In this document: piece by piece, positions 1 to 39,955 of the stretch | How the letters are laid out: each line of letters opens with the position of its first letter | Numbering within the stretch: position 1 is the stretch's first letter | Origin: a virus | Strand: one strand, 5' to 3' | Virus record (IMG/VR): IMGVR_UViG_3300046740_000049 | Span: 1 to 39,955 of that record | DNA: 39,955 nucleotides | The notes under the pieces: generated by a model | Told to the model about the DNA's origin: nothing | Databases searched by the model: none | Seen by the model: the letters and a program-made list of their open reading frames with translations, nothing else | Translations under genes and position numbers: made by a program

Positions 1-207
1 GACTGTGTCGCTCGTGTCGAAGTGTCACTGACCGGGGATGCCAGAGTGATCGGTCACACCCACGACGAGATCATCCTGGAGTGCGATGAATCGATTGCCG
101 GGAAGGCAGCAGAGGTACTGAAGCAGCAGATGAAAAGGGTGCCAGAATGGTTGCCCGGTTTCCCTCTCGACTGCAGCATCACGACAGCCGACAGGTACGG
201 GAAATGA
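1..207 (+). CDS. Family A DNA polymerase, C-terminal end (continuation of the gene at 38000)
   Basis: Position 1 is the first base of codon 612 of the polymerase, and the frame is open to the TGA at 205-207. It carries catalytic motif C (THDEII, with the HDE codons starting at base 61), which binds the metal-coordinating Asp of the palm. Bases 1-123 repeat 39833-39955 with a single difference (C28 against T39860) that leaves leucine unchanged. The gene is cut only by the choice of contig ends and is not itself truncated. A hairpin follows directly after the stop. Confidence 0.92.
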   Translation, partial: DCVARVEVSLTGDARVIGHTHDEIILECDESIAGKAAEVLKQQMKRVPEWLPGFPLDCSITTADRYGK

Positions 208-221
208 TGGGGCCAGGAAAA

Positions 222-248
222 AGCCCCAGGGCTTTGGACCCTGGGGCT
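222..248 (+). terminator. Hairpin after polymerase gene
   Basis: A perfect 10-bp stem (AGCCCCAGGG at 222-231 with its complement at 239-248) has a 7-base loop. It lies 15 bases after the polymerase stop and 42 bases before the primase-helicase start. Only a weak T stretch follows (CTCTTACC), so it may attenuate rather than stop transcription. The CCCAGG/CCTGGG stem recurs in other hairpins of this genome. Confidence 0.6.
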
Positions 249-289
249 CTTACCTCCCGACTAGCCACCACGCCAATACAGGAAACGAC

Positions 290-2647
290 ATGCCTAGCCA
301 ACAGCAAGAGAATCCTAGCACAGACCAACATGAATTCCTCTCCACACTAGCATCAGGGCTTCCAGCCGGAAGCTACTTCCACCTCGCCAGGGCGATCCCG
401 AAGACCGACGGCAACACGGCCTGGGAGAACGACACATGGCGCGAGCAGCACCTGGACGGGCATTGGTACTTCTGCACCGGAGCCAGCAGCGACAGCAAGC
501 ACCGCCGAGCCGAGGACATGGTCGCCGTCCTCGCCATCGTCCTGGACGACGTCAAGCCTGACGGCACTGGCAAGGGCGGCGGCGTGGTCGAGGTCGAGCC
601 GACGTGGAAGTTGGAGACGAGCCCAGGCAACGAGCAGTGGGGCTATATGCTGAAGGTAGCGGAGCCCGACATCGGGAAGGCCGACGCCCTGATGGTGTCC
701 CTCATCGAGGCCGGGCTGCAGGACCCAGGCGTCAACCGCTCCTGCCGCGTCTGGCGCGTACCCGGCAGCATCAACCAGAAGCCCCAGCACGCGGGCTTTA
801 AAGCCGTACTTCGCGACGTCGAGTGGGGCCGGACGTTCACCCTCAACAGCCTAGCCAAGGCGTTCAAGGTCCGCCCTGGCGCGCCCATCGAGCCCCGCGT
901 ACCCAGCGGCGAGCGGCCTGGGGCCGGCAAGCCGGACCCGTTCCTGGACTGGATGGCCGAGCAGGGCATGCTGACCGGCGAGCGCAGCAGCGAGTGGTTG
1001 GTGGTCGCATGCCCCTTCTCCGACGAGCATACGGACCCCAGGGCTACTGCGAAGTACCTGCCGACGTTCGCCAGCGAGGACGGCAGGCCACGCATCGAGT
1101 GCTGGCACACGCACGGCCGCCTTGACAAGGCGGCCTTTGCCAAGCGGTTCTTCGCCTGGGCCGCCGAGCAGGGTGCGCCGCCACCCTCCGGCCCCGACCC
1201 GGAGAAGCTGCGCGAGATGTTCGCCGCCATCCGCACCGGACCCTACGAGCCGCAGGCAAAGCGCGGCGAGCCAGTGCCGCTGCAGCCTGGAGCCACATAC
1301 GACGAGATCACGCTAGACGATGCCTTTGGCAAGATTCCTATCAGTGCCCTGCACGACATCAAGTACACCAAGGGATCGAAAGCTGTGCCCCCGGCCCCCG
1401 CCGCCAAGCAGGACACCAGCAACGCCAACGTACTGGCCTGTATGCGGCACCTGGGCGTCGAGTCCCGGCTCAACCTGATGAACGGCGAAACCGCATTCCT
1501 TCTACCCGAGCGCATCGACCCTGCCGGCTTTGGCTCGATGTCTGCCTACCAGATCGACAGCATGGTTCACGGCGCGGTGCGCGATGCCCTCCACCGTGTC
1601 GGGCTCAACAAGGCAGAGATTGACGACAACATGACCGGGATTGCCGAACGCAACTGCTGGCACCCTGCCAAGGACTGGATCGAGTCCAAACCCTGGGACG
1701 GCCAGGACCGCCTGGAGCATCTCCTGCGGTCGGTCGAGACGCCAACCCCCGACCTCTTCAAGGCGTATTTTCGTCGCTGGGCATTACAAACCGTGGAAGC
1801 AGCCTGCGGCTGGGCCGCCTCCCCACCTCGGCGCGAGCAGGAGAAGGCACTGTGCCTTGTCCTGGCCGGCAACCAGGGCATCGGCAAGACCCGGTGGTTG
1901 ATGTCGCTAGCACCTGAAGGGTTCACTGTGCGCGGCAAGCACCTCAACTTGGACGGCAGCGCATCGGCGGCGCGTGACTCGATCCACGAGGCACTGCAGG
2001 GCTGGATCGTGGAGCTTGGCGAGCTTGACACCACCTTCGGCAAGTCCGCCAACGGCAGCCTGAAGGCGTTCCTGTCCAACACCACCGACCAGTACCGGCT
2101 GCCCTACGCTGAAGCCTGGGGACGACGGCCGCGCTGCACGAGCTTCTGCGCCAGCGTCAACGACGCCCAGTTCCTGAAGGACGACACCGGCAGTCGCCGC
2201 TACATAGTGATCTGGACCGATCACTGCGACGTCGATCACGCGACGGACATGCAGCAGTTGTGGGCTCAGATGCATACCTACTGGAAGGGTGGCGAACAAA
2301 CCTACCTGACGAAGGCCGAGGAGCGGATGCAGGCCGAGGGCAATGCACGGCATCAGGCCGAGGACCCTGTCGCCGATGCCGCCGCCAACTTCGCCGAGAA
2401 GCGTGCCGAGCGCAGCGACCGTCACCCCTTCGAGTGCAGCGTGAAGGCGACCGACGTGCTGCAGATGCTGAACCTGCGCATGGACCTGGGCGGGACGTCG
2501 AAGCGGGTAGGGGCAGGACTGCGGTTGGTGCTGGGCAAGCCTCAGCAGTTGGACAAGCGTGGCGGCCACAAGCTGGGCTGGCGGCTCTGGCTGGACAAGG
2601 ACGAGGTCAAGGTCTACGGCAAGATGCTGCGCCCGAGCAAGGCGTGA
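290..2647 (+). CDS. Primase-helicase: N-terminal PrimPol-like domain plus VapE (D5-type) ATPase
   Basis: 785 residues. The N-terminal part (about 30-190) resembles RepB/AEP-type primases: paired acidic residues D86-D87 (VLDD), a SPGN turn near 110, and a basic strand ending in PGSIN near 160. A middle segment has a spaced Cys/His set (ACPFSDEH, ECWHTH) that may bind zinc. The C-terminal half is a VapE/virulence-associated E type SF3-like helicase: Walker A GNQGIGKT at 527-534, Walker B-like WIVELGELD at 572-580, and a VNDAQFLKDDTGSRR sensor/arginine segment. It probably primes and unwinds at the phage origin. The start has AGGAAA seven bases upstream. An in-frame CTTTAAAG lies at codons 169-172. 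The stop overlaps the next gene's GTG. Confidence 0.88.
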   Translation: MPSQQQENPSTDQHEFLSTLASGLPAGSYFHLARAIPKTDGNTAWENDTWREQHLDGHWYFCTGASSDSKHRRAEDMVAVLAIVLDDVKPDGTGKGGGVVEVEPTWKLETSPGNEQWGYMLKVAEPDIGKADALMVSLIEAGLQDPGVNRSCRVWRVPGSINQKPQHAGFKAVLRDVEWGRTFTLNSLAKAFKVRPGAPIEPRVPSGERPGAGKPDPFLDWMAEQGMLTGERSSEWLVVACPFSDEHTDPRATAKYLPTFASEDGRPRIECWHTHGRLDKAAFAKRFFAWAAEQGAPPPSGPDPEKLREMFAAIRTGPYEPQAKRGEPVPLQPGATYDEITLDDAFGKIPISALHDIKYTKGSKAVPPAPAAKQDTSNANVLACMRHLGVESRLNLMNGETAFLLPERIDPAGFGSMSAYQIDSMVHGAVRDALHRVGLNKAEIDDNMTGIAERNCWHPAKDWIESKPWDGQDRLEHLLRSVETPTPDLFKAYFRRWALQTVEAACGWAASPPRREQEKALCLVLAGNQGIGKTRWLMSLAPEGFTVRGKHLNLDGSASAARDSIHEALQGWIVELGELDTTFGKSANGSLKAFLSNTTDQYRLPYAEAWGRRPRCTSFCASVNDAQFLKDDTGSRRYIVIWTDHCDVDHATDMQQLWAQMHTYWKGGEQTYLTKAEERMQAEGNARHQAEDPVADAAANFAEKRAERSDRHPFECSVKATDVLQMLNLRMDLGGTSKRVGAGLRLVLGKPQQLDKRGGHKLGWRLWLDKDEVKVYGKMLRPSKA
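796..803. promoter_or_regulatory. CTTTAAAG palindrome 1
   Basis: Inside the primase-helicase gene as Gly-Phe-Lys-Ala (GGC TTT AAA GCC), extended to a 12-bp palindrome. It uses TTT and AAA where neighbouring codons are mostly TTC and AAG. Confidence 0.6.
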
Positions 2648-3102
2648 GCGAGTCGTCCCTGGAGAAGTCGGCCCGGCTGCACGCCAGGAAGCGGGGCGTG
2701 CGGTCGGTCAAGCTCCAGGGTGGCATCGTCGGTGAGCCCGACCGGCTGTTCCTGCTGCCGGGCCGCCGCTGCTGGTTTGTCGAGTTCAAGGCGAAGGACG
2801 GCCGGCTGTCGCCCAGGCAGAAGGTGGTCGGTGCGGAGTACGACGCCATCGGTCACCCGGTCGCTGTCGTGCGCAGCATGAAGCTGTTCAGGGCCATGCT
2901 TGACTTGGAGCTTCAGGCTGCTGTAGACTGGAGCCTCACTCCTGAAAGCAGACATGCAATACAACCCGCTCCAGTTCCAGCAGAAAGCCATCTCCCTGGT
3001 CTGCCAAAAGTCCGGCAGCGCGCTGCTGCTCGACCCAGGGATGGGCAAGACCGCCATCACCCTGGCGGCCGCCTGCGTCCTGCAGCACCACGGCCTGATT
3101 GA
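2644..3102 (+). CDS. VRR-NUC domain nuclease
   Basis: 152 residues from a GTG that overlaps the previous stop (GTGA). The first ~95 residues are a VRR-NUC (PD-(D/E)XK-type) nuclease: a GGIVGEPDR loop, then CWFVEFKAKDGRLSPRQ with the catalytic E-x-K pair, then a strand ending VAVVRS. Phage proteins of this family are often near 90-110 residues, so the last ~50 residues, which overlap the SNF2 gene by 149 bp and are rich in Arg and Pro, look like read-through of a frame without stops. VRR-NUC next to SNF2 helicase and VapE is a known phage replication arrangement, probably for branched-DNA processing. Confidence 0.82.
   Translation: MSESSLEKSARLHARKRGVRSVKLQGGIVGEPDRLFLLPGRRCWFVEFKAKDGRLSPRQKVVGAEYDAIGHPVAVVRSMKLFRAMLDLELQAAVDWSLTPESRHAIQPAPVPAESHLPGLPKVRQRAAARPRDGQDRHHPGGRLRPAAPRPD
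2900..2929 (+). promoter_or_regulatory. Putative promoter for SNF2 helicase gene
   Basis: TTGACT (2900-2905), an 18-bp spacer and TAGACT (2924-2929) end 24 bases before the SNF2 ATG, inside the VRR-NUC gene. The same -35/18 bp/-10 layout recurs at 31488, 32998, 34644 and 35284. Confidence 0.55.
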
Positions 3103-4366
3103 GTCCACGCTGGTCATCGTGCCGCTTCGGCCGATGTACCTCACATGGCCGGCCGAGGTCGCCAAGTGGGACCAGTTCAAGCACCTCAAGGTGTCGATCA
3201 TCCACGGCACTCCGCAGCAGCGGGTGGCCGCCATGAAGGTCAAGGCCGACGTCTACCTGATCAACCCCGAGAACGTGGCGTGGCTGGCAGCGCAGGCCGC
3301 CCCCCACGGCCTCACCCTGGGCTGCTTCGGCACCCCGCCCAAGCTGCTGGTGGTCGATGAGTCCACCCGGTTCAAGAACGCCCAGGCACTGCGCTTCAAG
3401 GCTCTGAAGGCACTGCTTCCCGCCTTCCCCCGCCGGGTGATCCTGACCGGCACCCCGGCTCCCCAGGGCATCGAGGACCTGTTCGCCCAGTTCCAGATCG
3501 TGGACGACGGCGAACGCCTGGGCCGCTACATCACGCACTTCCGCAAGCTGTTCATGTTCTCCACGCCGCTGCGCATCGGGGGCGGCCGCACCATCGATGA
3601 GTGGCATGTCCGCCCTGGCGCAGAGAAGATGGTTGCCGGAGCCATCGCCGACGTCGCCATGCGTCTGCAGGCCGAGGACTACCTGCTGATGCCCGACATC
3701 AGCTACAACACTATCCGCGTCGAGCTTCCGGCTGCCGCCCGCACCGCCTACAAGGCGATGGGAGACGACCTCGTTGCCACCGTCGGCGACCAGAAGCTGA
3801 CGGCCGTCACCGCCGCTGCAGCGGTGATGAAGCTGCGCCAGATCACCAACGGCTGGGCGTACCACGAGACGGGCTCGACGCATATCCACAACGCCAAGAT
3901 CGACGCCCTGTGCGAACTGGTCGAGGAGCAGCAAGGCACGCCGCTGCTGGTGGCGGTCGCGTTCGTCCACGAGGTCGAGGCGATCCGCATCGCCCTGGCC
4001 GACGTCCTGCCCAAGGGCACGATGATCCCGTACCTGGGCGGCGGCGTCAGCCGGGCTCACGCCGACCGGATCGTGGAGATCTGGAACCAGGGCGGCTACC
4101 CGGTCGTCCTGGCGCACCCGACGTCAGTGGCCCACGGCCTGAACCTCCAGTCTGGCGGCCACGCCATCTGCTGGTTTGGGTTGACCTGGAACCTGGAGGA
4201 GCATATCCAGTTCAACGCCCGCGTGTACCGTCAGGGTCAAGACAAGCCTGTGGTGATACACTATCTCGCCGCCAAGGACACCGTGGACGAGGACATCGCG
4301 AAGGCTCTGTCTACCAAGTCCGACGTGCAATCCGCTATCCTCAACCGCCTGAAAGGTTCCAAGTGA
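2954..4366 (+). CDS. SNF2-family DEAD-like helicase
   Basis: 470 residues. An ATP-dependent DNA translocase/helicase of the small phage SNF2 type. Motif I is DPGMGKT (27-33), motif II DEST (135-138), motif III TGTPAP (165-170), and the C-terminal RecA lobe carries Q419-x3-R423-x2-R426-QGQ, the SNF2 motif VI. It lacks the accessory chromatin domains of the long family members. The start overlaps the tail of the VRR-NUC frame and has its own upstream promoter-like sequence; a clear Shine-Dalgarno is missing (only GAAAG). Its stop overlaps the next GTG. It probably acts at forks or branched intermediates with the neighbouring nuclease. Confidence 0.9.
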   Translation: MQYNPLQFQQKAISLVCQKSGSALLLDPGMGKTAITLAAACVLQHHGLIESTLVIVPLRPMYLTWPAEVAKWDQFKHLKVSIIHGTPQQRVAAMKVKADVYLINPENVAWLAAQAAPHGLTLGCFGTPPKLLVVDESTRFKNAQALRFKALKALLPAFPRRVILTGTPAPQGIEDLFAQFQIVDDGERLGRYITHFRKLFMFSTPLRIGGGRTIDEWHVRPGAEKMVAGAIADVAMRLQAEDYLLMPDISYNTIRVELPAAARTAYKAMGDDLVATVGDQKLTAVTAAAAVMKLRQITNGWAYHETGSTHIHNAKIDALCELVEEQQGTPLLVAVAFVHEVEAIRIALADVLPKGTMIPYLGGGVSRAHADRIVEIWNQGGYPVVLAHPTSVAHGLNLQSGGHAICWFGLTWNLEEHIQFNARVYRQGQDKPVVIHYLAAKDTVDEDIAKALSTKSDVQSAILNRLKGSK

Positions 4367-4704
4367 AGCCAGTTGCAACCAAGAAGAAGGCCGCCAAGCG
4401 CAAGCCGGACGGGGTTCGCCCCGAGGGCTCGCGGCTCGTCGTGATCGAACTGCCGAAGGCGATGCCCGGCGGCAAGACAACGCCCGGCCATCCGCTCCTG
4501 TGGCTGATGGACTTCAAGATGAAGGACCGGACCAAGTCCGATCTCGCCCGCGAGATGGGCATCCGGCCGCAGTCCCTGTACAAGTGGGAGCGGTACTGCA
4601 AGACCGACCGCAACTTCCCGCTGCCGGGCTTGCGCGCCGCGCAGATCGCCAAGTTCTTCAGGGTCAAGCCCGCCCTGTTGCGGCCTGACCTCTTCGGGGC
4701 TTGA
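4363..4704 (+). CDS. HTH DNA-binding protein (Cro/YdaS-like)
   Basis: 113 residues from GTG at 4363, coupled to the SNF2 stop by a GTGA overlap, with AAAGG eight bases upstream. A basic N-terminus (KKKAAKRK) precedes a helix-turn-helix with the pattern KSDLAREMGIRPQSLYKWER and a following RAAQIAKFFRVKPALLRPDLF segment, as in Cro/YdaS-type phage repressors. It could be a regulator of this genome and is one candidate for binding the CTTTAAAG palindromes. Target and sign of regulation cannot be read from the sequence. Confidence 0.7.
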   Translation: MKPVATKKKAAKRKPDGVRPEGSRLVVIELPKAMPGGKTTPGHPLLWLMDFKMKDRTKSDLAREMGIRPQSLYKWERYCKTDRNFPLPGLRAAQIAKFFRVKPALLRPDLFGA

Positions 4705-4705
4705 C

Positions 4706-4915
4706 ATGCCTGTAGCTTCGTACACCATCACGTTCGACTTTGACGAGATGAACCTTGTCTTCCAGGCACTGGGCAAGCTGCCGGCTGAACGCAGCTTCAT
4801 GCTGATCCAGCGTCTGGGTGCCGAGGTCGCCGAAGCCAACAAGGCCGCCGCTATCATTCCGCCAGCCCCACCGAAGGCAGAAGTGCCCGACGTGGATTCG
4901 GCCTCCCTGCAGTAA
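4706..4915 (+). CDS. Small hypothetical protein
   Basis: 69 residues, starting one base after the HTH stop. It has a short beta-rich start (SYTITFDFDE), an amphipathic helix around 20-48 and a Pro/Ala-rich C-terminal tail. It is probably translated with the HTH gene. I do not recognise the family; the even charge and lack of membrane segments suggest a small cytoplasmic protein. Confidence 0.65.
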   Translation: MPVASYTITFDFDEMNLVFQALGKLPAERSFMLIQRLGAEVAEANKAAAIIPPAPPKAEVPDVDSASLQ

Positions 4916-4921
4916 GGTCAG

Positions 4922-4944
4922 CCCAGGCACCTTTAAAGCCTGGG
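4922..4944 (+). terminator. Hairpin with CTTTAAAG in its loop, upstream of PEP-CTERM gene
   Basis: CCCAGGC (4922-4928) pairs with GCCTGGG (4938-4944), leaving a 9-base loop that holds most of a CTTTAAAG site (4931-4938). No T tract follows. It sits seven bases after the preceding stop and six before the AGGAGA ribosome site, so it may attenuate or regulate the PEP-CTERM gene. Confidence 0.45.
4931..4938. promoter_or_regulatory. CTTTAAAG palindrome 2
   Basis: Intergenic, 26 bases before the ATG of the PEP-CTERM gene, in the loop of the 4922-4944 hairpin. Confidence 0.6.
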
Positions 4945-4964
4945 TAATTCAGGAGAACCACGCC

Positions 4965-5786
4965 ATGAAGAAACTTCTCTTTGCCGCCCTCGGGGCGGCC
5001 GCGCTGCTCGCGCTAGGGTCTGCCCAGGCCGCCAGCACCTGCTCGCTGCTGTCCAAGGACGGCACCTGCACGTTCGTCACCGACACCACGGGCGGGCAGG
5101 CACTCTTCACCAACCCGACCAACCTGGAGAACATCGGGTCCGGTGAGATCAACCCGTTCCTGGGGCTGCAGAACAACGGCACCGAGTTTGGCGTCAACAG
5201 CGACCTTGCCAACGTGAACCTGCTGCCGCTGAACGACAAGCGGGACAACCTCGGCACGTTCACCAACACGTTCACCCGCAACGACCTTGCGGTGATCGAC
5301 ATCAACGGGACGTCGTTCTACCAGTTCCTGCTCGATGCCCACGAGCCGGGCGGCACGCCGCTGGTGTCCATCGATACGCTGCGGATCTGGGACGCGAAGT
5401 CGGCGGCCCAGCAGTTGCTGTCCAACAGCAACGTGACCTCGCTGGCGGACGTGGACGGTCTGTTCTCCTCGCTCATCTACTCGATGGGTCCGGGCAACGA
5501 ACTGATCATGGACGGCACCCTGTTCCCTGGCAACGGCCTGGGCTATGACCTGTCGGTCTTCATCCCGACCAGTGCGTTCGCTGGGGTGGCAATGGACAGC
5601 CGGCTGATCTTCGGCACCGGCATGGGCGGCGTCCTGGATGCGGAAGCCGGCGACGGCTTCGAGGAGTGGGGCTACCGTGCGGCTGTAACGGCTGCAGTGC
5701 CTGAGCCCGGCACCTACGCCATGATGCTGGCCGGCATCGCAGTCGTCGGCGGCATCGTCCGCCGCCGCCGCCAGACGCCCGAGTAA
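4965..5786 (+). CDS. PEP-CTERM sorting-domain surface protein
   Basis: 273 residues with AGGAGA eight bases before the ATG. A Sec signal peptide covers residues 1-22 (KK start, hydrophobic core, AQA cleavage site). The mature part (23-244) is beta-rich with many Asn, Gly, Thr and Asp and two cysteines just after the signal. The C-terminus is a full PEP-CTERM tripartite signal: VPEPGTYAMM from 245, a hydrophobic segment to 265, then RRRR (266-269). In known systems a host exosortase recognises this tail and sends the protein to the cell surface or exopolysaccharide matrix. The phage carries no exosortase, so it would rely on the host. It is probably an accessory cargo (moron) gene that alters the infected cell's surface; the function is not known. 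Confidence 0.88.
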   Translation: MKKLLFAALGAAALLALGSAQAASTCSLLSKDGTCTFVTDTTGGQALFTNPTNLENIGSGEINPFLGLQNNGTEFGVNSDLANVNLLPLNDKRDNLGTFTNTFTRNDLAVIDINGTSFYQFLLDAHEPGGTPLVSIDTLRIWDAKSAAQQLLSNSNVTSLADVDGLFSSLIYSMGPGNELIMDGTLFPGNGLGYDLSVFIPTSAFAGVAMDSRLIFGTGMGGVLDAEAGDGFEEWGYRAAVTAAVPEPGTYAMMLAGIAVVGGIVRRRRQTPE

Positions 5787-5806
5787 CCCCCTCGGCTACC
5801 AAGCAC

Positions 5807-5829
5807 AGGCCGCCCTCGGGCGGCCTTTT
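5807..5829 (+). terminator. Strong intrinsic terminator ending the plus-strand block
   Basis: An 8-bp GC-rich stem (AGGCCGCC at 5807-5814, complement 5819-5826) with a CTCG loop, followed by TTTT. It lies 21 bases after the PEP-CTERM stop, between convergent blocks. Confidence 0.85.
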
Positions 5830-5844
5830 CGTTACCAGTGATTG
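5824..5844 (+). repeat. ATTTCGTTAC-type element, copy a
   Basis: CCTTTTCGTTACCAGTGATTG, written here as core TTTTCGTTACCAG, starts in the T tract of the 5807-5829 terminator. It is one of nine dispersed copies. Confidence 0.6.
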
Positions 5845-5846
5845 AG

Positions 5847-5854
5847 CTTTAAAG
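5847..5854. promoter_or_regulatory. CTTTAAAG palindrome 3
   Basis: Intergenic between the convergent blocks; flanks extend it to a perfect 14-bp palindrome (5844-5857) that touches the stop codon of the minus-strand gene. Confidence 0.6.
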
Positions 5855-5856
5855 CT

Positions 5857-6057
5857 CTATCTGTTGCGCAGCATCTCCACGAGCTTGGCCTGCCGGGCGG
5901 CCGCCAGGGCGGGGTCCTCCGGCCCCGGCTTGCCCAGCTTGGAGAAGCTGATCCCGCCGGCTGGCGGGGCCGGCGCAGCGGCTGGCGGGGTCGGCGCGTC
6001 GTCGGTCAGGCCGGCGTTGCGCTCGCGTTCGTTGCGGGTCTTGGTCCAGATGTCCAT
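5857..6057 (-). CDS. Small hypothetical protein at end of virion block
   Basis: 66 residues using the ATG at 6057, which has CGGAG seven bases upstream; a longer reading from 6090 would overlap the tail fibre gene and lacks this site. It has a charged N-terminus (WTKTRNERERN), a Pro/Ala-rich linker, and a helical C-terminus (PALAAARQAKLVEMLRNR). It is the last gene of the minus-strand block, right after the tail fibre. I do not recognise it. Confidence 0.65.
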   Translation of the reverse strand: MDIWTKTRNERERNAGLTDDAPTPPAAAPAPPAGGISFSKLGKPGPEDPALAAARQAKLVEMLRNR

Positions 6058-6071
6058 GTGTAACTCCGAGG

Positions 6072-8180
6072 TTAGCCGATCCGCTGCCACAGGGCGGTGT
6101 TGGTGCCGGTGTTGCTTGCGCCGAGGAGCCGCCAGACCCCGGAGGTGATGACTTGGTTGGACCCGCTGGCGATGGGGGCGGCGGTGAGGGTGATCGAGCC
6201 AGTGAGTGCCTGCGCCTGCCCTGCGGTGAACGCCGTGAATCCGGCCCCGGCCGCTACAGCATGGACGATGGCACCGACGGGCGGGCTGCCGCCGCTGACG
6301 GCCCCGCCGGGATCGGTCGCCACGATGTACTGGTTGCCGCCGCTAGTCACCGAGGCGACGCCCGTGCTGCTGACCCTGAACCGCTCGGCGTAGGACGCTG
6401 CAGCCGGCCGCGTGGCCGACGAGGCGGCGAACCGGAAGGTGAGATCCTGGCCGGCGATGTCGCTGTGGTGGATCATCCGCCAACTGGACAGGGTGGTCGC
6501 GCTCGTGTGCCCGTTAAGCTCGATCTTGCCGCCGCCGTTGCCGTCCCCCAGCCCCACGTAGACGTTGGCGTAGGCGGCCGACCCGTAGGGTCCGAATACC
6601 GACATCTCCTTCAGCCCCAGGCCGTCGGCGTACGAGCCCACGGTGAGCCAGTCCGGCGGGTTGACGTTGCCAAGCCCCATGTAGTTGCCGTCGGTCCTGG
6701 GCAGCAGCGTCAGGATCGGCCCGGCGTTGGCAGAGATGTCGAAGCGAACCGTCGTCCCGGTCTTGTCGCCACCGACGTACCAACCCTGGAGGCCGGTCCT
6801 GATGAAGCCCATCGCCGGCACCTTGCCGGCATCGAGAACCCCGAGCTTGATCAAGTCGGCGGGGTTGACCGCGCCGCCGATGCCGACCTCGCCCGTGCGG
6901 TTGATCCGCATGCGCTCGGCCGAGGCGTTGTCCGCCGCCGTGAAGAATGTGAGGATGGAGCCGTAGTCTGTGTCGCCTGAGACGCGGACGTAATCGACCG
7001 ACATCCCGGCAGAGGCCACCGGCGAGCCGAACGAGTTAAAGGCGTAAGCCTGCACCGACCGCGAACTCGGGGTGTTGCCGGCCCCAGGGTACGAACTGTT
7101 GATGGTGATGCCGCCATCCCAGACGGTGAACTTATCGACGCCGCCGCCGACGTATGGCGACCCCGGCACGCCGACGACGACCTGTCCATTGCCCTGCACG
7201 ATCATGCGCGGCACAGAGCTTCCGGCAAGCATCTGGATCGGGCCGCCGTCGCCACTGAGGATGACGCCGCCGGCTGGGTCCTCCGGCGCGGTCACGCTGC
7301 CGCCGCCCGTGCCTGCGCTGTTGAGCAGCCGCACCCCGACCCCGCTGCCTGCGGGTCCGGCACCGCCCTGGGTGCGGATCGTGCCGACCACGTCGAGGTG
7401 GATGCCCGTGGTGCCCGGAGTGGTGCCGATGCCCAGGCCGTTGGTGGTCCAGCGGCCCGCCTCGCCGCCGGCCGGCATCATGCGGATGACCTTGGCGGCG
7501 TCGCTCGTCACCAGAGCCAGACCCTGGCTCGCGTTGCTGTACAGCATGCCCGTGGCCGACAGCGCAGGCAGCCCCGTGTAGCCCGAGCCTGTCGCCGCCA
7601 CCAGCATGCGCTGCCCAGTGTTGTTCATGGCGTTGAAGACTGCGGACGAATCCACCCCACCGCTATGGTTGGTGGCGTAGAAGCCTGCCTCGCCATTGAA
7701 CGTCTCATCGACGGTGACGTCATCGAGCGAGGTGATCCCGCCCCCGACCACCAACCCGCCGGCCACGCCGACGTCGCCGTTCAGGGTCACGTCGCCAGTG
7801 ATCCCGACGTTGCCCACGACGTTGATCGGACTGGTGATGCTGTGCCCGGCGGCGATGCTGAGATCACTGTAGAGCGTGTACTGGCCGCCGGACCACGAGG
7901 CGACCTTGGCCCCCATGACGGCGACCGCCATCACGCCTGGAGTCTCCAGGTACACCCCCGTGCCGGTCTCCGACGAGAAGGCGAAGGCGGGCTGCAGGAC
8001 GCTGCCGTTGATCAGCCGGAAGGCGGCTGTCATGCCACCCCGGCCGTTGCGGTCGAGCGAGTCGGTCAGAGCCTGGGCGATGTCGTCCTCGGTCGTGTTC
8101 GCCCAGGCCGCCTGGATGACGGTGTTGGGGACGACCGGCGGCAGCGGGAGGCTGTAGGTGCCGGATACATTACGAGGCAT
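6072..8180 (-). CDS. Tail fibre / receptor-binding-type protein
   Basis: 702 residues. The first ~75 residues match the usual virion-attachment end of podovirus tail fibres: a PPVVPNTVIQAAWANTTEDDIAQALTDS-like opening split over 15-45, followed by a RNGRGGM and AFSSETGTGVYL segment. The rest is rich in Gly, Thr, Ser and Val with regular short strands, as in trimeric beta-helical fibres, including stretches such as VGNVGITGDVTLNGDVGVAG. No intramolecular chaperone domain is evident. Its role would be host surface recognition. Shine-Dalgarno is weak (GAAAG). It lies at the distal end of the virion block, as tail fibres often do. Confidence 0.8.
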   Translation of the reverse strand: MPRNVSGTYSLPLPPVVPNTVIQAAWANTTEDDIAQALTDSLDRNGRGGMTAAFRLINGSVLQPAFAFSSETGTGVYLETPGVMAVAVMGAKVASWSGGQYTLYSDLSIAAGHSITSPINVVGNVGITGDVTLNGDVGVAGGLVVGGGITSLDDVTVDETFNGEAGFYATNHSGGVDSSAVFNAMNNTGQRMLVAATGSGYTGLPALSATGMLYSNASQGLALVTSDAAKVIRMMPAGGEAGRWTTNGLGIGTTPGTTGIHLDVVGTIRTQGGAGPAGSGVGVRLLNSAGTGGGSVTAPEDPAGGVILSGDGGPIQMLAGSSVPRMIVQGNGQVVVGVPGSPYVGGGVDKFTVWDGGITINSSYPGAGNTPSSRSVQAYAFNSFGSPVASAGMSVDYVRVSGDTDYGSILTFFTAADNASAERMRINRTGEVGIGGAVNPADLIKLGVLDAGKVPAMGFIRTGLQGWYVGGDKTGTTVRFDISANAGPILTLLPRTDGNYMGLGNVNPPDWLTVGSYADGLGLKEMSVFGPYGSAAYANVYVGLGDGNGGGKIELNGHTSATTLSSWRMIHHSDIAGQDLTFRFAASSATRPAAASYAERFRVSSTGVASVTSGGNQYIVATDPGGAVSGGSPPVGAIVHAVAAGAGFTAFTAGQAQALTGSITLTAAPIASGSNQVITSGVWRLLGASNTGTNTALWQRIG

Positions 8181-8232
8181 AGGAGGCTTTCAGTGGATGC
8201 GTTCTGGGCTGGGCTTATGCGACCGTTCGTTG

Positions 8233-8253
8233 CCTTTGCGTTACTGGTAGTTG
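8233..8253 (+). repeat. ATTTCGTTAC-type element, copy b
   Basis: Core CCTTTGCGTTACTGGTAG in the 78-bp gap between the tail fibre start and the end of the next gene; it points against the local transcription. Confidence 0.55.
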
Positions 8254-8258
8254 CGCGG

Positions 8259-10208
8259 TCATTGGTTCTGCTGGCCCGCGCCGGCCATCGCTGGTACACC
8301 GGCCATCGACATGCCGATCATGCCGGGTTGCGGGATGTTTGGCCCGGCCGCCCGCAGCAGCCGCTGCCGCTCCTGGGCCGCGACGAACGCCCGTAGCTTG
8401 GCCGGGTCCTGGAGAAGCTCGGCAAGCTGCCGCTGCATCGCCTGCTCGGTGTTCTGCCCGCCCATCTTCCAGCCGACCTTGGCGAGCGTGGAGCCCGGGA
8501 CCAGATGCTCCATCGCCACCATGCGGGCGAGGTCGGAGATGTTGGACGCCGTGTCAGATCCGCTGCCGCCGGTCTTGGCGGCCTTCGCACGCTGCAGCAG
8601 TGCCTGGGCATCGAGGTCCTTGCGCACGCCCTGCAGGAGGTCGGTGGACTGGTTGGACAGCAGGTTCTGCCCCCGCTGCGGCCCCCTGGTGGCGTTGCCG
8701 GCCACCTTGATCGCCTGCTTGAGGGCGGCCGGGGTCACGTCGGGAATGTCGGTCAGCCCGGTCACGGGCTTCAGCGGCGTGCCGGTCGCCTCATCGAAGA
8801 ACTTGCCCCGCACCCGCATGTCCGCCTTGGCTGCCTCGGCCTTGCCCATAGCCTTGGCGTAGTCGGACTTCCAGGCACCGAAGCCACCCGTGCTGGATGC
8901 GTCCAGGACCTGATCCATCGCATGCGCGAGGCTGATGACGAAGGGCTCGTTGCTCGCGGCGCGCACGCCCGCGTCGCCCATCCCAGGCACGCCGGTCAGC
9001 CCCTGGGCCACCGTGCGGCGCAGGTTGTGCAGAAGCTCGGGCGTGACGGTGCCCGCCTCGTGCATCGCCTTCTCGACGTAGTCCACTGCGCTCTTCACCG
9101 CCGGGTTGCCCAGGTACTGCGGGCTGGCCTTCGCAACCTGGAGCTTCTGGTAGAAGTCGTCCATTGCGGTGAAGAACGGCGTCTCCGGGATGCCGTGGTA
9201 GATCTGCTTGACGCCCGCCCCGATCTGGTTGGCGTTGGCGAGAGCCTTGTCCAGGTCGGGCTGATCCTGCAGCCCCTTGTCCAGAGCGTTCCAGCGGGCT
9301 TCCTTGTTGGCGGTGTCGAAGGGTAGCCAGTGCTGCCCGCCGCCCGTGCGGCTGCCCTGCTCCAGGCTCGCCAGGGCAGAGTCCTGGGTCGCCACGGCCG
9401 CGCTCGGGCGGCCGCCCTGGGCCGACACCGCAGCATGCGGCACGTACTGGTCGGCCGGGATGATGTTGCCGGTGGCGTCCTTGATGACGGTGGCGGCCCG
9501 CTTGCCGCCCTGGGCTTCAGCCGCCCTGGCACCGATGCCGCCGATGAGCGCAGCGTCCTCGGGGATCGCGGCGGCGAACCGCTGGGCCACGCCGCCCACG
9601 CCCCGGCCGACCGCCCCGCCACCCTTGAGGGCGAGCTTTAAAGCCGTAGGCGCGACCATGCCCCCCGCCGCCCCGAGCCCGGTGTTCTGCAGCCGTGACT
9701 CGTCCGACGTCACCGGCTGCAGCGCACCCTGCAGCGCGCCGCCGCCTGCGGCCGACAGGGACGGGCTGGCCGCCGCTGCCCTGGCGAGCCCGCCGATCCT
9801 GGTGGCGGCCGCTCCGGCACCCATCCCCAGCGGGATGGTCGGCGCGATCTCGCCGGCAAGCTGGATCAGCCCGCCGCCCGCCGTCTGGTCGGCGAGGTGC
9901 TGGTCCATCCGCCGCTTTTCCTGCAACTGCTCGTCGGTCATGCCCTGGCCGACCAGTTGCTTGGCACCCTGCCACGTCGTGTCGATGCCGGCACCCAGGT
10001 TCACCAGTGCCTTGTGGCCCCAGGACATGCCCTCGGTCGGGTCGTACTGGCTCGGGTCCGGCGCAGGGGCGGGCGGCCTGGGAGCCTGGGGCGTGGTCCC
10101 GCCAAGCTGCTGCTGCAGGATGGCGAACGCCTGCTGCGGCGTCGAGCCCGGCGGCCCGGTCACATCGTGGGTCTTGCCCTGGGGGTCGGTGAAGGTGAAG
10201 GTAGGCAT
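8259..10208 (-). CDS. Putative internal virion / DNA-ejection protein
   Basis: 649 residues with GAGGTGA upstream of the ATG. The N-terminal ~35 residues (TFTDPQGKTHDVTGPPG, then QQAFAILQQQLG) are a short domain seen at the start of many podovirus internal virion proteins. A Pro-rich linker follows, then Gly/Ala-rich hydrophobic stretches at about 110-215 that could insert in membranes, and a long helical, charged C-terminal part. Size, composition and place between tail and fibre genes fit an ejection protein released with the DNA. There is no lytic transglycosylase motif that I can see. An in-frame CTTTAAAG encodes Ala-Leu-Lys using the rare Leu codon TTA. Confidence 0.6.
   Translation of the reverse strand: MPTFTFTDPQGKTHDVTGPPGSTPQQAFAILQQQLGGTTPQAPRPPAPAPDPSQYDPTEGMSWGHKALVNLGAGIDTTWQGAKQLVGQGMTDEQLQEKRRMDQHLADQTAGGGLIQLAGEIAPTIPLGMGAGAAATRIGGLARAAAASPSLSAAGGGALQGALQPVTSDESRLQNTGLGAAGGMVAPTALKLALKGGGAVGRGVGGVAQRFAAAIPEDAALIGGIGARAAEAQGGKRAATVIKDATGNIIPADQYVPHAAVSAQGGRPSAAVATQDSALASLEQGSRTGGGQHWLPFDTANKEARWNALDKGLQDQPDLDKALANANQIGAGVKQIYHGIPETPFFTAMDDFYQKLQVAKASPQYLGNPAVKSAVDYVEKAMHEAGTVTPELLHNLRRTVAQGLTGVPGMGDAGVRAASNEPFVISLAHAMDQVLDASSTGGFGAWKSDYAKAMGKAEAAKADMRVRGKFFDEATGTPLKPVTGLTDIPDVTPAALKQAIKVAGNATRGPQRGQNLLSNQSTDLLQGVRKDLDAQALLQRAKAAKTGGSGSDTASNISDLARMVAMEHLVPGSTLAKVGWKMGGQNTEQAMQRQLAELLQDPAKLRAFVAAQERQRLLRAAGPNIPQPGMIGMSMAGVPAMAGAGQQNQ
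9636..9643. promoter_or_regulatory. CTTTAAAG palindrome 4
   Basis: Inside the putative ejection protein gene, read on the minus strand as Ala-Leu-Lys (GCT TTA AAG) with the rare TTA codon. Confidence 0.6.
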
Positions 10209-10211
10209 GGC

Positions 10212-11768
10212 TCACCTCGTCTGGACGGACCACCCGGCAGGAAGGCCGCCGCCGCCGCCCTGGCTCGCCGAATGCTCGACCGGCACCGTGCCCTGGGTGG
10301 CGTTGGGCTTCATGAACTGGCCCGACCTGTACTTGAGGGTGAGGTCCTGAAGCGACTTGAGCGCAGCCTGCCGTGTCGGGATGGGCAGCCCACGGTTGGC
10401 GAGATCGCCGGCCATCCGCTTGTAAAGCTCGACGTCCTTGTCGGACTGCGGACCCTCCATGCGCGGCATCGCGGAGATGAGCCGCCCGACCATAGGCTCC
10501 AGTGCCTGGGCAGCGTTCGCGCCCTCGGTGTCGCGGCCGACGTACTGCAGAGCCTTGTCCAGGTGTTCCCCGAACCCGCTGTGGGTGGCCTTGGGCAGCA
10601 CCTTGGCGATGTCGCCGAGGAGATCCAGCGTGACCTGCGGGTCCGTCGTGCCCTTGCCGCTCTTCTGCCCAGTGGCGACCACCTCGGGCTTCTGGTAGGG
10701 CACGAGGTTGCCGCGCTGGTCGTAGGTCGTCCTGGCGTTCGTCCGGTTGTTGTGGAAGACCTGGGCTCCGGTGTCGGGGTCGGTGCCGACCAGCGTGTTG
10801 ACGCCGGCATTGGCACCGCCGCCGGCAATGGCCGCCGCCAGTTGCCGGGTCTCGTAGCGGCCCTCGATCTGGGCGTCGGTGCGCTCCTTCGCCGCGATCT
10901 CGCGCTGCCGCTCCAGGTCGGCCCGCGACTGCAGGGTCAGGTTGCCCTGTAGCGCGGTGTCCAGAGCCTTGAGCCGGGCGTCGGCGCGCTGGTAGGCGAG
11001 GTTCTGGGCGTAGGCCGGGTCCTCCACGAAACCCTGGTCGGTGAGCGTGCCCCCGGTCATCTTCATGGGCTCGTGCGCGGCCGCCGACTGCTGCATGAAG
11101 TGCTGCTGCAGCGGGTCGAAGTTCTTCCCGGCCTGCCGCGCCAGCAGTGCCATCACCAGTCCCTGGTTGCCGGCCTCGCCACGCTGCTGGGCAAACTTCT
11201 CCATCTTGCTCATGTCCGCCGGCTTGAGAGCTTCCTCCTGCATCTTTAAAGCCCGCTCGCGCTCGGCCATCAGCCGGGTGCGGTCGGATTCCAGGGAGTC
11301 GTACACGGGCGAGGCTGCCGGCCCCGGCTGGGTCGGGATCGAGCCCGGCCCGGCCTGGAAGGGCGGCATGCCCGGCGGCCGGGTCGTGGCCGACGCACGC
11401 ACCGACATGGGCAGGCCGCCGGAGCCAGCAGAGCCTCCAGGAGAGCCTTGCGACCATCCTGGGGGTAGACCCCCAGGCGGCGGCGTTTGAGGGCTTGGCG
11501 GTGCCATTGCGGCAGCCGGCGGGGTAGGAATGGGATCTCCCCAGGAGCCCGTGACGCCGGTCTTGACCGGATCGCCCCAGGAGTCCGAGGCACCGCCGAC
11601 CCTGGGCGGGGACATCTGGGGAGCCCCTGCGCCCCCTCCTGGCGGCAGCGCGCCGCCCGGCGGGGCCATAGGCTGCTGCCGCAAGGCGGCCGTCCTGGCC
11701 TGGGTCGAGTAGTCCGGGGCAGGCAGGCCGCCCAGGATCGCCTCGATAGCGTCGTCGTAGGCGGACAT
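10212..11768 (-). CDS. Putative internal virion protein, Pro/Gly-rich N-terminus
   Basis: 518 residues. The first ~150 residues are low-complexity Pro/Gly/Ala with short repeats (SWGDP twice; a GLPPGWS motif near 110 matched by GLPAGWS near the C-terminus). Residues ~160-320 form long charged helices (ESDRTRLMAERERALK; LQSRADLERQREIAAKERTD), likely coiled coil. The C-terminal ~150 residues are a separate helical region. It lies three bases upstream of the ejection-type gene and is probably a partner of it inside the capsid. CTTTAAAG occurs in frame as Ala-Leu-Lys, again with TTA. Confidence 0.55.
   Translation of the reverse strand: MSAYDDAIEAILGGLPAPDYSTQARTAALRQQPMAPPGGALPPGGGAGAPQMSPPRVGGASDSWGDPVKTGVTGSWGDPIPTPPAAAMAPPSPQTPPPGGLPPGWSQGSPGGSAGSGGLPMSVRASATTRPPGMPPFQAGPGSIPTQPGPAASPVYDSLESDRTRLMAERERALKMQEEALKPADMSKMEKFAQQRGEAGNQGLVMALLARQAGKNFDPLQQHFMQQSAAAHEPMKMTGGTLTDQGFVEDPAYAQNLAYQRADARLKALDTALQGNLTLQSRADLERQREIAAKERTDAQIEGRYETRQLAAAIAGGGANAGVNTLVGTDPDTGAQVFHNNRTNARTTYDQRGNLVPYQKPEVVATGQKSGKGTTDPQVTLDLLGDIAKVLPKATHSGFGEHLDKALQYVGRDTEGANAAQALEPMVGRLISAMPRMEGPQSDKDVELYKRMAGDLANRGLPIPTRQAALKSLQDLTLKYRSGQFMKPNATQGTVPVEHSASQGGGGGLPAGWSVQTR
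11244..11251. promoter_or_regulatory. CTTTAAAG palindrome 5
   Basis: Inside the 10212-11768 gene, minus-strand reading Ala-Leu-Lys with TTA. Confidence 0.6.
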
Positions 11769-11777
11769 GGAAGGCTC

Positions 11778-12206
11778 CTACATCCCGCCGGCATACGCCA
11801 TCGGGTCGCTCGGGGGCATCTGGAAGCCGGAGCCGCCGCCGCCCATCGGGTTGCCTTGCGGGTCCTTGCCCAGGGCGGCGTACGCCTTGGCCTGCCGCTG
11901 CTGCTCGATCATGTTGGCGAGGTCGCTGCGCTGCTGGCCCTGCAGGTTGTCGGCCTGGGTGTTGACGTCGGCCTGACCCTTGGCCGCCATCCCCTGGCCC
12001 AGCACGCTGGACAGGAACTCCAGCGGGTGCGCCGCCGTCTGGACGCGGCCGCCGCCGCCGCGCATCTGCGGCGTCGCGGCGTTCTGCCGCAACTGGTTGA
12101 CCAGTGCCTGCTGGCGCATGATGTTCTGCTGCTGGCCTTCGTTGGCACCCTGCGCCGTCAGGTACTGCATCAGGGCGTCGTTGTTCGCTTGGTTGGTCAT
12201 GTCCAT
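11778..12206 (-). CDS. Small Gln-rich virion-type protein
   Basis: 142 residues with GGGAG six bases before the first ATG (12206). It is rich in Gln, Ala, Asn and Met with helical segments, and ends in a Gly/Met/Pro-rich tail. It lies between the PAPS-reductase-like gene (one base away) and the Pro/Gly-rich internal protein. Composition and place suggest a small virion or ejection component. The family is not recognised. Confidence 0.6.
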   Translation of the reverse strand: MDMTNQANNDALMQYLTAQGANEGQQQNIMRQQALVNQLRQNAATPQMRGGGGRVQTAAHPLEFLSSVLGQGMAAKGQADVNTQADNLQGQQRSDLANMIEQQRQAKAYAALGKDPQGNPMGGGGSGFQMPPSDPMAYAGGM

Positions 12207-12207
12207 T

Positions 12208-12888
12208 TCAATCTCCCATGCCTTCGGCGACGTCGTCGCGCCAGCGGTTCAGTAGCTTCATCACGAACTGGTGCTTCTGCTCGGGCAGGTTGGCGATCCG
12301 CTGCCGGTTGTCTTCCAGGTACGCCGTGCAGTCCCAGCAGTCCCTGGACGTCCTCTCGCCCCGCTCGTAGCCCGGGGGCATCAGGTCGGGTGCCTGCTGC
12401 ATGACGTAGCTGACCACGTCGTCCCGGGTCCACGAGGCGATGGGAAAACGGATTGTCACCCCGGAGCCGTCTTTAAAGCCATCCCTGATGGGTGCGCGCT
12501 GGCGGTCGGTGTCGCGCTGCCCCCGGTAGATCGTCTCGGGGTGAAGCTCGCGGCTGATCTTGTCCAGCGGCCCCCAGATGGCCCGGTTGCAGCACGAGAA
12601 GTAGTCCTGGTAGCGGACGTCGTCGCCGCCCGTGGACAGTTGCCCGTAGGCGGTGTAGCGCAGGGGCACCACGTCCACCGGACGGCCGAAGTCGGCAATG
12701 TGCCGATGCGAGAGGACGCGGGCGAAGCGCAGATGGCTGAACCGCTGCTCCAGGAAGTCCAGGTAGGTGGTGGTGCCCTCGTAGCTTCCGTCGGTTTGCA
12801 CCGTGACCACCACGAGCCCAGGCTCGTTTGCCAGCAGCAGCAGGCAGGCGAGCGAGTCGATGCCCCCGGAGAATTGCAGGACGTTCAT
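12208..12888 (-). CDS. PAPS-reductase-like PP-loop protein
   Basis: 226 residues. It starts with a strand and PP-loop, NVLQFSGGIDSLA, where SGG-x-DS at 7-12 binds ATP pyrophosphate in the PAPS reductase/ATP-sulfurylase/DndC family. A CC pair lies in the middle (YFSCCNRA), IYRGQRDTDR is a conserved-looking loop, and a C184-W-D-C187 pair sits near the end. The true start (ATG at 12888) shares one base with the preceding stop (TGATG), so it is translationally coupled to the tail gene upstream. Phage members of this family are thought to serve sulfur transfer or nucleic-acid modification, but the substrate here is unknown. Contains an in-frame CTTTAAAG (Gly-Phe-Lys-Asp). Confidence 0.8.
   Translation of the reverse strand: MNVLQFSGGIDSLACLLLLANEPGLVVVTVQTDGSYEGTTTYLDFLEQRFSHLRFARVLSHRHIADFGRPVDVVPLRYTAYGQLSTGGDDVRYQDYFSCCNRAIWGPLDKISRELHPETIYRGQRDTDRQRAPIRDGFKDGSGVTIRFPIASWTRDDVVSYVMQQAPDLMPPGYERGERTSRDCWDCTAYLEDNRQRIANLPEQKHQFVMKLLNRWRDDVAEGMGD
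12471..12478. promoter_or_regulatory. CTTTAAAG palindrome 6
   Basis: Inside the PAPS-reductase-like gene, minus-strand reading Gly-Phe-Lys-Asp (GGC TTT AAA GAC). Confidence 0.6.
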
Positions 12889-14018
12889 CAGAATGCCATC
12901 GCCGCTGCGCCGGCAATGCCGGCAATGCCCGACATCATCCCCTGCTGGCTCTGCGCTGCAGCATTGCTCGCGTCCATCTGGGCGTTGTACTGCTGCCCGG
13001 CCGCGCCGGAGTAGTTCACGCCGCCAGCGGACTGCGAGGGCGTGAAGCCGGGCATGGTGGGCATGTTGACCTGGGCTCCGGTGAGCAGGGCGTTCATCTC
13101 GTTGAGCGGCATCTGCCGCTTCTGGGTCTGCTCGGCGATGTCCTGCTGGCGCAACTGGTTCTGGTACTGGCTGGACTGCAGTGCTTGGTTGAAGTTCTGC
13201 TGCCCCGCGCCGGCCATCATCCCGAAGTTCTGTTGGTTGGCGGCGAGGTTCTGCCCGAAGCCCTGGGCTTGCGCTTGGTTGGCGAACTGCGCCCCTTGCA
13301 GGTTCTGGTTGAACTGCTGCCCCTGGCCCTGCATCCCCATCTCGAAGTTGCGCTGCTGCTCCTGGCCGGCGGTCTGCATGGCGTCGAATGCCTGCCGCGA
13401 CTGGGTGTCGCCCATGCGCTGCATCTCGCGGTTCCACGCCTCGCTGCCACGGGTCAGTCCCATGTTCTGCAGCTTGCCCTCCAGTTGCGACTGCTGCTGC
13501 GCGTTCTGCGGGGCCATGCGCGCCATCAACGCCTGCTCGGTGCGCTGCCGCCCCATGTCGCCGCCAGCATCCGGCACCGGGCCGGCGTTGTTGAAGCCCG
13601 ACATGATCCCCTGGCCCGCGCCCTGGGTCTGGAAGGCATTCGGGTCGAGGTTGCCGGCCTGGACCGAGCCACCCTTGGCGGCGAGGTTCTGCCAGTCGAA
13701 CGGCTGCGCCATCGCCTCGCCAGCCCGGCCGATCTGAGCCTGAGCCAACTGGCTCTTGCTCATGTCCACGTTCTGCTGCGCGTCCAGCGCGGCCTGGAGC
13801 TTCGGGTCCAGCGACGTGTTCTGCGTCCAGGCCGTCACCTTCTGCCCGGTCGCAGGGTCTACCTGCTGCTGCGACGACCAGGACTGCGTCCCCCAGGGCG
13901 TGACCTGGGTCGGACGGTTCGCCCAGTCGGCGGCGGTCTGCGCCTGCTGGTTCGACGCCGCAGTCTTCTCGGCTGCTGCGGTGTAGTCGGGCGGCGGCGG
14001 CTGCGATTTCTTGCCCAT
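12888..14018 (-). CDS. Gln/Asn-rich tail or internal virion protein
   Basis: 376 residues from the ATG at 14018, which has GGAGG eight bases upstream and overlaps the preceding TGA (TGATG). After a short basic/proline start (GKKSQPPPPDYT) it is strongly Gln/Asn/Met/Ala-rich, with imperfect repeats of the type QGQQFNQNLQ, FGQNLAANQQNFG and AGQQNFNQALQ between about 230 and 310, and ends in a hydrophobic Gly/Ala-rich helix (SGIAGIAGAAAMAF). This resembles internal core or ejection proteins of podoviruses, with a possible membrane-active C-terminus. The exact role is unknown. Confidence 0.6.
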   Translation of the reverse strand: MGKKSQPPPPDYTAAAEKTAASNQQAQTAADWANRPTQVTPWGTQSWSSQQQVDPATGQKVTAWTQNTSLDPKLQAALDAQQNVDMSKSQLAQAQIGRAGEAMAQPFDWQNLAAKGGSVQAGNLDPNAFQTQGAGQGIMSGFNNAGPVPDAGGDMGRQRTEQALMARMAPQNAQQQSQLEGKLQNMGLTRGSEAWNREMQRMGDTQSRQAFDAMQTAGQEQQRNFEMGMQGQGQQFNQNLQGAQFANQAQAQGFGQNLAANQQNFGMMAGAGQQNFNQALQSSQYQNQLRQQDIAEQTQKRQMPLNEMNALLTGAQVNMPTMPGFTPSQSAGGVNYSGAAGQQYNAQMDASNAAAQSQQGMMSGIAGIAGAAAMAF

Positions 14019-14440
14019 CAGTGGGTCCTCCGTGGCGAGAGCCACTTGCATTCGTTGCGGCGCATCCGCATCAGGACAAGGGAGCCATCCGGGTGCGCAC
14101 CTTCAAGCTCGACAACGACGGAGAAGCCCAGGCGTTTGTCGATGTCCAGGGCCACGGCATTGTCACTCGGCACGAGTGCCAGGACCTGATCGCAGCCCAT
14201 CACGTTGAACGGGTAGTCGAAGCAGGCGTGCAGCATCCGCTTGTCGATCCAGCCGGGCTCGCCGGCCATGTGCATGATGCAGCTTGCGCCGTTGAAGTTG
14301 TCGTAGCCGACCACGCCGCGCAGGATGTTGGGGTCGAGGTCGGACACCGAGCCGATGCAGAAGAAGTGCGGCGTCGGCGTGTAGCCGATGCGCTCGCACA
14401 GCCAGATGGCAAGCGGCGTCTGGGGCTTGGTGGCGATCAC
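14018..14440 (-). CDS. GNAT-like acetyltransferase
   Basis: 140 residues from GTG at 14440, with an ideal GGAGGT five bases upstream and a GTGA overlap with the nozzle gene's stop. The pattern fits a small GNAT fold: a central strand region GVVGYDNFNGASCIMHMAG, a helix RMLHACFDYPFNVMG, then the strand QVLALVPSDN and ALDIDKRLGF, typical of the acetyl-CoA binding half and the C-terminal LGF segment. Phages often carry such genes beside tail genes; the acceptor is unknown. Its translation is locked into the tail operon. Confidence 0.7.
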   Translation of the reverse strand: MIATKPQTPLAIWLCERIGYTPTPHFFCIGSVSDLDPNILRGVVGYDNFNGASCIMHMAGEPGWIDKRMLHACFDYPFNVMGCDQVLALVPSDNAVALDIDKRLGFSVVVELEGAHPDGSLVLMRMRRNECKWLSPRRTH

Positions 14441-16071
14441 AGTACACCTCCAGGTTCCACGAGAGCCTGCCAGCCGACGAAGAGGGTGTCTGCCGAGGCG
14501 CGCACCTTCATCGCCAGGGCACCGTAGCGGCCTGTGCCGGCCGCCCCCGTCCACGCCTCGAAGTTCTGCCCCGAGCCGGACCAGACGGCGTAGTCCCACA
14601 AGCCGACGTCCCAGGCACCCGAGCCCGCGCCCAGGTAAGCCGGCACGGGTCCGCCGATCTCCAGGTTCCACTCGCTGTTGATCCCGGCCTGGACGCCTGG
14701 GGCCGAGTCGGAGATGAAGCTCGGCCGCACCATCAGGAACCGCTTGACCCGGATCGCCTCGCCCAGCGGCTGGAAGGCGGTGACGACCACGCCCTGGAGG
14801 TCGGCACCAGGAACGGCATCGACCTGCCCGTCGGTGCCGCCCTCGAAGCACAGCCAGATGTTGCCGGCAAGATCGCCCGAGAACGTCTTGCCGTTGAAGC
14901 TGATGACGGTCAGCATCGGGTAGCCACGCAGGATGGCGAACGCCTTGTTGTTGACCTCGTAGACCCACTGCAGGTTCTCGATGTTGATCTCGGCACGGTT
15001 GATCATCAGCAACTGCTCGTGCGGCAGGAAGCAGATCTCCCACCAGCGCACGTCGAGCGAGCCGGCGATCTCGACCGCCAGGGCAGAGTTGATGTTCGAC
15101 GCGATCTGCGGGTTCTGCCACAGGCCGTCGCCGCGCATAAGCTCGGACATGAAGCACATGCCGCGCTCGGACAGGATCGATACGTCCTGCTGGTAGTTGG
15201 AGAAGAAACGGTTGCCGGTCGGGATGCGGCCGATGAACCAGCGACCGATCACCTGGAACTGCCCGGCCACGTCGGGATCGTCGCCACCGTAGACCAGGAC
15301 GTCGCCCTGGTTGGCGATGATGATCAACTGGTTGTTGACGCCTACGCCGCTCGACCCGTCGTAGGTCCAGTTGATCAGTGCCTGCAGGCTGCCGCCATTG
15401 GGCAGCATCGAGCCGAAGTCGAAGGGCGTGGCCGCACCAGCGTACTGCCCGAACGGCAAGTACCACGCCCTGGTGGTGTCCTTCTCGATGAACCAGACCC
15501 GATCTTTAAAGACCGTGACGAAGCTGAAGAGCGCAGGGTCGATGCCGGCGATCTGGTTGGCTCCGGCCCCGAGCGTGATGTGGGTGAACGTCGTGCCGTC
15601 GTAAATCCAGTAGCCCGCCCCAGGGCTCACCATCAGCATGACGTGGACGCCGGCATTGGTAGCGAAGTTGAGCGACACCCAGTCGCCCACGGGCGTGCCG
15701 GTCGGCACGTTCAGCACCGGAGTCGGGACGAAGCTCGACGGGTGCGAGGTGGTCACGTCGTAGAGGTCGCCGGCAGCGGTGGCGGCGAAGAGCTTGTTGA
15801 CCCCCAGCGGCGACTGGTACTTCAGCAGCGTGCGGACCTCGCCCGAGAGGTTGCTGACCCAGCGCAGGAAGCCCCTGCGCATCTGGCACCCCAGGACGCG
15901 GGGGATGAGATTCTCCAGCCGGATGGCGGTCTGCGGATCGCCCCCAGGCAGCGGCTGGGTGACATCGATCCCCTTCAACGGCGCACCGAAAGGGAACGCC
16001 TGATGGTTCTGGGTCGCGCTCGACCGGCGGGGCGTCGTGCGGCGGGGGCCGTTGTAGGGGACAAGGCTCAT
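14437..16071 (-). CDS. Tail nozzle / tail-needle-side stabilisation protein (P22 gp10-like)
   Basis: 544 residues. The N-terminal APLKGIDVTQPLPGGDPQTA, then AIRLENLIPR, RGFLRW and TLLKYQS resemble the opening of podovirus tubular nozzle (packaged-DNA stabilisation) proteins. The body alternates short strands with Trp/Tyr-Asp turns (WIYDGTTF, VWFIEKDTTRAWYLP, WLCFEGGTDG), consistent with a beta-propeller. It follows the adaptor gene, as in P22-like tails. ATGA overlap with the small upstream gene shows coupling. Operator-like CTTTAAAG is in frame as Val-Phe-Lys-Asp. Confidence 0.75.
   Translation of the reverse strand: MSLVPYNGPRRTTPRRSSATQNHQAFPFGAPLKGIDVTQPLPGGDPQTAIRLENLIPRVLGCQMRRGFLRWVSNLSGEVRTLLKYQSPLGVNKLFAATAAGDLYDVTTSHPSSFVPTPVLNVPTGTPVGDWVSLNFATNAGVHVMLMVSPGAGYWIYDGTTFTHITLGAGANQIAGIDPALFSFVTVFKDRVWFIEKDTTRAWYLPFGQYAGAATPFDFGSMLPNGGSLQALINWTYDGSSGVGVNNQLIIIANQGDVLVYGGDDPDVAGQFQVIGRWFIGRIPTGNRFFSNYQQDVSILSERGMCFMSELMRGDGLWQNPQIASNINSALAVEIAGSLDVRWWEICFLPHEQLLMINRAEINIENLQWVYEVNNKAFAILRGYPMLTVISFNGKTFSGDLAGNIWLCFEGGTDGQVDAVPGADLQGVVVTAFQPLGEAIRVKRFLMVRPSFISDSAPGVQAGINSEWNLEIGGPVPAYLGAGSGAWDVGLWDYAVWSGSGQNFEAWTGAAGTGRYGALAMKVRASADTLFVGWQALVEPGGVL
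15504..15511. promoter_or_regulatory. CTTTAAAG palindrome 7
   Basis: Inside the tail nozzle gene, minus-strand reading Val-Phe-Lys-Asp (GTC TTT AAA GAT). Confidence 0.6.
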
Positions 16072-16292
16072 TGGTAGTAGGGCCGTTGTTGAGTGCGTTG
16101 CTGCGCCATCGACTGCGCCTGGGCTTCACAGTCCTCCTGGGCTCCAGACGAGCAGACGTAGTTGCCGTGGGCGTCGGTGCAGATGTAGGTCTGGCGGCTG
16201 AAGAAGTCGCCCGACGCCGGCCCCACCTTGTTGGGATTGGGGACCATTTCGACCGTCGGAGTTATCACCCAGCCTGGAGGTAGCGTTGCCAT
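16068..16292 (-). CDS. Small hypothetical tail-module protein
   Basis: 74 residues. It has a proline-containing start (LPPGWVITPTVEMVPNPNK), three cysteines (YICTDAHGNYVCSSGAQEDC) that could form a disulfide or bind metal, and a Gln/Arg-rich end. Its stop overlaps the nozzle ATG (ATGA). The 5' end overlaps copy c of the dispersed 21-bp element on the opposite strand. Family not recognised. Confidence 0.6.
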   Translation of the reverse strand: MATLPPGWVITPTVEMVPNPNKVGPASGDFFSRQTYICTDAHGNYVCSSGAQEDCEAQAQSMAQQRTQQRPYYQ

Positions 16293-16309
16293 TTCGTTAC
16301 TGGGAATTA
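16289..16309 (+). repeat. ATTTCGTTAC-type element, copy c
   Basis: Core CCATTTCGTTACTGGGAATT. It spans the junction between two minus-strand tail genes: on that strand its ends form the adaptor stop codon and the next gene's start codon. Confidence 0.6.
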
Positions 16310-17086
16310 GTTTTGCCGCATGCCGTAGAGCGAAGCCTCGGGCAGGTTGCCGATCCCGATGTACGGGTAGTCGTGCCGGCCGCCGGCCATGTTCAGGATG
16401 TTGGCCCCCTTCTCCGCGCCGATGCGCGAGTCGTAGGCCAGCAGGAAGTCGCGCACCGCAGCCGACGAGTCGAAGCCCCGAGCCTCAAGCCACTTCATCC
16501 GCGTCAGCAGCGTCATCAGGACGCCATCAAGCTGGAACACATCGCCTGCCTTGGTGGCGATGTTCTTGTACAGGTTGGGATCGTCCGCGTCCTGCACCAG
16601 TGCCTGGGACAAGTACATGAACTTGAAGTCCTGCCCTGGCGGCGGCGGGGGGTTCAGGAACCAAAGCTGCCGCTGGCGCATCTGCCACGTCAGCGTGAAG
16701 TTGGCCGAGATCGGGAAGACCCGATAGGTCATCCAGCCCTGGGGCGCGACCGGGCCGACCGCAGGGAAGCGCATGCCCGAGTTCCACTGGGTCTGGTCGA
16801 TGAAGCGGTAGAAGTCGCCGGGCAGGTCGAAGGCGACGGTGTTCGATTCGCCGGGAATGGGCGGCACCGCCGTGTTGACGTTGATCGTGCCTTCCTTGGT
16901 GAGTTGGCTCCACTCGTAGGCATTGAGCATCTCCAGGCTGGAGACGTTCGCCACCGTGCGCATCAGGATCATGTTGGGGTCCGACGACCCGACCGGGTCG
17001 GTCGGGATCGGCAGGTTGAGCATCCCGCATACCTGCTGCATCAGCACCTGGAAGGTGCTGAAGTTGGTCATGGAGTAGGTAGTCAC
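16307..17086 (-). CDS. Head-tail adaptor (P22 gp4-like tail accessory factor)
   Basis: 259 residues. An N-terminal helical part (FSTFQVLMQQVCGMLNLPIP; LMRTVANVSSLEMLNAYEWSQL) is followed by a conserved-looking transition (TKEGTINVNTA, then VAFDLPGDFYRFIDQTQW) and a beta-rich and helical C-terminus (VFQLDGVLMTLLTRMKWLEARG). This order of helices and the PGDFYRFI block is characteristic of podovirus adaptor/gp4-like proteins that join portal to nozzle. The gene order adaptor, small protein, nozzle supports it. Confidence 0.72.
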   Translation of the reverse strand: MTTYSMTNFSTFQVLMQQVCGMLNLPIPTDPVGSSDPNMILMRTVANVSSLEMLNAYEWSQLTKEGTINVNTAVPPIPGESNTVAFDLPGDFYRFIDQTQWNSGMRFPAVGPVAPQGWMTYRVFPISANFTLTWQMRQRQLWFLNPPPPPGQDFKFMYLSQALVQDADDPNLYKNIATKAGDVFQLDGVLMTLLTRMKWLEARGFDSSAAVRDFLLAYDSRIGAEKGANILNMAGGRHDYPYIGIGNLPEASLYGMRQN

Positions 17087-17101
17087 GATGCTCCCTTGGG
17101 C

Positions 17102-17746
17102 TTAATTGCGGCGGGGCTGCTGCTGCTGGTTCTTCGCCGGGTCGTTGCTGGGGCGGGGTGACTGCCGCTCCGGCTCCGTGGCCCCCAGCGCAGCGACCTG
17201 TGCCTGCAGTGCCTGGATCTGCGCCAGGAGAGACTCGTTGCTGGAGGTGACGTTCAGGTAGCGGATCGCGGCCTGCTTGTACTCCTGGGCTCCCATGAAG
17301 TTCATCGCGGTGTCGGGCAAGCTCGCAAGCTGCTCAACGGTCACGATCTTCAGGAACTTCAGGTTCTCGACCAGGGCGGGCGTCAGGAACGGCGCGACCT
17401 TGAGCGGCGTGCCGCTGGCGGTCTGCTCCTCGCCCGCGAGGTACTGAGCCCACTTCTGCGGGAAGCGGTCCTTGTACTGCTGCCAGACGGGCTCGACCAC
17501 GATGTTGTTCTTGTCGCCAGGGATCATCACCTCGACGTAGTCCATGTCTTTAAAGACCGGACGGTTCGCCGCCTGGGACGCCAGCACGTCGATGCGGGCG
17601 AGCTTGAAGAAGCGGACGTGGAGCTTGTCGTCACCCTGCCAAGGTCCCTTCTGGTAGTCGGTTGGAGCGATGCTCCCGTTGAACTTCGACCAGTCGGTCG
17701 GGGTGCTGTTCTGCAGGGCATCAACCCCTTGCGCATCGAGTGACAT
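17102..17746 (-). CDS. Conserved phage virion-region protein of unknown function
   Basis: 214 residues from ATG at 17746, with AAGGAGA six bases upstream; the longer upstream frame lacks this. The central region (residues ~20-150) has VRFFKLARIDVLASQA, VEVMIPGDKNNIVVEPV and a helix LTPALVENLKFLKIVTVEQLASLPD. The C-terminal third is a coiled coil (SLLAQIQALQAQVAAL) ending in a disordered Gln/Arg-rich tail. Proteins of this build are common near podovirus head-tail genes, with no agreed function. CTTTAAAG is in frame as Val-Phe-Lys-Asp. Confidence 0.65.
   Translation of the reverse strand: MSLDAQGVDALQNSTPTDWSKFNGSIAPTDYQKGPWQGDDKLHVRFFKLARIDVLASQAANRPVFKDMDYVEVMIPGDKNNIVVEPVWQQYKDRFPQKWAQYLAGEEQTASGTPLKVAPFLTPALVENLKFLKIVTVEQLASLPDTAMNFMGAQEYKQAAIRYLNVTSSNESLLAQIQALQAQVAALGATEPERQSPRPSNDPAKNQQQQPRRN
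17548..17555. promoter_or_regulatory. CTTTAAAG palindrome 8
   Basis: Inside the 17102-17746 gene (Val-Phe-Lys-Asp); 12-bp palindrome with GT/AC flanks. Confidence 0.6.
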
Positions 17747-17807
17747 TTGGATTCTCCTTGTATGGGGGATGTTGGGGTAACGCGGACGGCCCATCCCCGG
17801 TAAGCCG

Positions 17808-18377
17808 TCAGATGCCCAGCGTAGGCACCGATTCGACAATGAACCGGACGTTGGTCAGGATGACGTCGGCCGCTGCGCCGGTCAGCTTCTTGGCGTGGAT
17901 CGTGTAGGTGTAGTCGGCACCGTCGGGGCTCGTGGTCCCGACGCTGAACGAGGCATTGGCGAGGTTGCCGCCGCCCTGTCCCGTGACGGTCGTGCCGCCA
18001 GGGATGTCTGCGCCATTGCGTGCCAGGGTGAACGCCACCTCGTTGCCCGCAGGCGCGTTCACGTCGCAGTAGAAGCTCAGGCGGTTGACCGTCGTCGGCA
18101 GCCCCTGCGCCAACCTCGTGACCGAGCCGGCTGCAGGGATCGCGGTGTACTCCGGCGTCAGCGACAGGATGGCGGTGTAGTGGACCGTCTGGACCGTCGT
18201 CCCCAGGGCGATCAGCGTCGTGGTGGCCGCACTCAGGATGCCGTAGCCCGGAGCGAACGAGTCGATCACGTCCTTGATCAGTTGCCGCACGTCGGCCGCG
18301 CTGATCTCCTGCGCGGTGTTGTCGGGGATCGTGGCGTCGGCCTGGGCGATCAGCGCGAGCATTGTCTTGCGGGCCAT
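17808..18377 (-). CDS. Hypothetical virion protein (head-fibre-like)
   Basis: 189 residues from ATG at 18377 with GGAGATT seven bases upstream. An N-terminal helical part (KTMLALIAQADATIPDN; ADVRQLIKDVIDSFAPG) precedes a beta-rich region with many Thr, Val and Gly (TVQTVHYTAILSLTPEYT; YTYTIHAKKLTGAAADVI). A short helical anchor plus beta-sandwich is typical of phage head-decoration or fibre proteins; here that is only an inference from composition and neighbours. Confidence 0.5.
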   Translation of the reverse strand: MARKTMLALIAQADATIPDNTAQEISAADVRQLIKDVIDSFAPGYGILSAATTTLIALGTTVQTVHYTAILSLTPEYTAIPAAGSVTRLAQGLPTTVNRLSFYCDVNAPAGNEVAFTLARNGADIPGGTTVTGQGGGNLANASFSVGTTSPDGADYTYTIHAKKLTGAAADVILTNVRFIVESVPTLGI

Positions 18378-18378
18378 G

Positions 18379-18771
18379 TCAATCTCCAATGTCGAATGAG
18401 GCGTCGAACCCGTGGTCGTATGCGCCCAGGTCCACAGGTGGCGGACTGCCACCGCTCACCGCCAGGAAACCTCCTGCCGTCAGCGGCAACCCGGCATACC
18501 AGTGGTGGGGCAGATCGTTGCTGATGCGGATCGCGCCGGTCTCGTCGGTGATCGGCCCGGTAGCCGGCACCAGGGGGTTGGTGCTGTCGGTGATCGAGCC
18601 TGCTTCCAGGTAGCCGATGGCCGCCAGAAAGATCTCGGGCGTGATGCCGGCAGCGGTGGACAGGCCGCCGTCGGCTGCGATGGGGGTGCCCCCGTTGAAC
18701 GCAATCGGGAGGTCCGCCGACAGGATGATCCGGCCTTCGGCATCGAACTTGAGGACGCCTGCGGTGAGCAT
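18379..18771 (-). CDS. Small hypothetical virion-region protein
   Basis: 130 residues, Gly/Ala/Pro/Thr-rich, with short predicted strands (VLKFDAEGRIILSA; FLAVSGGSPP). It shares one base with the preceding lectin-like gene (TGATG) and ends one base before the next gene's coding start region, carrying that gene's ribosome site in its last codons. Family not recognised; probably a virion decoration component. Confidence 0.55.
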   Translation of the reverse strand: MLTAGVLKFDAEGRIILSADLPIAFNGGTPIAADGGLSTAAGITPEIFLAAIGYLEAGSITDSTNPLVPATGPITDETGAIRISNDLPHHWYAGLPLTAGGFLAVSGGSPPPVDLGAYDHGFDASFDIGD

Positions 18772-19661
18772 CAGACAGCCCTCGTGGTCAGCCAGTTCTC
18801 AAGGTTGTCAATCTCGGCGGGGCTGCAGGGCTTGCCGACGAACACGGCAGCCATCATCTGGCTGCTGTTGCCGCATGGCCGGTTGTTGGGCGTAGCCAAG
18901 CCCTCGTAGCCCGCGAACAAGGACATCGGAGTCGCCCCATTAACCGGCACCGAACTTGCCCAGGTAGCCTGAGCGACCTGCACCTTGTTCACGCGCAGCG
19001 TGAGTGATGTCGGCGTGCAGACAGCAACAATCACTATTGGCACTCCAGCAACAACACCGCCAGCAAGATGAGCATTCCGAAGGGTGCTGCCTGGGACCCA
19101 TCCGAATGAATCCACATTGCCATCGGTGAAGATGTTCTGGGCAAGTCGCAAGGTTGGACTGTCCATGTCCATCCACTGGAAAGCATTTAGTGGGTTCCCA
19201 GGCTTGACTGCTACTGCCGAAGTCCAGCCTGCAGCACTCCCTTCGGGTATTGCGGTGTTGACAAAGCCCACGAAACTAGCAACCCCCGGTGGCCCCTCGA
19301 CACCATTCACCCGACGCACGAATGTTGTCGTTGACGTGGTCAAGGGGTTGTTGGCAGGGGCCAGATCGCTGATGCCTCGCACGGGACCGCCGACCACGGC
19401 CGGCGTCGTCCTGGCCGTGTCGCTGAACAACGTGGCCCCATTGCTCAGATCGTAGTAACTGCCGTTGAACCCGCCGACGTACAAGTCCCCTGGCGTGAAC
19501 AAGACCGGAGGTGTTGCGCCCCCTATAGCCGGATTGACGACACTGGCCGTCTCGACAGTCGGCGTGGCACCGCCGATAGCGGTGCTGCTGTAGATGTCGG
19601 CCGTCAGGCTATAAGGAACCCCAGGCTTTTCGTAGATGTCCGCGTAGGTGTCGGCGGCCAT
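18771..19661 (-). CDS. LamG/concanavalin-A-like lectin-fold virion protein
   Basis: 296 residues. The C-terminal ~170 residues read as a jelly-roll of the LamG/ConA-like class: paired strands (VIVAVCTPTSLTLRVNKVQV; MSLFAGYE), and the closing MMAAVFVGKPCSPAEIDNLENWL, the usual strand-helix end in which a residue-specific helix caps the fold. The N-terminal part has twin repeats (AIGGATPTVETASV, AIGGATPPVLF). It may bind host surface sugars from the capsid or tail. The middle (about 18880-19360) uses codons such as ATA, ATT and GTT far more than its neighbours, suggesting recent acquisition. Confidence 0.6.
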   Translation of the reverse strand: MAADTYADIYEKPGVPYSLTADIYSSTAIGGATPTVETASVVNPAIGGATPPVLFTPGDLYVGGFNGSYYDLSNGATLFSDTARTTPAVVGGPVRGISDLAPANNPLTTSTTTFVRRVNGVEGPPGVASFVGFVNTAIPEGSAAGWTSAVAVKPGNPLNAFQWMDMDSPTLRLAQNIFTDGNVDSFGWVPGSTLRNAHLAGGVVAGVPIVIVAVCTPTSLTLRVNKVQVAQATWASSVPVNGATPMSLFAGYEGLATPNNRPCGNSSQMMAAVFVGKPCSPAEIDNLENWLTTRAV

Positions 19662-19670
19662 GACACCCCC

Positions 19671-20270
19671 TTATGCCGGGACGGCACTGGCAGCGGTGCT
19701 GGACCCGAAGACCGACTGACCCGTCGCCAGGGCGACGCCCGAGCGGTTGGTGAAGCCCGTCTCGACTGCTGAACCGTTGGCGACCGCGCCGGTTGCCGTG
19801 ACCATCTTGGTCGAGAAGCCCGTGTACGCCGGGCCGGCACCGGCGTCGCGGCTGCCCACGTTGCCGGCCATGCCGATCCCGAAGCCCGTGGTGTAGGGCA
19901 CCGGGACACCGAGGGAATTCGACTTGCCCCCGCCGATGTACATGATGGTCGAGTCGCCAGCCGTGCCGTCGGGCTTGGTCACGCCTGGGATGTAGTCGTC
20001 GTTAAAGCCTGCGGCTACGATGCTGGTCGGAGCCGTCAAGCCGATGATTGGCGGCGAGCCGAAACCGATCCCGTTGGACAGCCCACCCGTCGAGGCTTCG
20101 CCGCTCGCGCTGAAGCCCGAGCCATAGGGGTTGCCGTTGTACGGCACTTGCACGTCGCGGTCGAGGGGCGAGCCCTTCGGGCCGGACAGCAGATCGAAGA
20201 TGACCGCACGCCCGGCATTCGGGTTGGCGAGGTTGTTGACTGCGGTGTCGCCTGGAAGTCCTGCGGGCAT
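19671..20270 (-). CDS. Hypothetical virion protein, Gly/Ala/Thr-rich
   Basis: 199 residues from ATG at 20270 with AGGAG seven bases upstream. It is Gly-, Ala-, Thr- and Asn-rich with little charge and many short strands (VIFDLLSG; STIMYIGGG; VPVPYTTGFGIGMAG), suggesting an extended beta structure. It lies between the capsid gene, from which a terminator separates it, and the lectin-like gene, so a capsid decoration or fibre role is plausible. I do not recognise the family. Confidence 0.55.
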   Translation of the reverse strand: MPAGLPGDTAVNNLANPNAGRAVIFDLLSGPKGSPLDRDVQVPYNGNPYGSGFSASGEASTGGLSNGIGFGSPPIIGLTAPTSIVAAGFNDDYIPGVTKPDGTAGDSTIMYIGGGKSNSLGVPVPYTTGFGIGMAGNVGSRDAGAGPAYTGFSTKMVTATGAVANGSAVETGFTNRSGVALATGQSVFGSSTAASAVPA

Positions 20271-20284
20271 GGTGTACTCCTGGT

Positions 20285-20309
20285 AAAAAAGCCGGGGCCG
20301 TAGCCCCGG
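20285..20309 (-). terminator. Intrinsic terminator after major capsid gene
   Basis: On the minus strand a 7-bp stem CCGGGGC/GCCCCGG closes a TACG (UNCG-type) tetraloop and is followed by CTTTTTT. It lies 15 bases after the capsid stop, so capsid mRNA can end here with partial read-through to the fibre and tail genes. Confidence 0.85.
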
Positions 20310-20323
20310 TGTCAAGGAGGCGT

Positions 20324-21289
20324 TTAAGCCGAGATCAGCCGACCCTGGAACTGGGAGCCCGAACAAGTCAGGTTGCCCGCCCAGGCCAGGATGCTGACTT
20401 CAGCGTCCTGGTTGACGGCGTACCGCTTGTTGGGGTTCAGCGGCACCATGTCCCGCGCCGAGTGCGGCCGCAGGAAGATGAACTTCGTGTTCAACATGAA
20501 CATGGTCTTGGCGGTGCAGAAGCCACCGATGCCGCCGTCCAGGACCACGTCGGCGTCCATGAACTTCAGCGACGGGAACCCCAGGTTGCCCACTGCAGGC
20601 GACGTGAACCGCTGCTGCGCCTGGAGCGACGCCATGTACAGGTTCCACATGACGTTGTCGCAGGCGATCAGGTCGGGACGGTCGGTGCCGCGCACGAGGC
20701 TCGCCCACAGGCCGTTCATCGCACCCTGGATCGTGGACGACGTCAGCGCGACGCCGGCAGGCACGACCTTGGACTGCCAGAACGGCCACGAGTTGCGGTC
20801 GATGCCGCCATAGGTGCCGGTCGTCGGGTCCACGGGAACTGCCGCGCCCAGGCCGGTCAGGCTCTTGCCCGCGAACGTGGTCCCCAGGCTGTAGATGCCT
20901 TCGGCCATCAGGTTCGCCATCGTTGACTCGGCCACGGTGATGCGACCCTCCAGCAGGTCGATCATCTGCTCCTTGCCGGCGTTCTGGATCTCCTCCAGGC
21001 CGGACATCGTCACCGGGCAGGCAAGCTGCTTGATGGTGAACTCGGCCGCAGACAGGACGTCAGAGGCAGCGACCGGCAGGAGGTCGTAGCCCGAGTACCA
21101 CCCGCCGTTCGCGTTCTGCGCGAAGGACAGTTCCTGGTAGATCACATTGCCGCCCGAGAACGGCTTGCGATTGCCCCGCTCGTCCAGGCGCATGTACAGG
21201 GCATTGTTCTTGGTCACGTTGTCCGCGATCTTGCGGGTGCGCGACTGGATCGTCGTGGTGACGATGTCCGAGACGTTTGGGAAGGTCAT
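20324..21289 (-). CDS. Major capsid protein
   Basis: 321 residues with GGAGA seven bases upstream. The arrangement fits an HK97-fold capsid protein of the type lacking a large delta domain: helical N-arm (SDIVTTTIQSRTRKIADNVTKNN), an E-loop-like part (FSGGNVIYQELSFAQN), a spine-helix region (SGLEEIQNAGKEQMIDLLEGR), and a C-terminal P-domain (MDADVVLDGGIGG; FMLNTKFIFLRPHSARDM). It lies directly downstream of the scaffold gene and is followed by a strong terminator, as expected for the most expressed virion gene. Confidence 0.85.
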   Translation of the reverse strand: MTFPNVSDIVTTTIQSRTRKIADNVTKNNALYMRLDERGNRKPFSGGNVIYQELSFAQNANGGWYSGYDLLPVAASDVLSAAEFTIKQLACPVTMSGLEEIQNAGKEQMIDLLEGRITVAESTMANLMAEGIYSLGTTFAGKSLTGLGAAVPVDPTTGTYGGIDRNSWPFWQSKVVPAGVALTSSTIQGAMNGLWASLVRGTDRPDLIACDNVMWNLYMASLQAQQRFTSPAVGNLGFPSLKFMDADVVLDGGIGGFCTAKTMFMLNTKFIFLRPHSARDMVPLNPNKRYAVNQDAEVSILAWAGNLTCSGSQFQGRLISA

Positions 21290-21319
21290 CGTTTTCTCCG
21301 AATGAAGTTATGCCTGGGG

Positions 21320-21327
21320 CTTTAAAG
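21320..21327. promoter_or_regulatory. CTTTAAAG palindrome 9
   Basis: In the 131-bp gap between scaffold and capsid genes; flanks give a perfect 16-bp palindrome, GGGGCTTTAAAGCCCC (21316-21331), the longest of the set. Confidence 0.65.
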
Positions 21328-21420
21328 CCCCGCCGTTCATCCGAAGTCGTTCGATGGCCGTCGGCCTGGGGGTGTCGGTGGCCTGACGGTCCTACTTCCC
21401 CCGGCCCGGTTCTACGGACC

Positions 21421-22533
21421 TCAGTATCCCGAGTGCGCTGCGATGGCCGCCTCGATACTGTCGCGTATCGACGTCGGTTCGCTCGCGACCGGGTTGCCAA
21501 CAGGTGCCGCGCCCTTGACCGATACCGCTGCGGAACGTGCCCGCTGGGCGTTCTGGGTCAATTGCCGGGCGTTGCTACCCTGCTGCCTTGCGAGCATAAC
21601 CTTGGACACCTCGGGGTGCAACATGGCTGCCCGCTCGTAAGCCTGGGCCAGGGACATCTGCCTGCCCTGGCGTTCTGCCACCTCGATGATGTCGGCCATC
21701 TCGCCGCGCAGATCCTGGAAGAACTCGTGCGCCGGGTCGTCGGCGAACACCTCAAGCTCCGAGCGGGCTTCGCCCTCGGCCTGATGGATCGTCTGCTGCT
21801 GCCGCGCCTGGGCGGCCTGATACAGGGGCGCAAGTGCCTGCTGCACCGCAGCATTGATGTCCGGTCCCTGCTGCTGCTGGGGCATCGGCTGGCCGACGAT
21901 GGCCGCGTCCAGGGTCTGGATGTCCACCCCGTAGACCTTGATTATCGAAGCCACCGTCTGCGCTTTCTCGTAGGACGTGCCCGAGCGCAGCGTGCGGGTG
22001 ACGTTCATCAGGTTGGTGACGGCCGTCAGCGGGTCCACGCCCTCCTGCTGGATGGTCGCCATGTAGGGCTGGATCGCTTGGTAGAACCGCTCTCCAAGCT
22101 GCCGGGCCGGGGCGACGTCGTTGACGAACCGGGCCATCTCCTGCTCGCGCCGGACCACCTCCTGCTGGATGGCCGGCGGGACGGTCTTCCAATGCTCCCT
22201 GGCCGTCGGCGACCAGGACTGGGGTGCCGCAACTGCCGGCTGGGCTGGCGTGGCGGGCGCAGGCGAGGCGATCGGCTGCTTGGCAAGGGTAGGGGTGCTT
22301 GGCGCACCTTCAGGGGCTCCTGGAGCCTCTGACGGCTTCTTCGCCACGAACCGGCCGAGCCCGTCGCGGCCTTCCCTGGCCTGGACGGGCTCCTTGGGCG
22401 GCTCCGCAGCCGGGGTCGAGGGCGGCTCCGCTGCGGGCGGGGTCGAGGCGGGCTCGCCGCCGTCGATGGCACTCTCGATGGTGGCGCGGAGGTCTTCGGA
22501 CGGGGACAGTTCAGGCTCGTTGTCGAGGGCCAT
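21421..22533 (-). CDS. Putative capsid scaffolding protein
   Basis: 370 residues with AAGGAGA upstream. An acidic, Pro/Ala/Glu-rich first third (EPASTPPAAEPPSTPAAEPP) is followed by a highly helical, Gln- and charge-rich body (AIQQEVVRREQEMARFVNDV; AEGEARSELEVFADDPAHEFFQDLRGEMAD split across 250-290) and a helical end. Size, composition and position just upstream of the capsid gene are those of podovirus scaffolds. The motif LRATIESAI near residue 17 recurs as IRDSIEAAI near 358. Confidence 0.75.
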   Translation of the reverse strand: MALDNEPELSPSEDLRATIESAIDGGEPASTPPAAEPPSTPAAEPPKEPVQAREGRDGLGRFVAKKPSEAPGAPEGAPSTPTLAKQPIASPAPATPAQPAVAAPQSWSPTAREHWKTVPPAIQQEVVRREQEMARFVNDVAPARQLGERFYQAIQPYMATIQQEGVDPLTAVTNLMNVTRTLRSGTSYEKAQTVASIIKVYGVDIQTLDAAIVGQPMPQQQQGPDINAAVQQALAPLYQAAQARQQQTIHQAEGEARSELEVFADDPAHEFFQDLRGEMADIIEVAERQGRQMSLAQAYERAAMLHPEVSKVMLARQQGSNARQLTQNAQRARSAAVSVKGAAPVGNPVASEPTSIRDSIEAAIAAHSGY

Positions 22534-22548
22534 TGAGGGTTCTCCTTG

Positions 22549-22569
22549 TAGTTAACCGTAACGAAATTG
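22549..22569 (-). repeat. ATTTCGTTAC-type element, copy d
   Basis: Minus-strand core CAATTTCGTTACGG, 16 bases before the scaffold ATG and just after the preceding gene, oriented with transcription. Confidence 0.6.
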
Positions 22570-22578
22570 CCAAACGGG

Positions 22579-22968
22579 TCAGCCGTACCGACGCTGCCAC
22601 TCGCGGGCAAGATCGTCCCTGGAGACGGCTCCTCCGGCCTTGCCGGTGCGGTAGGCGACCCGCTCCTGCTCGGCCTTCTTCCAGGTTTCCTTGAAGTCAT
22701 CCACCGTGGTCAGCCCGTGCTGGCGCATGTACGCCCGGTGCTTGGTGCGGCTGCCGATGTCGGTGCCGTCGGTTGCGACCATGCCCTCGTACTGCCGGTC
22801 CCCCGCCAGGACGTTGTCCAGGGCGTTGCCGCCGGTCGGCGGGAAGTAGCGGTCGGCGGCCTCGCCGCAGCACACCAGCGGGCGGGGGTTGGCGACGTGT
22901 TCGCCGATGGTGCGAAAGACCTCCAGGGTCCTCGCGCACTGGCCGCAGCGAAAGGCGTAGGTGGGCAT
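22579..22968 (-). CDS. FmdB-like zinc-ribbon phage protein
   Basis: 129 residues from ATG at 22968, with GGAGG a few bases upstream; an adjacent GTG codon could add one residue. The N-terminus is a zinc ribbon: PTYAFRCGQCARTLEV, then CCGEAADRYFPP, giving a C-x2-C and CC pair like the FmdB regulatory-domain family. The rest is helical and charged (DDFKETWKKAEQERVAYRTG). Such proteins occur in the head module of many podoviruses; function unknown. The start overlaps the upstream stop (TGATG). Confidence 0.7.
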   Translation of the reverse strand: MPTYAFRCGQCARTLEVFRTIGEHVANPRPLVCCGEAADRYFPPTGGNALDNVLAGDRQYEGMVATDGTDIGSRTKHRAYMRQHGLTTVDDFKETWKKAEQERVAYRTGKAGGAVSRDDLAREWQRRYG

Positions 22969-23159
22969 CACGTCCCTCCGCGCAGGTTGCGCACGATGGC
23001 CGCCGTCTGGTGCGGGCTGCGCTTCTTCACGGGTTTGCCGGTGTCCGCCTCGTTGAACTCCTCGGCCACCTCGGTCGGCGGTGCCTTGACCTTGTCGGGC
23101 TTCCAGCCGTGAGCAACGGCCGCCATGAACCGGGCTTGCTTGGGGGTCGATGAGGGCAT
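22968..23159 (-). CDS. Conserved small podovirus head-module protein
   Basis: 63 residues starting PSSTPKQARFMAAVAHGWKP, a form I recognise from many podovirus head modules (SPKQARFMAAVAHN type) with no assigned function. It has a basic middle and VAEEFNEADTGK before the end. One base separates it from the large upstream gene; its stop overlaps the next start. Confidence 0.7.
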   Translation of the reverse strand: MPSSTPKQARFMAAVAHGWKPDKVKAPPTEVAEEFNEADTGKPVKKRSPHQTAAIVRNLRGGT

Positions 23160-23160
23160 G

Positions 23161-24945
23161 TCAGGGTCCTCCTGAGTCGTCGCGAAGAGCGTTCACCAGG
23201 GCTCCGGCTCCGGCAGCCCCGGCACCTGCGAGCCCCATCGCCTCGGGGGTGGCGCGTCCCAGGTCGGCCTTGCGCATGATCACCATGTCGCGTGCCTGTT
23301 CCGGGCTCACGCCCAGCCGCTTGGCCGTGCGCATGATCAACTGCGAGATCATCTCCAGCTTGGGTGCGCCGATGGGCGAACTGACGCCCGTGGCGTGCGA
23401 GCCCGCGCCCCAGACCAGACCCTGGCCGCCGACGCCGCTCACGCCCATCGGCTCGGCCACCCGCTCGCGGAACATGTCGCCCACGATCTTCATCTCGGGA
23501 ATGGTGGCACTGGCGCGGGGCACGTCCAGCACGCCCTTGGTGGTCTTCCAGTTGCGGGTATCGGGCAGGCCGACGATGCGCGAGAAGTGGGCGTCGCCAA
23601 TCGGGTGCGCGGTCTGGAACCCCGTCTCCGGGACGCCGCTGGCGGTGATGTAGCTTGGGACTTTCGCGCTCCCCATGTCGGGCGTCATGTTGTTCTCGAT
23701 CATGGTCTGCATCGGCTTGACGTGCGCCGTCATGTGGTTCATGTGCCCTGGAATGTGCATCATGTCCTGGGGGAACTGCCCTTGAGCCAGCAGCTTCACA
23801 CGCTGCGGGTAGTCCATCCCACCGTACTTGACGAAGTCGTTCCAGCGGCCCTCGCCCTCCAGCCGGTTCGCCGCAGTGCCGCGCCGAAGCTCGGTCAGGA
23901 CCTCGCTGCTGGGGCTGGACATGCCGGTGAAGTTGTTGAACCGGTTGTACTCCTGGGCTGCACGCTCGGGACCCCACAGGCGCACGTAGTGCTGGTACAT
24001 CGGGTCCATCACGTACCACGGCAGCATCCCCTGCGCCAGATCGGGCCGCTGCAGTGCCTCGTGGGTGATGTCCTGCAGCCGCTGGATGTTGCGCGGGTTG
24101 GACACCGCCAGGGCGGCCTCGTTGGGCTTGCCGCGCTCGCTGGCGAAGTAGGGCCGCTCGGCCGTGGTGCCCTGGCGGGAGCCGCCCTCGGAGATCCCGA
24201 GCAGATCGCCCCGGTCCACGCCGAAAAGCTGCTTCATCGCCGGGTCCTCGGGCGCGACCTTGGCACGCGCCACGAGATCCCTGGGGTTGTCATAGACGCC
24301 CGGATAGGCCACCCGCTGCGGGTCCTGCACCGTGGCGATGCCCTTCGGCCGGCCGGCGGACGCCACGGCCGCAGCCGTCGCGTTCTCGGGGTCGAGCCCC
24401 TCGCGCAGCAGCCGCGCCCGGCCGGACGCCATCGTCGTCGCCTTGGACGCGGCGGCGGCGGCCTTGCTGGTGTCCGACGGCATCGGCATCTCGGACAGCC
24501 CGGCCGACGACACCGCGCCACGCTGCCGGCCCCAGGGGCTCATGTCGCGCGGCGAGGCGAGGTTTTCTTCGGCTTTAAAGGCTGCGGCTCCGAGCTTGGG
24601 CATCTCCGCGCCCACGAGCGGGGCCAGCACGCCGCCGGCTATCGTCTCGGCGACCGGGTTGCGGTTGCCGCTCACCATGCCGTGCTTCTGCATCAGGTCG
24701 CCGAACCACTCGCTGCCCCCGGCGGGCTTCTCGTCAAGCTGGGGCATGTCCTCGGTCTTGAGCAGCCCGAGCTTGTGCCCGGCGTAGCCGTAGCCGGCCT
24801 TGCCCAGGTTGAGCAGGGTGTTGCCCATGTCCACGGGCGCACCCAGCGTCTGGGCTACAAGGCCGCGATTCAGGGCGTCGGTCGTGCCCTGGCCCACGTC
24901 CCGCCGGAACGTGGGGTCGCGCAGCGCATCAAGCAGGGCTGACAT
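23161..24945 (-). CDS. Large head-module protein of unknown function
   Basis: 594 residues. It has a helical N-terminus with Gly-rich hydrophobic stretches (GVLAPLVGAEMPKLGAAAF), an Ala-rich middle, then a compact domain around 300-400 with YVRLWGPERAAQEYNRFNNF, then SSPSSEVLTELRRGTAANRL, a pattern I associate with a family of podovirus proteins of unknown function found beside portal genes. The C-terminus is Gly/Ala-rich (GLAGAGAAGAGALVNAL). It may be an internal or head-closure protein. CTTTAAAG lies in frame as Ala-Phe-Lys-Ala. Confidence 0.6.
   Translation of the reverse strand: MSALLDALRDPTFRRDVGQGTTDALNRGLVAQTLGAPVDMGNTLLNLGKAGYGYAGHKLGLLKTEDMPQLDEKPAGGSEWFGDLMQKHGMVSGNRNPVAETIAGGVLAPLVGAEMPKLGAAAFKAEENLASPRDMSPWGRQRGAVSSAGLSEMPMPSDTSKAAAAASKATTMASGRARLLREGLDPENATAAAVASAGRPKGIATVQDPQRVAYPGVYDNPRDLVARAKVAPEDPAMKQLFGVDRGDLLGISEGGSRQGTTAERPYFASERGKPNEAALAVSNPRNIQRLQDITHEALQRPDLAQGMLPWYVMDPMYQHYVRLWGPERAAQEYNRFNNFTGMSSPSSEVLTELRRGTAANRLEGEGRWNDFVKYGGMDYPQRVKLLAQGQFPQDMMHIPGHMNHMTAHVKPMQTMIENNMTPDMGSAKVPSYITASGVPETGFQTAHPIGDAHFSRIVGLPDTRNWKTTKGVLDVPRASATIPEMKIVGDMFRERVAEPMGVSGVGGQGLVWGAGSHATGVSSPIGAPKLEMISQLIMRTAKRLGVSPEQARDMVIMRKADLGRATPEAMGLAGAGAAGAGALVNALRDDSGGP
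24573..24580. promoter_or_regulatory. CTTTAAAG palindrome 10
   Basis: Inside the 23161-24945 gene, minus-strand reading Ala-Phe-Lys-Ala (GCC TTT AAA GCC). Confidence 0.6.
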
Positions 24946-25180
24946 AGCCGTGTTCCTTGATCCAGGCGTCGCGCTCCTCGGCGGTCGCGCCGCCGTTGGT
25001 GAACCGGGCTGGCATCTCGACGTCGGCGATGGGGACGCCGACGAAGGTGGACTCAGGCTTCGACTCGGCGAGGGCTTCGGCGATGTACTGCTGCTGCAGC
25101 TTCGCCTGGGCTTCCAGGTCGGCCTTGTCCTCCTCGACGTAGTCTTCCCTGGCCTGCTGCTCGACTTGCTTCTTGCTCAT
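24929..25180 (-). CDS. Small acidic helical protein next to portal
   Basis: 83 residues. A long charged helix (KKQVEQQAREDYVEEDKADL, then EAQAKLQQQYIAEALAE) is followed by a short C-terminal part (VEMPARFTNGG; DAWIKEHGYVSP). It lies nine bases after the portal stop and overlaps the next gene by 17 bases. Podovirus portal genes are often followed by such small helical proteins; function not known. Confidence 0.65.
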   Translation of the reverse strand: MSKKQVEQQAREDYVEEDKADLEAQAKLQQQYIAEALAESKPESTFVGVPIADVEMPARFTNGGATAEERDAWIKEHGYVSPA

Positions 25181-25189
25181 GACGTTCTC

Positions 25190-27322
25190 CTACTGGATGG
25201 GCATGCCTGGGGGCGGCCCGCCGGCCCCGGGAGGTGGACCTTGCGGCGGCGGCCCGCCTTGCGGAGGCGGCCCGCCAGCCCCAGGCGGCGGGCCACCCCC
25301 TTGCGGAGGTCCGCCTGGACCCATGATGCTGCCAGCCTGCTGGTTCATCAGGATGGAATGGTGGTGAGTCGCCGCCTTGGCGAGGTTCTCCACTGCCTGG
25401 GTCTTGTTCTTGATCGATTCCGACTTGGTCTTGTCCATCTCGACCTGCTGCGCCGGAGTCGGCGTCGGCGGCTTCGGCGGCTGGGACGCGGCCGCGACCG
25501 CCTGATCCAGCACCGTCTGGATCTCCTTGCTGATCCTGAAGCCGCCCAAGCCCCACTTCATCAACTGCATGACGACCGGGGCTGCCTCGGGGCTGGACTG
25601 GATGAGCGGCGTGACCGACTGGACGAAGGTGCCCACGGCCTGCATGAACTGGGTGCGGCTGTCGCGCTCCTGCGCCCAGTCCACCATCGCCATCGTCTCG
25701 CTCTCCACGCTGATCCGGTAGAACTTGCTGTCCCCGCCCTGCTTCAGGAACGCCACGGCCGCCTGCGCGCCGGCAGCGTCGGGGCTGTGCATGATGTTGG
25801 AGCGGTCGATGATCGTCTGCGGCTGGAAGCGGTCGCAGATGATCTGCGCCCGGATGCGCTGGCCGCCAGCGACCCAAGCTCCAATCTGCTGCTGCTTGAA
25901 CTGCAGCCGGTTGCCGCCGAACTGAGCCTTCAACTGCTGCGCCCCGAGGGTCTCGTCCGGGTTGGTCATGCCGCGCATGATGTCGCCGATGCCCAGGACC
26001 TCGTACAGAGCCTGCTTGATGGTGTCGCGCTGCACGGTGAGCTTCTCGATCACCAGGGCGATGACCTCCAGCGGCACCCAGTCCATCTGACCCTTCAGCC
26101 CGCCCTTCTCGGCGAACGCCGCCCAGTTGTCCACCGGGATCATCTGGTTCTCCATCCCCTCCTGGAAGATGCGGCCGATGGCGGTGCTGTTCTTGTCGTA
26201 GGCACCGACCACCTTGCAAGCCCGGGTCAGGTACTTGATGCGGGTGGTCAGTTCATCGATCTGCTGGTACTGGTCCTGCGCCAGGAGATAGTCGCCGCGC
26301 GGCATCACCTTGGAGGTGGTCAGGTTGGCGATCAGCGGCTGCGGGCAGGGGAAGAAGCCCTTGAGCTTGAGCGGGTCCTCCTTGTAGTCGCAGATCACGT
26401 TGTAGCCCAGGACGTGCCAGTAGGCGCATTCGGTGGTCTTGTCCCAGATCTCGAAGACTCCGGCTTTCTCCCAGGGGTCGTTGATCTGCCCCAGGGCGTC
26501 TCCCTTGCTGCGCTGCTTGCTGACCGGGATGTCCTTGCCGATGGCGTCGCCAAACCGGGCGATCAGCTCCTCGCGGTTCATGTAGACCCGCCGCGCCACC
26601 CAGCGCACGTCCTGCCAGACCCTGGCCGGGCTCCACCAGAAGTCCTCCCAGTAGATGTAGTCTGCCGGCGCGTCCTCGGACGTGATCGCCTCGTACGGCA
26701 CCGCCTCGGACAGCACCTGCCCGGTCTGCGGGTCGGTGGTGGCCGGGACCTCGCTCTCCTCGGTCTCGACCTCGTACCTGTACCAGACCTGCCCCAGGCC
26801 GACGATCAGGTAGTCGCTCACCGCCTGACGTGTGATGTCCGGGTAGGTGGACTCGTCGTCGTCCTCGCAGTCGTTGTTCAGCAGCCGCTGCAGGATGTTG
26901 GCCGCCACGCGGCTGACGTCGTCCTCGCTGTCCTTGTGGGTGTTGCTCACGTCCACGTTGGGCGGCTTGGCGTACAGGCTGCTCTTCAACACCTCGATGT
27001 TGGACCAGAACAGGTTGAACTTGCTGTCCGACTGGTCGAAGGCCGCAGATTCCCGCTCATCGAGATACCGCTGCACGAGCTTGCGCCCCGTCGTGTGGAA
27101 CTTCGTCAGTTCCTTCTTCGCAGCCTGAAGCTCCTTCTCCCAGCGTTGCGCCAACTCGGTCGGGCTCTTGCCACGGTACTGCTCGGGCACCAGCGACTGG
27201 TCGCCGGGCTTCCTGGGCTCCCTGGTGTCCTGGTACTGCTTGCCGTCGTCGGGCTTTGCGCTACCAGTAGGTGCCGGCTGGCCGGGCGCGCCGGGCGTTG
27301 GAGCGGGTGGATAGGTAGCCAT
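25190..27322 (-). CDS. Portal protein
   Basis: 710 residues from ATG at 27322. It matches podovirus portals: an N-terminal Pro-rich arm, helices with RWEKELQAAKKELTKFHTTG, the wing/stem block SKFNLFWSNIEVLKSSLYAKPP, YLIVGLGQVWYRYEVE, and long helices in the C-terminal half (FQEGMENQMIPVDNWAAF; GIGDIMRGMTNPDETLGAQQ). It forms the dodecameric DNA channel. The last ~45 residues are an unusual Gly/Pro collagen-like tail. The CTTTAAAG palindrome sits between the GGAAGG ribosome site and the ATG. It begins two bases after the terminase stop. Confidence 0.85.
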   Translation of the reverse strand: MATYPPAPTPGAPGQPAPTGSAKPDDGKQYQDTREPRKPGDQSLVPEQYRGKSPTELAQRWEKELQAAKKELTKFHTTGRKLVQRYLDERESAAFDQSDSKFNLFWSNIEVLKSSLYAKPPNVDVSNTHKDSEDDVSRVAANILQRLLNNDCEDDDESTYPDITRQAVSDYLIVGLGQVWYRYEVETEESEVPATTDPQTGQVLSEAVPYEAITSEDAPADYIYWEDFWWSPARVWQDVRWVARRVYMNREELIARFGDAIGKDIPVSKQRSKGDALGQINDPWEKAGVFEIWDKTTECAYWHVLGYNVICDYKEDPLKLKGFFPCPQPLIANLTTSKVMPRGDYLLAQDQYQQIDELTTRIKYLTRACKVVGAYDKNSTAIGRIFQEGMENQMIPVDNWAAFAEKGGLKGQMDWVPLEVIALVIEKLTVQRDTIKQALYEVLGIGDIMRGMTNPDETLGAQQLKAQFGGNRLQFKQQQIGAWVAGGQRIRAQIICDRFQPQTIIDRSNIMHSPDAAGAQAAVAFLKQGGDSKFYRISVESETMAMVDWAQERDSRTQFMQAVGTFVQSVTPLIQSSPEAAPVVMQLMKWGLGGFRISKEIQTVLDQAVAAASQPPKPPTPTPAQQVEMDKTKSESIKNKTQAVENLAKAATHHHSILMNQQAGSIMGPGGPPQGGGPPPGAGGPPPQGGPPPQGPPPGAGGPPPGMPIQ
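25198..25322 (-). repeat. GC-rich tandem Gly-Pro repeat at portal 3' end
   Basis: Imperfect tandem units encode GGPP, GGPPPG and QGPPPGAGG blocks in the portal C-terminus. Reading-frame repeats of GGC/CCG-rich units are prone to length change by slippage. Confidence 0.65.
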
Positions 27323-27330
27323 CTTTAAAG
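27323..27330. promoter_or_regulatory. CTTTAAAG palindrome 11
   Basis: Directly before the portal ATG and inside the ribosome-binding window (GGAAGG, then CTTTAAAG, then ATG on the minus strand); it also overlaps the last bases of the terminase stop codon region. Confidence 0.65.
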
Positions 27331-28689
27331 CCTTCCCTGATGGTGCTGCGGCCCGACGGTACTCCACAGTTGCTCCAGGTGGAACGAGTGGGTCAGCGAC
27401 GGGATGATGATCTTCTTGGGCTCCGGGGCCGGCTCCAGGACGACGAGCTTGGCCGCACCCTCCATGAAAGCGTCGGCCGGGTGGCTGCTCCAGTCATGCT
27501 CGGGCTCGGCGCGGAAGGTCTTCGTCTCCTCGTCGTACTTGAAGTGGTACGCCCGCAGAGCCTGCAGCAGCGGCTTGCACGCCTCGTTGTTGCTGATCCG
27601 CACCCGGCGCAGCATCAGCCGGCCGGCGTTGATGCTGTCGGACTTCTTGCGCTGCTCGTTGACCCGGACGTCGCAGCCGGGCCACGGCCGGTCCTGCAGG
27701 AACGTCTCGACAACGGTCTTCTTGGACGCGAAGCTCTTCGCCCTGGCGTCGTGCGGCAGGACCAGGACGTCGGCGTGGGGCTGCTTGGCAAGCCTGGGTA
27801 TCCATTCCTCGGCGTCCATGCCGCTGCCGTCGTCGTAGTGGAAGATCTCCACGCCGCCGCGCATCCTGCGCCACCAGACGAAGGCCGCCTTGTCGCGGTA
27901 GCCGATGTCGGACGTGACCCAGACCTCGTGGATGCCGTCGCTCGTGTCCTCGACCGGGCAGATGCGGCCCTGCTTCTCGGCCTGCTCGACGTAGCGGCCG
28001 AAGATCGCGCCGACGTTGGCCGCCGAGAAGTCGCACTCGTACTCCTGCCGGTACAACTCGTCGGGCATCTCCCTGCGCTCGTCCTCCAGCACCTCCTCGC
28101 GGATGTGCTTGGTCTCGGCCACGCCCAGGTGCGAGTGGAACCAGTGGTCGCTGGTCTTCGCCAACTGGATCAGGTCGTGGAAGTGGTTGTAGCCCCGAGG
28201 TGTGCTGATGAACGCCGCCCAGCCGTCGTTGCCGGCCAGGATGGGGCGGAACATGGACCACGCCCTGGGGTCGCTGAGTGCCGCCTCGCTCATGGTGATG
28301 CCGAACGGGTTGGAGCCCACGAGGTGGTCGAAGTAGTCCGAGCCTACAAGCTGCCAGATCGCCCCGTTCACCAGGGTGATCTTCATCTCGGTCTTGTTGG
28401 TGTCCTCGCGCAGAGCCCGAGGGAACACTTGGTCCAGGGTGCGACGCCCCAGGTTGTCGAAGCCGTCCCAGACGACCTTGCGAGCCTGCTTGTGGGTGGG
28501 CAGCATGTGGAAGTACATCCCCGGCCGCTTGAACGCCGCCTTGGCCGCCTGATGCAGCATGGTGAGGTCCTTGCCGTAGCGGCGCGGCCAGCAGGCCGCA
28601 GCGCGCAGCCCGCCCTTGTCGAAGTAGCGCATGAGGTCGCGCTGGGGCGGGCGACCCGTGAAGCCGTTGGGCAGGCTGATGTCAGGCAT
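27325..28689 (-). CDS. terL: Terminase large subunit
   Basis: 454 residues. The ATPase part has a Walker A-like WPRRYGKD (34-41), Walker B-like FGITMSEA with E135 as catalytic glutamate, and the coupling motif ISTPRG (161-166). The nuclease part has VTSDIGYRDKAAF, where D261 begins the RNase H-like active site, VLPHDARAKS, and the late DWSSHPADAF. It packages DNA into the procapsid through the portal, which is encoded next. It is separated from the small subunit by a methyltransferase and three small membrane-protein genes, an unusual split. Confidence 0.9.
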   Translation of the reverse strand: MPDISLPNGFTGRPPQRDLMRYFDKGGLRAAACWPRRYGKDLTMLHQAAKAAFKRPGMYFHMLPTHKQARKVVWDGFDNLGRRTLDQVFPRALREDTNKTEMKITLVNGAIWQLVGSDYFDHLVGSNPFGITMSEAALSDPRAWSMFRPILAGNDGWAAFISTPRGYNHFHDLIQLAKTSDHWFHSHLGVAETKHIREEVLEDERREMPDELYRQEYECDFSAANVGAIFGRYVEQAEKQGRICPVEDTSDGIHEVWVTSDIGYRDKAAFVWWRRMRGGVEIFHYDDGSGMDAEEWIPRLAKQPHADVLVLPHDARAKSFASKKTVVETFLQDRPWPGCDVRVNEQRKKSDSINAGRLMLRRVRISNNEACKPLLQALRAYHFKYDEETKTFRAEPEHDWSSHPADAFMEGAAKLVVLEPAPEPKKIIIPSLTHSFHLEQLWSTVGPQHHQGRL

Positions 28690-28921
28690 GGGCCGCGTCC
28701 CAGATGCGCTTGCACTGCCCGTGCATCTGCGCCTTCGTCAGCGTGCTGTCGAAGCGCAGCTTGACGATGACGTCCTCGCACAGGTCGTAGGACAGGTCGC
28801 CCTTGCGGCGCGAGACGCGGTGGACGACCAGGGCTACAAGCAGAGCCTCGATGACCGAGGCGACGGCGAGCCCGGAGACCACCCACCAGTTGACGTCCAC
28901 GCACGAGAGCAGTGGCGTCAC
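28682..28921 (-). CDS. Small single-span membrane protein
   Basis: 79 residues from GTG at 28921, with GGAGG six bases upstream and a GTGA overlap with the preceding small membrane gene. One hydrophobic segment (WWVVSGLAVASVIEALLVALV, about 12-32) is followed by a basic patch (HRVSRRK) and a ~40-residue soluble end with two cysteines. By the positive-inside rule the C-terminus would face the cytoplasm. It could be a holin partner or lysis regulator; no family is recognised. It overlaps the terminase start by eight bases. Confidence 0.65.
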   Translation of the reverse strand: MTPLLSCVDVNWWVVSGLAVASVIEALLVALVVHRVSRRKGDLSYDLCEDVIVKLRFDSTLTKAQMHGQCKRIWDAAHA

Positions 28922-29118
28922 ATGTGCCTCCAGCGTGCCATCGGGAGGTCGATGCCGCCGAACAGGATGCCGATCAGCACCAGCACGAAGATCAGGGCGA
29001 TGATCGCCCGCGCCACCATGCCGAAGGGCGGCGGCAGCGGGACCAGCGCGGTGAACACGTACCAGAGGATGCCGAAGACCAGCACCAGGATCAGCAGCGT
29101 GACGAGCATCTCGATCAT
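28918..29118 (-). CDS. Two-span membrane protein, putative holin
   Basis: 66 residues with two hydrophobic segments: MLVTLLILVLVFGILWYVF (4-22) and MVARAIIALIFVLVLIGILF (34-53), joined by a short proline-rich loop (VPLPPPFG). Size and topology fit a class II-type holin or the small Thivi_2564-like phage membrane proteins. Its first span is nearly the same as that of the 34-residue gene just upstream. Lysis function is an inference from topology and neighbours. Confidence 0.65.
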   Translation of the reverse strand: MIEMLVTLLILVLVFGILWYVFTALVPLPPPFGMVARAIIALIFVLVLIGILFGGIDLPMARWRHM

Positions 29119-29121
29119 GGT

Positions 29122-29226
29122 CTAGTCCTCCTTCGTCGTGAGCCAGGGCCGGCAGCGTGCGGTCAGCCATTCGAGCGCGCCGAAGACCAGCACCAGCACC
29201 AGCAGCGTGATGAGCATCGCGATCAT
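29122..29226 (-). CDS. 34-residue single-span membrane peptide, paralogue of the putative holin
   Basis: The start at 29226 has an ideal GGAGGT five bases upstream; the longer upstream frame has none. The sequence is MIAMLITLLVLVLVFGALEW followed by LTARCRPWLTTKED. The first 20 residues match the start of the 66-residue protein downstream at 14 or more positions, so this is a partial tandem duplicate. It has one membrane span and a short soluble tail. It may act as an inhibitor or partner of the holin-like protein. Confidence 0.65.
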   Translation of the reverse strand: MIAMLITLLVLVLVFGALEWLTARCRPWLTTKED

Positions 29227-29240
29227 GATGTACCTCCAGG

Positions 29241-29960
29241 TTACGCCTCGCCGATCCACATGCCTGGGCTCGCCTCGGGCAGCACATCGTAAGCCTCGCG
29301 GCCGAGGACGTCGGGCGGCTGCTCGTGCCACGCATCGCGTGGGATGTCCTCACGCCGCAGGCCGACGCGCCGCATCGCCTGCGACGTCGGCGCAGCGTAC
29401 CGCAGCACCTCGCCGAAGCGGTGCGAGGCGTCGCACACGTCCAGCACGATCACGCGGCCGCCGGGTGCGAGTGCCTTGCGCGCTGCCTTCATCGCCGCCG
29501 ACAGCCGCACATGGCCCAGCACGTAGGCAAGCACCACGAGCATGGCGCGCTCGCGTGGCCGCATGCGGAAGTCGCACAGGTCGCCCAGCCACCGCTCGCC
29601 GTGACACACGCACAGGTCAAGCTGCGCCTTGCTCTGGTTCACCAGGGTGAACCGCAGGTCGGGCCGCAGCATCTGCCAGTAGAACTCCATCCCGCCGACG
29701 CCGCAGCCCAGGCTCACGATGCGTGCGCCCTGGTGCAGGAAGCTGTTGGGCCGGATGGACCGGCGCAGCACCTCGGTGCTGTGCAGCCGCTGGTCCGGCG
29801 AGAGCATGAACAGTTGCAGCACGATGCGCCGCTGGTCCATGAGCCAGCGTGTGACCTCGCCGACCAGCAGGTCGTCAGCGTAGAAGTCGTGAGTCTTTAA
29901 AGCCCCAGTCGCGCACCTACCAGTAACGCAATGCTCGGCTGCCAGGGTCGAGGCGATCAC
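29241..29960 (-). CDS. SAM-dependent methyltransferase
   Basis: 239 residues from a GTG that overlaps the small terminase stop (GTGA). A Rossmann-type class I methyltransferase: motif I IVSLGCGVGG at 81-90, motif II region RFTLVNQSKAQLDL, and a motif IV/V region MLVVLAYVLGHV followed by GGRVIVLDVCDA. No target-recognition domain or DPPY-type DNA adenine motif is present, so a small-molecule, protein or RNA substrate is as likely as DNA. Copy e of the 21-bp element and an in-frame CTTTAAAG lie in its first 25 codons. Its position inside the packaging operon is unusual. Confidence 0.78.
   Translation of the reverse strand: MIASTLAAEHCVTGRCATGALKTHDFYADDLLVGEVTRWLMDQRRIVLQLFMLSPDQRLHSTEVLRRSIRPNSFLHQGARIVSLGCGVGGMEFYWQMLRPDLRFTLVNQSKAQLDLCVCHGERWLGDLCDFRMRPRERAMLVVLAYVLGHVRLSAAMKAARKALAPGGRVIVLDVCDASHRFGEVLRYAAPTSQAMRRVGLRREDIPRDAWHEQPPDVLGREAYDVLPEASPGMWIGEA
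29895..29902. promoter_or_regulatory. CTTTAAAG palindrome 12
   Basis: In codons 20-22 of the methyltransferase gene, minus-strand Ala-Leu-Lys with TTA; 12 bases from copy e of the 21-bp element. Confidence 0.6.
29914..29934 (-). repeat. ATTTCGTTAC-type element, copy e
   Basis: Minus-strand core GCATTGCGTTACTGGTAG inside the 5' end of the methyltransferase gene, in the direction of transcription. Confidence 0.55.
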
Positions 29961-30319
29961 TGCTCTTCCCGGATGATCACCGTCAGCGGGCCGCCGCCAT
30001 CGCCTGCGATCTCGCTGCGGTTGAGCTTGGGAGCAGCGTACTCGGCCAGCATGGCGACCGTCCTGGCCGCTCCTGCCGGGTCAGGCGGCCGCCCGGCACG
30101 CACGAGCTTGCCGTCCGCATCGCGCACGTCTGGCGAGCCCTCGGCGATCTCACGCACCCACTTGGCATAGTTCTTCTCATTGCTCTCAAGCAGCCGGGTG
30201 ATGGTCTCGCGGAAGGTCGTGGTCACCTTGTTGGGCACGCCCGGTTTCCTGCCGCCGCGTTTCTTTAAAGGCGCAGTTCCAGACGGGGCTACTTTTCCGC
30301 TCGGGTCAGGGGTTGACAT
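29957..30319 (-). CDS. terS: Putative terminase small subunit
   Basis: 120 residues from ATG at 30319. A Pro/Ser start with a basic stretch (LKKRGGRKPGVPNKV) leads into a helical middle (FRETITRLLESNEKNYAKWVREIAEG) and a helix AARTVAMLAEYAAPKLNR, with a beta/disordered end (GGPLTVIIREEQ). The KPGVPNK-type basic start followed by helices is common in phage small terminases and in this position, first gene of the packaging block, it probably recognises packaging DNA. No strong Shine-Dalgarno is seen. CTTTAAAG lies in codons 18-20. Confidence 0.65.
   Translation of the reverse strand: MSTPDPSGKVAPSGTAPLKKRGGRKPGVPNKVTTTFRETITRLLESNEKNYAKWVREIAEGSPDVRDADGKLVRAGRPPDPAGAARTVAMLAEYAAPKLNRSEIAGDGGGPLTVIIREEQ
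30263..30270. promoter_or_regulatory. CTTTAAAG palindrome 13
   Basis: In codons 18-20 of the small terminase gene, minus-strand Pro-Leu-Lys (CCT TTA AAG) with TTA. Confidence 0.6.
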
Positions 30320-30399
30320 GGCGCGAAATGTACACCCCAAACGCCGATTCGGGGCCATTTTCAGCCAGCACCACCCATCTAGCACTGGTGCCAAAAACC

Positions 30400-30434
30400 C
30401 CCTCTACGCCCGGTAGCACCACTCAGCACCAGTC
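30400..30434. repeat. Inverted repeat, left arm (35 bp)
   Basis: Reverse complement of 30535-30569 with 33 of 35 matches, including 22 in a row (30400-30421). On the minus strand it starts with two 10-bp units (GACTGGTGCT, GAGTGGTGCT). The arms are 100 bp apart. Confidence 0.85.
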
Positions 30435-30534
30435 TAAATTCCTTGGCAGTTCTGCAATAAATAACACCGCCGCCTGTCCGCCGCCTGCAAGGGGGTCCGC
30501 TCTCCTATCGTCTCTCGCATAACTAAGAATAATT

Positions 30535-30569
30535 GACTAGTGCTGACTGGTGCTACCGGGCGTAGAGGG
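30535..30569. repeat. Inverted repeat, right arm (35 bp)
   Basis: Partner of 30400-30434. It begins with two abutting 10-bp units, GACTAGTGCT and GACTGGTGCT, followed by ACCGGGCGTAGAGGG. Confidence 0.85.
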
Positions 30570-30578
30570 CCAAATCGT

Positions 30579-30620
30579 CACTAGTGCTGCTGACTGGTGC
30601 TGACTGGTGCTGAGTAGTGC
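30579..30620. repeat. Phased 10-bp direct repeats
   Basis: CACTAGTGCT at 30579, then TGACTGGTGC at 30591 and 30601 and TGAGTAGTGC at 30611, spaced exactly ten bases, one helical turn. Together with the right arm there are six units here, and about four inverted ones lie at 30366-30434. Confidence 0.8.
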
Positions 30621-30717
30621 CAACAAAATCACGCATCCGCAAAATAAAGTAAGCCTGGGTCTCAAATCTCTGTAGAATTCAGGCTTGACAGCCACCAACC
30701 AAACGGAGTTTGAAGAC

Positions 30718-31104
30718 ATGAAGAACATCAGCCAAGCAGCGTTCGTCGGCCCGATGCCCGAACTGTGCGGCCCGGTCAAGCCTGCGGCCAAGCGTGGCCG
30801 CCCGGCCAAGTACGCGAGCGAGGCCGAGCGTCAGAAGGCGTGGCGTGCCAACAATGCCGTGAAGACCCTGCGCATCGACGGCAAGGCCGCCGCCACCATC
30901 GCCAAGCTGGCCGAGATGTACGACTGCGACGAGACCCACGTCGTGAACAACCTGCTGCGCTTCGCCCTGGCGAACCGCAACTGGGTGCAGGCCGGTGTCG
31001 GCGGCTGGGCCATCAAGGATGCCCGTTTCACCGCCGGCAAGCGCACCGCCCCGACCGAGCCCGACCTGTCCGCCCTGGACGCCGAGTTTCCCCTTGTCAA
31101 GTAA
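30718..31104 (+). CDS. AT-hook plus ribbon-helix-helix DNA-binding protein
   Basis: 128 residues from ATG at 30718 with CGGAG upstream. Residues 25-31 are an AT-hook (KRGRPAK), which inserts in the minor groove of AT tracts. A charged linker (SEAERQKAWRANN) leads to a ribbon-helix-helix fold: strand VKTLRIDG (48-55), helix AATIAKLAEMYDC, helix ETHVVNNLLRFALAN (72-86). The rest is flexible. It is the first gene right of the divergent control region, ideal for an autoregulated master regulator. RHH proteins bind short palindromes or arrays as dimers, so both the 10-bp repeats and the CTTTAAAG palindromes are candidate targets. That link is inferred. Confidence 0.78.
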   Translation: MKNISQAAFVGPMPELCGPVKPAAKRGRPAKYASEAERQKAWRANNAVKTLRIDGKAAATIAKLAEMYDCDETHVVNNLLRFALANRNWVQAGVGGWAIKDARFTAGKRTAPTEPDLSALDAEFPLVK

Positions 31105-31111
31105 CCTGGAG

Positions 31112-31119
31112 CTTTAAAG
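31112..31119. promoter_or_regulatory. CTTTAAAG palindrome 14
   Basis: Between the GGAG ribosome site (31107-31110) and the ATG at 31121, so bound protein or structure here would block initiation. Confidence 0.65.
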
Positions 31120-31120
31120 C

Positions 31121-31453
31121 ATGAAGACCCTGCAAGTGTTCCACGCCGGCCTGCTGGTCGGCACCCGCAAGACCGAGAACGCCTACACCCACGCCCTGGT
31201 GGCGCACTCCTTCCGGGCGGCCGACTACGCCGCCAAGTGGAGCAAGGCCGGCTACGACGCCAGCTTCATCGCCAGGGTGGCAATCAAGCGTGCCACGCCC
31301 TGGGTGGTGTCGTTCCACTCGTCCCTGGACCTCGCACGCAAGGCTGCCGGCGGCACTCGCCTGGACTGGCTGTGCTGCTCCATCTCCATCGAGCCGGTGG
31401 TCGAGAAGGACGTCAAGCTGCGCGCCAGGGCCGTCCGCAGCAGCGTCGGCTGA
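31121..31453 (+). CDS. Hypothetical early protein
   Basis: 110 residues. It starts with a strand (KTLQVFHAGLLVG), then a helix AADYAAKWSKAGYDASFIARVAI, and a beta part WVVSFHSSLDLARKAAG. It is basic with two adjacent cysteines (LCCSISIE). It has GGAG ten bases upstream with the CTTTAAAG palindrome in between. Probably cotranscribed with the RHH gene. No family recognised. Confidence 0.65.
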   Translation: MKTLQVFHAGLLVGTRKTENAYTHALVAHSFRAADYAAKWSKAGYDASFIARVAIKRATPWVVSFHSSLDLARKAAGGTRLDWLCCSISIEPVVEKDVKLRARAVRSSVG

Positions 31454-31455
31454 CG

Positions 31456-31476
31456 CCATTACGTTACGGTGAATTG
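31456..31476 (+). repeat. ATTTCGTTAC-type element, copy f
   Basis: Core CCATTACGTTACGGTGAATT, just after the 31121-31453 gene and 11 bases before a promoter; same strand as the genes. Confidence 0.6.
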
Positions 31477-31487
31477 CTAGCCGGGGG

Positions 31488-31517
31488 TTGACACCCCCAG
31501 GCTGCAGCCCCCAGAAT
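31488..31517 (+). promoter_or_regulatory. Putative promoter of small-gene operon
   Basis: TTGACA (31488-31493), an 18-bp spacer and CAGAAT (31512-31517), 31 bases before the next ATG. The consensus -35 supports host sigma70-type recognition. Confidence 0.65.
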
Positions 31518-31548
31518 CCACCCCGCCAACCATCAGGAGCAACAGCAG

Positions 31549-31839
31549 ATGTCCACCCCCCGCAACTTTCCCGTCGGCACCCGTGTGCGGTCGTACGACT
31601 TCCCAGGCGAGCGATCCTGCTACCTGGAAGGCAAGGTCGTATCCATCGACATGCACGAAGGCGTGTATCACATCGACGTGGACCGCATCGTGCGCGACCA
31701 CCAGGAGCGGCCGCTCAAGGGCCGCTGGGTCGTGACCCCGCCGCTGAATGGACGCAAGTCCCTCTTCGGCAGCAGCACGCACGGCGTCGTCCTGGCCGCC
31801 ACCGCAACCAACCCCACCACTACGGAAGCAACGCAATGA
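31549..31839 (+). CDS. Hypothetical early protein
   Basis: 96 residues with AGGAG upstream. A beta-rich core (VGTRVRSYDFPG; CYLEGKVVSIDMHEGVYHIDVDRIV) looks like a small SH3-like barrel, but this is a composition-based guess. A Thr/Ala tail follows. First gene of an operon of five short genes linked by four-base overlaps (31549-32714). Confidence 0.65.
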   Translation: MSTPRNFPVGTRVRSYDFPGERSCYLEGKVVSIDMHEGVYHIDVDRIVRDHQERPLKGRWVVTPPLNGRKSLFGSSTHGVVLAATATNPTTTEATQ

Positions 31840-32039
31840 GCCTGTCCCATACCACCATCGACAACCGCGAGCTTTCGCGGCTGCAGGCCGTCGAACGCGC
31901 CTGGACCGCCGTTTTCGAGACCCTGCGCAAGCACAACAACCAAGCCTTCACCCTGCCCATGACCGGCACCGAGTGCGCGGTCGCCGAGATCGCCCGGCTG
32001 CAGCGCATCGAGGCGGCCGCCATGAGGAACGGAACGTGA
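31836..32039 (+). CDS. Small hypothetical protein
   Basis: 67 residues, mostly one long helix (NRELSRLQAVERAWTAVFET, then TECAVAEIARLQRIEAA). ATGA overlap with the preceding gene and GTGA overlap with the next. Could be a small coiled-coil protein; no family recognised. Confidence 0.65.
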   Translation: MSLSHTTIDNRELSRLQAVERAWTAVFETLRKHNNQAFTLPMTGTECAVAEIARLQRIEAAAMRNGT

Positions 32040-32272
32040 ACGCCGGGCTCACCCCAGGCGAGGGCGAGGCCAGCGGCGACCCCGTCCACACGGCCATCAA
32101 GGTCGCGGCGGCCGGGCTGCAGGCTCTGCTGGAGCGGATCGAGCCCCAGGCCGTCGGGTTCGTCATCCTGGCCGCCCGGCGCACGCCCAAGGCCAACCTC
32201 CTCATGGCGTCCAACCTGCCGCCCAAGGTGGCGCATGCCTTCATCCGCGTTGTTGCCTCGGGGGACCTATGA
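32036..32272 (+). CDS. Small hypothetical protein
   Basis: 78 residues from GTG, overlapping the previous stop. A helix VHTAIKVAAAGLQALLERIE is followed by a hydrophobic strand AVGFVILAARR and the sequence ANLLMASNLPPKVAHAF. The last part resembles phage proteins that carry an SNLPP motif, but no function is known to me. ATGA overlap with the membrane-protein gene downstream. Confidence 0.6.
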   Translation: MNAGLTPGEGEASGDPVHTAIKVAAAGLQALLERIEPQAVGFVILAARRTPKANLLMASNLPPKVAHAFIRVVASGDL

Positions 32273-32496
32273 CAACCGAGTTCATCAACATCCTGTGCAT
32301 GTGCGCCCTGGTCGCCGGCTTCATCGTCGGCGGGCTCTGGCAGAAGTGGGCCGAGTACGCCGAGCGGCGCGAGCGCGACCGGCGCACCATCGAGGCCATC
32401 CGGCAGATTCACCAGTCCCGCATCGAGCAGTCGCGTCGCCCCACCCGCAGTGCCTGGGACGAGGCCGAGCGCAACGACAAGCGAGGCGGCCAATGA
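32269..32496 (+). CDS. Small membrane protein with cytoplasmic helix
   Basis: 75 residues. One N-terminal span (FINILCMCALVAGFIVGGLW, 5-24) is followed by a very charged helix (KWAEYAERRERDRRTIEAIR). This topology, span then long charged helix, suits a membrane-anchored regulator. Overlaps both neighbours by four bases. Confidence 0.65.
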   Translation: MTTEFINILCMCALVAGFIVGGLWQKWAEYAERRERDRRTIEAIRQIHQSRIEQSRRPTRSAWDEAERNDKRGGQ

Positions 32497-32714
32497 GAGC
32501 GCACCAGTTCGGCTCGGCCACCGTGGACATGGACAACCTCGTGAACTGGCGTTTCAGCCGGCGCATCGGCGAGCAAGTCCCGGACGCCGCCTACGCCTGC
32601 GCCATCGAGGGTCCGCGCCCTGGCCGGCTGCGGCTGCTGTCCACCGTCGCGTTCCTGGCCGCCCTGGCAATCGGTTGGCTGATCGCCTGCCTGGGCGTCC
32701 TTTGCATCGTCTGA
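32493..32714 (+). CDS. Small membrane protein
   Basis: 73 residues with a soluble first half (TVDMDNLVNWRFSRRIGEQV) and one C-terminal span (LLSTVAFLAALAIGWLIACL, about 50-69). Last gene of the overlapping operon; a terminator hairpin follows within six bases. With its neighbour it may form a membrane pair; function unknown. Confidence 0.65.
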   Translation: MRAHQFGSATVDMDNLVNWRFSRRIGEQVPDAAYACAIEGPRPGRLRLLSTVAFLAALAIGWLIACLGVLCIV

Positions 32715-32719
32715 CATCA

Positions 32720-32747
32720 AGCCCCAGGCTCACACCTGGGGCTATTT
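32720..32747 (+). terminator. Terminator of small-gene operon
   Basis: A 9-bp stem (AGCCCCAGG at 32720-32728, complement 32735-32743) with loop CTCACA, followed by ATTT. The T tract is also the start of copy g of the 21-bp element. Confidence 0.75.
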
Positions 32748-32762
32748 CGTTACGGGGAATTG
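32742..32762 (+). repeat. ATTTCGTTAC-type element, copy g
   Basis: Core CTATTTCGTTACGGGGAATT directly behind a terminator and two bases before the ATG of the next gene, so it includes that gene's ribosome site region. Confidence 0.65.
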
Positions 32763-32764
32763 AA

Positions 32765-33001
32765 ATGAAGCACTGGCCCTCCAACTGGCCGATCCACGCC
32801 CACCCGGCCCGGCCGCCGCTGCGCACCTTGCGAGAGATGGCCGAGGAGCTTGGCGTCTCGGCGCAGCGGCTCAACTTCTGCCTGAAGCACTCGACGTGCA
32901 GCCCGCCTGCGCCGGTACTGAAGCACGCCAACCGGCCGCGCAATACGTGGTACGACCCCGTCGAGATGCGTGCATGGTGGAAGCGTCACCAGGGGGGTTG
33001 A
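32765..33001 (+). CDS. Small MerR/excisionase-like HTH protein
   Basis: 78 residues. A winged-helix type start (TLREMAEELGVSAQRLNFCL), then a basic linker and a wing (RNTWYDPVEMRAWWKRHQ), as in MerR-like or excisionase-like DNA binders of phages. Three tryptophans in the C-terminal wing are notable. It lies directly after copy g of the 21-bp element, with no room for a separate promoter after the terminator other than that element. Its stop codon is inside the -35 box of the next promoter. Confidence 0.65.
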   Translation: MKHWPSNWPIHAHPARPPLRTLREMAEELGVSAQRLNFCLKHSTCSPPAPVLKHANRPRNTWYDPVEMRAWWKRHQGG

Positions 33002-33027
33002 CAGCTTTGTAGCCCAGGGCTTAGAAT
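32998..33027 (+). promoter_or_regulatory. Putative promoter for the 33063 gene
   Basis: TTGACA (32998-33003), an 18-bp spacer and TAGAAT (33022-33027), 36 bases before the ATG. The best match to consensus in the window. Confidence 0.72.
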
Positions 33028-33062
33028 GGCCCTGCCAACCCGGCAACCAACGAAAGCACACG

Positions 33063-33761
33063 ATGAACTTCAACCCCGCCAACTTCGCCGTCAACGCCCA
33101 AGCCCAGGCTCGCCAGGAGCGAGCCCAGGCTCCGGCCCCGTCGGCCGTCGCCCAGAAGATCGCCGCCCTGGAGCAAGCTGCCGCCCGCTGGGCGATCCGC
33201 CGCGACGACTTCGCCGCCGGCAAGTCCGACACCTGCCTGGACATGGCCGCCAAGCTGCAGCGATTCGGCTCGTTCGTCTCCGAGAAGCAAGCCGGCTACG
33301 CCGACAAGCTGATCGAGTGGAGCCTGCCGCGCCAGCCCGCCACCGTCTACGTGCCCCCGGTCTGCCCGGCTCCGGCACCCGCCCCGGCTCCCAAGCCGGT
33401 GCCGGCTGCCATCATCCTTCCCAAGCTCTTCGACCTGATGCAGCGGCTGGCGAAGCTGCGCTTCAACGGCGTCAACATCAGCCGCAAGAACGGCGACAGC
33501 CTGTGCTGGGTCAAGCTGCCCAGCCAGGACGGCGTCGTCGGCAAGATCGAGGGCGGCGTGCTGAGTCTGTTCGCCGGGCGCATGAGCGTGGCCCAGGGTG
33601 CCGAGGTCCTGGCCGCGCTGCTCGCCATCGAGGCGGACCCCGAGCGCGCTGCGGTACTGTATGGCAAGGCCAGCGGCAACTGCGCCATCTGCGGCCGCGA
33701 CCTGACCGACCCCGAGTCCATCGAGCGCGGCATCGGACCCATCTGCGCCGAGAAGTTCTGA
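33063..33761 (+). CDS. DUF6011-type zinc-finger early protein
   Basis: 232 residues. An N-terminal helical part (LEQAAARWAIRRDDFAAGK; AAKLQRFGSFVSEKQAGYAD) is joined by a Pro/Ala hinge (near 100-115) to a beta-rich part (ILPKLFDLMQRLAKLRFN; LCWVKLPSQDGVVGKIEGG). The C-terminus has GNCAICGRDLTDPES then GIGPICAEKF, with C207, C210 and C228 as zinc ligands, the DUF6011 signature common in phages. It may bind DNA or a host protein. Own promoter upstream. Confidence 0.7.
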   Translation: MNFNPANFAVNAQAQARQERAQAPAPSAVAQKIAALEQAAARWAIRRDDFAAGKSDTCLDMAAKLQRFGSFVSEKQAGYADKLIEWSLPRQPATVYVPPVCPAPAPAPAPKPVPAAIILPKLFDLMQRLAKLRFNGVNISRKNGDSLCWVKLPSQDGVVGKIEGGVLSLFAGRMSVAQGAEVLAALLAIEADPERAAVLYGKASGNCAICGRDLTDPESIERGIGPICAEKF

Positions 33762-33850
33762 TCTGCCACACGCCCGAGTCTTCATTCTCCTGTGGCTTGA
33801 GCCTGGGCATGCCGAGAAAACTGCCCACCCCCCACTACTGGAGCCCCCAC

Positions 33851-34183
33851 ATGGCACGCAAGTACCTTTCCTATGCCGACGAGCGCGAGATCGAGCGAAT
33901 CCAGGCGGCCGCCCGCCTGCGCAAGCTGAAGGAGGACCCGGTCCACGCCCTGGCGAACGAACGACGCCGCCAGCGCGCCCGCAACCGACAGTTGCTGGAC
34001 CCGAACCTGGACCGGCACATGCGGGCGTTCCCCCTGTGGGTCGCCGGCATGACCACCGCAGAGTACCTGCGCCGGTTCCAGAACCTGTGCCACACGCGGG
34101 TGGTGGGGTTCACCTACGCCGACCGGGTCGCCCCGGCCCTGGACCCGCTGCTGCCCGAGGTGGTCGAGGAGTCCTGCGAGTGA
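33851..34183 (+). CDS. Hypothetical basic early protein
   Basis: 110 residues from ATG at 33851, chosen because GGAG lies eight bases upstream; an ATG at 33809 in the same frame has only a weak site. It is Arg-rich, with a helix (DEREIERIQAAARLRKLK), a basic stretch (NERRRQRARNRQ) and a C-terminal region PLWVAGMTTAEYLRRFQN. The basic stretch suggests nucleic-acid contact. Family not recognised. Confidence 0.6.
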   Translation: MARKYLSYADEREIERIQAAARLRKLKEDPVHALANERRRQRARNRQLLDPNLDRHMRAFPLWVAGMTTAEYLRRFQNLCHTRVVGFTYADRVAPALDPLLPEVVEESCE

Positions 34184-34404
34184 CGCCCTCCACCAAGCCC
34201 GTGACCCGGCTGACCTCGGCCTGGGTCCGCGACCAGGGGCTGCGGCCGGTGGTCGTCACCATCACCGGCAGCGTGATCGAACTGCGGGCCAAGGGTCGCC
34301 GGCAGGTCGAGGTCCTGGACGTCGCCAGCCTGTACTTCCAGGCCGTCAAGCAGCGGGTTGCCAACGAGAAGAAGCTGCGCAAGGCCGCCCGCAAGGGCAA
34401 GTGA
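34180..34404 (+). CDS. Small basic hypothetical protein
   Basis: 74 residues from GTG overlapping the previous stop. A beta start (LRPVVVTITGSVIELRAKGR) and basic helix (QAVKQRVANEKKLRKAARKG) suggest a DNA- or RNA-binding protein, with no family match. A terminator hairpin follows its stop. Confidence 0.65.
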   Translation: MTPSTKPVTRLTSAWVRDQGLRPVVVTITGSVIELRAKGRRQVEVLDVASLYFQAVKQRVANEKKLRKAARKGK

Positions 34405-34412
34405 ACCCAAGC

Positions 34413-34438
34413 CCCAGGCTCTTCGCCTGGGCCATTTC
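34413..34438 (+). terminator. Terminator-like hairpin
   Basis: A 7-bp stem, CCCAGGC (34413-34419) and GCCTGGG (34425-34431), with loop TCTTC, then CCATTT. The T tract begins copy h of the 21-bp element. Confidence 0.65.
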
Positions 34439-34452
34439 GTTACGGAGAATTG
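34432..34452 (+). repeat. ATTTCGTTAC-type element, copy h
   Basis: Core CCATTTCGTTACGGAGAATT directly behind a hairpin and one base before the next ATG; its GGAG serves as ribosome site. It nearly equals copy g. Confidence 0.65.
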
Positions 34453-34453
34453 A

Positions 34454-34657
34454 ATGAAGAAGGAACTGAAGCAGTCCCTGCAGCGGCTGCGCCGCGAGGG
34501 TCTCGTCCTGGGCATCGAGCCCACCCGAGGCGACCACTGGCGGCTGCACCTGTGGGACGGCACGTTCTACATCATGGCCTCGACCGCGTCCGACTGGCGA
34601 GCGACCCGAAACATGGAGGCGGACATCCGCCGCACGAAGACGCTTGACAGGCTTTAA
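34454..34657 (+). CDS. Small basic hypothetical protein
   Basis: 67 residues, with a helix KKELKQSLQRLRREGLVLGI and a beta core (WRLHLWDGTFYIMAST). Its TAA stop (34655-34657) lies inside a CTTTAAAG palindrome, and the -35 box of the next promoter is in its last codons. Its only apparent control signal is copy h of the 21-bp element. Confidence 0.65.
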   Translation: MKKELKQSLQRLRREGLVLGIEPTRGDHWRLHLWDGTFYIMASTASDWRATRNMEADIRRTKTLDRL

Positions 34658-34673
34658 AGACCTAAGCTACACT
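34644..34673 (+). promoter_or_regulatory. Putative promoter with internal CTTTAAAG
   Basis: TTGACA (34644-34649), an 18-bp spacer and TACACT (34668-34673). The palindrome 34652-34659 lies in the spacer, the classic place for a repressor operator. It drives the SprT-like gene at 34712. Confidence 0.7.
34652..34659. promoter_or_regulatory. CTTTAAAG palindrome 15
   Basis: In the -35/-10 spacer of the 34644 promoter and containing the stop codon of the upstream gene. Confidence 0.7.
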
Positions 34674-34711
34674 AGCGTTACGCCATGTGGCGGTGCAACT
34701 GAAGGATGATG

Positions 34712-35287
34712 ATGAACCAGACCCCGATCACCCGCGAGCAGTGGCTGGAAGCTGCCGTCGAGGTCGTCGCCCAGGCCAACCCTGGCGTGCAGTTCCCGCC
34801 GGTCAAGGTGTCCTGCTCCTGGCCGGGCGGCGGCAGCGCGCAGAAGCGAATCGGTGAGTGCTGGGCTCGCAAGGCTTCCCAGGCCGGCATCAACGAGATT
34901 TTCGTCAGCCCCAAGATCGAGGACGCCAGCCGAGTGGTCTCGATCCTGGTTCATGAACTGGCGCACGCCATCGATGACTGCGTCCACGGCCACCGCAAGC
35001 AGTACGCCGCCATCGGCGCAAGCCTGGGGTTGGCCGGCAAGCCCACGCAGATGGAGCTTCCGGTCGCGGTCGCCGACGCCCTGGCGGCCGTGGTCATCGC
35101 CAAGGTCGGCGCGTTCCCGCACCGCCGGCTGGACATGAGCAGCCGCAAGAAGGACAAGACCTACATGCTCAAGTGCGAGTGCGGCTCCTGCGGCGCGATC
35201 TTCCGCATGACCGCCAAGGTCGTCGCGATGGCCGAGGACGGCCTGACCTGCCCGGTCTGCCGCGAAGAGGACATCACGGTGACTTGA
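34712..35287 (+). CDS. SprT-like zinc metalloprotease
   Basis: 191 residues from the third of three consecutive ATG codons (34706, 34709, 34712); AAGG ends at 34705, giving normal spacing only for the third. The HELAHAIDD motif at 81-89 (HExxH zinc site) follows a strand (SRVVSILV). A zinc ribbon comes near the end with C155, C157, C160 and the pair C180/C183. This is the SprT/Spartan arrangement: protease domain followed by zinc-binding end. Family members cut proteins bound to DNA; a phage version could clear host proteins from DNA, which is an inference. Confidence 0.8.
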   Translation: MNQTPITREQWLEAAVEVVAQANPGVQFPPVKVSCSWPGGGSAQKRIGECWARKASQAGINEIFVSPKIEDASRVVSILVHELAHAIDDCVHGHRKQYAAIGASLGLAGKPTQMELPVAVADALAAVVIAKVGAFPHRRLDMSSRKKDKTYMLKCECGSCGAIFRMTAKVVAMAEDGLTCPVCREEDITVT

Positions 35288-35313
35288 CCCCCCAGGGGGC
35301 CGGAGTGTAGACT
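35284..35313 (+). promoter_or_regulatory. Putative promoter for the 35344 gene
   Basis: TTGACC (35284-35289), an 18-bp spacer and TAGACT (35308-35313). It starts in the SprT stop codon region, and the ATG is 31 bases downstream. Confidence 0.65.
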
Positions 35314-35343
35314 CCGGCTCCTGACCAACATTGAAGGAACAGC

Positions 35344-35676
35344 ATGCTTACACCGTCTCAAGTCGTCGCCCGCTACCGGGAGCATTTCCCGACGTGGTTC
35401 GACATCTACCTGGACGACAACATCCACGTCTACCAGCAGATCGAGAAGCTCGCCCTGGCGGCGTGCATGCGGCGCAACCGCTACGGCATCGACATGCTGG
35501 TCGGTGCGATACGGTGGAGCAGTGCCACCAGCGAGGTCGGCACCGAGTACAAGGTCAGCAACGACGCCGCCGCCTACTTCGCCCGCATCTTCCACCTCCA
35601 GCATCCCAACCATCGCATCTTCCGCATGAAACCCACCCGCATCGAGCGGCAGAACAAAGTCGAGCCCCCGAAATGA
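35344..35676 (+). CDS. Conserved phage early protein of unknown function
   Basis: 110 residues with GAAGGAA upstream. The order of a helix (PSQVVARYREHFPTWFDI), IEKLALAACMRRNRYGIDML, VGAIRWSSAT and YKVSNDAAAYFARIFHLQHP with FRMKPTRIE is the pattern of a widespread phage protein family (FK-NN-Y-AR and IRW blocks) of no known function. It overlaps the next gene by four bases. Confidence 0.7.
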   Translation: MLTPSQVVARYREHFPTWFDIYLDDNIHVYQQIEKLALAACMRRNRYGIDMLVGAIRWSSATSEVGTEYKVSNDAAAYFARIFHLQHPNHRIFRMKPTRIERQNKVEPPK

Positions 35677-35906
35677 AAAAAGATCACATCGCCCTGACCA
35701 TTCCTACAGCCGACGCCGTCGTCATCTCCTCGTGCCTGAAGCTGCGGGCCGCAATTCTGGAGGAGGAGAGCAAGGCCATCTACATGTCCGAGTACCCGGT
35801 GTACTGGCGCACGCAGGCGGCCGAGCGCATGCGCGAGATGGCGAAAACCATCGACGCCAGCGTCTCGAAATCGTATGTGGACGCGATGCGCGACTTCATC
35901 GCGTGA
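35673..35906 (+). CDS. Small hypothetical protein
   Basis: 77 residues, with an N-terminal strand (HIALTIPTADAVVISS) and two helices (LRAAILEEESKAIYMSEY; AAERMREMAKTIDASV). ATGA overlap with the previous gene. Not recognised; probably a helical early protein. Confidence 0.65.
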   Translation: MKKDHIALTIPTADAVVISSCLKLRAAILEEESKAIYMSEYPVYWRTQAAERMREMAKTIDASVSKSYVDAMRDFIA

Positions 35907-35908
35907 AC

Positions 35909-35916
35909 CTTTAAAG
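35909..35916. promoter_or_regulatory. CTTTAAAG palindrome 16
   Basis: Intergenic, between the 35906 stop and the DUF2800 nuclease ATG at 35936, just ahead of the AGGAC ribosome site. Confidence 0.65.
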
Positions 35917-35935
35917 ACCAAACCATAGGACACCC

Positions 35936-37057
35936 ATGTCTGCACATGCACCCTTCGCCCCCAGCAGCGCAAGCCGCTGGCTCACCTGTACCGGCTCCTT
36001 CGGCCTGGGGCTCCAGATGCCCGAGGCACCCGAGAGCCCCTACGCCGCCGACGGCACCCGGCTGCACGACATCGCCGCCGCGTACCTGACCTGCAGCGAC
36101 CCCATCATGGTCGAGCCCGAGGACTACAAGCTCCTGCGGCCCTACCTGGACTACGCCACCCGGCTGATCGACATGGTCTCCGGGAAGGGCGTCGCCGACG
36201 TGGAATGCCGGATGGAATACAACAGCCTGCTATTCGGCACCAGCGACCTCGTGGTGCGCGACGCCGACTGGCTGGAGGTGGTGGACCTGAAGACGGGGGC
36301 CGGCATCCTGGTCGATCCCGAGCGCAACGACCAGTTGCTCTGCTACGCCTTCCTGGCCCTGTCCCGCGTCCCTCCGGCGGCCTTCCAGCGCATCAAGCGG
36401 GTCAAGCTGACCATCGTGCAGCCGCCCGACGAGGACCGCCCCATCAAGTCCTGGGAGACGACGACCACCGAGGTCATGGCCTGGGGTGCGCGTGCCCTGT
36501 CCGCCATCCAGGCGGCCATCGAGGGCTCCACCGACCTCGTGCCCGGCGAGCATTGCCGGTTCTGCAAGGCCAAGCCCGTGTGCCCCAAGCTGATGGGCTA
36601 CATCACCGAGGCCATGCCCCTTGTCGTGCGCGAGCTTCGGCCGGAGAAGCTCGCCGTCTGGCTCGACAAGGCCGACCTGATGCAGCAGTGGCTCGACGCC
36701 CTGCGCGAGATCGGCCACGACGTCGCCAGCCGGGGCATCGAGATCCCGGGCTACGAACTCAAGCCCAAGCGTGCGACCCGCTCCTGGGCCGACGAGGACG
36801 CAGTGCTGGAGATCGCCCGCAGGCGCAAGATCAAAATCTGGCAGGACAAGCTGATGTCGCCTGCGATGGCCGAAAAGGCGCACCCCAAGTTGCCGGAGGA
36901 GTTGACATCGCTGATCGTTGCGGTATCCTCTGGATCGAACCTCGTTAAGAGCAAGGGACCAAAACCCCAGGCTCCTACCGTGGCAGTGGAGTCTGATGCT
37001 GACCCGAAGACGGTAAAGCTGATGGCGAATTTTGCGTTGTTGAAACACCGGAGGTAA
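35936..37057 (+). CDS. DUF2800 / Cas4-RecB-like nuclease
   Basis: 373 residues. It opens with SSASRWLTCTGS (C18), the typical start of phage DUF2800 proteins. The PD-(D/E)XK core follows: H44 (LHDIAAAY), D104 (FGTSDLVV), D117-L-K119 (EVVDLKTG), then Q133 to Y137 (NDQLLCYAF). A cluster C207, C210, C216 (HCRFCKAKPVC), with C18 as the likely fourth ligand, could hold a 4Fe-4S cluster as in Cas4 and AddB. Its role is probably end processing or recombination during replication. The C-terminal ~60 residues are a charged, less conserved part in which the DNA is poorer in GC. Confidence 0.83.
   Translation: MSAHAPFAPSSASRWLTCTGSFGLGLQMPEAPESPYAADGTRLHDIAAAYLTCSDPIMVEPEDYKLLRPYLDYATRLIDMVSGKGVADVECRMEYNSLLFGTSDLVVRDADWLEVVDLKTGAGILVDPERNDQLLCYAFLALSRVPPAAFQRIKRVKLTIVQPPDEDRPIKSWETTTTEVMAWGARALSAIQAAIEGSTDLVPGEHCRFCKAKPVCPKLMGYITEAMPLVVRELRPEKLAVWLDKADLMQQWLDALREIGHDVASRGIEIPGYELKPKRATRSWADEDAVLEIARRRKIKIWQDKLMSPAMAEKAHPKLPEELTSLIVAVSSGSNLVKSKGPKPQAPTVAVESDADPKTVKLMANFALLKHRR
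36902..36929 (+). promoter_or_regulatory. Possible internal promoter before the SSB-like gene
   Basis: TTGACA (36902-36907), a 16-bp spacer and TATCCT (36924-36929), inside the 3' end of the nuclease gene. The surrounding ~200 bp are AT-richer than the rest. The spacer differs from the 18-bp set, so confidence is low. Confidence 0.4.
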
Positions 37058-37059
37058 TC

Positions 37060-37716
37060 ATGACTGGCGAAGTAATTGCGTTTGACCCGAGCAAGTTTGC
37101 GGCTGTTGCTGCCAACCTGAAGCGCGCCGCCTCGACGCGGGTCGGCTTCCTGAAGATGGACAAGACCGGGACCTGGAGTTACGGCACCGACGAGAACCGC
37201 GTCAGCGAGCGCGATCACATCTTCATCGACCCGAACGGGTTCGTCCACGGCTGGCAGTGCTGGGCCGACACCGACATCAAGGGCGTCCAGTCCGAACTGC
37301 TGGACGAGGCCATCGCCCCGATGGACCGGCCGCTGCCGGATCGCCCGGACAAGGTCCTGCCGAACGCCCGGCCCTACAACGAGATGCGCGGCATGAGCGT
37401 GCTGCTCAAGGGCGAGCGGCTCGTGTACTCGACCACCAGCGTGGGCGGCATCAACGCCTTCGCCGCCCTGGCCGAGGAGTACATGGAGCAGTTCCACCGC
37501 GACCCCAAGCGGATGATCGCCGAGGTGAGCCTGACCAGCGACAGTTACAAGCACAAGAACAAGACCTACGGGCGCATCTACACCCCGATCTTTAACGTGG
37601 TCGCGTGGCACGCCAACCTGCCGGTCGGTGCCGCCAAGCCGGAGCCCGTCCCGGCTCCCGCGAAGAAGGCGGCCGCACCCGCCAAGAAGGCCGCCAAGCC
37701 CAAGAAGGCAGCCTAA
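37060..37716 (+). CDS. Putative single-stranded-DNA-binding replication protein
   Basis: 218 residues with an ideal GGAGGTAAT directly upstream, containing the previous gene's TAA. It is beta-rich: VGFLKMDKTGTWSYGTDEN, then DHIFIDPNGFVHGWQCW, and YGRIYTPIFNVVAWH, with several aromatics that could stack on bases. The C-terminus is an Ala/Lys/Pro tail (KKAAAPAKKAAKPKKAA), basic rather than the acidic SSB tail. In related phage modules the slot between DUF2800 and polymerase holds a DUF2815-type SSB, so the role is inferred mainly from gene order. A terminator follows. Confidence 0.65.
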   Translation: MTGEVIAFDPSKFAAVAANLKRAASTRVGFLKMDKTGTWSYGTDENRVSERDHIFIDPNGFVHGWQCWADTDIKGVQSELLDEAIAPMDRPLPDRPDKVLPNARPYNEMRGMSVLLKGERLVYSTTSVGGINAFAALAEEYMEQFHRDPKRMIAEVSLTSDSYKHKNKTYGRIYTPIFNVVAWHANLPVGAAKPEPVPAPAKKAAAPAKKAAKPKKAA

Positions 37717-37723
37717 GCACCGT

Positions 37724-37751
37724 GGGCCAGGACCGACCTCCTGGCCCATTT
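37724..37751 (+). terminator. Terminator after SSB-like gene
   Basis: A 9-bp stem, GGGCCAGGA (37724-37732) with complement 37739-37747, a 6-base loop, then ATTT, which also begins copy i of the 21-bp element. Confidence 0.8.
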
Positions 37752-37766
37752 CGTTACTGGTAGAAA
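37746..37766 (+). repeat. ATTTCGTTAC-type element, copy i
   Basis: Core CCATTTCGTTACTGGTAG directly behind a terminator and 40 bases before the next ATG, upstream of the small gene coupled to the polymerase. Confidence 0.65.
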
Positions 37767-37805
37767 GCCTGAGGCTACACCCCCAACCGTAAATCGGAAT
37801 TGACC

Positions 37806-38003
37806 ATGCCCAAGCCTATCGAATTCGACGAGATCGACCTCCTCGCCCAGCGTCTCGTGATCGCTGCCGTCTCAGGCTACTGCGCCGATACAGAGGATGG
37901 CGGGTTCCCCGGTGACGAGTACGGAGTCGCCAGCGCAGTCATCGCCAGGGCGTATCACCTCGCCAGTCTGCTCGTGGTTGCTGCCCAGAGTCGCCGCTCG
38001 TGA
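37806..38003 (+). CDS. Small hypothetical protein coupled to DNA polymerase
   Basis: 65 residues from ATG at 37806 with GGAA upstream. It starts acidic (PIEFDEIDLLAQRLVIAAV) and ends in a helix VIARAYHLASLLVVAAQSRR. Its TGA overlaps the polymerase GTG, so ribosomes translating it probably deliver the polymerase start. Only the 21-bp element (copy i) and no consensus promoter lies between the terminator and this gene. Confidence 0.65.
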   Translation: MPKPIEFDEIDLLAQRLVIAAVSGYCADTEDGGFPGDEYGVASAVIARAYHLASLLVVAAQSRRS

Positions 38004-39955
38004 AAGCCCGCCGCCTGCACCTGGACTACGAGACCCGCTCCGACTGCGACCTGAAGTCGGCCGGCGCGTACGTCTACGCCCGCCACCCCTCGACCAGGGT
38101 CCTGTGCGCGGCGTACGCCCTGGACCACAGTCCAGTGCGCTACTGGGCGGCGGCCGCCGGCTACCCGATGCCGGCGAGCCTGGAGCGCGCCCTCCAGGAC
38201 CCGGACGTCGAGGTCCACGCCTGGAATGCCCAGTTCGAGCGGCTGATCACCCGGAACGTCGTCGGCATCCCCGTGGATCGCCGCCGCTACCACTGCACGG
38301 CCGCCCTGGCGCGAGCCCGAGGGCTGCCCGGCAAGCTGGAGACCGCGCTCGACTTCCTGGACATGGCACCCGATCTCGCGGTGAAGCGCAAGGGCACCGC
38401 GCTGATGATGAAGTGGTGCAAGCCGCTGCCGACCGGCGGCTACGCCAGCGACCCGGACGAGTACGGAGACCTGATCTCCTATTGCATCGGCGACGTGAAG
38501 AGCGAGCGCGACATCGCCGCCCGGCTCTACCCGCTGACGAGGATCGAGCAGGCCGAGTACCTGCTGACCGAGGTCATCAACGACCGTGGGCTGCCCATCG
38601 ACGTGCAGCTTGCGCTGGCGGCGCAGACCTACGGAGACGAGGAGAAGCGCGAGCTTGCCGCCTACCTGGGGTGGATGACCGGCGGCACGATCACGACGCC
38701 CAACCAGCACGCCCGCATCAAGGAGTGGCTGAAGGCTCGCCTGGGAGACAAGATCTTTAAAGCCTTCTTCGCCAAGGGCGACAAGGAGTCCACCGACAAG
38801 AACGCCAGGGCGGGGTTCCTGGGCTCGGAGTGCGCGAAGGACTGCGACCCCGAGATTGTCGAGTTGATCGAGGTGGTGGACGACGCCGGCAAGTCCAGCG
38901 TGGCGAAGTTCGCCCGCATGGCCGAGCGTGCGTCCGACAACGGCCGGGCCGAGGGCTCCTACATCTGCTACGGGGCAGCGCAGACCAAGCGGTACAGCAG
39001 CCGGGGCGTGCAGGTCCACAACCTCCTGCGCAAGGGTCCGCCGGACCTCCAGGCCGCCATCAGTCAGGTCCTGGCGCACAACGTCCAGGGCAAGGTCATG
39101 CACGTCCTGGCGAGCCTGCTGCGCCCGACCATCAAGGCATCCCCCGGCAAGGTCCTGGTCTGGGGCGACTGGGCCGCTGTCGAGGCTCGCGGCATGCCCT
39201 GGCTGGCCGGCTGCCAGTGGAAGCTGGACATGTACCGGCAGGGCATCGACGTCTACCGGGTGAACGCCGAGACCATCTTCGGCGTGCCGGCGGCCGACGC
39301 CGACGATCTCCAGCGGCAGATCGGCAAGGTGGCCGAGTTGTCCCTGCAATTCGGCGGCGCGAAGGGTGCGCTGAAGTCGATGGCCCGCCAGTACGGGATC
39401 ATCCTGCCCCCTGGCCTGGACGCCGACATCGTCTTCGCCTGGAGGGAGGCCAACAAGTGGGCGGCCAAGTACAGCAACAGCCTGTACCACGACTTCCTGA
39501 TGACGTGCATGGGCGAAGACTCGGGCTTCTACCGGCAGATCATCCCGATGCTGCCCGGCACCGTCAGCGTGGCCTGCGACCTGCCCGGCGGCACCACCCT
39601 GTACTACCACGGTGTCCGGGGTCACGTCGCCATCACCCACCCGACGATCCGCCGCACCGTCATGCTGGAGGTCGGTGCTGGAGACACAGGCTGGGACGGC
39701 GAGAACCTCAACGACTGGGAAACCGAAGTCACGTTCACCAAGACGCTGCCGGCGGGCTTTCGCACCGAGCGGGTATGGCACGGCCTGTTCGCCGAGAACA
39801 CCACGCAAGGGCAGTGCGCCGCCCTGCTGCGCGACTGTGTCGCTCGTGTCGAAGTGTCATTGACCGGGGATGCCAGAGTGATCGGTCACACCCACGACGA
39901 GATCATCCTGGAGTGCGATGAATCGATTGCCGGGAAGGCAGCAGAGGTACTGAAG
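38000..39955 (+). CDS. Family A DNA polymerase with 3'-5' exonuclease (main part; continues at 1-207)
   Basis: Replicative phage DNA polymerase. Joined across the contig ends it is 679 residues: 611 from here up to 39832, then 68 from 1-207. The exonuclease domain shows ExoI D9/E11 (LDYET), ExoII N76/E80 (WNAQFE) and ExoIII Y161/D165. The polymerase domain shows motif A at D390-R397 (GDWAAVEAR), motif B at R439/K443/F451-G452 and motif C HDE at 632-634. There is no 5' nuclease domain, as in other phage PolA proteins. The GTG start at 38000 overlaps the TGA of the preceding small gene by four bases, so translation is probably coupled. A CTTTAAAG site (38755-38762) lies in frame as Ile-Phe-Lys-Ala. 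It belongs to the replication run DUF2800 nuclease, putative SSB, polymerase, primase-helicase. Confidence 0.93.
   Translation, partial: MKARRLHLDYETRSDCDLKSAGAYVYARHPSTRVLCAAYALDHSPVRYWAAAAGYPMPASLERALQDPDVEVHAWNAQFERLITRNVVGIPVDRRRYHCTAALARARGLPGKLETALDFLDMAPDLAVKRKGTALMMKWCKPLPTGGYASDPDEYGDLISYCIGDVKSERDIAARLYPLTRIEQAEYLLTEVINDRGLPIDVQLALAAQTYGDEEKRELAAYLGWMTGGTITTPNQHARIKEWLKARLGDKIFKAFFAKGDKESTDKNARAGFLGSECAKDCDPEIVELIEVVDDAGKSSVAKFARMAERASDNGRAEGSYICYGAAQTKRYSSRGVQVHNLLRKGPPDLQAAISQVLAHNVQGKVMHVLASLLRPTIKASPGKVLVWGDWAAVEARGMPWLAGCQWKLDMYRQGIDVYRVNAETIFGVPAADADDLQRQIGKVAELSLQFGGAKGALKSMARQYGIILPPGLDADIVFAWREANKWAAKYSNSLYHDFLMTCMGEDSGFYRQIIPMLPGTVSVACDLPGGTTLYYHGVRGHVAITHPTIRRTVMLEVGAGDTGWDGENLNDWETEVTFTKTLPAGFRTERVWHGLFAENTTQGQCAALLRDCVARVEVSLTGDARVIGHTHDEIILECDESIAGKAAEVLK
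38755..38762. promoter_or_regulatory. CTTTAAAG palindrome 17
   Basis: Inside the DNA polymerase gene, reading Ile-Phe-Lys-Ala (ATC TTT AAA GCC). Confidence 0.6.
39833..39955. repeat. Terminal direct repeat, right copy (with 1-123)
   Basis: These 123 bases equal 1-123 except T39860 against C28. Both copies are in the same polymerase reading frame. It marks the contig ends as overlapping ends of a circular map. Confidence 0.9.

Follow-up and report, generated by a model that had tools for sequence, protein, structure and literature searches.

A phage-encoded PEP-CTERM protein with an exchangeable ectodomain as a predicted substrate of the host exosortase

A viral genome of 39,955 nucleotides from IMG/VR (record IMGVR_UViG_3300046740_000049, positions 1 to 39,955; this whole stretch is referred to here as the window) encodes at positions 4965..5786 of the plus strand a protein of 273 amino acids, which judging from its sequence is a bona fide PEP-CTERM protein with all features required to enter the exosortase path. 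Together with its counterparts in related phages, it is probably best understood as a Sec-exported substrate of the host exosortase with an interchangeable ectodomain, displayed on the infected cell or in its matrix and plausibly serving to remodel the surface. PEP-CTERM/exosortase substrates of Gram-negative bacteria were reportedly described by Haft et al. in 2006, and PepA of Zoogloea and Aquincola is one of them. For phage-encoded PEP-CTERM proteins, no description was found in the open-access literature, most subscription journals and bioRxiv lying outside the scope of that search.

The open reading frame starts with ATG, has exactly the boundaries given in the preliminary description and is preceded by a ribosome-binding site, AGGAG, at 4951..4955 (+). 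Its N-terminus, MKKLLFAALGAAALLALGSAQA, shows the n-, h- and c-regions expected of a Sec signal peptide, including an AxA site, and the predicted signal peptide (called, as throughout, by eye and hydropathy) covers residues 1-22 up to the AQA site (4965..5030, +). The same basic-hydrophobic-A.A layout recurs among those members of the protein's family, designated family A, that have an intact N-terminus. A lipobox is absent, as the site reads AQA-AST-C and the residue before the cysteine is T in the window protein and T, L, V or F in aligned members, not G, A or S. At the other end, the C-terminus, AVPEPGTYAMMLAGIAVVGGIVRRRRQTPE, comprises the PEP motif, a hydrophobic helix and RRRR, with the profile matches placing this sorting tail at 5694..5771 (+). 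The protein is recognized by PF07589 with 33.7 bits (cut-off 20.7; 38.2 bits and E 8.9e-11 when the whole record was searched) and by TIGR02595 with 26.5 bits (cut-off 16). Since PF07589 gave no match among 14 control genomes in the same search, chance is excluded. The complete signal peptide and full PEP-CTERM tail claimed in the preliminary description are thus borne out, including recognition of the tail by PEP-CTERM profile models. The match to the PEPxxWA-CTERM subtype model NF035944 is marginal (35.2 against a cut-off of 35), the sequence being PEPGTYA and not PEPxxWA, while the FxDxF PEP-CTERM model NF038126 stays below its cut-off (38.1 against 50) and covers the tail only. Within family A, the PEP motif is kept in the phage members except for a 28% relative (L088), which has PEV. 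No PHROGs family was found for the window protein, and no PDB relative was detected by profile search.

A 123-nucleotide repeat with one mismatch occurs at both ends of the window (1..123 and 39833..39955), which points to a near-complete phage genome in which the PEP-CTERM gene is not host flank. Host contamination or misassembly was rejected, because the gene lies inside a genome bounded by a terminal repeat and because many independent contigs contain it as well. Its placement in the phage replication block, as originally proposed, was confirmed: upstream in the operon lie a VapE-like primase/helicase (290..2647, +; PF05272, 141.7 bits; phrog_1313), an SNF2-type DNA helicase (2954..4366, +; phrog_62, 425 bits), an HTH DNA-binding protein kept in most related loci (4363..4704, +; weak HTH matches below the Pfam cut-off) and, directly in front of the PEP-CTERM gene, a small conserved ORF of 69 amino acids (4706..4915, +), which tblastn detects in most loci with a PEP-CTERM gene at this place. 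Behind the gene, an intrinsic terminator with an 8-pair GC-rich stem followed by TTTCGTT (5807..5826, +) closes the rightward replication operon, and a terminator is likewise present downstream in four related loci (L008, L009, L015 and L014). The structural genes are encoded on the opposite strand, so the replication transcript ends with the PEP-CTERM gene, and this operon layout suggests that the gene is expressed early or mid infection. Its convergent neighbor on the late strand (6072..8180, -) codes for a variable fiber-like protein without Pfam or PHROG match. Rfam and tRNA searches were empty.

The genome also contains a dispersed octamer, CTTTAAAG, of which 17 copies are present versus 0.04 expected in shuffles (positions 796, 4931, 5847, 9636, 11244, 12471, 15504, 17548, 21320, 24573, 27323, 29895, 30263, 31112, 34652, 35909 and 38755). 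A C follows two bases later in 15 of the 17 copies, giving an extended motif that keeps a single orientation throughout the genome. TTTAAA occurs in the window exclusively within this octamer, two copies of which bracket the PEP-CTERM gene. Near relatives keep CTTTAAAG, more distant ones have GTTTAAAC in its place, and the element may be either a regulator site scattered over the genome or a replication motif with a fixed orientation.

In related phages, the position behind the SNF2 helicase forms a conserved slot. With the helicase as query, 32 related loci were retrieved from viral contigs, and PEP-CTERM tails (PF07589) were found in 21 of the 31 related records searched, several of which carry two such genes in tandem in the slot. 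With helicases clustered at 95% nucleotide identity, 17 lineages result, and 12 of them possess an exosortase-substrate gene; this count includes L018, whose PEP-CTERM genes lie at the other contig end, as well as L021, in which the slot protein, cut by the contig end, matches the Npun_F0296 type. Wherever the slot was measurable, its gene starts 512-678 nt behind the helicase. The other 5 of the 17 lineages have no recognizable tail in the slot, which counts against the favored interpretation. At least four body families are involved, namely A (that of the window), B, C and the Npun_F0296 type. Family C belongs to the cellular FxDxF family (NF038126, 71.8 and 84.4 bits, cut-off 50), to which the window protein is similar over its tail only, and the L021 protein belongs to the Npun_F0296 family (NF050191, 36.8 bits, cut-off 29), with a body differing from that of the window protein.

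Two further observations were made. Three loci without a PEP-CTERM gene (L028, L030 and L031) have other genes behind the helicase; in L030 and L031, and apparently in L028, the slot is occupied by another protein, putatively exported and about 220 amino acids long (MHKL...), whose L031 copy gave no NCBIfam or Pfam match. Moreover, host PEP-CTERM genes in Aquincola are RpoN-dependent, and sigma54-like -24/-12 sites with a score of 10 or more out of 12 were found in 5 of 27 upstream regions versus 1.5% of random stretches, though post hoc and in loci that are not all independent (upstream of PEP-CTERM genes in L009, L017, L042, L074 and L085). Upstream of the window gene, such a promoter scores at background level only.

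How the bodies differ between phages is most clearly seen in two contigs from different metagenomes, one with a family A body (L015) and one with a family B body (L008). Over the 890 nt that run from the helicase into the first 35 nt of the gene, ending among the signal-peptide codons, the two share 95.7% identity. Beyond this point all similarity is lost and the bodies are unrelated; from the PEP codons through the stop codon, the terminator and beyond, identity returns to 93%. The 69-nt tails of this pair are 97% identical, compared with 37% for the preceding 120 nt. The closest family C tails share 88-93% nucleotide identity with A and B tails, and for the closest cross-family pairs of A, B and C overall, tails are 88-97% identical, while the preceding 120 nt reach 36-42%. 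As several contigs show this pattern between A, B and C, chimeric assembly is unlikely. Hence, signal sequences and sorting tail constitute a retained frame and the ectodomain the exchanged part, which suggests that what has been kept functionally is display on the outside of the cell, by a part whose interaction partner varies. At the sequence level, a fixed tail combined with swapped bodies is the strongest sign in support of a need of the phage for sorting. A body matched to the fiber type was considered as well. In the comparison of the window with L004, however, the fiber-like proteins have kept ends and middles with 16-68% identity in variable blocks, yet the PEP-CTERM proteins are 95% identical, which argues against a body matched to the receptor of one particular fiber and leaves that idea unsupported.

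Beyond the related phages, the families are widespread among viral contigs. Alignment scans gave 31 viral loci for family A, 21 for B and 16 for C, counts that rest on IMG/VR contigs, many of which are fragments. In many family A contigs, up to 20 kb of flanking sequence has no further gene detectably shared with the window, yet phage hallmarks are present, including terminase, major capsid, tape measure, baseplate and replication proteins. Tandem pairs recur in different combinations (B+C, C+B, C+A, or a further family beside A or B). The search of viral sets for PEP-CTERM tails suggested in the preliminary description accordingly returned a wide set: in addition to the related records, PF07589 matched in 18 of 18 further records tested, 16 of them over the cut-off, and a tail-pattern scan matched 22 viral stretches in which several other bodies occur, part of these stretches being perhaps of host origin. 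Among isolated phages (INPHARED), no match was obtained for families A, B and C or for two other tail-bearing proteins, and plasmids gave none for family A or C; terminase and helicase of the window found by tblastn only matches below 60% identity in isolated phages of diverse hosts. Other tail types were also observed. VPDSG-CTERM is a tail type of other exosortase systems, and a 76-kb phage contig (L062:9692-11140) encodes two exported proteins in tandem, of which the first ends in a VPDSG-CTERM-like tail scoring just below the cut-offs (PF18205, 22.7 against 25; TIGR03778, 21.2 against 22). Four viral contigs (L091, L093, L102 and L105) have PEPxxWALMLAG tails on unusual bodies, those of L093 and L105 forming one family.

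The ectodomain of the window protein (5034..5696, +) appears to be maintained by selection. Pairwise dN/dS values within family A are 0.12-0.58 (Nei-Gojobori, rough at high GC), so that by this sequence measure the bodies are under purifying selection overall. In alignment A4, two cysteines, C26 and C35, are shared by the aligned family A members, and in alignment A5 nearly all phage members keep them, with the 28% relative L088 as the clear exception; this pair fits an oxidizing destination. AlphaFold2 predicted a beta-sandwich when run with 24 sequences (pLDDT 69.8, pTM 0.76), as opposed to a pLDDT of 34 with 7 sequences. Searching with this predicted ectodomain, Foldseek found nothing at E 0.001 or better, and the best VIA-align Z of 5.5 lies inside the range of unrelated models. 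The fold matches being non-significant, no function was read from the fold.

No exosortase (PF09721) is encoded in any of 46 phage records (22 + 23 + 1), including that of the window, in agreement with the absence noted in the preliminary description. We infer that the host of the window phage has one. The tail and the family C type are probably common in Burkholderiales and related Pseudomonadota. A scan of cellular genome contigs for family A found only two distant relatives, both in Planctomycetota MAGs (L036 and L037), with identities of 32% and 29% in the scan and of 28-35% over the body. These proteins are encoded in bacterial chromosomes beside a DnaA-like gene and share the conserved DGFEEW segment with family A, but neither the conserved cysteine pair nor the phage setting; the L036 genome contains an exosortase and 20 PEP-CTERM matches.

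For PEP-CTERM proteins of bacteria, Sec export, retention in the inner membrane by the tail, exosortase processing and outward transfer have been proposed, after which they would tie polysaccharide to cells (PMC12188702). By analogy, the phage protein would be made together with the replication genes, early or mid infection, moved across the inner membrane by Sec with removal of the signal peptide, and anchored in this membrane by its tail until the host exosortase acts. The latter would then cut off the tail and transfer the ectodomain outward, onto the outer surface or into the exopolysaccharide matrix. The phage would provide the substrate only and borrow the machinery from its host. Judged from the signals, processing by the host exosortase is very likely, and the mature protein would be located at the surface or in the matrix. 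The likeliest benefit would be a remodeled surface of the infected cell to which fewer further phages adsorb (superinfection exclusion), or else an altered matrix. Superinfection exclusion or surface remodeling is plausible and our first choice, whereas superinfection exclusion taken on its own is a possible but somewhat doubtful benefit. Two rival explanations remain live.

The first of these, although unlikely, is that the phage protein joins the host EPS and holds infected cells in flocs or biofilm, where the progeny meet new hosts. In Aquincola, overexpressed PepA binds polysaccharide to cells, with soluble EPS decreasing, bound EPS increasing and flocs being rescued (PMC9850573), and the predicted fold bears a weak likeness to carbohydrate-binding modules. 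That likeness, however, is found among many unrelated beta-sandwiches and below significance, and the PepA flocculation model NF033554 gave no match to the window protein at E up to 0.1. Somewhat less likely still is a decoy function, in which overproduced substrates occupy the host exosortase and the linked EPS machinery, so that the matrix thins and adsorption of progeny or release from flocs is helped. Host PEP-CTERM genes do matter for flocs (PMC9850573), and a pure decoy would likewise have its tail as the most conserved element with freely swapped bodies. It would, however, have no need for a conserved ectodomain, let alone for two different ones in tandem, while the phage bodies are under purifying selection and keep both cysteines and the predicted fold.

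It is improbable that the gene is a host-derived passenger, acquired and disseminated through illegitimate recombination and of little use to the phage. Membership of family C in a cellular PEP-CTERM family does make capture from hosts likely at the origin, and family A has its remote cellular relatives in Planctomycetota; against mere passage stand the retention of exosortase-substrate genes at one slot in 12 of 17 lineages, the spread across phage lineages, and purifying selection, together with divergent members in which both the N-terminal and the C-terminal signal are intact. A lysis or spanin-like envelope function instead of display can practically be set aside: while the protein would be exported and membrane-tethered before processing, its gene is grouped with replication and not late genes, unrelated bodies are swapped in, unlike in lysis genes, and a structural-block protein of the window already matches an amidase family (phrog_5107).

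Display of exchangeable ectodomains through the host exosortase thus remains the preferred reading. In its signal peptide, PEP motif, hydrophobic helix and basic end, the window protein resembles Gram-negative PEP-CTERM substrates (PF07589, TIGR02595). It differs from them in that no exosortase is encoded alongside, the gene forms part of a replication operon and bodies are swapped between near-identical phages. Phage surface proteins for superinfection exclusion are known in Llp of T5 and Cor of lambdoid phages, which depend on lipoprotein sorting or direct outer-membrane insertion. The window protein would act in a similar way, as a small exported phage protein altering the surface of the infected cell, but would use an exosortase tail and no lipobox. 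Whether many phages of several unrelated lineages use the host exosortase pathway to show interchangeable ectodomains, with bodies recombined between fixed signal peptide and tail as a strategy of surface control, is to our judgment an evenly balanced question.

PEP-CTERM proteins contribute to the cohesion of flocs and biofilms formed by environmental bacteria, and how these proteins are sorted is poorly understood. If the proposed reading is true, use of the exosortase route by phages would be evidence that this pathway is worth controlling during infection, and the phage proteins would offer natural minimal substrates for exosortase studies. PEP-CTERM genes would then mark phages of exosortase-bearing hosts and point to a testable way for phages to affect the stability of flocs and biofilms. 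Surface control by phages would hence rely on a bacterial protein-sorting system with which they had not been associated before.

Follow-up and report, generated by a model that had tools for sequence, protein, structure and literature searches.

The DNA analyzed here (the window) is a phage record of 39,955 bp that is complete or nearly complete, with ends that share ~123 bp. Leftward from position 30319, the gene for a 120-aa protein is followed by terminase, portal, capsid, and structural genes. Rightward from position 30718, the gene for an RHH-like protein is followed by small genes and by those for an exonuclease, an SSB-like protein, a DNA polymerase, a primase-helicase, and an SNF2 helicase. 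This arrangement agrees with a preliminary description of the DNA, in which the intergenic region was taken to be the hinge between virion and early transcription. Since the window carries its own terminase, portal, and major head protein genes, it represents a complete phage and not a SaPI/PICI satellite, which would have no capsid or terminase of its own. The features of interest are as follows.

29957 to 30319, minus strand: first leftward gene, encoding 120 aa; excluded as reader
30361 to 30624, no strand assigned: whole iteron array, putative replication origin (repeats and shuffles; conserved position in relatives; location between divergent gene blocks)
30367 to 30434, minus strand: left iteron block, with TRGTGCY on the minus strand at 30367-30373, 30415-30421, and 30425-30431 and a plus-strand copy at 30386-30392
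30404 to 30416, minus strand: left copy of the CTAC-N5-GTAG element, CTACGCCCGGTAG, kept in close relatives despite a changed iteron word
30435 to 30534, no strand assigned: central 100 bp, putative unwinding region
30535 to 30624, plus strand: right iteron block, with TRGTGCY at 30538, 30548, 30582, 30595, 30605, and 30615
30553 to 30565, plus strand: right copy of the CTAC-N5-GTAG element, CTACCGGGCGTAG, between iterons 2 and 3, kept in close relatives
30640 to 30690, plus strand: conserved stretch AAGCCTGGGTCTCAAATCTCTGTAGAATTCAGGCTTGACA, which sequence comparison shows to be kept among relatives whatever their array
30718 to 31104, plus strand: first early gene, RHH-like protein of 128 aa; excluded as reader of the array
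290 to 2647, plus strand: 785-aa AEP-primase/VapE-D5-type helicase, proposed initiator and reader (Pfam, fold match, covariation)
2429 to 2593, plus strand: predicted C-terminal winged-helix-like domain of the helicase, residues 714-768 (divergence and covariation)
2495 to 2533, plus strand: predicted recognition helix within that domain, residues 736-748

No family match was obtained for the first leftward protein; its gene perhaps encodes a small terminase subunit. The AAGCCTGGGTCTCAAATCTCTGTAGAATTCAGGCTTGACA stretch is probably the early promoter region. It contains no sigma-70 consensus match, and a scan for promoter and terminator consensus sequences gave nothing. GC skew turns near the array, at the same place as the coding-strand switch and with the reverse of the sign customary for bacteria, and so it decides nothing about an origin. 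No match was obtained in INPHARED with DNA (29900-31100, distant; 8000-30000, near) or with the RHH protein, and GTDB genomes searched with the SSB-like protein yielded no relative.

Three further observations concern the genome at large. At 31104-31121, between the RHH gene and the early gene that follows it, the window lacks an insert of 0.3 to 0.9 kb that is present at this place in L007, L014 to L017, and L021 to L023. The product of 4818-5786 has a PEP-CTERM sorting motif (TIGR02595; 26.2 bits, with a cutoff of 16), which is unusual in a phage and hints at a host with an exosortase. The DNA polymerase gene (38000-39916), which spans the record ends, resembled Pol I types and DpoZ, an aminoadenine-incorporating polymerase, weakly and far below the cutoff.

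Inspection of the array confirmed a 35-bp inverted repeat (30400-30434 and 30535-30569) that encloses 100 bp and whose arms agree at 33 of 35 positions. In 200 dinucleotide-shuffled versions of the region, the top-scoring 35-mer inverted repeat had 26 matches, and the inverted similarity of the arms extends to 54 nt at 81%. Ten repeat units had been described, and we found the word TRGTGCY 10 times within 255 bp: on the minus strand at 30367, 30415, and 30425 and on the plus strand at 30386 and at six positions from 30538 to 30615. The entire 40 kb holds 33 copies on both strands, these included. The claim that the units are repeated in steps of exactly ten bases holds for three runs (30415/30425, 30538/30548, and 30595/30605/30615), that is, for 4 of the 9 intervals between copies. 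Since the other steps are of 13, 34, and so on, the sites do not all lie on one face of the helix, and the idea that a protein occupies a single face across the whole array is unsupported. The AT-rich tracts of the preliminary description are real but modest, with 50% A+T in the center compared with 34% for the genome. The AT-richest 30-mer of the whole phage genome (30519-30548; 70% A+T) lies between the blocks, at the left edge of the right block. A second array was sought elsewhere in the window and was not found; the only other TRGTGCY cluster, at 28976-29195, is coding sequence and disappears when a longer word is used. Each arm also contains one CTAC-N5-GTAG element, which occurs nowhere else in the window. 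Some relatives have CTATG-type sequences instead. In close relatives, the element is unchanged where the iterons differ, and it may be a site for a second, conserved protein; the RHH-like protein shows the same degree of conservation as the element.

Relatives were gathered by means of the RHH-like protein, giving 24 and later 44 viral contigs. An array was found at the same place in nearly all relatives that have the same helicase, and its repeat word differed among them:

TRGTGCY: window, L006, L021, L026
TRGTYCY: L007
GCTGTYC: L013 to L016, L019, L023, L024
CTCATGC: L018, L025
GGTGTTC: L022, L125
GGGTAGCG: L109
GAGGTGTWC: L047
other words: L107, L118, L119

Absence of the repeats from close relatives, which had been named as an observation that would count against a functional array, was thus not what we saw; the arrays are present and the word is changed. 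The change affects all copies in an array together, while the flanking genes are almost constant. L023 and L025 are 99.5% identical in terminase, 97.5% in the first leftward protein, and 97.4% in the RHH protein; L023 has five copies of GCTGTYC and none of CTMATGC, and L025 has none and eight, respectively. The window and L007 (terminase, 99.1%; first leftward protein, 91.7%; RHH protein, 96.9%) have 10 copies of TRGTGCY and none of TRGTYCY and no copy and seven copies, respectively. Because the adjoining genes are nearly identical next to unrelated words, the reader of the array must be encoded elsewhere than beside it. Wholly different words occupy this position in close relatives, so that the putative start signal and the part of the protein that recognizes it seem to switch jointly.

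The candidate reader is the primase-helicase, whose gene lies ~9.5 kb downstream of the array on the circularized map. Pfam analysis identified a VapE-like domain (3e-41). The SaPI PriRep1 structure (PDB 7pds) was matched both by sequence (4.8e-20) and by fold (4.6e-16), and the AEP domain matched S-2L PrimPol (6zp9) and RepB' (3h20). The AlphaFold model has a mean pLDDT of 72, with 80 to 91 in the C-terminal domain. PriRep1 with double-stranded DNA (7pds) ranked best by fold, followed by the NrS-1 and S-2L PrimPols, poxvirus D5/E5, and SCCmec Cch. Modeled alone, the C-terminal domain adopts a winged-helix-like fold (pLDDT 84), and its matches, mostly to winged-helix proteins, were weak (Foldseek, E > 0.1, none significant; VIA Z ≤ 4.3). 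The phage has two of the features of SaPI/P4-type iteron origins, namely, an initiator with an AEP primase domain and a D5/VapE-type AAA+ helicase, and a block of short iterons on either side of an AT-rich region. In SaPIs in the narrow sense, the origin lies directly downstream of rep, which is not so for the array at 30361-30624 and the helicase gene at 290-2647.

Covariation was assessed by correlating word similarity with protein identity (Mantel test) in 11 genomes with both the array and the helicase on known contigs. One of the 11, the pair L024/L155, is presumptive, being joined on the grounds of same sample and complementary, abutting gene content with no overlap. Word similarity correlated best with the identity of the C-terminal domains of the helicases (r = 0.55 to 0.58; P = 0.0005 to 0.0025), and the partial correlation after removal of the mean of the other genes was 0.54 to 0.56. 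Without L006 and L024, the plain r fell to 0.26 to 0.28 (P ~0.08) and the partial r to 0.38 to 0.43 (P = 0.01 to 0.02). The winged-helix region ranked first or tied for first in every genome subset, although the helicase linker region correlated almost equally in some. For genes outside the helicase, the correlation was at most 0.32. Genomes with a near-identical recognition helix and wing share a word (the window and L006; L015 and probably L024/L155; L022 and L047 in part). Counting against a pairing of origin and reader, the window and L026 have the same word despite considerably different wHTH domains.

The C-terminal domain is a local hot spot of divergence. It is 35 to 50% identical between L017 and L026, and the window and L030 are 75% identical there compared with 96% over the helicase. 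The wHTH of L030 (3562-3924), of the RRV / REFIERGGH type, is clearly different from that of the window, and its array is not on the contig; the proposed pairing predicts that this array has a word different from TRGTGCY. A second divergence hot spot was noted at 900-1700 of the window (helicase residues ~300 to 440), in the primase-helicase linker, where the window and L006 are 38 to 62% identical, compared with 86% overall.

Array and helicase are also lost together. In G013 and G016, a PriCT_2+AAA_25 primase-helicase replaces the VapE-type helicase in the same slot between the polymerase and the SNF2 helicase, and the divergent region contains no such array, though it retains the RHH gene and has a promoter stretch of similar sequence. 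Other short inverted repeats, of the TGTCCT or TGTCAC type, were noted in PriCT_2+AAA_25 relatives (L168, 5936-7801; L169, 2844-4679; and upstream of the RHH gene in L110, L121, and L126) and are perhaps the origin of that initiator.

Phages with unrelated backbones and AEP/VapE-D5 helicases (Acinetobacter phage Alexa, L049, L050, L103, and others) resemble the window in having inverted iteron blocks around an AT-rich center, yet with other words. They differ in the position of the array, which lies directly behind the helicase gene in Alexa, L049, L050, and L058 and 2 to 6 kb downstream of it in a second clade. In that clade, the partial correlation of wHTH and word was 0.37 to 0.40 (P ~0.02). 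Clusters in L057, L066, and L072 were rejected as coding or simple repeats. The words were as follows:

Acinetobacter phage Alexa: GTGCAACC
L049: GTGCAAAG
L050: GTGCGTTCG
second clade, among others: GTGGGCAAT, TTGGGCAAT, GTGGACAAT, TTGGGTCAT, ATGGGAAT, TTAGGCAAT

The AT-rich centers of seven second-clade origins, unlike that of the window, each contain one dyad resembling a LexA/SOS box, CTGT-N8-ACAG (for example, TACTGTATAGGCGTACAGTA), at L078:15490, L103:16469, L106:15125, L086:14976, L089:15240, L051:15515, and L052:13940. Outside the arrays, only one other match occurs in 260 kb, and the motif suggests SOS control at these origins. Runs of G of the GGGGGGGAGGGCC type were seen near the outer edge of the arrays in L071, L077, L086, L093, and L070.

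Several explanations of the array were weighed. The preliminary description had offered an operator array as one option, with the RHH-like protein or another early regulator binding the repeats to control the divergent promoters, unrelated to replication. The array does lie between divergent transcription units and adjoins a small putative DNA-binding protein. However, RHH proteins that are 97% identical stand beside unrelated words in both L023/L025 and window/L007, so this neighbor cannot be the reader; RHH identity has no predictive value for the word (Mantel r about -0.05), the gene is kept in genomes without the array, and distant helicase phages have their arrays directly behind the helicase gene. 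We therefore consider an operator very improbable. A pac site bound by a small terminase, should 29957-30319 encode one, is more improbable still. Pac sites can lie near small-terminase genes, and the gene adjoining the array precedes the region of the terminase large subunit, but the near-identity of this protein in L023 and L025, beside unrelated words, rules it out as reader; its partial r with the word is about 0.1, and in distant phages the array comes after the helicase gene and not after terminase.

It is also unlikely that the array is the target of some other conflict (phase-variable or decoy repeats or a recombination hot spot), with the helicase link due just to shared ancestry. The sample is small and drawn from metagenome contigs, and whole arrays have apparently been exchanged in almost identical backgrounds (window/L007). 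Against this, the polymerase, exonuclease, SSB-like protein, and SNF2 helicase have the same ancestry and do not track the word, replacement was joint in G013 and G016, and the same arrangement recurs in unrelated backbones. A dual-purpose site, an origin where the divergent promoters are in addition controlled by the initiator or by another protein bound at CTAC-N5-GTAG, so that replication is coupled to the early/late switch, is a real but doubtful possibility. The site lies exactly between the two transcription units, and one such element per half is fixed in close relatives; the negative promoter scan, the CTATG-type replacements, and the location of the conserved promoter-like stretch outside the array argue against it.

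We consider it probable that the array is the phage's replication origin, read by its own primase-helicase through the C-terminal domain, and that word and reader switch together. An iteron origin had been among the options of the preliminary description, and it is well supported, as the array occurs together with the primase-helicase, is missing where another protein has taken the syntenic position of this enzyme, and varies in sequence along with it. Multiple primase-helicase molecules would bind the iterons on both sides through the winged-helix domain and form rings on both inverted blocks. The rings would open the AT-rich center at the left edge of the right block, after which the helicase would unwind outwards and the N-terminal AEP domain would prime. 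Binding, melting, and bidirectional firing at the array are what we infer from these comparisons. Array and reading domain would change specificity together between relatives, probably by whole-cassette recombination.

The simplest account would be an iteron origin read by the phage primase-helicase as in SaPIs. The SaPI (PriRep1 and SaPI5 PriRep5) and SCCmec Cch2 systems likewise combine an AEP/D5-type primase-helicase or helicase, a C-terminal DNA-binding domain (here predicted), and short iterons. They differ in that the SaPI origin is directly downstream of rep, whereas the array of the window is in the phage divergent control region, and in that the Cch2 iterons are of 5 bp (AAGTG) and those of the window are of 7 to 10 bp. 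In P4, the alpha protein is primase and helicase in one and recognizes short repeats that lie far from its own gene. The proposed reader would be like alpha in both respects, although P4 has ori plus a separate crr and no second array was found in the window. In lambda-type origins, the iterons lie inside an O-type initiator gene and host DnaB is recruited through P; the array of the window lies between genes, and the phage has a helicase gene of its own. The C-terminal domains of SaPI Rep and SCCmec Cch2 have been reported to recognize origin iterons (PMC7581432), and the P4 primase-helicase is a fused protein (PMC7145576). In the Vibrio PLE, the initiator DNA-binding domain varies along with the origin iterons and the two are exchanged as modules, with the origin-directed nuclease Odn proposed as the selective force (PMC8263062). 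Word and initiator domain covary in the group of the window as well, but the PLE initiator is a RepA_N protein without helicase or primase, its DNA-binding domain is N-terminal, and its iterons are of ~30 bp. On the best reading, the array would work like the SaPI and P4 origins but displaced 9.5 kb from the initiator gene and with word switching between relatives.

These results provide a mapped and testable candidate origin and reader, neither of which was known before, for a group of uncultivated phages, and a rule for locating origins in other phages with this class of helicase. The words that occur naturally alongside nearly invariant helicases also form a set from which the choice of DNA by a winged-helix initiator could be learned. 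More tentatively, AEP-primase/VapE-D5 phages might as a class carry typed origins, in which word and initiator wHTH form a fast-switching lock and key, exchanged between near-identical phages as cassettes 9.5 kb apart and driven by conflict; candidate drivers in such a scheme would be origin-directed nucleases, parasitic satellites, and competition of coinfecting phages. Coupled switching of this kind has so far been shown for PLE satellites, with conflict as its proposed driver. The finding thus raises the question of why replication addresses change so fast, and whether these phages, like the PLE satellites, switch them to escape origin-directed attack or hijack.
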